Assembly: GCA_910890315.1 (NCBI GenBank) | Contig: CAJVGD010000001.1 | Span: 496,001 to 560,000, forward strand | Origin: Serendipita indica DSM 11827 | Lineage: Eukaryota; Basidiomycota; Agaricomycetes; Sebacinales; Serendipitaceae | Direction: 5' to 3' | DNA: 64,000 nt | Part shown: positions 1 to 64,000 of the stretch, piece after piece | Numbering within the stretch: the stretch's first letter is position 1 | Layout of the letters: each line of letters starts with the position of its first letter | Made by a program: the position numbers and the translations under genes | The notes under the pieces: model-generated | The model's input: the letters and a program-made list of their open reading frames with translations, nothing else | What the model was told of the DNA's origin: nothing | Databases searched by the model: none

Positions 1-485
1 TAGTAGCCTAAACGCACTGAGAATACGGAATATGACCTTTATTTTACTACTCACCCGTCATTTTGTTGGTCAAGGGCGCCTTGAACGCGATATTCAGACG
101 AGCCTTGCCCTTTGGCAGCGCCTTGGCCACTTTGAGGGTGACTCGGTCGAGATCTGTATTAATGGATTGCTCAGCAATCTGAATCTCCTCGGTCTTGAGG
201 GCCTCGGACTGCAATGACGCCTGATTAAGCTCAAGGTCGGCGGCATTGAAGATGATGGTGGATGTTTCCTCAAGGACCTCTAGACTGAAGACAGAGTTCA
301 TTAACATGGCGCATTGTGTAAATATATGCTTTCTCGACTTACTCCACAGCGACGTGTCCCTCGAACTGGAGCGCCTCGAGATCCGTCTTTACAGTCACGG
401 TGTAGTGAAGCGGTTTGACATTCTTTGGAAGCCGGTAAGGATCATTTTCAGTTTGGTTCGTTGCTGCAGTGTAGGCCTGTGACAT
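1..485 (-). CDS. M1-family zinc aminopeptidase, N-terminal part (cut by window start)
   Basis: Only the first exons lie in the window; the gene runs off the left edge. The protein starts MSQAYTAATN and reads into the typical N-terminal beta domain of M1 aminopeptidases of the Ape2/Aap1/puromycin-sensitive group (YRLPKNVKPLHYTV, then KAPLTNKMTGYY). These are zinc exopeptidases that trim N-terminal residues; the HEXXH zinc site would lie outside the window. Two introns are clear: 285-342 (GTAAGT..CAG) and 8-54 (GTGAGT..TAG), each restoring the conserved frame (HVAV-DLEV and KMTG-YY). The start at 485 has A at -3. An in-frame ATG at 671 would add 62 residues rich in Arg and Ser that look like a mitochondrial presequence, so a second isoform is possible. 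Family assignment is firm, the exact start less so. Confidence 0.85.
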
Positions 486-731
486 ATTGCGAAACTGGAT
501 GGAGTGCAAATGGTTCTGACGAGGTCGTCGAACAACGCCTTCAAATACGCATTGGCTAGCGAACGAGCGCGTGCTACGGCTTAGAGAGGTAGGAAAAGCA
601 GCATGCTCGTGGAGAGTTCGCAATAGACGGTGTACGTGTGCTGCACTCGGTCGCGAGACGGGTAAAAACATGGATGCAAACTCCGCATGACAGCCCGCAT
701 GCCGAACCACGCTCTACCATCCAGACCCGCC

Positions 732-3054
732 TCAGAAATTGCTCTCCGGAATCCTCTCAATCAGAAACATCATCTCCTCTCGTAATTCCGAACAAAATTT
801 GTCTGCAGCGGGTGAGCGTCGGTCAAGTCGAGTGGGTGAATGGACACACCAAGTGGATGGTCATTCGGATCATCCCCGAACGGACTTTGAATCTCGTCCG
901 CAATTCCCTCAATTCCTAATGCCCAGTGAGCAAAGACAAGTTGATATGGTGAACATACCCTAGAATCCGCATGTATTTGCCGATCAGTGAAGCACTGGAA
1001 TGTGATGCAAGAAGCTTACCCTACAGCGTGCCACATGAGTTAGAAACTGTCAACGAGGGAGCAAGCTCCATGGAGACTCACATGAGAGTAAATGCTACCA
1101 GTGTCACCATGGGTATTACCAGATACTTCAACTCTCGCACGAGAGTGAACGGCTTTCAAATAGGTTGAACGGGCATCATGAACGCTGGCGGACTTACCAA
1201 AGTAAACAAAAAGGCAGTGACAGCCTGCTTCAAATGAATGGAGTCTATGTACGCTCGCATAAGTATGGCCTTGAGAAATGACCACGACTTACAGCTACGG
1301 ATCTTCAGTACATTGGCAAGGTATTAATCGACGGACTGTACCTTCGCGGAATAGGGGTTGTTGAAACTCTTTCCATAGACTACGCGCTAGTCAGATTTTC
1401 GTAGGCCCATGTTATTAGGTTGCGTACAGTGAGCTGATCCACCATACTCTGCAGTCTATCTGATATGAGCAAGTGACTGGCAAGGTTGAACTACTTACAG
1501 GGCTTGCATGCCATTGTGCATCGCTGGTCCGACAGGATCCAGGCAACCAAGGCGCTTGAACTTGTATAAGTATCTGGCTATCTCAGCTGAAATGCTGAGG
1601 AGTGTCAGAGAGGAGGATGGTTTGTATAGCATACCCACATGAGAGGTAGAGCCATTGGATGACGTTCAGGATATGCGTGAAATGTAACTGTGGCTCGTTG
1701 ACTGTCCGCTAGTAGAGGTGTTGTAGCGGTGGCAGCCCGGCGCAATGGATTGAAACGCGACTTCGAGCCTGGCTGGGAAATTGAATGGGCAGGAGTACGG
1801 GTGCTTGTAGGAAAGTTTTCATCTTGAGGCGACGTCGTCCTTTCCCAACCGGACGATTCGTCTCTATATATCTCTGGTGGGATGAGCCCGCTATAGTCCT
1901 CATAGTCAAGACCGGGCTCATTTCGTAGATGATGCTAGATTATTGTCAGGGCCGTAGGTACCAAAGGCAATGTCGCACCTTGGTCGCGATTGCAAACGCG
2001 ACCAGCAGCTTAATGACCCGAATCTTCTCTTGACGAAGATGGTCCGCTACACCGAGGTTCTGTGCCGATGCTATTTGATGAGCAGTACTTGATGAAGTAT
2101 CAGAAGGTGCCCTCGCCAAGTGGGGCATCTGCAGGTAAACCGGCAAAGATCTGACATAGCGAGCCGTTGCTTCGGCATCGTCGGGGAGATTGACAGTGAT
2201 CCAGATACTGCGTCCAAGATTTCGTATCTACTCATTGGAATAAGTAGGGTGGACTGAAAGGTTCGGGACAGGTGCTTACATTGGCCGTCATAATGCTAAA
2301 ATCGCGTCGGCCTTCAGCCCATCTGTCGTAGCTCGTACTTTGTTTACGAGTTAACAGCTTGGAGTACACATTCAAAGCGCATACCTGTTACTGTATACCA
2401 TATTAGGTCGCAGGTCTGACAAAAAATCAGGACCTACCGAAACACCAGAATCAAACCAACGACGACTGAAAGGAGTGGCACGACCTGTCACCAAGTTATG
2501 AAGATTCATACGGAATTAAATGATGCGCACATTATTGGTGAGACTGATGGCTTTGCCTTGCGCATCGAGATAGGCTACAATACTGCCATTCTAAGCTGAG
2601 AGTTTCTCCGATATAGTACAGCCTCACGATGCAAATATGGTGACTGGCTTATTATTAGTAGAGAAACAATCCGAGTGGCCAAACTTACCCGTTAAAACCG
2701 GACCAGCAATGATGGGAATGGTCTGTGTAGAGTTGAGCGTCAGAGTGAGAATCCAAGATGAAAATATAGTTCGTAAGACCGCCGGACTGCGATTAATGGG
2801 GCGAGCGGGAACAGGGTGCAGGAAGGTGAAGGAAGCGCACGTACGCTGCCTTCGTATCTAAATACATCAGGAAGCCATGAGTATCTTGCCAGATGCTGTC
2901 GTTTAATCTTGAGCTTGGGTGGCTATGTTCAAACTAGGGTTCGAGTCTTGGTCTACTCGCGCGACGAAGATTCTACCTTGAGAATCGATGTCAGGGATTT
3001 GATTGTCCCGGCTCGTTCTGTGCTCTGGTTGCGATTGGCCTCTGTGTCCGCCAT
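732..3054 (-). CDS. Bestrophin-like (UPF0187) anion channel protein with micro-exons
   Basis: Predicted 435-residue multi-pass membrane protein of the bestrophin/UPF0187 family, expected to conduct anions. Family landmarks in order: WLPDVFRYEGS, GPVLT, the signature LVFRNSTSYDRW, a basic IRNLGRSIW helix, RQEKIRVIKLLVAFAIAT, YEDYSGLIP, MVDQLTSMERVSTTPIPR, YSIHLKQAV, PFTLVRELKYLVIP, GIEGIADEI and the closing LDKFCSELREEM. I resolved exons 3054-2977, 2895-2845, 2722-2689, 2643-2628, 2582-2531, 2484-2438, 2390-2385, 2337-2280, 2227-1979, 1934-1639, 1594-1499, 1455-1428, 1379-1342, 1294-1293, 1244-1198, 1152-1082, 1020, 959, 915-850, 802-732. They sum to 1308 nt and stay in frame to TGA. Exons of 16, 6, 2, 1 and 1 nt are inferred from splice signals and family alignment; the 2- and 1-nt exons need cDNA proof. 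The start at 3054 is 75 bp from the start of the divergent CstF-64 gene. Confidence 0.85.
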
Positions 3055-3129
3055 GTTGGTCGTGTCCAACGTGCACCCTGAACGCCTGTTGAACCTGACC
3101 CAAACGTGTGAGCCCGCCTGCTGATCCAA
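3055..3129. promoter_or_regulatory. 75-bp head-to-head intergenic region (bestrophin / CstF-64)
   Basis: The start codons of the bestrophin-like gene (minus strand) and the CstF-64 gene (plus strand) are only 75 bp apart. Both promoters must share this stretch or reach into the neighbouring coding sequence, and the 5' UTRs must be very short or overlap. No clear TATA box is seen. Confidence 0.6.
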
Positions 3130-4430
3130 ATGAGTCGCGTTGTGTTTGGTAATGTATTTCATTGTTCTGTTTACTCTTTCTAAACCAGCTCAGTCGGCAA
3201 TATACCTTATAATTTTGCAGAGGTACGCAATGGCAAGCAGACGACAACGGTACTCACAGTCAAATAGGAACAACTCGTCCAGATCTTCAGTAGTGTAGGC
3301 ACCGTCACTGGTTTCCGGTGAGCAGGCACATTAGGGAAGCCACTTTCTAGTCGCTGACGATTTCAGGCTGGTGTTTGATAGAGAAACCGGAAAACCCAAA
3401 GGTTACGGCTTTTGCGAATACCTGGGTATGCGCTTTCGTCTCCTCGCAATCTTTCTGTCCAATCGGACTTGTACCGCTAGGAACCGATACACTCCACTTT
3501 TTTGTCGCATCCTCAGTGTCCATCAAACCGAGTTTGACCTTTTATTGACAAGTTTCAATACTTTGACACCCCCCGTGACCTCTAGACCACGAAACAGCAC
3601 AATCTGCCGTACGAAACCTCAACGGCAAGGAAGTTGGAGGTCGTCCATTGAGAATAGATCTTGCAGACTCTGTTCCTCATCTCGAAGGTCGCACCACATC
3701 ACTGGGTGAACTACTCGACGATGAGAGGAACCGTCCACCTTCTCCTGTAGAGGTGATGCTCAACAGTCTACCGCCTGGCATCCCAGTACCTCCCGGAAAA
3801 TCATCATTAGACATGATCACCGATACAGTTGTCGGAGTCGGTCAAGGCGCACTTTTCGAGACAGTCTTTGAGCTTAAGGTATTCTCGAGAAATCCGAATC
3901 TCCAAAAGCTGAAATTTCCTGATAGGCTTTCATTTCCCAGCAGCCGGAACTTGCCAGAGCACTCTTGGCGGCAAATCCCCAGCTAGCTTCTGCTCTCATA
4001 CAGGGACTTATCATTCATAATGTCCTTGATGGCGGTGTGATCACAAGAATCACAGAAGTAGCCCCACGACCTCCCGCTCCTCCTGCTCCTTCCATGCAAC
4101 CTGCTCCTCCTGCACCATGGCCTCCTAGTTATAATAGTTTCCCACCGGCGGCAGCTCTAGCGCAACCAACACCAGCACCTCCGGCACCCACCACCGTAGT
4201 CAATTCCGCACTTGACCCTCAACAACAGGTCAGCCAGCTTTCTTGGTTTTCGATCCCTACTTACAGCCCGTAGGCCATACTTTTGCAGGTCTTAAAAATG
4301 ACTCCTGAGCAAATCAATGCTATGCCGGCAGGTGAGAGGGAGGCAATTCTGCAACTGGTTAGTATCGATCATCCTCGTGAACTCGATTACTGATCTATTC
4401 TAGCGCAAGCAACTTCTTCCAGGCTCATAA
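3130..4430 (+). CDS. RNA15: Cleavage stimulation factor subunit 2 (CstF-64 / Rna15)
   Basis: Nuclear mRNA 3'-end processing protein that binds the GU-rich element downstream of the poly(A) site. The N-terminal RRM is clear: RNP2 as VVFVGNIPY split by an intron, then TGKPKGYGFCEY as RNP1, and HETAQSAVRNLNGK. The hinge region follows (DMITDTVVG.., PELARALLAANPQLASALIQ), then a Pro/Ala-rich linker and the conserved C-terminal helix VLKMTPEQINAMPAGER ending RKQLLPGS. About seven introns; the one after FCEY is unusually long for this locus (about 160 nt). The ATG at 3130 gives the canonical MSRVVFVGN start. Next gene downstream is RAD1, 77 bp away on the same strand. Confidence 0.92.
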
Positions 4431-4507
4431 GTGACTCTTTCGAAATGTACGATAGTTTACTCGAGGTGGCAGCCATAGCTTGCTCCCGATCACCTCGCCG
4501 AAATATA

Positions 4508-5890
4508 ATGCCGGCTGCCGATGAAGACTTTACCGACTCCCAATCTCAGGGAAACACTCAGAAGGAAGGAGGTGAAGTCGTAAATCAGCGGGGTTTGATC
4601 TTGGAGACTGTCGGTTGACCATATTCGAGATCTTGTCGGCATCGCTCCCTGATGTTGCACCGTTTGTGGCACTTATGAAAGCAATCAGTGGTCTTTCCAA
4701 CGTGCGGAAGCTTTCACCAACCATGGTTCCGACCCTCACACATCCCAGACAGCCAGCCTAATCTTCTCTAAAGCGGGAATACAGATCGAAGTTGAATATA
4801 AGAGAGCTCTACAAGGTTAGGAGGTGCCATTTTTGTGGTTTCAAGTTTCTCAGAATGCAACTAGCCACGGCCTACCTTGCGAGTTCATTGTTCGATGAAT
4901 GGTTCTTTGAACCTCCTACGTTGGATAACGAAGACGACACTATGGAGCCAGGAAGTTATACTACAGAGATCGAAATCAACCTGGGTATACTTAATGAGGT
5001 CCTCTCGATATACGGCAGTAGCGGTGGTGGCTCTTCTTGGAGGAAGAAAGGCCGAGGCGATGATAATGAAGACGATGAGGATATAAGGGGTCCTCTGGAT
5101 CGCTTCATGATACCAAGGAAGGCGGCTACGAGCATGCGAATGAGTTATGCGGGGGAAGGTTATCCCTTACGGCTCTCACTGTGAGTCCATTTACATCTTC
5201 ATTTATAATTAATGTCTGTACAGAGCAGAGAGTGCCGAAGGTCCGACGACCGTCTGTCAGATTCATACGTTGGTGTCAGAAAGGAGAATGGAACTCACAT
5301 TTGACGACGAGGACAAGTATGTGTACACAATGCTGTACAAGCGTACTCTCATTTCCTCCAAGAATCGTCAAGATTATCATGAAGTCCACCTGGCTTCGCG
5401 ACGCCCTCTCGGAAATCGATTCCTCATGTGATTACATTACCATCATCTGCAACCCTCCTCAGAAGGTCACGCGTGCTGGAAAAGGACGAGAAGAAGCAGT
5501 TGACGATAGCTTCTTTCGCATCGAAGCAAGAATGCAAAGAGGGAGCGTAGAGATGGACTATCCAAACGATCGGGAGGTCCTCGAATTTTTCGAATGTGGA
5601 GGACCTGTGAAATTCAAGTAGGACTAACATCCCATTCGCTCCTATTGCTCATTCTTTCTAGCTATTCATTTGACGTGATTCAGCGAGCTGTTCGCGCTCT
5701 GAGCGTCTCCGTCAAAGTGTCGATTCGGATTGACGGTGATGGAGTTATGAGTCTGCAATTCTTGATGCCGACCGAGTCATCTGGCGAGCGAAAGACGTGG
5801 ATGGAATTTAGAGTAAGTTTTCCTTTTCACAATGCTTGCCAGACGATGCTGATGCGAATCCAGTTCTTGGCGAGAGATGATAATCTATAA
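4508..5890 (+). CDS. RAD1: DNA damage checkpoint clamp subunit Rad1 (9-1-1 complex)
   Basis: PCNA-like subunit of the Rad9-Hus1-Rad1 clamp that loads at damaged DNA and activates the ATR/Rad3 checkpoint. After an acidic start (MPAADEDFTD) the family pattern is continuous once short introns are removed: ILSASLPDVAPFVALMKAI, IQIEVEYKRALQ-ATAYLASSLFDEW, TEIEINLGILNEVLSIYG, then MRMSYAGEGYPLRLSL, ESAEGPTTVCQIHTL, RDALSEID and KVSIRIDGDGVMSLQFLMP near the end. First exons are 4508-4579, 4630-4701 and 4749-4813; the second intron uses GTGCGG. The stop is 15 bp from the stop of the convergent PDX1 gene, so the 3' UTRs must overlap. Confidence 0.9.
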
Positions 5891-5905
5891 ATGAGGAATG
5901 TACAA

Positions 5906-7026
5906 TTATATTAGCCCGTCCAAGAAGCCTGCGCTTTTTGTAGATGAAGTCTTCGCTGGAGGAGAGATAGGTGGAAGTGGTGCTGGGCTCTTGGGGAGAT
6001 AATCTTCAAGAACATCATCAAAGCTCGGTGTAGGAGCTGAAAATGGCTTAGTTGAGATGGCCAAGCATAAAAGACGAATCATACCTTTCAATGGCGCAGC
6101 CCGAGCAGCAATCCGTTCCGAAAGTCCACTGACAATCATCCGTCTGAGGCCGAGTGCATCAACAGGTGGTACCTCTTTCTTCGGAGGAGCAGCTGGCGTC
6201 CCACCAGGAGGGGCAGCAGATGCCGCACTCTTCTTATACGTCCCAGTTGGGCTGGATGCCTTTCCGATGAAAGCAAGGACGTCTCCTTTCGTCAACATGC
6301 CTCTTACACCGGTTCCCTTAATCTTCTTGTAGTCCTTGATACCCTCCTCACTGAGTAATCGGAGGACAGAAGGAAACACAGGTCCATCGACATGTATATG
6401 CTCCGAAGTTTTGGGCTTCGACGGTTCTGGAGCCGTCTGTGGTTTGCTCTCTTGCTTCGGAGGTGCTGCAGACTCTGCGGGTTTCGACGATGTCTCTTCT
6501 TTTGGCACCTCCAAGTTTGAGATGTCATCGCCTTCCTCGACAAGGAGGGCAATAACTTTTCCTACTGGAATACCACGCTCACCCTCCTTGATCTGTTGAA
6601 TTTGTCAAACCCGCGTACGACTGTACTCCCAGTCGACCTACAACTATCTTGCCCAGCACACCGTCTTCTTGCGCCTCCACGTCTATTGTAGCTTTATCTG
6701 TCTCCTATGATAATTGTTTTGTTGAGCATTTGAGCTCGCCATTAGCTTGTCGAACCCACAATCTCCAACAAGACGTCTCCGGCTGCAAAGGATTCGCCTT
6801 CTTTTTTCTTCCAAGACGCAATTCCTCCTTCTGTCATTGTAGGGGACATGGCAGGCATTGTGAACTGTGTCGTGGCCAGTCTTTGGGGTGTCGAATGGAG
6901 ACCTGCACCGAAAACTCGTCAACGAGCGCGTCCATTTCCCAAAGAATGATGCCTACTTCGGGCAGAACTCTGCATACTGGACAGGCATATCCGCCGAAGG
7001 GTGACTCTTGAATGAGCGAGCATCAT
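5906..7026 (-). CDS. PDX1: Pyruvate dehydrogenase complex component X (E3-binding protein)
   Basis: Mitochondrial matrix protein that anchors dihydrolipoamide dehydrogenase (E3) to the E2 core of the pyruvate dehydrogenase complex. It begins [14 protein letters not shown], an Arg-rich amphipathic mitochondrial presequence. A lipoyl domain follows ([14 protein letters not shown], with the lipoylated lysine in [10 protein letters not shown]), then an Ala/Pro-rich linker and a peripheral subunit-binding domain ([32 protein letters not shown]). The C-terminus is short ([11 protein letters not shown]) and lacks the E2 acetyltransferase domain with its HxxxDG motif, which separates PDX1 from E2. 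Start codon lies 42 bp from the divergent MZM1 start. Confidence 0.9.
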
Positions 7027-7068
7027 GGTCAGCTCCGAAAAGTTGGTCTCAACTGTTGACCCACGACC
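7027..7068. promoter_or_regulatory. 42-bp divergent promoter region between two mitochondrial genes
   Basis: Only 42 bp separate the start codons of PDX1 (minus) and MZM1 (plus). Both products act in mitochondria, so a shared bidirectional promoter could co-regulate them. No TATA box is visible in the gap itself. Confidence 0.6.
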
Positions 7069-7658
7069 ATGTCCGCCATTACACCCCAACTAAGGGCATC
7101 AGCCAGAGCAGCATATCGGTCGATACACCGTGCAGCGAATAAAGCATTTATGGGTGAGCATCGCTCCGCAAAACTCAAACGTAGTGTTGACCCATGTCAA
7201 GGTGATCCGGAGATTCGAAAAGGTAGCATTATTCAGCATGTTTAAGGAATTCTCTTGTTAATGCAAAGGGGACGATAGCTTTTGCGGTCAAGACACGCTT
7301 CGACTTTGTGTCTGCGTCGGCAGAAACAGACCCGGCTGCATACAAGGAGAGCGTCAAGTTGGCCAATGAAATTGCAGAAGTACTCACGAAGAACATTGTA
7401 CAAGGGTAGGCCTCCTCCTTTCTCTATAATCGTCGCACTCATACAGCGACAGGCGACGAAATGACGATGGAGTCTACAGTGCGTCAGTTAACCTGCGTTT
7501 AGAGTCTTCCTAATGCGAATCTAGGACTTAGAATCACAAAGGACACCGAACTCGGCTCCAATGAGACTATCAAGAACCCTGCCCCTATGGAAAGGCCGTC
7601 GAGGGCACGAAGACGAGCGAAAGAAGCTGCGACAATGTGCTGTGGCTCCTCTTCGTAA
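7069..7658 (+). CDS. MZM1: Mzm1/LYRM7-like complex III assembly factor (LYR family)
   Basis: Small mitochondrial matrix chaperone of the LYR family that helps insert the Rieske Fe-S protein into respiratory complex III. The joined exons read ASARAAYRSIHRAANKAF, GDPEIRKAFAVKTRFDF, then DPAAYKESVKLANEIAEVL, TKNIVQG and LRITKDTELGSNETIKNP, closing with a CCG motif seen at the end of fungal Mzm1 proteins. The third intron must end at ATAG just before the alanine codon of KAFAV to keep frame. The TAA stop (7656-7658) sits inside a perfect GTAAGT donor used by the overlapping downstream gene. If that intron is removed the protein would end SSSGR at 7711 instead. Confidence 0.85.
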
Positions 7659-8208
7659 GTAGGCGACAGCTACTACTGTGTATCTTCATATGTGATTCTA
7701 GCGGGCGATAGAAATACAGATACCACTTTAGCGGAACCGAAATCGTCGACTTTGAATTATTCGGCCCTCAAGAAGGCATCACGTGAGCGAGAGATTCCAG
7801 CATTGAATGAGGACGACTTGGAGGAGTCGTTTGTCAAAGGTATTCCAGCGCCTCTTAGTGTACCACTTGCTCACATCTCGTAGGTGGAGGACCGGGAGGT
7901 CAATGTATAAATAAACGCAGTACGAACGTGGACTTATTGCATATTCCGTCGGGTCTACGCGTTCAGTGCCAGGAAACCCGATCGCTGCAAGAGAATAGAC
8001 GTATAGCACGCAAACTATTAGCGAGAAAGGTAGCCTATATCTCTCCTCGTTCCTTTGTTTACTCATTGCATAGTTGGACGAGCTTTACAATCCAGGACTT
8101 TCCAGGGAAGCCCTGCTTGACGCGAAGGTCAGAGAACGCAAACGGCGAAAGGCAAAAAAGGCTCGGAAGAGGGCTCGAGAGGTGCCAAAGGATATCGAAG
8201 ATAGTTGA
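7561..8208 (+). CDS. Mitochondrial class I release-factor-like protein (Rso55 / MTRFR type)
   Basis: Short release-factor-domain protein thought to rescue stalled mitochondrial ribosomes. The catalytic GGQ motif is intact in GGGPGGQCINKRSTNVDL, followed by IPSGLRVQCQETRS and a basic tail (KRRKAKKARKRAR), as in Rso55/C12orf65. There is no in-frame ATG after 7702, so the start must come from an upstream exon. ATG 7561 opens a frame (MRLSRTLPLWKGRR, presequence-like) that runs 94 nt inside the last MZM1 exon in another frame and joins exon 2 through the intron 7655-7701 (GTAAGT, CTACTAC branch site, TAG, 47 nt). Later introns are 7840-7883 and 8030-8073. The domain call is firm; the start exon is inference. 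Confidence 0.8.
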
Positions 8209-8265
8209 GCAGTTGTGGACTAGCTAATGATACACGGGGATGAATGGTAATGTCCGAACGGTGAC

Positions 8266-8994
8266 TTAGTCGGCAATAATGTGCATGTAGTGTCCTGGAA
8301 CGCGTCTACGGCAGCTTTCACATCCCTCTCTATAACCGAGAACAAGTTTCTTTTTCTCGACTCGGGTTTGCTCAGCCTGTGGGGACATCATCATCACATC
8401 TTCTTCCTGTGGCACATCATTCCGAGGATAGGACACATTGAGAGGCATTTCTGAGCCTTGATTAATGCTCGTATAACCCTCAAAGGACTGAACCGTAGCG
8501 AGAGGCGAGTCAGTGGGTGTTGGCAGATAGGTGTTTTGTGTTGGCATTTGATGTGGTGGAGCTCCGCGAAGACTAGCAAAATCTGCTTCGTTCTAGAGAT
8601 CAGTTAGATACCACCAATGCTAACCAAGAGCAAAAGACCCGCATTTGGGATGGACGGGAGGGGACTGTCGAGACGAAGACCACCGGTGCGATTGACCCAA
8701 TCGTCACTGTATCGCCACGAAGATATTCTTGGGACATTTGGTGGCTCTTCGACATCCCTGAATAGGGTTTGCGGGGCGTGACCGATGAGCGGGACGTCAA
8801 GTCCCAGAGCGGGCCGTTTCTGGTTCATGAAATCTCATTGAGTTCTTCATTGCATCCAAAAGAATTGAAAATGAACGCACTGGAGGTCTCAGTGATGCAC
8901 TTCTGGGACTCAACGGCTCGTCCTCGTCCTGACGAGAGCGTTTCTTGGATTCTTTTCTGACGGGAGAGATTTTCATGATATTCTCCGTGTCCAT
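8266..8994 (-). CDS. Unknown protein with C-terminal Cys motif
   Basis: I do not recognise this gene. Three exons join to about 195 residues. The N-terminus is charged (MDTENIMKISPVRKESKKRSRQD), the middle is Pro-rich with DVEEPPNVPRISSWRYSDDW, and the C-terminus is EKKKLVLGYREGCESCRRR followed by VPGHYMHI. The last block, with a CxxC and a strong basic run, looks like the conserved part and may bind zinc, but only two cysteines are seen. The intron at 8593-8624 would be only 32 nt, with GTTAGC donor, TCTAAC branch and CTAG acceptor. Stop lies 57 bp from the stop of the convergent release-factor gene. Confidence 0.6.
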
Positions 8995-9563
8995 TGTTAT
9001 AGATGTCAGCCTCGACGAGTTTGTGGCGAGAGCTAAGTTGGGCTTGACCACATCGCTGGTCGACTTTTAACAGTCTCGAAAAATATATAGATAATTCCCG
9101 GAAGCTTCCTAGGGCTCTCACCCTTGTTGCAGAGGGAGAATTTCGTGGAGGCCGTCCCCACACTGACGCTCTGAGCTCCGATTTGCTGCCCTGTTTCAGC
9201 ATCTTCTAGTGTTCTTGCGTCCATAAATAGCTACATTTTCGGTCACGCAACAAGACTCCAGCGGACCGTCCTGGTCAAACGACCTGTGTGCGTTTCGATA
9301 TCACCAGGCCAGTATTTTTGGGCCACATTTCCGAGGCATAGCCAGCCGTGGCTTCTGGATTCAATCTAGGCAGCCATCCTATTGCAACCGCATATGTCAG
9401 GAGCGTTTGGAAGTCAAGTGGTAAAAATAGGATTGTCCGTTGGCGGTCCGGTCGTTGTGTCTACGTTCGGAGTGGTGGTGTCCAGCAGGGTTATAAAAAC
9501 TGGAGTAAACCCTGGGTAAGCTTGACGTGCTCCATCTCCGGATTTCATACTCTTGCACGCGCT
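8995..9563. promoter_or_regulatory. Divergent intergenic region; TATA box of the polygalacturonase gene
   Basis: A TATAAAAA element at 9492-9499 lies 72 bp before the GH28 start codon, a normal core-promoter distance and typical of inducible fungal genes. The remaining sequence up to the unknown minus-strand gene shows no further gene I can support. Confidence 0.55.
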
Positions 9564-10991
9564 ATGTTCAGCTACTCGACATACCTCTCTTTGGGATGCT
9601 CCTTCTTGGCCCTTGCAGCCAACGCAGCCCCTGCCACACTCGCTACACGAGCCAGCTGTACAGTTAGCACTTATACTGACGTTTTTAAAGTTTCAGGATG
9701 CAAGACTATCACCATTGCTGCTCAAACCGTCCCAGCTGGCAAGTCACTTGCGCTCACAAATCTTGCCGATGGCACGACTGTCCAACTCGCCGGCGACATT
9801 TCGTTCGGTACCGGTGTTCACTGGACCGGCAATCTCTTTACCCTTCAGGGCGGAAAGATTATTTTCAACGGCAATGGCCATACCATCAATGGTAATGGTG
9901 CATACTACTGGGATGGACAAGGAACCAACGGTGGTGTTGACAAGCCGAAGTAGTATGTATCTGAGTTGTTCGTGCGCCATCGATGCTCACCGCGGCTTAG
10001 CACCGTCGAGTTGAAAATCTCCGGCTCGTTCACCAATGTCAAGGTGATCAACGTACCTGGTCACGCTTTCTCTGTCCAGAACCCCTCAGCATTGACCATC
10101 AGCTCTGGTTAGTCTGGCAGGAAGAGCGAGTCGCCGTAACTTACATACTCTATAGTGACCTACGACAATAGCGCTGGTGCAAAGCTTGGGCACAACACTG
10201 ACGGATTCGACGTCTCTCATTCGACTGATCTTACCATCACGGGATGCACGGTCATCAATCAGGATGATTGCATCGCCATCAACAGTGGAACCAACGTCGT
10301 CTTCTCCAACAACTCGTGCACTGGTGGACACGGAATCAGCATTGGCAGCATCAAGACCGGCAATGTTGTTAACGGTGTGACTATCTCGAACAACAAAGTC
10401 ATTAACAACCAGAACGGTGCGTATTTGGATAAGTGTATATGGCCTTTCCTAACTCGACCCAGGCCTCCGCATTAAGACATATGCAGACAACAACAACGCG
10501 TCTGTCTCCAATGTTATTTACAAAGACAACACGGTGACTGGAGCGTAAGTTGGGCTACCCCGTCTGTGTGTATTGCTCATCGGCACTTAGCACATCCTAT
10601 GGTGTGATTATTGTTCAAGACTATGTACGCCCGTCATTATGATTTGGCACCTCCTGGCCTGACCATTCTTAGACCAACAGCGGCGAGACTGGCACTGCTA
10701 CCCCAGGGATTACTATCAAAAATGTATCGTTCCAAGGAACCAACTCTGTCTCTACCACCTCAAGCGCGACAATGGTCAAGGTTCTTTGCTACCCGTACGT
10801 CATATAATTATTAAGCCTGACTCGTTCTGAATCCATACAGAGGGGATTGCACCGGTACTTGGAACTGGAGTGGTCTCAAGACTTCGGGTGGAAAGAAGGG
10901 AACCAATGTTGGTGCGTAGCCATTGAGTGTCCATTGGTTGGAATCCTGACGAATTTTAGGTGGTGCTCCCATCACTGGATACACATTCTGA
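9564..10991 (+). CDS. Secreted endopolygalacturonase, GH28
   Basis: Extracellular pectinase hydrolysing alpha-1,4-galacturonan. The first 22 residues ([20 protein letters not shown]) form a signal peptide. All GH28 catalytic motifs are present in order: [22 protein letters not shown] and LRIKT, with a later SYGV strand, on a right-handed beta-helix repeat pattern. About seven introns of 45-60 nt interrupt the gene; donor GTATGT after KPK-Y and GTGCGT after NNQN are needed for frame. The product ends GAPITGYTF. It is the only plant-cell-wall enzyme in the window and suggests a plant-associated or litter-decaying life style. Confidence 0.93.
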
Positions 10992-11361
10992 ACACCTCGT
11001 TTGTTTACCCCAATGTACTTCAGCCAAACTCTCTGCACGTTCCTTTGATCAAACACACACGGACCATCTGTGAATTATACCGAGCATCAGTGTTCTCTTC
11101 TTCCCGAAAAGGCTAGGGATAGGTTTCTCCGAAAGTGGTCGATGTGGGTGGCGACCCTTCGACCAGACCTTGCCGAGACCCAACAGTGATTCCATTATCC
11201 ACAAGGATCAATAAATACCCAGAAAATCCGCCAACGCCTCTAGCAACCCGTCGACGCCTGTGATTTTCCACCGTTGATTGCACGTGAAGAGCCGGTGAGA
11301 CTGAGGCCGCTTTTGAACGAATCTTGAACCCCGCATCGTTGGACGGTTTCTCTAACATACT
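10992..11361. other. Intergenic region, nothing recognised
   Basis: Holds the 3' UTR of the GH28 gene and the promoter of the aminotransferase gene. Open frames here are short and show no family pattern. Confidence 0.5.
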
Positions 11362-13062
11362 ATGTCTTCCAGACTACAACAGATCTATCATCACATAACC
11401 GGATCGCATATCATGGCTGGTAAACGATCCTCCACATACCATTCATACACAGAATTCTGACTCGACGCACATTTAGAAACATGGCAAAACGTCCCTCTTG
11501 CGCCTCCAGATAGGTGTGTTACATCTATGGGTGTTTATAATTCGCCTCAATCATCGCAGCATCTTCAAGTTGACAGCAGCTTACAAAACCGACACCTTTC
11601 CCTCAAAAGTCAACCTCGGGGTCGGTGCATATAGGGACGACAACAACAAACCTTGGGTGCTCCCTGTTGTGAAGAAGGCAAAGGCCATCCTTTCGAATGA
11701 CGAGGGACTCGACCACGAGTATCTCTCCATCACCGGTCTCCCAGAGTTTACGAGTGCGGCGGCTAAGTTGATCCTCGGCACGGATTCCGCGGCTATTCGA
11801 GAGCAGCGCGTAGCGAGGTGAGTTGCACGAGTGATATCGTCGTCACCATGCGGTGCCACCGCCCCGACTAACATCATTCGCTTTGACAGTGCACAGACCA
11901 TTTCTGGAACAGGTGCGAACCATTTGGGTGCACTTTTCCTTAGCAGGTTCTATACTTTCAACGGCCCGAAGCAGATATTTGTGAGCAACCCGACATGGGG
12001 TATGCACAGCATCGGATCCCCGGAAGTGAACTGACAGCAATCCTGATCTCTCTAGCAAATCATCATGCTATCTTCCGAAACGTGGGGATCGAGCCGGTAG
12101 ATTATGCATACTATGACCCAAAAACGATTGGTCTCGACTTTGAAGGGTTTCTTAACGCACTTCGCTCTGCACCAGACTCGTCGCCATTCCTCCTTCATGC
12201 ATGCGCGCATAATCCAACCGGTGTAGACCCAACTCCTGAGCAGTGGGAAAAGATTGCCGATCTCTTCCTTGAGAAGAAACACTTTGCATTCTTTGACTGT
12301 GCATATCAAGGATTCGCAAGTGGCGATCTCGACAAGGATGCCTCTGCAGTACGCATTCTATTTTATATACCTCCATTAAGCCTCCTGACATTGTACAGGT
12401 GCGTTACTTTGAGCAACGAGGCGTTCCGATGCTTGTATGCCAGGTACACCTTTGTAACGCCATTTTTGAACCATTACTAACCCGTTGTAGAGCTTCGCTA
12501 AAAATGCTGGCTTGTACGGCGAACGGGTCGGTGCTTGCACCTCGTCGGCGTCGACAAGGCTGCGGCCGATCGCATTCGCAGTCAAATATCTGTTCTACAG
12601 CGAAGTGAGATCAGCAACCCACCTGCGTTCGGAGCGCGCATCGTGCGTGAACCAGTATCTACCCCTCTCGTACTAATACCCTGGTAGATGGCGTTGATCC
12701 TCAACGATGCTAATCTTTTCAACCAATGGAAGGAAGATATTAAGACCATGGCCCATCGGATTATCGATATGCGTGAAAAGCTTCACGCTCTCCTTACAAA
12801 TGAGCTGCGGACTCCAGGAAATTGGGACCACATCACTCGTCAGATTGGAATGTTCAGGTAAGTCTCACGCTCTGCCGTAATTTGAGTACTGACCGTATCC
12901 TGTAGCTTCACTGGGCTCAATGCCGAACAATCGAAAGCCATGGTCGAAAAGGCGCACATATACCTGACGAGTAACGGCCGTATCTCCATGGCCGGTCTCA
13001 ACTCAAACAACATTCGCTATGTTGCTGCGTCGTTGGACAAGGCTGTCAAAGGCGAGCTCTAG
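11362..13062 (+). CDS. Aspartate aminotransferase (cytosolic type), with one apparent missing base
   Basis: PLP enzyme that moves amino groups between aspartate and 2-oxoglutarate. Joined exons give the AAT class I pattern: [65 protein letters not shown], the PLP lysine in [23 protein letters not shown], and [10 protein letters not shown] at the substrate arginine. N-terminus [20 protein letters not shown] lacks a strong presequence, so a cytosolic form is likely. At about 12533 the frame slips by one base between GERVGA and [13 protein letters not shown] inside one exon; no intron can explain it. Either the assembly lacks a base or this copy is broken. Convergent with the oxidoreductase gene, 77 bp between stops. 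Confidence 0.88.
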
Positions 13063-13139
13063 ATTGAGAGGTGACAACAATTGCCAACGGATTCCACGTG
13101 TATTTATTCATCCTGGCAAATGCATACCGTTTCACCTGT

Positions 13140-14576
13140 TCATGGTCGTAGACCGCGAATATCCGCCGACGTCGCTTCTCCGTCAAGCAGTAGCTCTGAC
13201 TAGAAACGATTAGGATCGTGAACATAGAGGAAAAGGCAAGCTAACCATGACTTTGCCCGTACCAGGCGCATTACAGATCCCCCAAACGGAATGTCCGCTT
13301 GCTATCCACAAACCCTCTCCGAGTTTGCCAATAAGAGGTCGATTGCGTTTCGACTCTGGTCTAAAGCACGCCTGCGTCACCACAATTTCCGCATCTTTAA
13401 ACTTTTCTGACACGAAGGCTAGGCGCTGCGTGAGGTTCTTGATAGCAATCTCAGATGGAGCTATGGCGTCTGCTCTTTCGGGGAATGGTCGTTGGCGCAG
13501 TGGATCCGTGTGATCGCCGCACATATAAACTGTGCCATCTCCACGAGGATATATCTCTGGGCTGGTGGATTTACCGTCTGGAGTGTGCATCTCGGTGAAC
13601 AGTGCGTGTGCACTGACGGGGATACTTGGGCGGAAGACGACCGATGTTGAGCATCGACTATCCATGACATTGATTAGCCGGCAATTCTTTGGGATGTGTG
13701 TACAGGGACGCGTACCTTGGTTCAATGTCCAGTGCAGATCCAGCACGTTTGCCCAAGACTTTCTTGGCTAACGACGCTGTCCATGGACCAGTTGCGAACA
13801 GGACATCTGTAGCTTCAACACGGATCCGTTCTCCTTGATCGTTTGTTGCAATCACGGCTGTCGGCAAACCAGAGCCGTCCATTTCGATACCCGTGACGGT
13901 CGCTATCGTCACTTTGACACCCTTTTCCTGCGCGAGTGAGACCATAGCCTCAGTGAATAACCCTGGTGTGACTTGTGCCGTCGAAGAGGAATCGCCGATC
14001 ACACTGGACCATCATATTTTATCAGAGATAGAAACGGTAAGAAGGGGAACGATACGTACGATGAGCTAGTAGCTTTGTCGATCCAGTTAATGTCTGGAAC
14101 GTCTTCAAACCTCTCTTCTGCCTTGAGCTCGACTTGGACTGTCGTGAGACGTCGATAGCCCCATTTTTCCTCTCCGCCATATTCTTCTGCCAGTTTCTGA
14201 TGGAGGTCAAACGATAGGGCAGCGAGGGAGAGGTTTGGGCCACGATGCCAATCCCGTGCCATGAAGCCTCCTGCTTTTCCAGATGCACTATACCCATAGT
14301 CCAAGATGGATTCCAGAAGCGTACGTAAAGGCAACGAGCGACGAATCAGAGGGTATTTCGTAAACGAATTTGGAAAAAAGGAGGACATACCCGACAGCTA
14401 TCGAGCATGCCTCGATGATATGGACAGAGACGTCTGGTCCAAACTTTGGATGTCTCGTAAGGTAATAGGCGGTCGATGCACCTATGATTCCTCCCCTCGA
14501 GGACTCATCAGGCTTGATATCCACCCAGAAATGTACTGAGTGCTCACCCTATGATCACTATTGATCGATTTGTCAT
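13140..14576 (-). CDS. FAD-dependent oxidoreductase, DAO superfamily (Tda3-like)
   Basis: Predicted flavin amine/D-amino-acid-oxidase-fold enzyme, substrate unknown. The dinucleotide-binding motif appears at the very N-terminus (MTNRSIVIIGGGIIGASTAYYL) after joining across a 45-nt-class intron. Then come ASGKAGGFMARDWH, a motif typical of the yeast Tda3 group, VKVTIATVTG, DVLFATGPWTA and the C-terminal FAD motif region GHSVWGICNAPGTGKVMSEL. The last exon needs the GTTAGC..CTAG intron near 13190-13240 and ends ADIRGLRP. In yeast Tda3 is linked to endosome-to-Golgi traffic, but a role here is not shown. Confidence 0.85.
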
Positions 14577-14916
14577 TCTCAACGCTCAATTTCTTCGACT
14601 TTGGAGTGCTTTTCAGCTCTTGCAAATAATCACGATGGTAGTGGTCGAGGCTCAGTCTTTCCACGCTAGCGAAAGGGAACGTTATCACGGGTCTCCCAGC
14701 ATTACCAAAGAGGGTCTATTCAAACATTAGCTGCGGCGAGCGGAATTGTCGCTATAACAAATACAACAGGAGAGTGGGAGAGAGTAGCACATATGGCGTA
14801 GCCGCACACTATAACGAAAACACGCCAGCCAGTCAAGCCCGGTCCGAGAAGAGCGACGGCCGGGTGGATGCCGACCATAAATATGGCCAAGAAATAAAGC
14901 AAATACTGTGGTTTCA
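14577..14916. other. Intergenic region with a 65-codon hydrophobic open frame
   Basis: Lies between the oxidoreductase start and the C2H2 stop, both on the minus strand. A minus-strand ATG at 14917 overlaps the C2H2 stop (TAATG) and opens 65 codons of strongly hydrophobic sequence. I cannot tell a real small membrane protein from a chance frame in the 3' UTR. Confidence 0.35.
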
Positions 14917-17035
14917 TTAGTCCATCTCCATTGGCTCTTCCTCCTCGGGCGAGCTTTCGCCACTCGACACCAGCTCATCGTCTTCGGACTCCGTCGTGGG
15001 TCCATGCTCCTGTGATCCTCCAGCGGTAGACGGGTTCGTTTTGGGTGTCGCAGCTTGCGAAGACATCCGAGATGTCCCGGCCTTTTTCTGCGCACCTCGA
15101 TTGGCACCTCGAGTTCTCGGAAGCTCCTCCATCGCCCGTAACTTTGCTGCTTCCGTCTTTTGTTTGTTTCCACCGCGTCTGCCCACGGGGATCCCTGGAG
15201 CCTTATCGCGCATGCCTGCGTATAACTCGCCCGTACTAGAGGTGCCAAAGAGGCCGCCTCCGAGCTTGGGAACCATCTCCTCTACGTCCCAGTCCGAGAC
15301 GTCCTGGCCGAGTGCGATGGCCTCTTCTTTGAGATTGTTGAGCAGCGCACGATGCCTATCCAATATTTCTTCGGGCACACCACCTCCACTCTCCGTATTT
15401 GCCATGTCATATGGATGAGGAACAATTGGATCGCCAAGGACCCGCTTCTTCATGCTTATTTTGGCGTTCTCCGCGCGGTGTTTTGCTTTCGACATTTTTG
15501 CAGAGTTGCGTACGTGTCGTTGCATGGCGTCCTTGCGAGAAAAGTCTTTGCGGCACACGAGACAAACGTACATGTTTGCCTCGGTCACGCAAGTATACAA
15601 GTCGGAGCGTTCCGCAGCGAGCTTGCCGGTGATGACGAGTTCGTACTCCTCTTTCGCATGTACTTCCATGTGACGCGGTACGTCGTACGACCGTGCAAGT
15701 ACCTGGTCACATTTCCATCCATCATAAGGGCTCACGTACGAGCAGCGCTGGCGTCCGTTTCCGGATGATGGAACACCAAGCGTTTTGAGTCCTTTGTACG
15801 GATGCGAGGCTTCGGCTACATTCGACCACTCTTCTTTGCCGTGGCGTTGTTTGACCCGGGGTACCACCTTGGGCTTTTCACTGACTCTCTCGCGTGCCTT
15901 TTCACGGACAGGACCACCAGAGTATGGGCTTTGCTGATAGGTTAGATCTTTGACATCCTCATCCTCTCCGTCGTCCTCAAAGTCTGAATTGATCTCCGAG
16001 CTTGGAACAGTGTATCCGTTTGGGATTTGCGGTTGGAGGTGGGGAGTGATAATGGGCATTGAAGGGGTCAATGGGAGAGATGGACTAATTGGTCCTTTGC
16101 CTTTGCTCGAGGATGGGGTAGATTTGGCAGCCGTCGAGGTTGATGCGGCGGAATCCTTGGTGGCTCGACGAGGTGCACGAGGGCGCTTTGGAAGAGGTGC
16201 ATTATCTCGACATTCATGATCACTCCCAGAACCAACACCGTCGAATGAGAGTGCAGGGGTAGACGGTGTCGGAGAAAGTATACTATTCAATTGGGCGCCA
16301 GGTTTTGACGAGGCAGAGGACGAGGTAGATTGAGAAGACGTATTCTGTGGCTGCAAGAGGTTTGGAGATGCACCCGAAGTGGCTAACAAGGGCGAGAGGC
16401 TCGGAGTGGTCGCGGCGTCTACCTTTGAGGTTTCTGGCTTGCGTTGGGAGACGACTTGGGCCGGAGATGTTGAACGAGGAGTGAGATTATTGCTGAGAGA
16501 CGGTGGTTCGGGGATATTGGAGTGGTAGAAATGCATGAGGTCGAGTGCGACATTCTGTGAATGGCAACGATTTCAGTCTGTTATCAACCAGACCCAAATA
16601 TATGCGGGAGAGTGAGCAGGTAAAGAGGTTACACACCATAGTCTTGTCTTTGGAAGCGGGGGTGAGAGTGCAGTCTGCAGGTGAGACAGACATGACGGGA
16701 AGAGCAGTCTGGCCGGAAGGACCAGATAAAAATGAAGGTTCGCCTGAATTATGCTTGAAACCATAGGCGAAATGAATGTCGCTCTGACTGCCAACACCTG
16801 GGGGAGGTGGCATTTTGTCCGCCTTTGAGGAGAAGATGGTGTTGTCGCAGATGCCACTGAGGTTTCTTGAAAGCTCATTGAGAACTTTGTTGACACTGTC
16901 TGAATGGTAGAGCTGGTTCTTCTTGGCCGGGACGCCTAGCATCGCAGTGTTGTCGACTGGCGTAACGGGCCTGGTCGGGATTTCCAAGTCTGGATCCTGC
17001 GAGGGAATCTCGTCCATGACAGCGGAAAAGGACAT
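14917..17035 (-). CDS. C2H2-type zinc finger protein, putative transcription regulator
   Basis: About 680 residues in two main exons joined by an intron (GTGTGT..ACAG, about 16.56-16.64 kb). The N-terminal half is low-complexity Ser/Pro/Thr. Two Cys/His clusters follow: one with C-x10-C and PRHMEVH, the second as YVCLVCRKDFSRKDAMQRHV with a distant final His. Basic KAKHR and a Glu/Ser-rich acidic tail (SSPEEEEPMEMD) follow. The layout suits a DNA-binding transcription regulator; the target is unknown. The start at 17035 opens onto a GTC/GTT repeat in the 5' UTR. Confidence 0.8.
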
Positions 17036-17475
17036 GGTGTCGTCGTCGTTGTCGTCGTTGTCGGGGGAGAGTGGATGGAGAATGTGGTCAGGTCCAAAGT
17101 AGTGGGAGCCTTATAGCCGTTGAGTCGAGTCAACGCGGTGCCTTGAAAGCCTCGTGCAAGACTCTCTTTAGTTGGACAGAGGCACTATTCGACGTCACGA
17201 ACATCGGAAATTCGGATCGGAGCAGCGTGCATTTGCCACAACTCGGCGATGGATGCATTCCATTCATACATTCTGATCAATACTAAACACACACCAGTCA
17301 GATTGAAAACAGTCGCGGACACAATTTGCCACAGTTCAAAGTCACACATTCGGGGCATAAACAGCTCAGATTTACCATCAGGATTACGTAATACACTCCT
17401 TCCTGTTCAGTAAATGTCAATATACAAGGTTTTGAAAGAGGCCACAGGTGGCGTCTTCACGTCGCTCTCCCCCTC
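17036..17475. promoter_or_regulatory. Divergent promoter region (C2H2 regulator / TRAX)
   Basis: About 440 bp between two divergent starts. A GTC/GTT trinucleotide run occupies roughly 17038-17063. Nothing else is recognised. Confidence 0.45.
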
Positions 17476-18489
17476 ATGGTCTACAAGGACAAGGACGAAA
17501 TTCTAGCGGCATTTAACGCTTTCAGAGAGCAGTTTGATGCGGTCAATGACAAACGAGAGCGGCTGATCAAGGTGTCCACGGCTCACCCTTGCCAAACGCG
17601 TTGACTGATGGGCTTCACAGTCATCTAGAGAGGTCACCATTCAATCTAAGCGGATCATATTCCTGCTACACAGACTAGTGACAAGTGACTCCCAAGGTAT
17701 TTCGACTTCACCTCTCCTGCACTGAGGTATTGACGACTTGTAGATGACCAGGCAATCGAGGCCGCAGAAAAGAAGCTGAACCACATTAGAACCACACTCC
17801 TCTCCGAGATTCATAAAGAGGTCCCCACACCCGACGAGTTTTGGCTCCACTTGCGATCTATATCTCCAGGAATACAGGAATACCTCGAAGCAGTCTCATA
17901 TGTTCACTTTCTCAAGACAAAGGGGCTCATTACGTACCAAGAGGCCCTACTATGGTTCTCAGACGATTCCAAGATCCCGGTATGCCCTCAGCAGAAAACT
18001 ACCAAGCACTCATAATCACTAGTTCTTCCCATTACCTTATGATGAGTTTCTCCTCGGCATATCAGATGTTACCGGCGAGCTCATGCGGCTCGCCATCACC
18101 TCGATTGCACGTGGAGGTGGACGAGAGCGTGCGTCCGCAATATGCGACTTTGTACGCAGATGCAGCGCAGGTACGTCTCTTCCTCTCCTTTTCACCCATG
18201 AAGCGACTTAAGCGACTTAGACTTTGAGCAATTCACCCCCGACGTGCGCGAATTGTCCAAAAAGCAAGCCGTCACCAAACAATCCATTCGCAAGATTGAA
18301 GAAGGCGAGTCTTGTGCCATGAGGACGAAGATATTTTTGCTAACGAGTTGCAAAGCCAACTATGCGGTACATCTGAGAAGAGCAGAATTCGAAGACGACC
18401 CCACCATGCTTGACGAATACGTTCGACGGAGCTTATCCTCGCGAGGGCGTGACATTGACGACTACGCCGGTGGTGAAGAAGGAGATTGA
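17476..18489 (+). CDS. Translin-associated protein X (TRAX)
   Basis: Partner of translin in the C3PO endoribonuclease, acting on RNA fragments including passenger strands of small RNAs. Sequence follows TRAX rather than translin: REQFDAVNDKRERLIK, SSREVTIQSKRIIFLLHR, IQEYLEAVSYVHFLKTKGLI and the hallmark YDEFLLGISDVTGELMRLAI. The acidic residues of the TRAX active site (QEYLEA glutamates; D and E of DVTGE) are kept. One intron, 18305-18355, uses GC instead of GT (GCGAGT, branch GCTAAC, AAAG) and is 51 nt, so its retention would add 17 residues without a stop. The C-terminus is acidic (DDYAGGEEGD). Confidence 0.9.
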
Positions 18490-18600
18490 CCATATCCAAT
18501 CGTTAAAAACTGTATAATATCCGTGATTGATGAAAAAATGAATCATCTGTAGTCCCTGAAACATGTCGGTCAACTTCATTCAATAAACATGCCCAAACAC

Positions 18601-20676
18601 TTACTCGTTCCCGCTGTGCCGCAGATCTAGCAAAGTGGCGTGTACGTGCTGCATACTCGGTCTATCCAGTGGGTTCTCTGCCCACATCTCAGTCAATAAT
18701 TTCCAGACTCCATCCGATATCCACCGAGTGCCACTCTCGTTTGTTGGGCGGCTGGGTCGCAGATTGAGCACTATAACGTCCCGTATCACCCTACACAGGT
18801 CAGCTTAGATGATCTACTCGAGTATACCACTCACAATGCGTCCTATTTGCGGTTCAGTATAGCCTCGACTAGCCGAAAAGAGCACCTACCCGTTTCCGGT
18901 TTGCAAACGGCCTTTCTAGGGTGAGACATTCCAGGATCGTCATGGCCAATGAATAGACATCGGTACTCTTTCGAGGACTGGTGATATCACCCCGGATAAG
19001 TTCTGGCGCGAGATATCGCGAATAGTTTGGCTCAGTTGAGAGCGTCGTCTGAGCCGCTGTCTCCGTCACATCTTCGACCATTTTCGATAGTCCAAAGTGA
19101 CAGACCAGCGGTTTCTCCTCTGGGGAAACGAGTATGTTCGCCTGTCAAAGGATGAGATAAAGGAAGGGTGGTCGGATGGGGCCCCTTACACAGCGCACAT
19201 TCCCGTGCACTATATTTTGGCTATGAAGATAAGCAAAGGCAGACGCAGCACCTTCTAGCTACGACCATCGTCAGAATCTGACTGGATATACAAGGTCAAG
19301 ACGCACCAAAGCGAGGCGATCGGCATGTGGATTAGCTCGGCAATAAGCGAGAATATCACCACGATCTTGCCATGGAGACACCATATAAAGTTTACCGGTG
19401 GACCGGCCAGGGAGCGAGGTTAGGCCGTAAAGAGCAAGGCTAGCGAGGTTGTTAGATTACGGAACCAAAGGGTTCGACTTTGCGCACATGTTATCATGCC
19501 GCACGCGGGACCATATGTTAATTTCACGCTCAAAGGCCTGCAGTTGTTAAGGGAATAGTAAGCGGGACCCTTTTCACACACCTTCACTGCTGGTGGTGTA
19601 GCTTGTATATGTCGTAGACCTTTTACCGCAACCTTTTCTCCGTGCCATTTTCCCATGAAAATGTCGCTGTAGACCCCTATGACAATGAGCCTGTGTCAAG
19701 GATGATCCCTATACGCACCTCCTGTCACCGGTTGAGTCGAGGTGAGCACAACTTCATTCCGTAGGTCCTTGATAGGCGGTAGGACGTTGGTTTCATGCAC
19801 TAGTGTGACAAGTCCGGTGCCGAGTGTTTGCGCTTCTTCGCTACTCAGATGGCTAGATTCATCCTGCACTGTCTGTGAGAGTGTCAAGAAAGCAGCGTTT
19901 TCAAAAGTAACAGACATGCCTTTTGTAATCCAGACAAGATGCTCTCGACGCTACGAACGTCGCCTGCGTATGCCATTTGCTTCACGTCTGGCATTTGGCT
20001 CTTGATGACATCGAGCAGCATGTTCTTTGTCTCTTCTCTCTCTTGTCGCATCAACGCTTGGGTTTCCGCAACGCTCATATAAGTCAATGCGGCAGCTTGA
20101 ATCTGCACATGGGTTCGACGCGTATCCGCATGGCGAGGGGAAGGGCTCACCATGAACCGTTGCGTGATCACATTCATGTCTTGGTTCAATTGGTCAATCC
20201 CCTGACCAATCTCGTCTCGTCGTACTAGAGGAATGAGCGTCAGGGTACAACTTGCAAGGGTGCAGAAGGAGCATACAATACCGTTGGAGCTTACTCAGAT
20301 CTCTCCATTCGACAAACTTTTTCAAGATTCTCTCCAACAGCCTACAACGGCCTTGAGCATGTTTCGCCACCGATCCAAACTCGTAGCGTACATTTCGGCT
20401 TCGTCTGCCGCAGCCTGAAGATCTGTGCCGGCTGAGAATCGCTGGGATTGAAACGTGACGAGCAATTCTCTGCATCTGTTGGCGAGATGCTTGCACTTGA
20501 CCTAGGGTTGGTGTGTTATTTGAGCCAACGACGACAAGTGAATGCGCTACCTTTTGTACAGAGACACGATTAGCTTCATTCGCGATAGATTCGACATTGC
20601 CTGTGAGCTCTGAGAGACCCGGGAGTGCCTCTGTTGCGCCCAGGTTGTGAAGTGCGCGTGTCGTACGGATGCTCAT
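18601..20676 (-). CDS. MLKL-like protein: N-terminal four-helix bundle plus pseudokinase
   Basis: N-terminal part (LPGLSELTGNVESIANEANR, VSVQK-VKCKHLANRCRELLV, GTDLQAAADEAEMLLERILK, DEIGQGIDQLNQDMNVITQRF) matches the four-helix MLKL_NTD-type domain common in basidiomycete kinase-like proteins. A helical linker follows (VAETQALMRQEREETKNMLL). The kinase-like domain has GGVYSDIFMGKW, the VAVK lysine, RHDNILALYG and RYLAPELIRG with STDVYSLAMTILECLT. The catalytic loop reads IVHGNVRCANILV (Asp of HRD/HGD replaced by Asn, near 19199-19207) and the DFG motif reads CHFG (19091-19099). Both acidic catalytic residues are therefore lost, predicting a pseudokinase. One intron (19873-19919) is GC-AG. A 48-nt intron (GTACGC..GTAG) is needed to keep frame in helix 4. 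A cell-death role is inference only. Confidence 0.82.
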
Positions 20677-20953
20677 CGTTTCTAGTGTATCCCAGAGCCG
20701 TCTAGATATGCTCTAGTCGTACGGATGAGCTGGCCAGGGATTCGCGAGCAGTCCAGTCAGTGGTGGCGGGGTCGACGTTGTCTCGACACCAAAGAAGGTG
20801 TCGCTGTATATACTCTGAAAAGATGTACAAGCTGTTTTCAAGACTTTGTTGATGTTGTTTGTGACGCTCGTTACAACCTTGGCTTTCTCCCCCTCCGCGA
20901 TTGGACAGTGTCCGCCGTCTAGACGCTCTACACTGCGTTCAAACAGCTTCAGA

Positions 20954-22500
20954 ATGGCTGCTGAACCAAACTTGCTTGTCGCAGTGACGGCCTCCGACCA
21001 GAGTGCCTCTGCTGCCCGTGCTCCAGAGCGTACACTTGTCCATTCCCCCCCTCAGCGTGATCTAGCGTGGGAGATTGTCAAAGAGGAATGCCATGATAGT
21101 CAGTAAAAGCGAGCCCGCATGATTAATCTGCTGACGCCGTTGCGTTGCTCGTCTCAGTTCTCGAGCAGCTCCCGCTTTCCCTCCAGCGCAACTATTCGCT
21201 CATGAAGGAGCTCGACGAGCAAGTAACAGGTGCGTTTTTACGACTTGAAGTCGTACCGGCGATGGCTCATTGGACCCACCTAGCTCATCTACAGGCCATC
21301 CCCGCCGTCCTCAAGGACTACTACGAACTACGCGTCAAAGTCGAGGAGCAAATGGCCACAAACGGTGCAAACGCCAGCAGCGGCGACGCCATCGACCGAC
21401 CGGATGCTGACCGACTCTGCAAGCGACCCGTTTCCCGTGCCTCTTTTTCCTCTGCATCCCTCACGCCCATCAGCGAGTCGCCGTCGACGAGATCGCTCTC
21501 CCTTCCCAATGTGCGAAACGGCGGCAGTGGCGAGTCCAACGACGAGGCCGAAACGGAAGAACAGGACACGTCGTTTGAGACGGAACGATCAGCAGTCCCA
21601 GCCGCACCGTCGAGCGTCCAACTTATCACACGGATAGCGACGCTCGCGACAGACGCAATGCGTGGGTCCCTGGAAAAGGTCAACCTGGCCAATGCGGCAT
21701 ACGCAGGGGTACGTTGTCGTGTTTTAACACCAGATCGCTCGCTAATAATAATAAAAAAGATTGACAGACATATTCGTGCGCTCGATATTGCCATTGCAGA
21801 ACAGGAAAAGGCCATTGAGATTGGTATACGTCCTGGAACCCATCCTGCGAGTAGCACAGTCGTCAACGGAACTTCTCCGAACCATGCAAGGTCACCCTCA
21901 TTTGAGAGCAATAGCTTGCTAGCGCTCGCCGAAGCGGCGACTGCCATCCACGCCGCAGAGAAGACATTGGAGTCGCTTCAGCCTTCGCCAATTTCGCCAC
22001 CTATCAAAAAGGAGAAAAAAGAGGCTTCCAAAAAGGTGGAGAAGCAGAGCCATGCCGCGGCTGTAAAACCCAAAGTCGAGCCATCAAAGCCCAAGGTGGA
22101 TACGTCAAAGGCAGCAAAGCCAAAGCAACAACCTAGAAAGGATCGTCGAGTCGGCAAGAAAGATCCATCCATCCTCGCTATAGTGCCTCTAGACGACGAC
22201 GAGCCAATCGACCCAAACGAGCCGACATATTGCTATTGCAATCGGGTTTCCTTTGGAAATGTAAGATTTCTTCGCCTTTTGCTGTTCCTGCGCTTATAAT
22301 CTATGTAGATGATTGCCTGCGATGGTCCAGACTGTAAACGAGAATGGGTATGTTCTCATCGTTGGGCCTGTAATCTTACTGACTTCGTCTAGTTCCATTA
22401 CGAATGTGTTGGGATCACCAGAGAGCCCGCGGCCAACAAAAAGTGGTACTGCCGCGACTGTGAAATACAAGAGCCCGCAAAAAAGAAGCGAAAGCGGTAG
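20954..22500 (+). CDS. ING-family PHD-finger protein
   Basis: Chromatin reader subunit of histone acetyltransferase or deacetylase complexes (Yng2/Pho23/Png group). The N-terminal ING helices read HDILEQLPLSLQRNYSLMKE, LDEQVTAHLQAIPAVLKDYY. A long Ser-rich and Lys-rich linker follows. The C-terminal PHD finger is complete: YCYCNRVSFGNMIACDGPDC, KREWFHYECVGITREPAANK, KWYCRDC, binding two zincs and expected to read H3K4me3. It ends in a basic tail (PAKKKRKR). Introns include one with GTCAGT after ECHDI and 54 nt before AHLQ. Divergent from the pseudokinase gene, 277 bp apart. Confidence 0.92.
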
Positions 22501-22748
22501 TCACGAGAACAAGCTCTCCTTCTCACTCTCTCATTCTGTAGCGGTTTGTCTCATACGCTATTTTGTCCACCCTCACGCTGTGCCACTCCCAAATCTCTGT
22601 GTCTTTTATTGGTACTAATAATCCTGTGTTCCCCCTGTTCAACCCTTGCTGGTCTGCGTTTCTGTTACTATCATGTAGATAGGAGAGAAAGAAAGAAACT
22701 GTTGTCACCACTAGATCACGGCTTGCCTCTGACCACGACCGGTTCAAA

Positions 22749-24244
22749 ATGGATGCGCTCGTTAGCCTCCGGAGTGCGATAGCCTCGAAGCAACCAATTA
22801 CGTTTCTGAATGCAGAGAAAGAGCCAGAGGCATCGTTGGCCAACGCTGTGTTTCTGCTACTTCCACAACCCTCCCAAGCGGGACCCATTACGCTCGCGAA
22901 ATCAACTCCGACACGATTACGGAAACCAAACCATACTCAGACGGATCCAAATGCGCATCCAGCCGACTTTTACGCCCTGGACGCGGTCTACCTGGCGTGG
23001 AGTTTACGAGAAGCGGCGACAGCGGAGTACATGAAGAGTGTTCGAGATTCGGGGATCGGAATCACGAACATGGTCGCTATCACGGAGAAACAGAGCGTCG
23101 TAGATTGGTTGGAAAGAAGAATGGACTCGCATCCAAACATTGTGCCTCTCCAAGGTGTGCTTGTACCCTGCGAAATGACTACCTCTCAACATGTTCAGGA
23201 TCCTCGTCCAGTGCCCAAGAGGCACCTCAGAAGAAACGATATGTTGTGGACACTCGCGACCTCGAGGCCGTCAAGCGTATCAGAGCAAACGAGGTTGAGC
23301 TCAAGGACCGTAACGCCGTTCTATGTGGATCAAAAACAAGTGTATGGTGTCATTCATCTGGCAGGGCTACAAACTAATGATGTTAGGACTTTTCCGGCAT
23401 CCGCGCTCTCATTCAAGCGAGGATACAAAAACTCCGAGAAGCACAAGCCGCTAGTGCTGCTTCCATGAGCTCATCGACTGGACCTCCGAGTCGCTCAGGT
23501 CTGTAGTCATGTTGGTCCATTCACATCCAAGCTCACCGCGCCTCAGGGTCAAAATCTCCTTCACAGAAACACCGTTAGTACTCGCAAGCTCGCTCGGACT
23601 TTGCTGACAACCGGATAGGCCAAGCGCATCCGATTATCATGATTTCTTCGTCACCGACAGCCCTTATCACAATGTGGAACGTCAAAAAGTTTCTCCAAGA
23701 CTCTGAATTTGTCGACTCTACCACGGCGAAAGCACGTGCAGCAGAGGAGAATACCGTACGCGAAGATGTCGTCGTCTTTTACCGAAAGCGAACGTTTATC
23801 GAACCGGGAGGACGAGAGACGGAGACCCAGGTCAAATATTTCGTTGTTGATGGGATCGAAGCTCTCAACAAATTTGGTGCCGATCCTTGGTGAGAGCAAG
23901 CGGCCTGAGAAACGTTGACTGACCAGAGATAGGGAAAGAGTCGTTTGTGTTCTGACAACAGGTCAGGCATGGCAGTTTAGACCTTATAAATGGAGCGAGC
24001 CTCGTGAACTCTTCCACCGAGGTAACCTTTTCGCAACCAGGTTGGGCGTGTCTAACACAGAGTAGTCAAAGGATTTTACATCTCGTGGACCAACGACCCA
24101 CCGAATCCCAAAGTCAAAGATTGGAACGTGACCGAGCTCAAGATTGATCCTAACAAGCGACATCTAGACAAATCCACTGTAGCTCAGTTTTGGAAAATGC
24201 TCGACTCGTGGATCGGCACCAGTCGGCCAAACCTACTCACATAG
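22749..24244 (+). CDS. CDC73: Paf1 complex subunit Cdc73 (parafibromin)
   Basis: Transcription elongation factor that links RNA polymerase II to histone modification. N-terminal part (MDALVSLRSAIASKQPITFL) is the parafibromin N-domain. The middle has KKRYVVDTRDLEAVKRIRAN, EVELKDRNAVLCGSKTSDF and SGIRALIQARIQKLREAQ. The C-terminal Ras-like domain runs PIIMISSSPTALITMWNVKK, VVVFYRKRTF, KYFVVDGIEALNKFG and VKGFYISWTNDPPNPKVKDW to FWKMLDSWI. The intron near 23342-23387 uses GTATGG and gives KTS-DFSG. 248 bp downstream of ING, same strand. Confidence 0.93.
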
Positions 24245-24301
24245 GGCTGTCCCCGGATGTCATGTCCTGCATACAGAATATAGCTGGATTAATGTTGAAA
24301 T

Positions 24302-26159
24302 TTAAAATACACCAAGCTCTTGGCACGCCTCGCGGAAGATGCGAATCCTGTCGCTGGCGTAAAGCAGGTAGTCAAACTCCATCACATCTTCTTCCTCTTC
24401 CTCTCCATCTTGGCGTTTCCCCTCCATCCGACGATTGATGCGCTCGACATCATCTCGCGCTTGGACTAGTGCCCATATGGCCCACATACCATGGGACGCA
24501 GGCATCCATCGCCTGACTTGCTCCTCCAACAAGTCCATGGCATCCGGAAGGACGGCCGAGCCGCGTCGTGCGAATTGCGCGAGCGGAGGGGTCTTGGACT
24601 GCATCTGCGTCAGGGAGCCGTGTCGTGAAATCTGCGCTTGAGAATTGTGTCTACTGAGTGCCGGTGTCGACGATGGAGAGTCGACGAGCTGTCCAGAGGA
24701 TCCCGTTGGTGTCTCAGGATCTGCTCGGCTTGACCTGTTATCAAGAACGAGCCCAGATTGGAGGTATGCGAGGAAAAAATTGTCGCGTTCGGCGCGCGTT
24801 GGGAACCGAGAGGGTTTGAGGAGTGCGGGATTCGACCCTAGGTAGTCTGTCGTCCATTCACAAAAGTGATTGGCAATATCAAACGCAGCACAGTTCGGAG
24901 ACGCATATTCAAAGTCTACGACGATGATCTGCATTGTTGTAAGTGTAATGTGACCTGCAAATCTTGGAGACGCACTTGCTGATGAGGTAACATTCCGGGC
25001 TGGGTCGTACGAAGACGAAGGAGATTGCCTAAACAAACATGAGCCTAAATATCCACTCAGAGGGCGATATCCTGACCGTATTGGGTATCATTATGACAAA
25101 ATACACGAGGACTTTCCTTGAGGCAGTCGTCCTCCTTTTCCCAGTCCCTTACCCACTTGTAGTAAGTGTCCCACTGCTTGACGAGAAGTTCAAAGTCGAT
25201 CTCTTTCTTGTATTCTTCATTTCTGATCAGAGAAAGCACCTCCCGTGCTGGTGGAATCCATGTGCGAACATTGCGTTTTACACCGAGCTCGCCACGGGTG
25301 CCGTCACCGGGATCTGCCCATTGTTTCGGATCGACGACCTTGCGAACATCGACACGGTGAAGTTCGGACATTCGAACTGCAATGCAGCGCGAGATGTGGG
25401 GGTCTCTGATATCACTCGACGTGAGCGGGTCAGACTCAAAGTATTCTTCTATCCTTCCGTTTGCGAACGTGCCCCAGACTCGAGGCCCTATTCGGTATCT
25501 GGAGGAGAGGACGTGAAGAATTCGAAGTTCGGCAGAACGGTTAATGAGAGATGAAGAAGAGGGACCATAGACACGTAAAAGGAGTGTCTTGTAGGGTGCC
25601 TTTGATTGGAAGCTCGTGATTTGTTCACGAGAGGTGGATGGGACGAGGACAAAAAAGACGGCGTTTGTCAGGGATCCAGAGACTTTGTGGATCCAGATGT
25701 CCCCCTTTTCTGGGGGTGCAACGCTCATATTGAAAGAACTTCGCGAGCTGATAGATGCATTGGAGGAGAGTGGACGCTCTGACCACGTAGGTACTTGTAG
25801 CTCGCCTAGGATTTGCATGAGCCTATCTAGAAACGAGCTCGTTTTATATTTCCTGTAGCCGATAGTCAATATCATGACCTCATGCCAAGCGCGCTGGACA
25901 CTGGGAAGATGGCCTTGGTTGCTCACTTTGCGTTCAATGCTATCTCAGAGTGTCTGAGGCCCTCTGTGGTAATGACCTCGTCTGGGAGCTCAATCGTCGA
26001 TTCTCCAGATGCCCGTGAGAGGAGAGACGCCGGTCTACTCTTATTCTTTATCTGAAATGGGTTCTCTCTTCCGTCAAAGGATGCGTTGGATGTAATGTTC
26101 GGGGAACTTTCATCCCCAGGATGGTCCAAAAACAGTTCGGAAGAGGATGCGGTGGCCAT
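24302..26159 (-). CDS. Choline/ethanolamine kinase
   Basis: First enzyme of the CDP-choline (Kennedy) route, phosphorylating choline or ethanolamine in the cytosol. Kinase-like landmarks: ISGSLTNAVFF-type motif as HKVSGSLTNAVFFVLVP, TLLLRVYGPS, RIGPRVWGTFANGRIEEYFE, the catalytic Brenner motif VFCHNDTQYGN and the choline kinase motif IIVVDFEYASPNCAAFDIAN followed by HFCEWTTDY. A Ser-rich insert sits before the C-terminal helix VRRWMPASHGMWAIWALVQA. The N-terminus (MATASSSELFLDHPGDE) is variable and its first introns are not fully settled. Convergent with CDC73, 57 bp between stops. Confidence 0.9.
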
Positions 26160-26704
26160 GGGTCTGTAGAAGTCTCTAAATTTATTGAATTTGTTCTTTG
26201 GATATCACTGGAGTTGAGCTGCTTGGTGGTGGGGTCCAAAGTCTCGAGTGGCCTTATCGCCGGTCGCGTGACGCTATCAGGGAGCTTGATGGAAAATGTT
26301 AATAAAATCACAAAACCTGTAGACTGTCTGTTTAAGCATATGAACTGTCCACTGAGCCGTATGTTAACGAGTAGTACATTTCTGGTCGGGAAATCTCCAT
26401 TGGCACATCCAATCAACAGGTCAGTATTGCCAACTAAGACGTAATTTAACCGCTTGTCAAACTGCAAGTTGGACTCTTGACCCGTCGAGTTCCTGAAGGT
26501 GGTGAACACCGCTTAGCGCTTGCTTTCCCGTCGGAATTGGCCTCGTCTAGAAATTTGCCAGCATTCTGAGCTCCGGTTTGGCAAGGAATGCCTCCAAAAA
26601 GCAGACAAGATGCAATCGCTTCCGTGGTTAGCATTTCCCGTCGTGTCAACCCGCGGCGTGTTCACCCGCGCTAACGGCCTCAGGCGAATATAATATTTGA
26701 AGAA
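26160..26704. promoter_or_regulatory. Divergent intergenic region (choline kinase / SGF11-like)
   Basis: 545 bp between two divergent starts. Open frames on both strands are shadows without a family pattern. No TATA box or repeat stands out. Confidence 0.4.
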
Positions 26705-28012
26705 ATGCTCTCAGAACTCGTCTTTGATACCGTCGTTCGAGGACATCAAGATGCCCAAAAGGCAAAAAGGCCGTGTCGATGCTGTGGCACTTAGTAAGTC
26801 GTTTGGCCCAATTCATATGTACATCTTTATTCCGAGAACAAAACTGACTATGGTCACTCGTTGCTTGCTCTTTCCAGCTGCTCTCTTCGTGCGTCACGTC
26901 ATTTGGACGAGCTTTTGTACAAGCACTTAGAGACACTTCAGCTCACCCTCCTGGTTTGAAATCTTCTACAAAACTAGCGACCTCGGCGAGTGGACAGCCT
27001 CCCAAAGGCATGACTGGTTCGTCTGGCTCGGGAACTCCGACCAAAGACACAAATATCCTTCTCACTTGTCCATCTTGCGCACGCCCGGTATTGCTATTCA
27101 TTACAAACGAGGTCATTTCTATATCTAAGATAGGTCGCATCGAACCGCTGCGCTCAACATCTTGCGAATTGTATGGGGATAGGCACGGGCCGACGAGGTG
27201 CTCGTAACGCAAAGGCGAAGCAAGTGAGCCGGTCACTATAACGAATGCCACTAATCCTCACAAGGATTGAGGACCAACGTGCGGCGTCTCCGTACATTGA
27301 CTCTCCCGATGAGCCATCGTCGTCCCAAAAGTCGAAGAAGAAGAAAGGTGGGTTGTTTTCATATCTTACTTCCATTTTGGATTTATATTCTATCAGATTC
27401 CAATAGTAATGGAAAGCGAGTAAGTCTCCTGGCCAATGGATACAATTTGGTATTCACCAGAGAAGCCTCCATCTCCAAGCCTACTTGACACACCAACTAA
27501 GAAACCAAAGAAGATGAAAGCAAACTCGGGTATGTCTATTCTTTCCACGATGATGTCTTCTAAAACGCTGGCAGTAAACGACCTTATGGAGATTGGATCT
27601 ACATCGTCCTCGCAAGGCGCATCCCGCGCGCGTAAAGGATCTGCCGCATCTTCTATTGCGAATAATCTTGCGTCACCTTCTCCTTCAATGTATTCCTCGC
27701 CTGAATCCGCAGACTCTACGGATACTGGCGGCTCGTCGCATACACAGCCCAAACAAGCCGGGCTGCCCAAGCCTGTAAAGGTAAAATCCATATCGGGTGC
27801 TACTGTTACCGTTGCGTCTGCCGCTGCAATTCCTCGTGGCCCACCTGGCTCCTGTAAGTATTTATAGTTGGATCCAGCCCGTTCGCTGACCATATATGTA
27901 GCCAAGGGGCGTATCATCGCCGCTGCACGATTACACGGAGATGCAGATGCCAATAGTAGGTGGATGGGATTCCTGCTTCGGCGTTGCTGACAATGTTCCA
28001 GAGGACCCATGA
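26705..28012 (+). CDS. SGF11-like zinc-finger protein (SAGA deubiquitinase module)
   Basis: The Sgf11/ATXN7L3 zinc finger is present: LLTCPSCARPVASNRCAQHL then ANCMGIG, with C-x2-C...H-x3-C spacing. In SAGA this finger docks the Ubp8 deubiquitinase on the nucleosome. The N-terminus (MLSELVFDTVVRGHQDAQKA) with RPCRCCGT may be a second Cys cluster. Exon 2 seems to be only 11 nt (26878-26888), between introns 26794-26877 and 26889-26941; this gives GTYCSLPHPPG in frame. The C-terminal part is long, Ser/Lys-rich and unlike yeast Sgf11. It ends GDADANKDP. Assignment rests on one finger, so a related Ataxin-7-type protein is possible. Confidence 0.72.
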
Positions 28013-28575
28013 TACATGTCCAAGCAAAGGTCGCCAAGTGTTGTCATATGCCATTTGTCCAGCTATCTATTCATGACTCCATGGGCATTGTACCGTCCCA
28101 GTAGACATCTTAGTTTCATTTCATCAGTGGATCTAGCATTCTATCTGTTCAGCACAGAATAGCAGAGCTACCGTTTGTTCGGGATACTTGAGGAAAATAT
28201 CGAAATGCCCTTGGTCATTAGAGGGTGTGACCATCAGCCACCCATGGCAAATGTTGGACCCTGCCCTTCCGGGCCGTGGGTGCAAAAAATGGTGCAAGCA
28301 TCTCGATTGATGTTCTCTAGCTGTGTAGCTAGTTTGAAGAGTCGACGGAACAGCGTTTCCGCCTGCACCCAGCGCCCTGGCACTGAATTCCAAGCTTCTG
28401 GTTCGTCCGTTTACGCCGAACGCCTCGGTGGGCTGACAAAACCTGAGTCAACGAGGCGCATTCTCGTCGAGATTAGGTAATACCGGCGTCATCATATAAA
28501 AGAGGCTCCTCTCTGCTATTCCTTTCAGCCGCTTCATCAACCCGACGTCTCTCGTCCTTTTCGACCAATACAGCC
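28013..28575. promoter_or_regulatory. Intergenic region; TATA box of the transporter gene
   Basis: TATAAAAG at 28495-28502 lies 73 bp before the transporter ATG, a good core-promoter distance. The rest of the 560-bp gap holds no gene I can support. Confidence 0.5.
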
Positions 28576-30463
28576 ATGGACGCAGAGGAGCGTATGCACA
28601 AGTCATCAGAGGAAAAGAAAGCGTGCAAAGAAGAAGCAGCAGATGTGCCGCCGCTGAATGCTGTCGGAACGAGCGTATCGCGGCAGGCGACACAAGAGAC
28701 GGTGGGAGATGTACATGTGATTGTACAAGAGATAGAGTCAGGGATGCCGACGCTGGTGGCGCCGTCCCTGGTCCAACTAGAACTCGGCGGTCAGATCCCG
28801 AAAAGCGAGCAGGATGGGATGGTAGTACCAGTGCGTATGATTCCCTCTTGTACGATGACTTTTCATTGAAGGCGATAGGACGAGCCAACGCAGTCGAAAA
28901 ACGGCGAAGTCGTCGTGTTGGAGCCAGGGCCGATACCCGACGGTGGATACGGTTGGGTTATTGTCGTACTTCAGTTTGTCAGTCAAGCTGCGACGTGGGG
29001 GATGATGACGGTGTAGTATGTCTCCGGTCACACGCCGTCGGTAGAGATGGCTGACAGCCAGCAGTGGCGTGTTCCTGTCTTGGTTCCAGGAGCATCATAC
29101 GTTTGGGAATGAACCCCCCGTGTCCTTTGGATGGATTGCAGGGACTGCAATCTCGACGGGTTTCCTGTTCTCGCCATTGACGGCCTATGTTTGCAAACTT
29201 TTACCCTTGCGCGGTACGGGAGTGTGTTATCCGGTTCCGGTCGCTGATAGCGATACTAGTCACTCTCGCTATTGCACAGACGATTCTTGCACTGGGATTC
29301 ATCTTGGCCGGTCAAAGCAAGACTGTTTGGCAGTTTGCTCTCACACAAGGCGTCATGTGTGGACTGGGAATTGGGCTTGTACGGCGGTCTCTTTCTTTTC
29401 TTAACTATTGCCAGGCTCATAATCGGTAGAACTTTATGGCGACGCAACCCTTGATCAGCCAGTGGTTCCTTCGAAGACGCGCATTAGCGATGGGGCTGAG
29501 CTCTGGTGGAGTTGGGGCCGGCGGATTGATATTCAGCTTTACGACCAGAATGGCTCTTGCCGCACATGGAGTTCGGATTGCCTATCTTATCAACGGACTC
29601 GTCGTGTTTGTAATGCTCACTCCGACGACACTCCTCTTCCGCCGTAGGTCCAGCCAGGTAGTGCCTTGAAACGTGCTGATCTATTTGCAGCTCGCATGCG
29701 CGTTCTTCACCCGCGCTTCAAGCCAGTCCGGCCAGGCCTGTGGAAAAAGTTTCCGGGGCTAATCTTCATCGGTCTCTGGTCGTTTTTCATTATGCTAGGG
29801 TATTTGATACCTCTGCTTACGATTGCGACGTATTCGACGCAAGCGGTCGGGTTGTCCCAAGCACAAGGAGCCTCTATCCAGGCAATGCTTGCTGCGGGTC
29901 AATTAATTGGCAGACCAGGTTTAGGACTTGCATTGGATCGTTTTGGTGAGAAGAATCGAAGATTCACAGTGTCATCGGCGCTAACTGAAATGAAAAAGGA
30001 CGGATCTATATGGCGTCTGTCGTCTCCTTCCTCTCTGGGCTGACATGCCTAGTGATATGGATGCTAGCGAGATCACAGGCCGTTCTACTTGTGTTTGGAC
30101 TATTGAATGTCAGTCTTCCTTCGTTGTTTCCAAGTCGCTCCGTTGACGGGTTTGGCGTAGGGCATCCTGAGTGGCATCTTCTTCTCCGCGCTAGGACCAC
30201 TGCTGTCCGAGGTAGTACCGTTACAGGTATTTTCAGACTCGCTATCGCTCATTTGGCTCGTGACGGCGCCAATATCGCTCGTGGCACCGGCTATTGCGTT
30301 TGCGCTCATCGGCTATTCGTCTGCACACCAACCAGAGGGGATGCAACAACATAACCCGGGTGTGTACCATGTGACGATTGGGGTTGCAGGAGGTGCGAAT
30401 GTGCTTGCTGGACTTGTTTTGTTGGGTGCTCGGCGGTACCAGCGGAAAGAACAGGACCGATAA
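28576..30463 (+). CDS. Monocarboxylate-type MFS transporter (MCT/Mch family)
   Basis: Plasma-membrane major facilitator of the MCT-like group. An acidic cytosolic N-terminus of about 100 residues leads to the MCT signature PDGGYGWVIVVLQFVSQ. Then FGWIAGTAISTGFLFSPLTA, the long hydrophobic segments FRSLIAILVTLAIAQTILAL and QWFLRRRALAMGLSSGGVGA (MFS loop 4-5 pattern), FPGLIFIGLWSFFIMLGYLI and, near the end, APISLVAPAIAFALIGYSSA fit about 12 membrane helices. Multiple short introns. The substrate could be monocarboxylates or riboflavin; fungal members are not separable by sequence alone. Confidence 0.85.
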
Positions 30464-31212
30464 AGTGAGATTTGTTGTTGTTGTTTTTTTTCAAGAATAG
30501 ATAGAAGATAGCATAGGATACCCTGTAGCATAATAAGGCGGATGCAATAGTGGGAAGGTATTATTATTCAGAACAAAGGCGGCGGAGGAGTGTGGGCCGT
30601 TCTGAGCAGGATTCGACATCGGACAAGACAGGGTTTGTTGGACTGATCGGGACACATGGGGATTCTACGGGCAGGGCCGGGATCAACTTGACAAAAGTGT
30701 ACAAATGTCGAATAATAGCCGGTCTTAATGAGGCTGGAAATCGAGCCTCGGCAATGCCTCATTCTCAGGCACTCGCGAAGCCGTCGCCATCTCCCCCCCC
30801 CATTTGCACCTTGGTCCTTGCCCTCGACCAGCCCTTTCTCGACAACGTCTGCAACGACGACGACGACAACGACAACAACAACAACGACGACGACACCAGC
30901 AGACCATCTCAGACGACGGCGACAGGCATTGACCACGGCGAGTGACATCGCCTAGCTCCTGCGACTCCCCGACCTTGCCGGCCCAACGCGCTCGCCAGCG
31001 TCGGTATTTGCGACTCATTTCTTAATCTTGCAAGTCGTCTCTTTCAACCTCGCACACTATCCTGCTCACGCTCCGCCCTTGGCTTTTTCTAGGATTTTTC
31101 CGCTCCTTTCTAGTGCTCCCCTCTCAAAACACGACGTATTCTAATCTCTCTCTGTACGTCTGCCGTCTTGTTTTTAATTCCCTCGTTCTCTGACTCCATC
31201 GTACGTTTGCAG
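30464..31212. other. Intergenic region, 3' UTR and long 5' leader
   Basis: Contains a T-rich stretch after the transporter stop and a pyrimidine-rich leader (CT tracts around 31.05-31.20 kb) before the next ATG, common in fungal promoters. The trinucleotide repeat listed separately lies in it. Confidence 0.45.
30852..30894. repeat. GAC/AAC trinucleotide microsatellite
   Basis: About 14 units of imperfect (GAC)/(AAC) repeat, visible directly. It is non-coding under the present gene model. Confidence 0.8.
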
Positions 31213-34200
31213 ATGATGGCCTCGACAGCCACTCACAGTCGCTGCTTCTGTGCGTCCCTTGGCTCTTCTCGTGGGCCCATCACTAACCATTTCGTCGGCA
31301 CACCCTTCGGCCATCAACAGGCGGTCAATTCACATCTGGCAAAGATAGTCTTTACTGCTCCCCCGACTGCGCCCACCAAGACGCCCTCGACTCACTCACC
31401 CTTGGAGTAGCGCATCCGTCCTCCTCCACTTTTGCACCACTCCCGACCCTTCCAAAGGGCTTTTTTTCAGACCTTCCGGGGAAACATGCCAAACCGCTCT
31501 CTGCCTTCGACGACGATGATGCACTGTACGCTGTCGGCTTAGCCAGCCCTGATATTGGTCCCTTTAGTTCATCAAAAAGACCAATTCCGCATCCTCGCAC
31601 CCAAAAAGCAGCAAAATCGAGCTCGGGAGACCCAGCCCGGAGCTCCCCCCGCCGACAAAGACGGTCGACTAGCTACAAGATAAAGGGCGAGAGGCACGCT
31701 AGTACAAACGGTCCACCGTCCGTTCCGCGCTCCATTACAACCTCTGTTGCCTCGTCGACGCGCGATGATCGCGGCTCGCGACTGGAATGGAAGAGCCATT
31801 ACCAGCAAGTTCAGGCCAAACGGAGGTCAAAGGGACATGCAACATTGGCGTCGGACGATATTCCCGTTTTTCTTGTCCAGCTTCTCAAGGATGTCGAGGA
31901 GATGCGGGTCAGGGAAGAGGCTGCCGAAAAGGAAACCCGCAAGCAAATTTGCGATTCGACAAACGGTCTTGTCAAACCGCCGACTATCAATTACCGGCTG
32001 GGGAGCTTTGGTCCCGTTCCGGAGGGCTCTCTCCCTTCCGGTATGCTCGACTCGTGCATGCCAACTCCACGGGCCATAGTCGAGGTACCTACTCAGGATT
32101 CACCCATCGAACATCAATATCCACCAGGAGAGTTTACCTATCCGGCTGTCCAACGCCACATGGACCGCTGCAATTCAGTGTCCTCGCAAACCTCTGGGTC
32201 TCTCATGACTTCAGCTGCACCCGACTCGGATGCGCGTTCGCGTAGTAGTTGGATTAGCCGTACTACGGGCTCCTCTCAGGCCGATGACTCCCCTGTCAAA
32301 GCCGCATATCCTGATCATCCTGCCAGAACAGGCGAAGTCTCGTTGCGCGATGAATCGTCGGTTCCAGCAAAGAGGTGCAAGTACGGCTCGGCGTTTGGCG
32401 TGCATGGAGCGGATGCGGAAGAGAGGGTGGCTCCAATGACTATCACAGTGGAGAGCAAACAAGACGTCCCGCCGACCGCAAAACTGGCTGACCCTGAGCC
32501 ATTGCAAAATGTCTCCATTCCTCTGCAAAATGTCGCCGCTCAACAGCCAGCGCCACCTTTGTCATCAACTCCCGCATTCAAACTGTCTTCGACCATGGAA
32601 GAAAGTCAGATCTTCCATCGGAGACTCGAATCGAGATCAAAGTCGCGGTTGAGAGACGATTCACAGCCCGCGCCCGAGGAACAAACGGTGGTGGAACCCG
32701 TGTCGAGCACAAACGAGGTCGAGAAAGCTCAAGAAGCTCCTGAACCTCCCCGACCAAGTGTACAAGAGGATGCGAGACCATCGTATCTTGCCCCTCCAGC
32801 AAAGAGAGAACGTGCCACCTCTGGAGTGCAAGTGAGCGCTGCGCAATCAGCCTCTCGACAAACTTCGTCGTTTGTCACTCCGCCACGGAAAAAGAGCGCA
32901 CCAGCTTCCTTGTTGCGGACACAGTGGCCTCAGTTTGGTCTGTCTATGATGCCGCCGCCTCGACCGTCGATGGAATCGACCAGTTCGGCCACCTCGGGAG
33001 AGTCTCTGCAGGACGTGTCCAGTTCATCTCCTGCGGACTATCCGACTCGCCATTTGCCTGGCACCGTTGTGCGCAAGACCACCATGGCCTCAAAGGCACG
33101 CCTCCCAATCGGCGGTACCGTTGCCACCACAGCATCACGGCCGGCAGTGACGATGCTCTCAGCTAGCAACGTTGCCTCGCTCCTCGCTAGACCAGTATCT
33201 CCGTTACACAATGCGGCACCCGCTAGACCAAAGACGCCCTCTCAGAAAGCAAAATTGTCTCAAGGTGTCGAAAAACACGTAGATGCAGCTGCGGTGGAAG
33301 AAGGCGGTTCGTCGGTCGCTGAGAGAGCTCGAGGACAAAATATTACTACCCTCCTTCCTCAAGCAGGATCGTTGACCAATGGCGCTGCCCCTTGATCCGC
33401 GCACCGGTCCCTACTCGTTCGTTTGGGCCCCAGAACCCCAGTGTTACTGCCTCGGCCGCGTTTAGCTTGTCCTTGCAAGCAAACGCATTTTCATCCCTTG
33501 GTTCAGCACTTGGATCTAGCAATACCTATCGTCCTCCAGCGTACGCTATGAGCCCCCCAAAGATTCATCAATCTTTACGTACGCTTCATACGAGCGCGAG
33601 CACGTCGTCGCTTCGCTCGAGTCGCGCCAAGGCCCCCGAGGAAATGGCCAATCGACACAAGCGCGTCCCGAGTAGTGGAGACGAGACGATGGATGAACAG
33701 CGCTCCGAAGCGGGTAGCTTCAAGGCCCCAGAGTATCGTAAACCGGTAGTACCGTCAGCGGATGGGGAAGTGGTGAACGTGGTTCCATCTTCGGAGCCGC
33801 TGGTCGCATCATCGATGGAAGGGTCAGAAAGAAAGGGCGTTATGACCGTGCGCCAGAGTGCTCTGGCTACCAGTACGAGGACAGGCGCTTCTTCCCAACT
33901 ACACAGCGCTCTAAAGTCGCGTACTCCATACATGGGATCGGGCTCGGACGTCCAGTCTTCAGCTGGTTCAGATTGCTTGTCCCAGGCCGACTCAGAGTCG
34001 GTGTATTCGGAATCATCATCTCGAGTTCAAGGTTCTACTCGGGAACTTGCTCTTTCCGCCAAGACACGCGAACGGCTCGAAGCTGCTCGACAGCGCGTCG
34101 CCGAGATTCGTCAGGCGAGAGAGAATGGCACGTCTCCTTCACGAGAGAGTGCGCTCGGCCGTCGTGCACCCTCAAGACCTAGTCCGCTGAACAGCCCGCT

Positions 34201-34660
34201 CTCTGCCAAAGCAAGTCTTCCCAACACCCCGTCGTCGTCGATTGAGCCTGCGACCCCCCGTGTGGCCTCACCTTCCATGAGCAGCGATCGCAGCCTCAGT
34301 CCGTGTACTTCCGAGGCACCGTCCACTCCTCGCGATGGAGAGCGTATGTTACACATTACCTCTCCGAGTGCCAACCTCGTGTCGCTCGTCCACACTATGG
34401 GTCACGTCCCGAGCATCTTGATCTCCCCTAGCAACGGTGATACCACGGATGCCGAAAAGGTGCCCCTATTGACCCGCACGACACGGCTGGGTAGCGATGC
34501 CTCGAACGCGAGTACCACCGACGTTTCCTCGTGTGGAACCGATCACTCTTTCACAGAGGGACACTCGGTCATGTGCACTGCGGAGAAGGTGATGCTTAGC
34601 ACGTCTACTCCGTCGACGGCTGTACGAACAACATTTGCTTGGGACACTATGCCCCAATAA
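31213..34660 (+). CDS. Large Ser/Pro-rich protein with N-terminal Ecl1-type zinc motif
   Basis: About 1,120 residues. Exon 1 (MMASTATHSRCF-C) joins by a 71-nt intron (GTGCGT..ACAG) to GQFTSGKDSLYCSPDC, giving a CxC...LYCSxxC cluster like the ECL1/2/3 (extender of chronological lifespan) zinc motif. Known Ecl1 proteins are much smaller. After a conserved-looking block (LASDDIPVFLVQLLKDVEEM) the rest is disordered, rich in Ser, Pro, Ala and Thr. The frame ends at TGA 33393 and a second long frame takes over just downstream through 34660. One missing base near 33391 or a weak intron (GTCGGT donor near 33309, acceptor 33369) would join them. The two-frame union is inference. Confidence 0.6.
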
Positions 34661-35016
34661 CCAGTCCAACTCCAACCACTCGTTTTACCGATATCTAATA
34701 CTTTCGGTCACACCAACGCAATTCATTTGTTTTGCGTAAAAAGGCCAACGGACCTTGATGACCATTCCGAATCCTACACTACAGTACCACCTACTCCCGC
34801 GAATCCTATGTAATCCCTTTGTTCTCTCCCGTGTGTTCCCTTATAACTCTACGTAGTTATTCTTGCCTCCTCTCCGTTACTATTACCGAGACTTCGACGT
34901 CTCAATCTTGGATAGCATGTGTTTGTTTCGTGATTTGCTGGCCTTGATCACGTTTCTGTAGCTTTCTCTCAAATAAAGCTGGCGCTCGACTGTACGATTC
35001 TTGCGAGTGAGCCAAA
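34661..35016. other. Intergenic region, nothing recognised
   Basis: About 356 bp between tandem genes; pyrimidine-rich in the second half, as expected for a fungal promoter. Confidence 0.4.
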
Positions 35017-37913
35017 ATGCTGAGGGCGCCACAGCCGCCCATACGATCCAAGCTTGACCTCGTCCGAATCATGGCAGAGGCTGTCGAGATACTGAGATAT
35101 GGCTCAGAACTCAAAGTATGGATAACTGGAACAGTATCTCTTGATATTGACTCTCCTAGGATCAAGTAGACGTGATCCAGGGAGTGACCGATCATCAGCT
35201 AGGGCTGGTACAAGAGGCGCGCAAATATCTAAATTGGCCCGTCGGTGAAGATGCTGAATCCGAGACAGATTCGTGATTTGGTGCGCGAGCGCGCCAATCT
35301 GGAAAAGGATTACGCCACCAAGCTGCTTGCGCTCACGAAGAAGGCACAAGAGAAGAAGAGCAAGCGAATGCTTGGAGTCGTGTTAGGAGATGAGCCCGCA
35401 AAGACGTATACAGAGGACACGATCAAGTCGAGCACGCTCGACGGCGCGTACACCGTCCTCCTTGCCAGCTGGGAGGAGAGTGCGAGTTTGCATGCCACGT
35501 TTGCGAGTGAGCTTGGGAATGCGGTCGCAGAGGATTTGAGACGCTTGGAAAGGCGCAAGGAGGAGACGAAGCGGCTTGTAAGTTGAACGCCCCCCCTTGT
35601 CGAGGTAGGAGAATGGCGTGCGCGTGTATTGATCGATGGATTTATAGCAATCTGCGTTTTACGCAAAGTTGATCTCGGAAAGGGATAGGATTTATGGAGA
35701 TCGAGTGAAGAGCCAGCAAAAGGTTGGTCTTACCACGTCCCGCTTTAAAGCTGATTGTTTCCAGTACTACGACGAGTGTGCAGAGGTGGAATCAGCTCGA
35801 CAGAAACAGGTGTGTTCCTTGTCTATATCCCACCTTTTGCTGCTGAATGGCTATTAGGAACGGTTCTCTGGCCATGACAGACACTCGGAGCGCGTGGCAA
35901 AGCAGTATGAACAGCAGAAGACTGATATGCTAAATTCGAAGAAGTCTGTTTCTTCCCGTATTATGAGGTGATATTAACACGCTTCGACTAGTCAATACAT
36001 TGTGGCGACGGCGTTGGCGAACCGGGCAAAGACCAAATTGTATCAGCAGGACATTCCAGAGCTAGAGGACGTGAGTGTGTACTGATTTATCAATGGCATA
36101 CGATTGAATCCTTTTAGCAACTTCGTTCGTAGGCAACTTGATTCGGTAAACAAGCATGCTCACCGTACCAGAGGACATCCAAGGCAATCTCGTATATCGT
36201 CTCACGGAGATTATGACGCAAGCTCAAACATTCACCCGAAATCACCTGAATGCTCTCACTATCAAGAGTGAACAGGCATTCCATGCAATTGAACGGATCG
36301 ATATCACACACGACCAAAATTTGTTCGTGGCCTTCAACCTCCGTCAGTTTACCGCGCCTCCAGACTGGAAGTTTGAACCTTGTCCCTCGTATTACGATAC
36401 GGTAATGCCATCTCGTCGCATCCTTTTGGTTCTCATCTCGGACAGGCAACTATCAATACGGAACCTGCGCCCAAGATTATCCTCCAGAATCGACTATCGC
36501 GCGCTCAGGCCAAGCTAACAGAAGCAAAGGCTGCTCTTCAAGCAAAGGGTGACATAAGAGATGATCTTTGACAACTCGTTCTTATTTATTGCAGAACAAG
36601 ATGCAAATTCGGTTGGCATCAGACTACCTACGGAAAGTGCAGACGAGAAAGCAGATGTATGATTGAAACAGTTCTTCCATTCGCGCGACGCTGACGTTGG
36701 GGAAGAAATACCTCGAAGCAAAGCATCAAGTCACCTTCTATGCAACATCTGTAGCGCTCCTGGAAAAGGAGATAGAGGTTATCACATCAGCTCTAGGGGG
36801 TAAGCCTTGCAAATAATTGATGCTCTGGGCTGACGGGTCCTTAGACGATATAGGGGCCCAACAGCCACACACCTTTAAGCCTTCTACATTTTCAATACCA
36901 ACCACTTGCGAGTACTGCCATGTGAGCAAGGGTGATACTTGCATTGGTCGGCTGAATGGATTATAGGGTTCGATATGGGGCCTATCCAGACAAGGAAAGA
37001 CATGCAAGTCATGCGGGATCTCGGTTCACGCGCGATGCGAGATGAAGGTATGGTTTGTTCTTGTAGTTCCCCCGCAAGACTAAGGACGACCAAACAGATT
37101 CCAGCCGAATGCACTGGGACAAAAGGGGGGCATGGGCACAGGAGCAGCCTATCGATTTCCAAGATAGAAACCAAAGGTGATACGAAATGTACTCGGTCAA
37201 TACCTGCGCAAGCTCTTCTTGGCTCACATTGTGCATAGCGTCGCCCAAGCCTTCAACCACGACCACCCTTGCAACACCGTCGTCGTTCACAACTCAGCCT
37301 CACCACGAGGAGCACCCAACGATCTGGGCAACCGTCGTATTTGACTTTGTGGCATCGTCACCGTTTGAGATCTCGGTGGACGGTAGGTCTCTTCCAAGTT
37401 TCATTGCCCCGCTGACGGCCAGCAGAGGGAACAAGGGTGAAAGTTCTTGAAGAGGATGATGGCTCAGGGTGGATCAAGATCTACAAGGAGTCGACGGAGA
37501 AGAGTGGTCTTGTACCCGCAAGCTATTTGAAGCTCGACTCGGATTCCGACGAAGACGAATCTATACATATCGCCCCTTCTATGCCGGTCCCAGAACTGGC
37601 AGACGTTGTACGCTCGGGCAAGTTTGGTGAGCGAGCGCTGCTGTCTGCGACGCAAATGAAACTACTCACACTTCGGGTGCTCTAGTCGTCGCAATATACT
37701 CATATGAAGCTCAAGGGGATGATGAGCTCGCATTAGAAGTCGGAGAGCACTACGAGCTGACAGGAGGTGAGCATGGAGGCGAAAACTATGGAGAGGGCTG
37801 GTGGGAGGGCATCAACACACAGGGACGCCATGGCATTTTCCCCAGCAACTATGTGAGTCGTTCCTTTTATTCTCACTCGGAGTCTGAGATCGCACAAGGT
37901 ACAACACATCTAG
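35017..37913 (+). CDS. BZZ1: Bzz1-like F-BAR / C1 / double SH3 protein
   Basis: Membrane-curving adaptor that recruits WASP/Las17 to drive actin assembly at endocytic sites. F-BAR part: YGSELKDQVDVIQGVTDHQL, then IRDLVRERANLEKDYATKLL, DGAYTVLLASWEESASLHAT, YYDECAEVESARQKQ. A C1 domain follows (HTFKPSTFSIPTTCEYCHGS, GKTCKSCGISVHARCEMKI). Two SH3 domains close the protein: VVFDFVASSPFEISV with SGLVPASYLKL, and VVAIYSYEAQGDDELALEVG with GIFPSNYVQHI at the end. An intron from GTACAA (near 35.2 kb) to ACAG 35264 is needed to keep frame after HQLGL. ATG 35071 is an alternative in-frame start. Confidence 0.9.
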
Positions 37914-38147
37914 TGCTCTTGTGTATGGACGTTCCTCATATTATAACTCCATATGTTACCAGAGACGCTTACGAAGAAGCTGGCATCACGAGACATGCAC
38001 CATAGATTGGCCATGCTATGCTAAAAAAGGGTTTATATCATGGAGTACGACGAGTTGAGAAATCAATTAAGGATCCAGCCATTGATCTGACGCATGATGC
38101 TAGACAAATGGGGTGTCGGTTTGATATACTAACGGATATAAGGCATG

Positions 38148-39319
38148 TTATTCTTGTGGTTGCGAGGCGTGTTCCTCGCGTTTGGCTTTATCATGGATTG
38201 CCTTGAGAAAGGCCTCTACGCTCAAGCCAGCTTCTTCGGGCAGCCCAAAGCCCGGCATGAGTCTACTGAGGAGGCCGGTATTGAACGCCCGATCCAATTG
38301 ACGCACTGTGGACTGAAACGGACCAGATTGGATTACACGGCGGAGCGTATCTTCGGTCGTAGAATCTGGATCTGACGGGATATCCGGTGGTAGATAGTCT
38401 TGTAGCGCCGACAGAAGCGTAGAGTTCGATGGTTCAAAGAGGGGAGCAAGATTCGACGGAGATAGCATGTCTGATAGTGCCAAAGAGGGGGGTTGCAGTT
38501 GCTGGCCACTGAGTCGGCTACCACTGCCCATTCTCTGCTCCATCATTGCTCTCAGCTGATCGACCAATGATTGAGTTAGGGCTTCATTAGAAGTTGATCC
38601 AAGCCCCTTCATTTTGCGTTGGAATCGTAGCTGGCGCTGTCCGAGGTGCTGTAGGGCTGTTCGAAAGACGGAAAGAGGTCAGGAGCTTGAGCTGGGGAGA
38701 CGAGGGCAAGGAAAGGGAGTAATGCAAGATGATGTTCGTCATTCATCCATTAGGTCACAGAGATATGGTCAAAAGTCTAGTAATGGCCTCGCACTCACGC
38801 CGTGGGGGTGGTCCAGCTCGGTTGGAATTCGGGGTCTTGCAAGAGCCCATTCACATTTGGCTCGATTTGGTCCAGGATAGAGGCAGATGGGTCCTATACA
38901 ATGTGAGCATTGAAGTGTTGTGTAGCCACAGGCAGTCACCTGAATCCAAAACTATCGATGAGGTCAGTGATGACGACTTACAAGCCAAGGATGGAAACGT
39001 ACAAAGTGCTTCTGATCAGAAGATTCAAATTTGAGGACAAAGATGCGGCCCGAGGTCGATTCAGCAACGCGATGGAATGACGCGTCGCCCGGGATAATAA
39101 TGAGGTCCTGGAGACAAAAGCGAGTTGAAATGTGTGTATTAGGATCATTTAAAGCGTGTATCATACGTCTTCAATGTTCTCAGTGTCCCGGTTCTTCCAG
39201 GTAAAGTGCAGGAGACCGTCGTCGCCTGGGGCAAGGCCAAGAAGTCCTTTTGTAGCTTGAGGGTCGACCCAGGATGTCGTTCCCCTTCTGAAAGCTCGTC
39301 CGGCTTTGATGCTCAGCAT
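38148..39319 (-). CDS. RPN13: Proteasome ubiquitin receptor Rpn13
   Basis: 19S regulatory particle subunit binding ubiquitin and the deubiquitinase Uch37. The N-terminal Pru domain reads IKAGRAFRRGTTSWVDPQAT, KGLLGLAPGDDGLLHFTWKN, RDTENIEDDLIIIPGDASFH and GRIFVLKFESSDQKHF. After a linker with DPSASILDQIEPNVNGLLQD the DEUBAD helices follow (LLSALQDYLPPDIPSDPDST, LRRVIQSGPFQSTVRQLDRA, LMPGFGLPEEAGLSVEAFLK). Uch37-binding capacity is therefore likely. The start at 39319 gives a very short N-terminus; an upstream exon cannot be ruled out. Confidence 0.88.
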
Positions 39320-39881
39320 AGGCACGATCGAAGAGTTGGCCAACCTTTTGGGCCCACGCCACGACACAACTTGGACCTGGACGCCACGACTGTATTTTTC
39401 ATTCAGCATTCTTCTGCGCCAATATATCCTCATCCAGGATGCACCACCTGCTATTTGCCATGAAAAGGTTCTTTCTTTCCCTTCGGCTGGTCGCTAGGGG
39501 TCCTGTAGAACGCCACTGAGCCCGATTCCAAATGGAAATCAAATCTCCTGACCAATTTATGATGTGTAATAACAAACACCTTTCCACACCCCCCTCGCTT
39601 CGATTGCTCCAGTCTGATTAAACGAGAATCGCATCTTTACTATCCATTCGATTTATATCGGCCAGGAACATGTCAATAAACCGGCGATTGCCACTCCGCG
39701 GTGCAAAACTACCAGGCTGAATGGGATAACCCTCCATTCCAAGCCACTTAATCTCTACATTAATGTCTCTACTGCCTTCCGAGGGGTATCATCAAGTTTA
39801 CGCCCGCGCATAGACATAAGGCAAGGAACTCTGGAGGGTCACATCCCAATCAGGCTCATCCCGTTCCACCCCCAAATTTCT
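39320..39881. promoter_or_regulatory. Divergent intergenic region (RPN13 / unknown gene)
   Basis: About 560 bp between divergent starts. A TTTATAT element near 39652-39658 is too far from either start to be assigned. No gene recognised. Confidence 0.35.
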
Positions 39882-40606
39882 ATGGATCCTTCTATCATGG
39901 CTCTACAACACTTACCACCACCGTCTCAGCGTGTTATCTCCTCTCTTGCGATACCCTCGTATTTCATCCAAGTCCCTCTCGCGCTCATCACCAATGCGCG
40001 GAATGGAGGTGACATTGCAGTGTGAGCTGTCTTTATGCACTATTAGAATGGTTTAATGAGGCATGTCAGCTGGCCCGAATCGACCGAAGCAGATGCAGAT
40101 GGCGAGCGCTCTTGGAAGGCCACCATCGGAGGGTTAACCATCTACATTCGCTCGCAGCCGGTTCCTTTGGATAGAGGGTGTGAGTCAATTTGCGCTCGTG
40201 AATTTAGCTCAGCTAAAGTTGGATTAGCCACCTACGCCGTCTCGCCGGTCAATAAAGAGGAAATATCGATCCCACCTTCGCTCATGGGCATGAATATCCT
40301 CCATCCAGAACCGACAGGTCCCAGTATTCCGGCTATGGAAACATCTTTCGGTGTTGAGCACCAAGGCATACCCGTTCTGCTTTGTGAGTCGTGCAACCAC
40401 TCGCCTTACTGGTTCTAGTATAACTTTGAACAGCAGATCGTTCTACACATGAACAAGCAATCCTTCGGGCTTGCAAGGTCTGCCAACAAGAGGTGATACA
40501 CTCTCCTTTATGTCCCACGATTCGTGAGGGCTACAATTGTGAATGGTGTCTTGGACAGAATGGGGCTCATTCATTGGACTGCTCTGGGTTCGCCTCTCAC
40601 CACTAG
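39882..40606 (+). CDS. Unknown protein with C-terminal cysteine cluster
   Basis: Not recognised. Four exons join to about 195 residues using introns of 40-57 nt (GTGAGC..TCAG, GTGAGT..TCAG, GTGAGT..ACAG). The N-terminus is mildly hydrophobic (IPSYFIQVPLALITNARN). The C-terminal third has CKVCQQEVIHSPLC and CEWCLGQNGAHSLDC, paired CxxC units that could form a zinc-binding fold. Consistent splice phases support a real gene; function is unknown. Confidence 0.6.
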
Positions 40607-40859
40607 TTGGCTCAATCTTTCCGAGGACCAATAACCTTTCAACTTGACCCAGGACTGTAAATATGCGATTCGTATATAAGTACGAGACAAGGCGAGGCAA
40701 AAGGTGGAACTGGCGGAATAAACACGATGAAACATGACAGTTATCGTACACGATATGTGCAATCGAAACGTTACAAGTGAGTCCTTTGCTTCCCTGGTAA
40801 AGACGGCCATCGCCCAGGCGGTGTGGTGATACAATTGAAGCGCCGCTTGAAATCCTATT

Positions 40860-41767
40860 TCAGTCGGGGCTCCTCATGGTGTTGTCTTCCATTATTTCGT
40901 CTTGATTCTTGTTCGTATCTCTTGTAGCTCGTGGCGAGTCGCGCTGCCAGCGACTGAGGTCCGTTTGTGGGCCTAGGTTCCACTCGAGCAGTGTCCGAGC
41001 GATCCGACGGACGGTAGAGGGTCGTGCGGGACTTGTACTTGAGGGCGTCCTGGGTGCAGCTTGAGGCCGTGGCGAGCCGGTGGAAGACCCGTTGGAGAAC
41101 ATGCTACTGAAAAAAGATGGGGGAGCTGCCTTTGTGGGCGTAACGGTTGCATTTGAACTTGGAGGTAAGACAAAAGGTGTGACAGCTTCTCCATTGTGAC
41201 GCGTCGTGGGCGATTCGAGGGCATTTGCGCCAGCATTATAGGGGACCGACACAGTGTAGTGGTGTATATGGCTTTCGCGCTTGCGAACAGAACGTCGATC
41301 TAACGACAAATAAGTTTGATTTATAGGTGTGCAGAATAATCTACCTTGTAACGTTTTCTTCGTCGCATCCATATTCCAAGCGTCTTGTGAAAGTGGCATT
41401 AGTCACTTAGCGAGCAAACGGGAGAGCAAGGGGACCTACCGAGTGACATTTCGAGTGAGTCTCGATTACTTCTGCCTGGCTGGCTGCTGTTGGACTGCTC
41501 TCGCGGGTACGATGTAGGTGCGGTGGTCTGCTTGTTCCGCCGCAGAGGCGCAGCGCTCTGCAAATCCTGACGATACGAATGGAGAACTTGCTGTACAGAC
41601 TTCTGGCGTGTAGACGTAGACATTCGAGCGGGTCTGGCGACGAGACTGCTCCCACTCGGCCGTCGACCGTTGCTCTCGTCGTGGAGGCTCGTAAGACTCG
41701 TGCACGAGGCCATTGCCGGATTGGTGGGATCGAGTGATGGGAGAAGAGGAGATACACGGTCCATCAT
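40860..41767 (-). CDS. Unknown Ser/Pro-rich protein
   Basis: Not recognised. Exon 1 (MMDRVSPLLPSLDPTNPAMA) carries STRQKSVQQVLHSYRQDLQS and joins across introns (GTAGGT..CAAG; GTAGAT..TTAG) to DAWNMDATKKTLQ and DRRSVRKRESHIHHYTVSV. The C-terminus has a possible helix, RRIARTLLEWNLGPQTDL, and an acidic end. The start is 128 bp from the divergent MDN1 start. It resembles cell-cycle or spindle linker proteins only in composition. Confidence 0.55.
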
Positions 41768-41895
41768 TAATCCAAGAATTAAGACTGCGATCCAAGGCCT
41801 GGGCAGCCGTGGCCGCGATGGTTGGAGGTCAACTTTGAGGGGCGCGTGTTGAACTCTATCTCTGCCCTTAGCCACAGCGGCGCCGTCGCCCTCTG

Positions 41896-44800
41896 ATGGA
41901 AAACACCAGCAGCGGCACAACGCGCTGGAATGCGCTCTCGCTTCCAATAGCAACTCAGACAGACGCATTGGTAGCACAGTTTCCAGACCTCGAATGGCTC
42001 ACAGCGCTCGAGACAAGTCAGCGACTACACGCACTATCCAAGCTCTTAAAATCACCGAAACACACTCTTGGTGTTGCCAGAATGTTTTCTCCGCTTCTCG
42101 TAGATCTCTGCGCGCGATGGTTGGATGACCAGGAAGAAGACGAGCAAAAATTTACAGTCTTTGGACTCCTCTTGCCCGCCCACGAAGAACTCTATCCGTA
42201 CGTCCCATTTATCTATGACTCTATTGTTTTCTTAATCAACCGTCAGCGTCTTTGCCCGGTTCCTCCAGCGGCCTTCGCTCGCAAATGGCCCACTTGCGTT
42301 TGTGACGCGCGAGAATGCCGCACATATACCAAAATCGACGCTCCATCCTCTATTGCTAGCCTACCACCGCATCATAGAGGCTATTCCGCATATCCATCGC
42401 GATTTTCAATGGCCAGCGACCCATCTGCAGAGTCTCTGCGATCCTCCCCATCCCGAATCCGGAGTCAGGCTACTTGCACTCCGCTGCTTTGCCTTTCATG
42501 TTGGGATGAACGAACCAGCTCGTGTCAAGTGGGAAGAGTCGCTCGTCGGAACTCCAGCAAACGTTACGCCGACGGTGGAAACAGGCTTTGGCGACTCTGT
42601 CAACATATGGACACTCCCTCTACTTGACCATAAAAGAGTCATTGACGAGAGACTAGCTTTGACTGTCACCTTTGACTTGTGCAAGGCTGCTCCGCTTATT
42701 GATGCCACGGCATTATGGTGAGGATCGCGTTCGTGGCTTATTTGGTCGCTCACATTCTACTAGTCCCTATGTCACCACTGTTGGAGGAGTTATCCTCCTC
42801 CGGTCAAACGCGCTGCAGCCGACAACGCCATATCTCAGCTTCAACGCTAATTGGAGCACACTTCACGATGTTGCGAGGCTGCTTCAGCAACGGCAGCCAA
42901 TACTACTTTCTGGCTCATCTTCGAGCGGTAAATCCACCCTCGTCGAGTACCTCTCAAGCTTGTTGAACCATCATTCCTCAACGGCTGTTGTATCCATTCA
43001 CCTTGCGGACACGTCTTTAGACTCAAGATCCCTGCTTGGGTCCTATGTGTCATCTGCAACAACACCAGGCGTCTTCGAGTGGAGGGACGGTGCAATCATC
43101 CAGGCCATGCGAACTGGGCGGGTGCTTGTGCTAGAGAACATCGACCGTGCCAGTAGCGAGGTTCTTGGAATGCTCTGGCCCCTCGTAGAAAGCATGAGCA
43201 TGGCAAAGCCAATCGGGGACCATGCGTCCTTGCAAGTGTTTGGGCGTGAGACTGTACGCGCAACGGAGGGGTTCTCTCTATTCGCTACTAGGACGGTTTC
43301 TCCGTCCCAAAATGGTGAAATTCCGCCAGCAAATTTTCTTGGTTCGCACAAGTGGCGACACGTACAAGTACCCGAGCCCTCTGGAGAGGACCTGGTGGCG
43401 ATTGTTGAAATGTCGTTTCCAAAAATGAGTCCACAACGCGCCAAGGCCCTGGTCGCGGTCTGGGTTAGGCTCAGATCGGTGGAACACGATCTGAATCCAT
43501 CGACTGTTCGCCCCATTGGACTCCGCGACCTTCTTAAATGGAGCAGCAGGATAAATCTTGTGGAGCCTCCTACGGAATCGATGGCTTGGGAGGCAGAGCA
43601 GCAAATCCCATTGAGCGCGCTGTTCAGCAACCCCATCACTCGAGAAGACATCTTCCTGGATGCAATGGACATTTTCTTTGGCGCATACAATGAGAGCAAG
43701 CAACTTTCATCTACATATCTCGACGCGGCTGCCACGTTCTTGGCCGTAGAGCTCTCAATCAGCTCTCATCGACTGCAGTGGCTTCGTTCTGCTCGATGTC
43801 CGCAACTCGAGCTGCTGAAGAATTCGAATGGTGCCACGACTGGGCTTGTACTGGACCGGATCGTTTTGTCCGCTGTGGATCCTTCCTCCCAAATCAATGC
43901 CCAAGCTCTTCGTCCATTTGCTCTTCACCGACCATCTCTCACTCTCTTGCACTCCCTCGCCGCCGCTATTCGCGCCAACGAGCCAGTGCTACTTGTGGGA
44001 GAAACAGGTACAGGAAAGACTACTGCTGTTACACATCTGGCTACTCTTCTAAATCAGTCGTTGGTCTCCTTAAACTTGTCGCAGCAGACAGAGACCTCCG
44101 ACTTGGTGGGAGGGTATAAGCCCCAAGACGCACGTGGCCCAGCGCAGGATCTTCAGAGAAGGTTTACGAGCCTCTTTACCGTCACGTTCAGTCGCGAGAA
44201 GAATGTCAAGTACGAAGAAGCGATTCGTTCCGCCGTTGCGAATGGAAAGTGGAAGCGAGCAGCGGTCCTCTGGAAGGAAGCAGCCGGGAGAGCAAAGGAT
44301 CGTCTTCAATCCAAGATTGACAAAGACACAGCCCAAAGGTTTTTCCTCTTTTTCCCATGAAATTCGCAGTCTTACCCTCTGTTTAGTGGTGGATCAGAAG
44401 AGCCAAGGAAGAGGCGAAAGTTGGATACAGGCGAAAACTTGGAAGCGAAACTTAACAATTGGAGTAAATTTGAGGAGGAAGTCAGCGTTTTCGAGGGCAA
44501 TTCGTTCGTGGAAACGCCAAAGGTGTATTTGCCTTCGTGGAGGGACCTCTCGTGACTGCACTTAAAAGAGGAGATTGGTAAGGTTCACTACAACCTGAAA
44601 AAGATTGCTGAACATGAAATAGGATTCTTCTCGACGAGGTCAATCTTGCAAGCTCAGAGACGCTCGAAGCTATCTCTTCCATCCTCCATAGTCCTCATGC
44701 ATCAATTACTCTGACAGAGCAAGGGTCATTGGTACCTGTAGAGCGACATCCCAATTTTCGCCTCTTTGCGTGCATGAATCCGGCGACAGACGTCGGCAAG

Positions 44801-47800
44801 AAGGATCTTCCTCAACATATTCGAGCATTGATGACGGAACTCTACGTACCACCGCCGGATGCCAACCCCGACGCACTGCTAGCCGTAGTCGAGCAGTACA
44901 TCGGCCACATCTCTATGGCGGACAGAGCTGCCATCATGGATGTCGCCGAGTTTTACACGTTGGCGAGGAAAATGGCTCAAGCAGGAGAGCTGGCAGATGG
45001 GTCCAACCAGAGGCCACACTACAGTATGCGCACGTTGACGAGAGCGTTGACCTTTGCCGTTCATGTGAATACCCTTTTCCCCCTCAGACGAGCACTGTGG
45101 GAAGGGTGCCTAATGTCGTTTTCGACCATTCTGGAGCCAAAGAGTTCCGACGTTTTCAAAGCCCTCGCCCTGAAACACCTCCTGGGGAATGCAAAAAATG
45201 TTCGATCTATACTATCTCAGATACCATCAGCTCCAGCAGATGGCACTGAATACATCTCTGTTGGTCCATTCTGGCTCGAACGAGGGCCCACAGATCCCCT
45301 CCCTATCAACCATTATATTCTCACTCCATCGGTTCAAGCGAAACTCCTCGATCTTGCTAGAATCCTCGTCACTCGCCAATTTCCAGTACTCATCGAAGGA
45401 CCGACCTCTAGCGGGAAGACCAGTGCCATCGAGTATCTTGCAAGACTCACTGGTCATCGGTTTATACGCATTAACAATCACGAACATACCGATATCCAAG
45501 AGTACCTCGGTTCATACGTGACGAACCCCGAAACCGGGCTGCTCACGTATCAAGACGGTCTTCTCGTTCGTGCTGTGCGAAGAGGAGATTGGATTGTCCT
45601 CGACGAGCTCAACCTCGCTCCGAGCGATGTCCTTGAAGCCCTGAACCGCCTATTGGATGATAACCGCGAGCTTGTGATACCTGAAACCGGCGAAGTTGTT
45701 CGACCACACCCACATTTCATGCTCTTCGCCACTCAGAATCCTCCCGGTCTCTACGGCGGTCGGAAGATATTGTCACGAGCGTTCAGGAACCGCTTTCTCG
45801 AGGTCCACTTCCAAGATGTTCCCCAAAACGAATTGGAGCAGATTATCCAGGAACGATGCGGAATTGCCCCATCTTACGCTCACCGCATCGTTGCAGTTTA
45901 CCAAGAGTTGCAAAGGCGGCGTCAAGCTGGTCGCGTATTCGAGACAAAGCACGGCTTTGCAACTCTTCGTGACCTGTTTAGGTGGGCCAATAGAGGCGCC
46001 GGAAGCGTACAAGAGCTGGCGGAAGATGGATATATGCTCATTGCCGAGAAATCGCGGAGAGAGGATGACAAGGCTATCGTCAAGGAGGTCATCGAGTCCG
46101 TCATGAAGGTGTCTATCCACGAGAGCCAGATCTACAACATTCATAATCCAGCAGTCGTCCAGTCACTTGCTTGTCCGCTTCCGTCCGATGGGACGATAGT
46201 TTGGACACAGGCGATGCAACGAATCTTTGTCCTGGCATCGCGTGCACTTCGCCACAAAGAACCTATCCTTCTCGTCGGCGACACTGGGTCCGGGAAGACT
46301 TCTTTCTGCGAAATCTACTCTCAAGCAGCCGGAAAGGCTCTCTATACCGTCAACTGTCACCAAAATACGGAAACGGCAGATCTTCTGGGAGGTCAACGTC
46401 CTATTCGCAATCGCGCCTCGCTCTTAGGCGAGAAAGAGCGATTCGCCAGGTCCTGCCTGGGGTCACTCGAGATAGCAATCGACCCGTCTATGCCTATCGA
46501 GACGCAAGTCCAGATGGCAATATCTACCGAAAACCGTCCTGAGATAAAGGGGAAATTAATCGAGGTTCTCAAGGGATTACAGAGACTGGTTCCGCTGTTT
46601 GAGTGGCAAGATGGACCACTGGTCACTGCGATGCGATCGGCATCAATGTTCCTTTTGGACGAAATTTCGCTTGCAGACGACTCAGTCCTGGAGCGTCTGA
46701 ACAGCGTTTTGGAACCAGAGAGGACGCTCGTTCTTGCAGAGAAGAGCGGATGGGATGGCGAGTCCCTAGAAGTCGTCGCCCATAGCGAGTTTCTACTAGC
46801 AGCGACCATGAATCCTGGAGGAGATCATGGAAAGAAGGAGCTCTCTCCTGCATTGAGGAATCGATTCACCGAGATTTGGGTGCCGCCGATTAGCAACAAG
46901 GATGACAAGGTTGCCATTGTGCAGGCCTCTTGGCATAATGCAGTCTTGACTCCATATAGTGAAAGAGTGGTCGATTTCTTGATAGCAGTTGGTGGCCTTC
47001 TCGAGGACCCTCTGGCGTATGGAATAAGAGATCTCCTCGTAAGTTTCATTTCTTTGCATCTAACCTGTGCCCCCACCTAATTTCACTCTAGGCATGGGTT
47101 CATTTTTCAGACGAAATCTTCAATGCAACGGAACTTTCTGCCAAACAAATTTTTGTGAGTTTGCCCCGCTAGGAGTCACTTGCTCTAACTCTCTCTCGCT
47201 AGCACCATGCTGCACATCTCGTGGCACTAGATGGCCTAGCTGCCATACCACAAACTCAGGGATTTAGCGAAGCGGCCATTGAAAGGCTCAGAGCAGAGGC
47301 CATAAGGATACTGAATGAAATGGTCCCAGACGGCAAGCCTGAACCAGAGATAAGCGTTCATGTCAAGCCAGCTACCATTGCCATTGGGTCATTCTCAATT
47401 CCGCTCGGCCCTTTGGATCCTCCAATGTCGAATTCCAGATACATGCTCCCACAACGCTCAGCAATATCCATCGTGTTGTGAGGGCTTTGCAGCTAAAAAA
47501 GGCCATCTTGCTTGAAGGGAGCCCTGGGGTTGGGAAAACGAGTTTGGTCGCTGCTCTCGCGGCAATCTCTCGCCAGCGCCTATGTCGTATTAATCTGTCT
47601 GATCAGACTGACATTATCGACCTTTTTGGGTCTGATCTCCCTGTTGAAGGGGGTCAACCAGGAGAATTTGCATGGAGAAACGCCGCCTTCCTTACTGCAT
47701 TGCAGAACGGAGACTGGGTGCTCTTGGACGAAATGAACTTGGCTCCCCAATCGGTTTTGGAAGGTCTCAATGCTGTATTAGACCATCGAGGCTCTATCTT

Positions 47801-50800
47801 CGTCCCCGAGTTGGGTCGTACGTTCACCAAACACCCAGCATTCAGGCTTTTCGCAGCCCAAAATCCGGTCCAGCAAGGAGGTGGCAGAAAAGGACTCCCA
47901 AAATCATTCGTCAATCGGTTCACCAAGGTTTTTGTTGACTCACTGTCGACCGACGACCTCCTGAAGATCGCTCAAACCGTGAAAGGAAATTATCCAGAGG
48001 AGACGCTGAAACGGATGATTGCACTCACCCAGCACATCCACATGGAAACCACTGTCACCAAATCTCTCGGCCGAAAAGGATCGCCTTGGGAGTTCAACCT
48101 ACGCGATCTCATACGCTGGTTAGAACTTACAGACCATCCCACGAATTTGGAGGCTCGTTCAGGACATCCTGTGGATTTTGTTGGAGAAATCTTCGCCCAG
48201 CGGTTTCGGGAACCAGCCGAGCGCAGGAAGATATACGAAGCCGCAGTTGATCTCCTGCAGCCGACGTCTTCAGGAGTTGAAAGTGCCCACTTCTTCCCCA
48301 CGACGTACTATATCCAATTCGGTCATTCGCTGATCCGTCGAAAGGCTTCATGGCGCGAGTCCACATGGGTTGCCCCTGTCCTTCGTGATCATCTCTCTTC
48401 TTTCGAAGTCATTACACGCTGCATCGATCAAGGCTGGCTGGTCATACTCGTTGGAGGCCCGGGTTCCGGCAAGACGACAATTCTGCGACAACTTGGCTCG
48501 TTTTATGGAGAAAAGGCGGTGAAATTCTCTGCAAGTTCTGCTACTGACACTTCTGATCTTTTAGGTGGCTTTGAACAAGACGACGGACAACTCGGCCAGA
48601 GGCAGGCCATTAAAACGATTCGCGCATTCATGGACAGTCTCTCACAATCAAATCCGTTCGTTGCGCCCGATATCGGAGAATGGCTCTCTGATTCCCGCGT
48701 GGATGTTGTAAAACTGCGACAGGTTTGCCAGCTTCTACCGGAGGACCAGAGATCCGCTGTCGAGGATGACATTTTAACCATAGAGACTGCACGACTCACT
48801 CATCGATTTGTCTGGGTAGATGGTCCGCTCGTTCATGCACTCAAGGAGGGCTTATGGTTCATCCTTGACAACGCTAACCTTTGCAGTCCATCCGTTCTTG
48901 ATCGACTGAACTCTTTGTGCGAGCAAGGAGGTCAGCTCATACTAACTGAGCGTGGTCTTATCAATGGGGCGATCGAGACTATACAACCTCATCCCAACTT
49001 TCGGCTCTTTATGACGATGGATCCATTGAACGGAGAGCTCTCACGCGCTATGCGAAATCGAGGAGTCGAAGTCTATGTTGATGCACCCAAAACGCCTCAA
49101 GACTTGATCGAAATTGACCTGTTTAGACGTACACCGCTAGCAACGAATTCAGTAACCGGCCATGTGGAAGGGCGACAGACTATGCTCATGAGCCACCTCT
49201 CCTTAAGCTCCCTCCAGCGTCTCTTGAGGATGGCACGTTTAGTGGAACACGCTGCGCCCATCCAACAGAATTTATTCGTCTCCCAGCTACTTTCGACAGC
49301 GGAAATCAGCTTCTTGTCTCATCTTCAGCACCAATTCGCCCTAGACACGCAAGGAGCTCTTGTTGGTACGACAGCGGACGATATGCCGCAAATTGGTCTC
49401 CCCGCATCGTTTCTTCAGTCTCAGGTCAGGGACCAAACTATTCTCATACATTGTTAACGTCTTCATTAGCCCGAGGAAATTATGCTGAATCCCAATCTAC
49501 TTGCTAGAATCAGATCCGTTGGGTTGGACGTGCGCGTTGCATGGAATACATGCCGACGACGGATTTACTCATTAATCAACGCCATCGGAAAGTCGTCGCG
49601 TACTGAGGGCCACAATCCACTGCATCAGTCTATATTCAATATCTCCGAAGCTCAGTTCAGCGGACGTTTGATTGGGGGCAGCGTTGCCGAGGAAGTCAAG
49701 GCAGTCTATCCAGTACTCTACTCTGTGCGACAGTTTTTAGAGAGCTTAATGGGTTCGCCTGTTCCCGTCATTGTCAGTTTTGCATATGTGCGTACCTATC
49801 TCTCTGTCGCTCATGCTCAAATATAGGATATTTCTATCTGCTACACCCTAGCCGAGCTATGGTACTACGGCTTTGAGATTGCGCAGCAAAATCGTCTTGA
49901 CTATTCTTCGTGGATATCGATTCTCTGCGAGATGCGAGATGCAATAGGCTCGATTTCCGATCGACATCTTCGCGAGACGCTCCGCGATGCACTTGAAAGC
50001 ATACGACTGAAGAGTGGGTTTGAAATGAAGAGTATATGGATGCTGCATAGAGATCACCAGGCGGGTCGGCAACGTGCAAGCCTTGCCTTAGTGCAGCTGA
50101 ACCAGACAAGCAGAGATAGTGGTAGATACACGCCATCACTCATTCACCTCGTTAACGCTCTAACAGGTAGGCTCTTTGGGCGGCTAGTTGATATTGCGGC
50201 ACTCCAGTGGTTGAATGAGAACTCTCAGGATGAGACAGTGACGCCGTTGTTGGGGGAGAAAACGGTCAGTTCTGGGGCCAGTATTTACATATCCTGACTT
50301 TCCCCAAGGGTTTACAGGATGAATCAAGCGGCTGGGTTGCGGTACAACTCCTCAATCTTCATCTCACCATGCTCGGTGGTTTCATATCGACGGTATGGCT
50401 GTTCCCGATAACGTTCCCCACTCACTCTTCAAAGGCATCAATTGAATCTCAATTGCTTGGTGTACTGTGTCAGCTGGCTATGGCTACACCTGGGTATCCA
50501 ATGGGGGGAATTATTACCCTAAGCTCTGCGAAGTGGGCAGAAAAGCTAAAACTTGGTCCGTCCATTCCTCCCACACGAACGCGAGCTCACGCTTGTTAGA
50601 CCACCGTCGCTGGGCATCATTCTCATTTGGTGATTGGACAACTGGAACGCTCGCCGGGGAGGGTGAGGGCAAGGTACTTTACCTAAGCAAGTTGCCAAAG
50701 GGCTCTAAGACTCACACATCCACTTAGCCGGGTAAACTAATGGGCCGTTATGCAAAGTTAATGGCAGTTGCTCGTCTTTGGTGAGTAGGCCGTCTACTAG

Positions 50801-53800
50801 GTGAAAGACCAGGCCTGATACGTCATTCTCAAAGTGCCGGGGGTCGAATCCCCATGAAGTATAGCAAATTCCATGAGGCAATGCTGCAGAATTCGCTCCT
50901 CGCCTCGGTTCTGGAGCTTCAGATGCCTCTCAAAAGTCATGCGGATGATCTTATTAGCATCCTGCGCAATGATATGGAAGTGGTATGTCTATTCGTGATA
51001 TATGATAATGGCTAATGGATTAAAGCTTCACACGGCTTTAATAAAGGGTTCGGGAGGGCCAATCGTCAAGTACCACGATCTCGCCTCCTTGATGACTTCG
51101 CTCAATCAAGAAGCCAGAGAGGACTCGATAATAAAAGAGCTCTTTCATATCCTTGGAGTCGCAATGACAGCGATCCAAGACGCATCCAATGACCAGGCTC
51201 GTGTGTCAGCCGTTGCGGAATGCTACTCCTATCTTGCAATTCTTGTTTTGCGCCTCTACGTTCCCAATATTCCATTAGATCCACAGGCCAGCTCTATAAC
51301 CAAACGTCTCCACCTAGTCCTCACCCAGCGCGGACTAGACTCAGAGCTCCAATTGCACCAGGAGGCCGAACGGATTTTAACGGGAAACGAGTCCAACCCT
51401 TATATCGAACTTCTCAAGGAGCAATTGAATGGCGTCACCAGTCGCCTAAACGAAACGACCTCACCACAGGAGTCTATACCGAGGAGTTTGGACGAACTCA
51501 CTGCACTATGCACGGAACTCTCACGGTTCCATGATACCATCATACAGCCGACTAAGTTCAAAGCTCTCATCGAGGGCTTGAAAAATCGTGATACGATGGC
51601 TCAACAAAGGGAGGAGATCGACCAGGATTCCTGGAGGCAATTTACAGAAAGGGTCGAAGCCAAATACCCAGAGTTTGGAGATATTGTGTATCCAGTACTC
51701 ATGTGGGTGAACCGGCTACGTTTCGGAGTAAACCTCCTGCACGTCAGCAGCGGCCACTCGCCAACAGACTACTTGCGTCTTGTCGGTGACTTCGCTCATA
51801 CGACAACGAGCTTTCCAGCGCTTTCTGGGGCAAGTCGGATAGCGTCTGGTGGATTGCAAGTGCCTCCCCATGTCGTCCCCCATGACTGGTCCGTCCTACG
51901 TATCAATGCGTCTCTTTTATTAGTGGCCTCCGGCGAGCCAATCGAGATCCATCGCGCCCTCATTGCATCCTCGTTCCAGCAATTATTTGGACTTTGGCAG
52001 GAGGAGAAGCGAAAGGCGGATGAAGAGGAAGGTCAACAGTCCTCGCTGTACAAGCAGAGGAAAAGCACATTCGTCCAGCTTTCCGAGGAAGAACAGGAAG
52101 CTCAAGAGTTCAAGCAACTCTTCCCGGAGTTTGAGGACGTGATGAGCGACCCTCAACCAGCACTATTCACCAAAGACCCCCGAGTGGACACGAAATCAAC
52201 CTATCAACTCTTTATGGCGGTCAACTCTCCAGATCCCTCCAATATGCAGATCCCCGATGCCGAGCTTTTTAGTACGCGAAACTTGGCCCGTTGGCTTCGC
52301 AGCGCGCGATTGGAAGGCGATTTCACCGCAGACACCAGTGTTGTCTATCGCATTCGCACCGCATCGCATCGCCTCCAATGTCTACATCAAGAACGCGGCC
52401 CAGACGCTGGATACAACTTTTATCATGACAGCAATGTCACCGAGATTACCCGCGCCCTCAAGATTGTGTCAGCACTCCAAGACCGGCTCTTAGAACTCAT
52501 CGGTGTTTGGCCGGATCAGATGGTTCTTAAGCATATCAAAGAACGCTGCGAGGCAATCACAGACCTTGACATCGAGTCAAGTGTTGCAAGAGTACTCTCC
52601 GCCTTGGAACAGCTCCTCCTACATACCGAAGACTGGCAGAAATATGCAGACAGAGAGAATAGCCTAGCCATTCACCAGGAGGCTCTGAGTAATCTCATTG
52701 TGGAGTGGCGCCGCTCCGAGCTTGCATGCTGGGCTCATCTATTGGATCACCAGGCCACCGAATTTGCGCAAGACTTGGAGGAGTGGTGGTTTAGACTTTA
52801 TGAGAATTTTGTTTACGCCTCGAAGATGGAGAGGATGGATGGGGCGGGCGAAGACGCGTATCTCGACCAGCTACTCCCTCTCCTGGAGAGTTTTGTAACC
52901 TCCTCGCCAGCAGGGCAGTATGCGAGCCGACTTGAACTGCTGAAGGCCTTCGTCAACTATATCCGGGAAATAGTTGCGCAGAACTCGTCACTCTCAGTGC
53001 GAGTTGCGCATCTATTGAACTCGGTCGTGCAATTTTACTCAAGTTTTCGATCGAAGGTATCCACTAGCATTCAGTCGCAGCGAGAGAGTATCGACAAGGA
53101 GATCAAGGGATTCATCAAACTGGCGAGTTGGAAAGACATCAATGTTCTTGCTCTCAAAGCAAGTGCGCAGAGGACGCATCATCAGCTTCACAAGTCGATT
53201 CGAAAGTTTAGGGAGGTTCTTCGCACACCAGTCAGCCTACTTCTTTCGCAACCATCCACTCTAGAAACTCGGGAGGCTTTAAACATAGAAAGTTCTTTCA
53301 ACTACCCCACTCCCCTCCCAAAAACCTCGCTCCCTCAAGTGCCGTCCGCGGTGGGTGCCCTCAGGAACATCGAGAATACTCTTGGGCTGTATCAAGACAT
53401 CCTCAACTCGAGTTTTTCTAGCCCGGAACAGCCGTTAGTCGAGGATTTCGCCTCGAGTATTGTAGAGGCAGTCGCGGAGCTTCAATCCGCTGTTGCTCCA
53501 GCTGATGCCGACAAAAAGAGAGGCTGGCTCAAGAACCTTCAGAACCGGAAGCGAAAAGGGCTCGCAGATCTTCTCAAGGCGTGCAAGGCCGCCGGTCTTT
53601 CGTCACAGCCCAGACATGATATTACCGGACAGCAGCTCAATCGTAGGTGGCTGTTCGAACAACGAGTCCCTGTTGAAATCCCATCAACATCTGCACAAAA
53701 GATGGACACATATTTCGATAAAGTCATTGCTGCACTACCCAAGCTCCATTCATCGCTGTCATCGCACTCCAGCGAAGTGTCGACCAAAGATCTCTCTAAA

Positions 53801-56800
53801 CTTCTCCATTTCTCCCAATCGCTCCTCTATTTCGCGATACAGAGTCGTTCATGGTAAGTATTCAACCCCTTAAGTGGCCTCTGACTTACAAAGCGTAGGG
53901 TGCTAGAATGTCAAACTATATCGTCTAGGCTTGCCTCAGTCGTTCACATTCTCGAAGCCAATGGAGCATGCCAGTTGTCCGACGCTGGAAATCACGCCCT
54001 GCACCGTCTTTCGGTGTATGCTTCCGTCCTCGCTTACGCCACTCAATCTACGCAAAATATCAGAGACGTGGCACTCGAGATTCAGAACCTACCTTACGGA
54101 TTCCTTCCATTTAACTTTACCGTACTCAAGGAACTCGAAGAACGTCTCTCCCAAATGAGTACGCTCAAAGTTCGGATAGAAGAGCTGCGCATGCGCTCCA
54201 AACAAGGACATATCATCCTACTCTTCTCAGGTAATATCTTTGCCGCGTATGGTGAATCACATTGATTTCAGAGTAGATGAAAATAATCTTCTCGACATCG
54301 CAAAAGCGTCTCTTTGCGATCTCTGCAAAGTCCTTAAGAGCTGGTGCGAAGAAGATCCACGAGCTCAACATCTTTGCGGATTAGTGGTCGCGACCTTGGA
54401 AGAAAGAATTGACCTGTTGCCAAGTTACGCACCCTATGCATTTGAAGAGAAGCAGATAGACGAGAACCCTCTCAACGTTCTCCTTGTTATCGCTCAGCGA
54501 TTGAAAGGGTTCTCGGCTGGGGTACCAGGAGAGGATTTCGTCAAACAAGGGGCTACCAGATATCGCACCTTGAATACCATCTTTGACGCAGTTCGTGTTG
54601 CCCAAGAGGTTGATGCGTTTTTCTTGTGTCTTCCCCAGTCATCTTCTGCGACTTTATACATGCAGCGACTACACCCGTTTCTCGCCACTTATCAGCGTTC
54701 CTTGGATAGCTACTTCAAACAACTTGTGCTCTGGACGAAATCACTCTTCAAACTTTGTTCAATTCTTTTGAACCTCGCCCAAGATCTTGCCGACCGAGGC
54801 TTTTGCCAACCGCAGGATGCTCCCCCCGATTCTCGAACAGACACCGGCCAGAAAATGGAGGGTACAGGTGTCGGAGAGGGAAGTGGTGACAAAGACGTGA
54901 CGAATGAGATCGAGGACGACTCGCAGATGGAAGGACTCCAGGGGGCTGAGGAGGAGAAACAGCAAATGACCGAAAGCAAGGAAGAAGGAAGAGAGATGGC
55001 CAACGACTTTGAAGGAGATTTAGAGGATGTAGCCCAAGATGAGAATGACGGCGAGGACGACAATTCCGATTCGGACGCTTCAGAAGTCGAGGAAAGGGCC
55101 GAGAATCTGGACCCTGCAGATCCCGGGGCTGTCGACGAGAAATTGTGGGAAGGAAAGGCGGACAAAGGGGATCGGAAGGAGGATCAAACTACAGATCAGC
55201 CTTCGAAAGAGGTGCCTGGGGAGTCCGAAGTTGGGGCAAAGAGAGACGATAGCAATAAGCGGAGCCAGCAGGATCCAAAAATGGAAGATGCACCGCCAGA
55301 CACCGAGGAGGTGCCGTAGGAGAGGAGGATGAAGAGGGTGAAGATGCCCCAGATACCACCAATATGCCCAATGATGCAGGTGCTCCAATGGAGGATTTAC
55401 CACAAGATGGTGAAGCGCTCGAATTGCCGGACGACCTTGATATGGGCGAAAAAGGAGAGGTTAATGAGGAGGAGCAAGGCAGCGGAGACATGGACGAGCT
55501 CAGTGAAATGGCGGACGACAACAACGAGAAGCAACGAGATGATGACGAACACGACATGGAATACCAAGAGCAACTAGAGGCTACAGAAGACGAGCCAGGC
55601 ACCCTGCCAGAAGAGAATAGAGATGCCATTGCGCAGCCGGATGAAGTAGAGGGAAGCGGACAGCAGGATACTCGGGGCGGCGGTACTTCTATGCTCGAAC
55701 TCGGGACTGAAGCAAACGCGGACAGAGACATGGATGAGGAAATGCACGACGCGAATGAAGCTCTAAATACAGACCAGTATGCATCGCCTCCCTTTCTCTC
55801 GCGAGTCACTTCTGACCAACTTCTAGACAACCCGAGGGCAATAGTGGCATGGGCAACAATGCAGAGACAGAAGCCACTGCCACAGGAGAAGCCCCAGTTG
55901 AATCGAGACAATCGAGCGGAAATCAAGAGGTGTCGATGTCTGACCAAGTACAAACAACACCACGATCCGTCGCAGAAGCTCTGTCTCAAGTCCGCCGCAA
56001 CTATCAGGAGATTTTAGAGAGACTCTCTCAAGCGAATCACCTACCAGCAGACAAGACAGAGTTTCAATCTGTGGAGCATGCTGTTGAAGAAGACGAGAAT
56101 ACTCAACTAGCACTTGGTACCGCCGAAGATGAAATCGCTCGTCTGCGTGATCTCAATCTCATCGATGAGACTACCGAGAAGCTTGATCAAGAGGATACAG
56201 ACTTGGTCGATTTGGAAGATGAAGGTTCCCACCACCAACTCACGCCGAAGCAAACTCCAAAGCCTCTATCCAGCTCCGCCCAGAAGGAAGGCAGTGGCGA
56301 AAGGTCCGAAGAAGCCCTCGTTGGAGACGAGATTCGTCGTCAATTTGGAACTCAAAATGGCCGGGCAGAGCTTCCATCTTCGGAACGCCAACCTTTGACA
56401 AGCGATGATGTCGAGTCAAGGTTGGTGGCCTGGCAAAATGATCCAGAGTGCACTGAGAGCGCGGAGACAATGTGGCGTCTGTATTCTTCGCTTACCCACG
56501 ACCTCGCCTGGGGCCTCTGTGAACAACTCCGACTGACCCTCGAGCCGACAAAGGCCACACGACTGCGCGGAGATTACCGGACGGGAAAGCGCCTGAACAT
56601 GAAGAAGATTATTCCCTACATTGCGAGCGAGTATACAAAGGACAAGATCTGGCTCCGTCGTACACGCCCAAGCCAACGCGAATACCAGATCCTTCTGGCA
56701 CTCGACGACTCACGGTCCATGTCCGAGTCGCACTCGGAGCACCTGTCGTTCGAGACGTTGGCCCTGGTGTCCAAAGCGCTCACAAGGCTCGAGGCCGGAG

Positions 56801-57330
56801 ACATCTCGATCGTCAAGTTTGGCGAAAGCGTTCAGGTTTTACATGGATTCGATGACGGGCCTTTCAACGATGCCGCTGGTGCCAGGGTAATGAACAGCTT
56901 TACGTTCAGTCAAACTTCGACAGACGTTCTGGCTCTCGTTGAGACAAGCATATCAGTTCTACAAGAGGCGAGAGAGCGGCGCGGAAATGGGTCAAGCGGT
57001 GCAGCGAATCTATGGCAATTGGAGATCATCATCTCGGATGGGATCTGCTCGAATCACGACGAGCTGCGCGCTGTCATCCGACGTGCACGCGAGCAGCGTA
57101 TCCTCGTCGTATTCATTGTCGTCGACGCACTCGCTCGCACCCAAGGCGGGGGTGGCAAGGTGGAGAATTCCATTTTATTCATGAAGCAAGTTCGTGATGA
57201 CCTGACGATCGAACGGTACCTCGATACGTTCCCGTTCGAGTACTATGTTGTCTTGCGGGATGTCAACGCTCTTCCCGACGTCCTGTCCGCGACACTGAAG
57301 CAATTTTTTGAGCATATAGCAGAGGAATAG
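41896..57330 (+). CDS. MDN1: Midasin, AAA+ ribosome-assembly ATPase
   Basis: About 4,800 residues, the largest gene here. Dynein-like AAA+ machine that removes assembly factors (Rsa4, Ytm1) from pre-60S particles in nucleolus and nucleoplasm. Six AAA modules show Walker A motifs in order: GSSSSGKST near 42.91 kb, GETGTGKTT 44.0, GPTSSGKTS 45.4, GDTGSGKTS 46.27, GSPGVGKTS 47.52 and GGPGSGKTT 48.45. A long helical linker follows, then an Asp/Glu-rich segment (about 54.9-55.8 kb) and the C-terminal MIDAS domain (LALDDSRSMSES at 56.7 kb, FGESVQVLHGF). An intron with GTATGC near 55.78 kb gives DQ-QPEGN in frame. In the acidic segment near 55312 one base seems to be missing (EEVP to VGEEDEE). Confidence 0.95.
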
Positions 57331-57387
57331 GTTTCTAATAAAAATGTGTATCGATGCTATGTATTCTATAGTATGTTCCATTGTCTG

Positions 57388-58359
57388 TCATTTGCGACGG
57401 GCGAAAACATGAATATGCGCAAGACCGGGCACACTCTGCAACCTCTGCAAGCCATTAGCGGTGCAGGTAGCATCTTGATGGAGAAAGACCCACCGGAGGG
57501 TTTACAAACCATGCGCACTCCCAATTGTCTTCAGGCCAATTTATCTTGACGTATTTATCAAACTCTGAACAGGCCTCCAGTAAATGCGTCGCTTGCATCT
57601 CCGAAAGCGGTTGGCGGGGTTCGACGCCTTCTGGTGGTATGGGTGCTTCTTGATTGCTGTTTCCTGTGAAGCCCCAGAGGCCCTCGTGTTTGACAATGTC
57701 TTGGATCGAGATTGGAATATTAGCGGGTGAGATGGCAGGTACGCGTGACCAGATTACAAAGTGTGATACATCCAATGGAACTGTGTATCAGGCGTTGTAA
57801 GATTAAAGTGATTGGTTGGAGCAAATAGGCACACCGGAGTATGGCCAATCGTTCGGGATGACCTTGATGTATCCTTCAGGAAGATCCGCGCGAAAGACGA
57901 GTGGGTTTGGAGTCGCAGAAGCCGAGTTGGTCGCACTCGCAAATGTCGGCTTTGGCTTGACATCTTCCGCCCAGCCGAGACGAACTCGGACGAGGTAATC
58001 CACTAAAAAAACGCATTGGCATATAGACCTGATGAGTAGTTCATAGACTGAGATGGAGAGCGCACTACCGAGGGTTCCGTACTCCTCCTTGACGGCAGCA
58101 CACCACGTATTGTACCGTGTTTGCAAATCTGGATGTCGCTTCAGAAGCCCCAAGTCGCTATTCGCCGGCGTGGTGTGCTCAGAATTCTGTACATCTGCGT
58201 CGCGAAAGAAGCGCACCCCGATTCGATGAAGCCTTTGAGCTGAGGAAATGTGTACAATGGTGGGTACAGTGTCCTGAGCTCTTCGTTGGTCGCCGGACCG
58301 GGCACGTCTTTCATTCGCATCTCGCAAGTCGAAATGGCTGAAGTCCAAGTTGCAGGCAT
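57388..58359 (-). CDS. DUF3605 family protein
   Basis: Fungal protein of unknown role. Landmarks of the family: NEELRTLYPPLYTFPQLKGF, then DLGLLKRHPDLQTRYNTWCA and VKEEYGTLG, VDYLVRVRLGW, YIKVIPNDWPYS, VPLDVSHFVIWSRVP and the end LAHIHVFARRK. An intron (GTGGGT..GCAG) after WFVNPP is needed to reach that end; without it the frame stops early at 57455. A 73-nt intron follows KGFIESG. Stop lies 57 bp from the MDN1 stop. Confidence 0.8.
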
Positions 58360-58441
58360 TGCAATGGGCCGACCGACACGCGGTTTGCATGAGTCTATAA
58401 ATCTAACATCTCAATTACGATCAAGATGAATATCGAAACGT

Positions 58442-60163
58442 CTAACAATCCCATCCCCAAATGAACTCTCCATCTTCTGGTGGCGACGATTGGTAGTCAG
58501 GTGGACACAATCCAAACCCAAAGAGCTCGTGCATCGCCAATTCCACTACTCCACGTGACGCCAACGTCTGCGTCTCCATTGTCGAAATGAACGACTCGAA
58601 TCCGTTTACATAATACAGATTCTTGTCAAGCTTCATTGGATTGTATCGCGTCGTGGGTGGCAGTCTCGGATATGCGTCCCACTGTAGCAGTCTCCAGTCA
58701 GTGCCTTGCTTTAGGAAAGGAAGGATACTGACCTCTTTTCTGTGCACCCATCCCACATGTCCAAATACGTCGTGCAACCACTCATCACTCAAGGGCTGCA
58801 TAGAGAATATCTTGACATTCCACTCGTCCCGATCTTCCGCCACTTTGCCATGATAGCTGAGCGAATTGAATTCGGGTGGTGTACGGCCAGCTCGTATCCC
58901 TTGTGCAGTTGTGAGAACCATGGTAGGCACTGCTTCATCTTTCAAATGGAAGTATTTGCCCTTCGGTTGTGGTGATTTTGTGGTGAGAAGTGTCACGTGT
59001 AAATGAGTGTACGCTGTTGGTGCAACTGGAGCGACAGAGCTCGGTAGATCAATCTCAAGCGTGTCGTACGGCGCAGCTATAATGACCGCGTCGTATTTCT
59101 CGATCATGGTCGTTGGTCCCGACGGTGTGTCTTTGATCGCAATGAGCGTCCATTTATCGTCATCTCCGCGTTGGAGAGACTTGACCTTGGTCTTTAGGTG
59201 TACATTGGCCTCGGAGAATTTGAGCATGTTGGCGAAAACTTGGTAGTTTCCGCCTTTAATAGATTTGGCACCGTTTGGGGCCATGGAAACTAGCCCCTCG
59301 AGCGCGTGTATGTCATCTAGATTAGACGCATAGTTGACACGCGTGGCACTCTCGACGACCTCGAATGCGAATGCCTCGCCAATCCCTTGGTTTGCGAGAT
59401 AGGTCGCCGTGTCCACTTCAGTCAGAGAGGTAAAATTGAGGGCAGACGAGACGGCCTCGACGCTATTCCAGGAAGTGATGGTTGTATAGAGCGAGAGATA
59501 GGTGTTGACCATTTGCTTGACGAGCGCATTCACGGTCATGGGGGATCGATAGCCGTATCGCCAGAGTAGCCGGATGTTCTCCCAAATTTTGCCAAAGAAA
59601 CCCTTGTTGCCTGTCTGCGGCATAATGAGCACACAAGCAAAAGGTTAGTCGGAAGACGGAAGACGCACGGTGACCAAGAATTGCGACCCGTCCCAGATTC
59701 CGACCAGCTCATTGTCTTCACCAAATTCAATCGTCTCTAAATCATATTGGAGGGCAGCGCGGACCATATTCTTGTTCGCGTCGACGAATATGGATGCCCC
59801 CAGTTCTACCGGTGCTAAGGCCGTGTCATTGTATGGGTAGACGACCGTACTCCCTACCCACGCGTTAGATTCGTCTAATGACCATCTCTAGGACTTACTG
59901 CCGCCAACATAATCCGCGCGTTCGAACACGTCGACTCCAACAACCTTTTGTGATCGTCCTGTGGCGAATCCAATCCAATTTGCCGCCGAAGAACCTGCTG
60001 CTCCCGCTCCGATAATTGCAATACGTGGGTTGCTTGGTACAAGGACGCCTGGACCTTCAGGTTGCATAACGTATTGGTCTGCAGCGACACCTTTGCTTCC
60101 AAACAGAGAGCTCCAGCTCAATGCAAGAGCAAGTGTAGGATATGGGAGCAGTCGTAAGATCAT
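58442..60163 (-). CDS. Prenylcysteine oxidase (FAD, PCYOX1-like)
   Basis: Lysosomal/vacuolar-type flavoenzyme that cleaves prenylcysteines from degraded prenylated proteins to free cysteine, an aldehyde and H2O2. N-terminal signal segment (MILRLLPYPTLALALSWSSL), then the FAD motif RIAIIGAGAAGSSAANWI and FERADYVGGSSTVVYPYND. The body matches PCYOX proteins: LGASIFVDANKNMVRAA, WDGSQFLVTT, SIKGGNYQVFANMLK, YDAVIIAAPYD, YYVNGFESFISTMETQTLAS and the terminal WGWDC. Three or four introns cluster in the 5' half; the last exon spans 58442-59632 nearly unbroken. Confidence 0.88.
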
Positions 60164-60559
60164 TTTTGACTTGGGCCGGTCGCGTCTGGGTCCAGAGTCA
60201 AGTAAGCGCCCAAAACTTCAAAGTTGGCCGCGACTTCTGCAGGTCCCCAAAAGGTCTGTAACTCTTTGGCTTCTTTGGTGCTCAGAGGGTATCAGAAAGA
60301 CGCGCAGAACAACTATTGGGCTCAATTAAGCCGGAGCTCGTCTGTTTGGGTCCCGCTTTCAGTGAGGATCTGTAGATTTGAGCTTGACTATGTAACCCGT
60401 ACATTAATCGTGGGGAACAGGTTGTTTTCTACTAATTTCTAATACACCTTTGACAATCGTAAACTGCCTTTTTGTGGTTCAGGTCAATTCAGGATCCTCC
60501 AAAGCGACTCGCCAGAAAGACTAGAAATAGCGAATCGTACGAGTTTTTACTAACCTCCG
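60164..60559. promoter_or_regulatory. Divergent intergenic region (prenylcysteine oxidase / F-box)
   Basis: About 396 bp between divergent starts; no motif or repeat recognised. Confidence 0.4.
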
Positions 60560-62129
60560 ATGACCTTTGCTCGGATGTCCGAGTCGTTGGTGATACTTAG
60601 TCAGTTTGACCCGCGCAGACTTGAGCTCCTTCCACGACCAATGCTGCTCAATATCCCAACAGAAATACAAGAGGTAATCATCCTCGACGCTGCAATCGTC
60701 TCTCCAGCGTCCATTGCCTCCCTTTCGGCCACCTGCAGCCTTCTTCGCACGCTCATCAACATTCCTCTCGATGGGCATCTCTGGCGGTCCATATTCCTCG
60801 CATTTTTTGATGACCCACGTCAGGCTCTTTCACTAGAATCAAATACACCGGTCGACAAGGTCGTATTCAACTGGCAGCGCGAAGCTCAGCGTCGGTTCCG
60901 GGCCAAGTTTCGACTCGAACAGTCGCACACTGCAGAAATCGAGGAATTTGAAGACATTGTAGACGAAGACGCGGTCAATGCGTTGATGGAGACCGCTATC
61001 AACGCTCTACCTGGCCAGGCTTTGAACGTCTCGTCAAAGAACGAGACATATGTCACCGAGTGCATGCGCGGTGTCATACTTTCGCCGCCTACAACACAGT
61101 CGAGTGCAAAGCTACGCGTTCTCGCCGCTTTAGTGGACGCGAGGACGTCGGCATCATTACCTATTCTCCCACTCGCCAGCGCAAGTTCGCGGCTTCCCTC
61201 GCGGGCATACGTTTATAATATGCGCAACTATAATGAACGCAACAAATGGGGTCCATGGCTTCCATTCAAAGACGGCAGCAAGGATGGAGAGATCAACTAT
61301 ATCCACCTATGGCACATTATCGACGTACTGCGGCATAACGCACACGAGAGGAACAATTGCGATCTTCCAATCGATGGAATTGGCGGACTCAGAGCGCTCA
61401 GTATGCCTAAACAAGATCTCCATGTGGAGAAAGAGGAAGACACGGCTAAGACGAAGTATAACGACTGGGCCGGTGTAGAGGGTGTCTGGATGCGCACCGT
61501 ATCTTTCATGGACTACCGTGATTTACATGCGTACAACGTAAGTGTGTCTATGTACTTTTCAATCAGACACTTATCTCTGCCCAAGTGGTCGAATTTCGAT
61601 ACTGAAGGAGGAGAAGGACAACTTTCTACTGCAGTCTTTGAGCACGAGAATTTTGCAGAAGCTTTTCGTGTTATACGCGCCTATTTTACCGTCGTCAAGT
61701 TGAAGAAACCGGTCCACCGGGATACCCACATCGACCAACGATTCATTTCGTGGGTGACACCGCGATCCCGAATTACCCGCATGACGTTAGCATGCATCGT
61801 ATTACCGAGGGCACGGTCAGCATGACCGAGGCAGGTCAAGTTCGATGGAGCTTTGTGAGTTTTAGTTCCTAACATCCAAATTCATACGTTGGATATTAAT
61901 GGTCGAAACGCAGAATACGAGGGTCGGTGGACACGAATGGTCATCCGAAGGCGTGCAACTCGGCCGCGTCCAAAGCCGTGCGGGTGTCGTTGGAATCTGG
62001 AGCTCTGCAGATCACGAGGAACATGATCCCGCCGGTCCTTTCTGGCTATGGAAATGCGGTGAGAGTACGAAGCGACCAAGCAAGTTCCCAGGACCATTTC
62101 ATTATCTCATCATCCACCACGACCAATGA
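60560..62129 (+). CDS. Fungal F-box protein
   Basis: Likely substrate adaptor of an SCF ubiquitin ligase. The F-box reads LLNIPTEIQEVIILDAAIVS, then PASIASLSATCSLLRTLI and LWRSIFLAFFDDP. The C-terminal domain is the one found in many basidiomycete F-box proteins: WGPWLPFKDGSKDGEINYIH, VEGVWMRTVSFMDYRDLHAY, FEHENFAEAFRVIRAYFTVV, RPTIHFVGDTAI, GTVSMTEAGQVRWSF and GVQLGRVQSRAGVVGIWSSA. Introns follow HAYN (GTAAGT) and RWSF (GTGAGT). Near 61698 the frame changes by one base between FTVV and VEETGPPGYP without room for an intron, another apparent missing base. Confidence 0.85.
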
Positions 62130-62197
62130 ACCTTGAATGTCGCTCGATGAGGAGAAGATGTGTGTGTATGTAATAGATCATTAACGATACAATTTGA

Positions 62198-64000
62198 CTA
62201 CTTGTCACGTCCCTCTGGTGGTCTTTCCGACCACTTGGGTCGAGGTACTAACGGTCGATAAGTATAGTCGCGCTTCCCCTCGAAGTCTAAGACTTTATCC
62301 CAGCCAAAATCTTCTCGTCGGGGTTTCCACCATGGCACATCCGCATCGGTCATATCAACTTCCTCGTTTCTGCCATTGGGTCTTCCAAGGTCGAGTCCGT
62401 ACTTCTCGACATCGCTAAATTTAATCTGGTAGAGATTTTCCAAACGTCGTTCTTCACGCCATTTGAGCTTCTCGAGCCAAGCCGGATCGATCGTATTCCA
62501 GCGAGCACGTAGTGCTCTGCGTTGTTTGCGTCTTTGGATGACAGCTTGGGACATCTTTCGGTCAAACTCCTGTTTCATATCATTCCCCGACTCGGAGGTT
62601 TTGTCGAGAGACGTATACGAGTGCTGGTTCCGACGGAAGCGAACCTCTAGACCTGCGCCCGGGTGGTGAGGCAAGTGTGGGATTCGATATCGCAGGAGAG
62701 TAGCTGCATCGAGTAGAGGCAAGATGTCGCAAACTTCTTCATCGAAAGGGTCTGCGGAGGAGTCGTTTGCGGGTTGGTAGAGCACATATCCCTCTGCCAG
62801 ATCGTCCGAGGCTTCTCCCAGCTCCATGTGAATCGGAGCACTGGTCAATGACGTCGAGGGGTCGTGTACCCAGTGTATTGGGATTGACCCAGGTACATTG
62901 TCACCAAGTTTGACCACCTCTGGCCGTGTGGGATGGACTACGGATGGAAGCATGTCCAGGCTACTCTTAGTATCGATTTGGTCTGGAAAAAGATGAAAAA
63001 ATGCTGGACTGAAGCTGTGTTGGCCAAGGACGATCTCGGCGCGATACATCTGTCGCCGTCTGTGTGATCGGTAGTCGTTCTCTGGTGGAAGTAGATAGGT
63101 GGAGCCGAATGATGCACTGAGAACTTCGCTATCGCTGTGCCTGCCTACAGGTCCTTGGATTTTGGATTGGCTCGGTCCTGTCGAAAACTGGCGACCAGAG
63201 GACGGGCTAGATGGTGGCCTGGTTCGGGCTAGTGAAGGGGAAGGGGAAGAAGAGCCAACTGGTTTCTTGTAAGGTTCCAGGGACCTCCTGTGTACAGAAT
63301 CAAGAGGAGATTTAGGCTTGGTGGCGGAAGTCTTTGAAGGGGTCAAAGGGCGGGAATGTCGATCCATTGATCTGCTCTTTTGCTTGATATTATAGAGTAG
63401 ATCTCTGATGACTTTGAGTAAGTCCGGCCAAGGTGTTCGGTATGCCTCCAACTGCGCAAACACTACGTAGGAGTGCCCTATCAAGCTGAGTCGAATACTC
63501 ACTACACAAAGGGTGTACAGTACCTGGTAGAAGCCATTTTTCTTCTCCAATATCTTTCTCTGCAAACGAGATGCCCGATCCAGTTTCATTCGGCTGGGCT
63601 CCTCGGGTAATAATGAGCTTAATAGCCTCACGGATTCTCCGCGCAATCTTCCTCCGTATCACCGCATCCTTGTGGACAGCGCTCTTGGAACACACGATCA
63701 AGAACGAAGCGTACACCGCCCTGGGGTTGTCTTGCTTCATCCTATATCGAATCTTGTTAACTTGTGTGCCGTGGAGCGTATATCCACGAGGGGTCCAAGG
63801 CTCAGAATCGTTGAAAGGCGGCATCTGTTCGGGTATAACGTGCGCGAGGACTGCATGCGGAATTGCTGTTGCGCGTAAGAATGAAGAGGTGTAGTTTGGA
63901 CATTTCCGGAGAGGATGAGACTCTCTGGCGAGTGGATGAGATGTATCTAGAGGTCCGCTGAAACTAGGTGCGTGAAAGAATAAGTGGCCCACAGAGGCAG
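62198..64000 (-). CDS. Protein with RNase P protein (RnpA)-like domain and unknown C-terminal region; 5' end probably outside window
   Basis: The N-terminal 120 residues resemble bacterial RNase P protein: WTPRGYTLHGTQVNKIRY, RAVYASFLIVCSKSAVHKDA, VIRRKIARRIREAIKLI (like the VvRNRxKRRlREa helix) and, after the intron removed as G-GTACTG..GATAG, GHSYVVFAQLEAYRTPWPDL. A presequence-like start (SSFLRATAIPHAVLAHVIPE) suggests mitochondria. The frame stays open to the window edge with no ATG before 63824, so the start may lie outside. It continues without a stop into a Ser/Pro-rich linker (with GRQFSTGPS) and a basic C-terminus (RWNTIDPAWLEKLKWREERR). Domain similarity is by eye; the fusion could also be two genes. 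Confidence 0.65.

Follow-up and report, generated by a model that had tools for sequence, protein, structure and literature searches.

Probable same-strand overlap of MZM1 and a mitochondrial release-factor gene in a fungal nuclear genome

The genes for MZM1 and for a C12orf65/MTRFR/Pth3-type mitochondrial release factor (hereafter RF) lie on the same strand of the window (the whole stretch of DNA analyzed, 64,000 nt), and their coding regions probably overlap in different frames, with the AUG of RF inside MZM1. RF would be translated from an AUG within MZM1, most simply the one at 7561, with those at 7366, 7461 or 7467 as possible alternatives, and its start would be joined to the catalytic exons through the predicted removal of a 47-nt intron (Table 1). 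MZM1 would be read in the other frame, ending at the stop at 7656 if the intron is kept or the transcript ends early, and at 7709 if the intron is removed. The splicing of the intron, the choice of AUG, and the route by which ribosomes reach it are the parts of this model that we infer. If real, parts of two conserved mitochondrial genes, in different frames, occupy the same coding DNA of a nuclear genome. A gene finder that allows no overlaps, such as the crude one used here, has no means of representing this layout: one gene would either lose its first exon or be fused to the other.

Table 1. Features of the MZM1/RF locus and other genes recognized in the window (positions are those of the window).
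Feature	Positions	Strand	Details
Upstream ORF	7025-7093	+	22 aa; A at -3, G at +4; overlaps MZM1 start codon
MZM1	7069-7658	+	Five exons: 7069-7153, 7202-7222, 7279-7405, 7447-7478, 7525-7658; 132 aa (spliced model)
MZM1 start codon	7069-7071	+	A at -3, T at +4
Possible longer overlap	7366-7560	+	RF frame open in spliced MZM1 mRNA; ATGs 7366, 7461, 7467
RF (C12orf65/MTRFR/Pth3-type)	7561-8208	+	170 aa in shortest AUG model
RF exons (spliced model)	7561-7654, 7702-7839, 7884-8029, 8074-8208	+
Predicted overlap coding for MZM1 and RF	7561-7654	+	94 nt, model with RF start ATG 7561; RF frame is +1 to MZM1
Predicted intron	7655-7701	+	47 nt; donor GTAAGT with MZM1 stop TAA, branch-like TTCAT, acceptor TTCTAG
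MZM1 stop TAA	7656-7658	+	Inside donor GTAAGT
Relocated MZM1 stop TAG	7709-7711	+	Arises once intron 7655-7701 is removed; adds Gly-Arg
Alternative acceptor AG	7710-7711	+	With donor 7655, joins MZM1 and RF in one frame
Pdx1/E2-like gene	5906-7026	-	Pfam E3-binding domain on 5909-6604; end from crude gene finder
Choline/ethanolamine kinase	25060-25944	-
Midasin (MDN1-like) AAA gene	41896-57330	+	Pfam midasin lid domains on 44618-47077
Prenylcysteine lyase	58445-59644	-

The two genes and their shared sequence

The RF product matches the Pfam RF-1 domain with 74.9 bits (E 6.4e-21; cut-off 35) over profile positions 6-102 of 116, and the spliced protein includes GGPGGQ, giving an RF-1 domain with its GGQ. 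The best PDB matches are C12orf65 (E 2.4e-23) and a C12orf65 homologue (E 2.7e-22), while RF2 (E 1.8e-10) and YaeJ/ArfB (E 0.0054) come further down and no chain named ICT1 occurs among the 50 PDB matches listed. By these matches, RF is nearer to C12orf65 than to either ICT1/ArfB or the RF1/RF2 factors. In yeast, the C12orf65 homologue Pth3/Rso55 was shown to rescue antibiotic-stalled mitoribosomes (PMC7940416), and Schizosaccharomyces pombe Pth3 is also named a C12orf65 homologue (PMC3919214).

The identity of MZM1 as a LYR-family complex III assembly factor is held less firmly than that of RF. Its Pfam Complex1_LYR match (16.8 bits, E 0.0068) is sub-threshold (curated cut-off 24.8), none of its four PDB matches up to E 10 is a LYR protein, and NCBIfam gave zero matches. 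Compared with yeast Mzm1, 38 of 103 residues are identical, although the yeast sequence used is approximate; the identities include the C-terminal KDTELG-NETI block of the yeast protein. The main BLAST alignment to this yeast sequence stops at residue 107. On the RF side, residues 1-31 are outside all stretches matched in Pfam, PDB, and NCBIfam, with matches beginning at residue 45 at the earliest. The match limits of each protein thus put the shared 94 nt where both MZM1 and RF look little constrained.

Two frames are open on these same bases, each with a start and a splice path, as same-strand dual coding would have it. The earlier note had described this layout, and its coordinates, frames, 47-nt intron, and stop codon within GTAAGT all agree with our spliced models. 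Frame reading likewise bears out its statements that an in-frame ATG is missing from RF exon 2 and that splicing would move the MZM1 stop; the new stop would add two residues to the protein. Intron removal would connect ATG 7561 to RF exon 2; the remaining six introns of the MZM1 and RF models measure 41-56 nt. RF exon 2 begins after a gap of only 43 nt from the MZM1 stop. Because of this short gap and the missing in-frame ATG, it is almost unavoidable that RF either has its 5' end inside MZM1 or is cotranscribed with it, and the 43-nt spacing makes a single RNA across both MZM1 and RF a likely prediction. Left unspliced, RF exon 2 is in the MZM1 frame, which is closed by the MZM1 TAA. We set aside readthrough of this TAA into RF, since intron sequence would be translated.

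The wider neighborhood reads as fungal DNA, with a G+C content of 0.48-0.57 in 2-kb steps along the window and with short introns. Upstream of MZM1 and divergent from it is the Pdx1/E2-like gene, for which Pfam listed no catalytic domain on 5909-6604; its lipoyl part and presequence were recognized by eye. Its start ATG (7026) is only 42 nt from that of MZM1, and its first intron (6956-6903) is 54 nt. The Pdx1/E2-like gene, MZM1, and RF are thus three probably mitochondrial genes packed into about 2.3 kb, the spacers between them measuring 42 and 43 nt. Farther along the window, the crude gene finder split the midasin region into three; we take the remaining pieces of 41896-57330 to belong to the midasin gene.

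Splice routes into RF exon 2 and alternative gene structures

We searched for routes into RF exon 2 with AG acceptors at 7640-7789, introns of about 36-161 nt, donor scores of at least -1, and AUG starts, taking each ATG-opened upstream exon without further introns. This yielded 11 routes, of which seven open at ATG 7561 and four are in the MZM1 frame. Four routes use donor 7655: acceptors 7701, 7719, and 7731 lead to ATG 7561, and acceptor 7711 leads to an in-frame fusion with MZM1. One route joins donor 7659 to acceptor 7711, opening at ATG 7561 and keeping the MZM1 stop. The remaining six use the weak donor 7642 and are evenly divided between ATG 7561 and fusion, the fusions going through acceptors 7701, 7719, and 7731. 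Ranked by donor score, the top four routes all use 7655, and three of these four open at ATG 7561; 7655 to 7701 is the strongest-donor route via the first AG far enough from the donor. Donor 7655 is the best of the seven donors of both models under a hand-set consensus matrix; under a weak matrix from only 7 introns, it ranks third (4.67 vs. 6.2 for 7406 and 5.34 for 7479). Within the search (AG 7640-7789, introns up to about 161 nt), there was no other nearby in-frame AUG for RF outside MZM1.

The dual-coding reading of the earlier note is partly supported. It is the best-supported reading in that an RF start elsewhere has little room and the strongest-donor route leads to ATG 7561, but the same sequence also spells a fusion. 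MZM1 and RF could be a single fused protein, or MZM1 alone could be made alongside the fusion through alternative acceptors. Splicing from donor 7655 to acceptor 7711, the best of the four routes in the MZM1 frame, would take out 57 nt, the MZM1 stop among them, and leave a single frame that is open through to the RF stop; the MZM1 part would then serve for import, perhaps with cleavage inside mitochondria. The crude gene finder chose this intron, though in an otherwise poor model that misses MZM1 intron 1 and stops short at 7883. Rsm22-Cox11, a tandem protein cleaved after import, is a precedent (PMC4381221). Against a fusion, acceptor 7711 (CGATAG) scores 1.99 vs. 4.59 for 7701 (TTCTAG) under the weak 7-intron matrix, MZM1 ends at a stop of its own, and human C12orf65, going by its PDB chain, is a solitary protein of 166 aa. 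Acceptor 7711 also sits 10 nt behind acceptor 7701, and the first AG past the branch point usually wins. We consider the fused protein unlikely, though it is the main alternative to dual coding.

Alternatively, RF could begin in an exon farther upstream, across a long intron, or close to exon 2 at a codon other than AUG, in which case MZM1 would not be dual coding. The route search covered AUG starts and introns no longer than about 161 nt, which leaves space for such a start. However, a long intron would be out of keeping with the 41-56 nt of the MZM1 and RF introns and with the 54 nt of the one neighboring intron. Among 65 gene-finder introns, 95% are at most 74 nt, a figure that is partly built in, as the program allowed 40-119 nt and favored 52. 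A start within 7659-7701 would leave almost no N-terminal presequence. A start outside MZM1 or at a non-AUG codon is improbable on these grounds. It is very improbable that the overlap seems forced through a sequence, assembly, or haplotype error or through decay of the RF gene: a single copy of the locus was examined, but both spliced frames are intact and RF retains GGQ and most of the RF-1 domain.

Candidate AUGs and how they might be reached

The overlap of MZM1 and RF may be longer than 94 nt, because in the spliced MZM1 mRNA the RF frame is stop-free from 7094 to 7654 (123 codons) and contains in-frame ATGs upstream of 7561. The third frame across the MZM1 exons has six stops and zero ATGs. 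The start at ATG 7561 proposed in the earlier note has a spliced path to exon 2, but it is in weak context and shares its frame with ATGs 7366, 7461, and 7467. Positions -3 and +4 are C and A for both 7561 and 7366, 7461 carries G at -3, and the context is best for 7467, with A at -3 and G at +4. By a crude count, N-termini beginning at 7561 or 7366 carry five basic and no acidic residues in their first 15, and those beginning at 7461 and 7467 carry one basic and three acidic. Thus, despite its context, 7467 is a less likely start for an imported form.

As for how RF would be reached, we favor, as the simplest route, a transcript with its 5' end inside MZM1, since the MZM1 AUG, with A at -3, should limit leaky scanning and since on a dicistronic mRNA the MZM1 stop would come before two more introns, an arrangement that may provoke decay. 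For leaky scanning, ribosomes would have to pass both ATG 7069 and the in-frame ATG 7150, which looks inefficient, and backward reinitiation from the MZM1 stop is implausible. A second possibility is a long-leader RNA on which the 22-aa upstream ORF would carry ribosomes past the MZM1 start, followed by reinitiation in the RF frame; in the spliced mRNA, the end of this ORF is 169 nt from ATG 7366 and 277 nt from ATG 7561. An obstacle to such reinitiation is ATG 7150, in the MZM1 frame and 57 nt past the upstream ORF. The ORF is on the RNA only where transcripts begin upstream of 7025, and a long leader would reach toward the divergent Pdx1-like gene. With such transcripts, the upstream ORF could act as a switch.

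Chance expectation and codon use

We compared the locus with shuffles in which the MZM1 protein was fixed and synonymous codons were changed, either following the codon use of the window or by permuting codons within the gene (20,000 per mode). The +1 frame was open over the last 31 codons in 0.81-0.86 of shuffles; the openness of the 94-nt overlap is expected by chance. Openness over 123 codons, back to 7094, was found in 4.8-4.9% of shuffles with window codon use and 1.3% with permuted codons; in 6,239 overlapping 123-codon segments of long ORFs, the corresponding values were 0.9% in +1 and 3.6% in +2. An ATG at 7561 arises in 0.53-0.66 of shuffles because the site falls within Asn-Glu of the conserved MZM1 block, and four or more RF-frame ATGs arise in 0.025-0.054. 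A start with at least four basic and no acidic residues in 15 appears in 14-15%.

Codon scores in the RF frame differ along the gene. Over 7561-7654, the score is no better than in shuffles (P 0.59-0.67; 0.72-0.79 given openness), and 7094-7365 gives no signal (P 0.17-0.29). The segment 7366-7560 reaches P 0.005-0.009, or 0.031-0.058 given openness, among four segments and two nulls. Its score is attained in +1 by 2.0% of all 36-codon control segments in long ORFs and by 6.1% of those that are open. This modest signal is not leaned on, since it weakens given openness and is reached by this share of open controls. Altogether, the statistical case for dual coding is weak to moderate; the main argument is that the route search found no other RF start.

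Relation to known overlapping and tandem genes

Overlapping frames and tandem genes are already known kinds of arrangement; a Candida CCT8/TRP1 overlap, for instance, is reportedly the subject of an earlier paper, going by its title. An overlap of two conserved mitochondrial genes through a stop-containing donor, as proposed here, was not found among the literature matches listed. Specifically, the titles and abstract beginnings of these open-licence matches include no overlap of MZM1/LYRM7 with a release factor. Scans of viral contigs returned no relatives of RF, of MZM1, or of alignments with yeast Mzm1 or C12orf65 stretches, and prokaryotic genome contigs returned none for MZM1 or its alignment; as these collections are viral and prokaryotic, absence from them is uninformative about fungi.

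Arthropods offer a possible parallel, in part through Drosophila CG30100, which we take to be a C12orf65 homologue. LYRM4 joined to a C12orf65 RF-1 domain is reported as predicted, unreviewed fusions in five insects, with the caution that annotation errors may lie behind many predictions of this kind (PMC4381221). CG30100, called a translation release factor, has an mRNA with a conserved 70-aa upstream ORF (Ka/Ks 0.08), and the pair was traced to an Ixodes EST (PMC2276209). Both papers appear to describe a LYR ORF before C12orf65, which suggests that the 70-aa ORF encodes a LYR protein. The likeness to our locus is a small ORF, probably LYR, that precedes a same-strand gene of the C12orf65 type. 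The differences are that the arthropod cases consist of an upstream and a main ORF or a predicted fusion, with shared coding DNA not described in the relevant passages, and that the LYR protein is called LYRM4 there and is MZM1 here. These parallels make both a functional pairing and a fused protein more credible at our locus.

A LYR gene and a C12orf65 gene could even form an expression unit that recurs among distant eukaryotes, with fusion or dicistronic expression in arthropods and dual coding in this fungus. The RF frame here would extend across most of MZM1, so that start-site or promoter choice would balance complex III assembly against mitoribosome rescue; we regard this as doubtful speculation. 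If the overlap is true, it would, together with the arthropod cases, make the reason for the coupling of a LYR gene with C12orf65 open to testing, and for fungi it raises the question of whether a second frame is reached by internal promoters, upstream ORFs, or splicing.

In Agaricomycetes, where intron style would tentatively place this window, RNAs spanning two genes are reported, each gene also being transcribed separately (PMC4503453). Among 1165 overlapping pairs in Ganoderma lingzhi, subtraction leaves 91 that are not opposite in direction (PMC11590231). Such polycistronic transcripts resemble our locus in carrying close tandem genes on one RNA, but their genes are spaced apart, with mean distances of 364 nt for ORFs and 433.98 bp for gene pairs (PMC4503453; PMC11590231), whereas the coding regions of MZM1 and RF would overlap. 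TP53BP1/SEP53BP1 combines a promoter switch with upstream-ORF reinitiation at an internal overlapping ORF (PMC10193022) and illustrates one way in which RF could be reached; it is a mammalian case with a small novel protein, and we propose it here by analogy.

The dual-coding gene INK4a/ARF shares with the MZM1/RF locus the use of one DNA stretch in two frames. The same holds for XL-alpha-s/Alex, described as a dual-coding gene (PMC2329644). In both of these, the second frame yields an extra product of one locus, whereas here it would be the start of a separately conserved gene.
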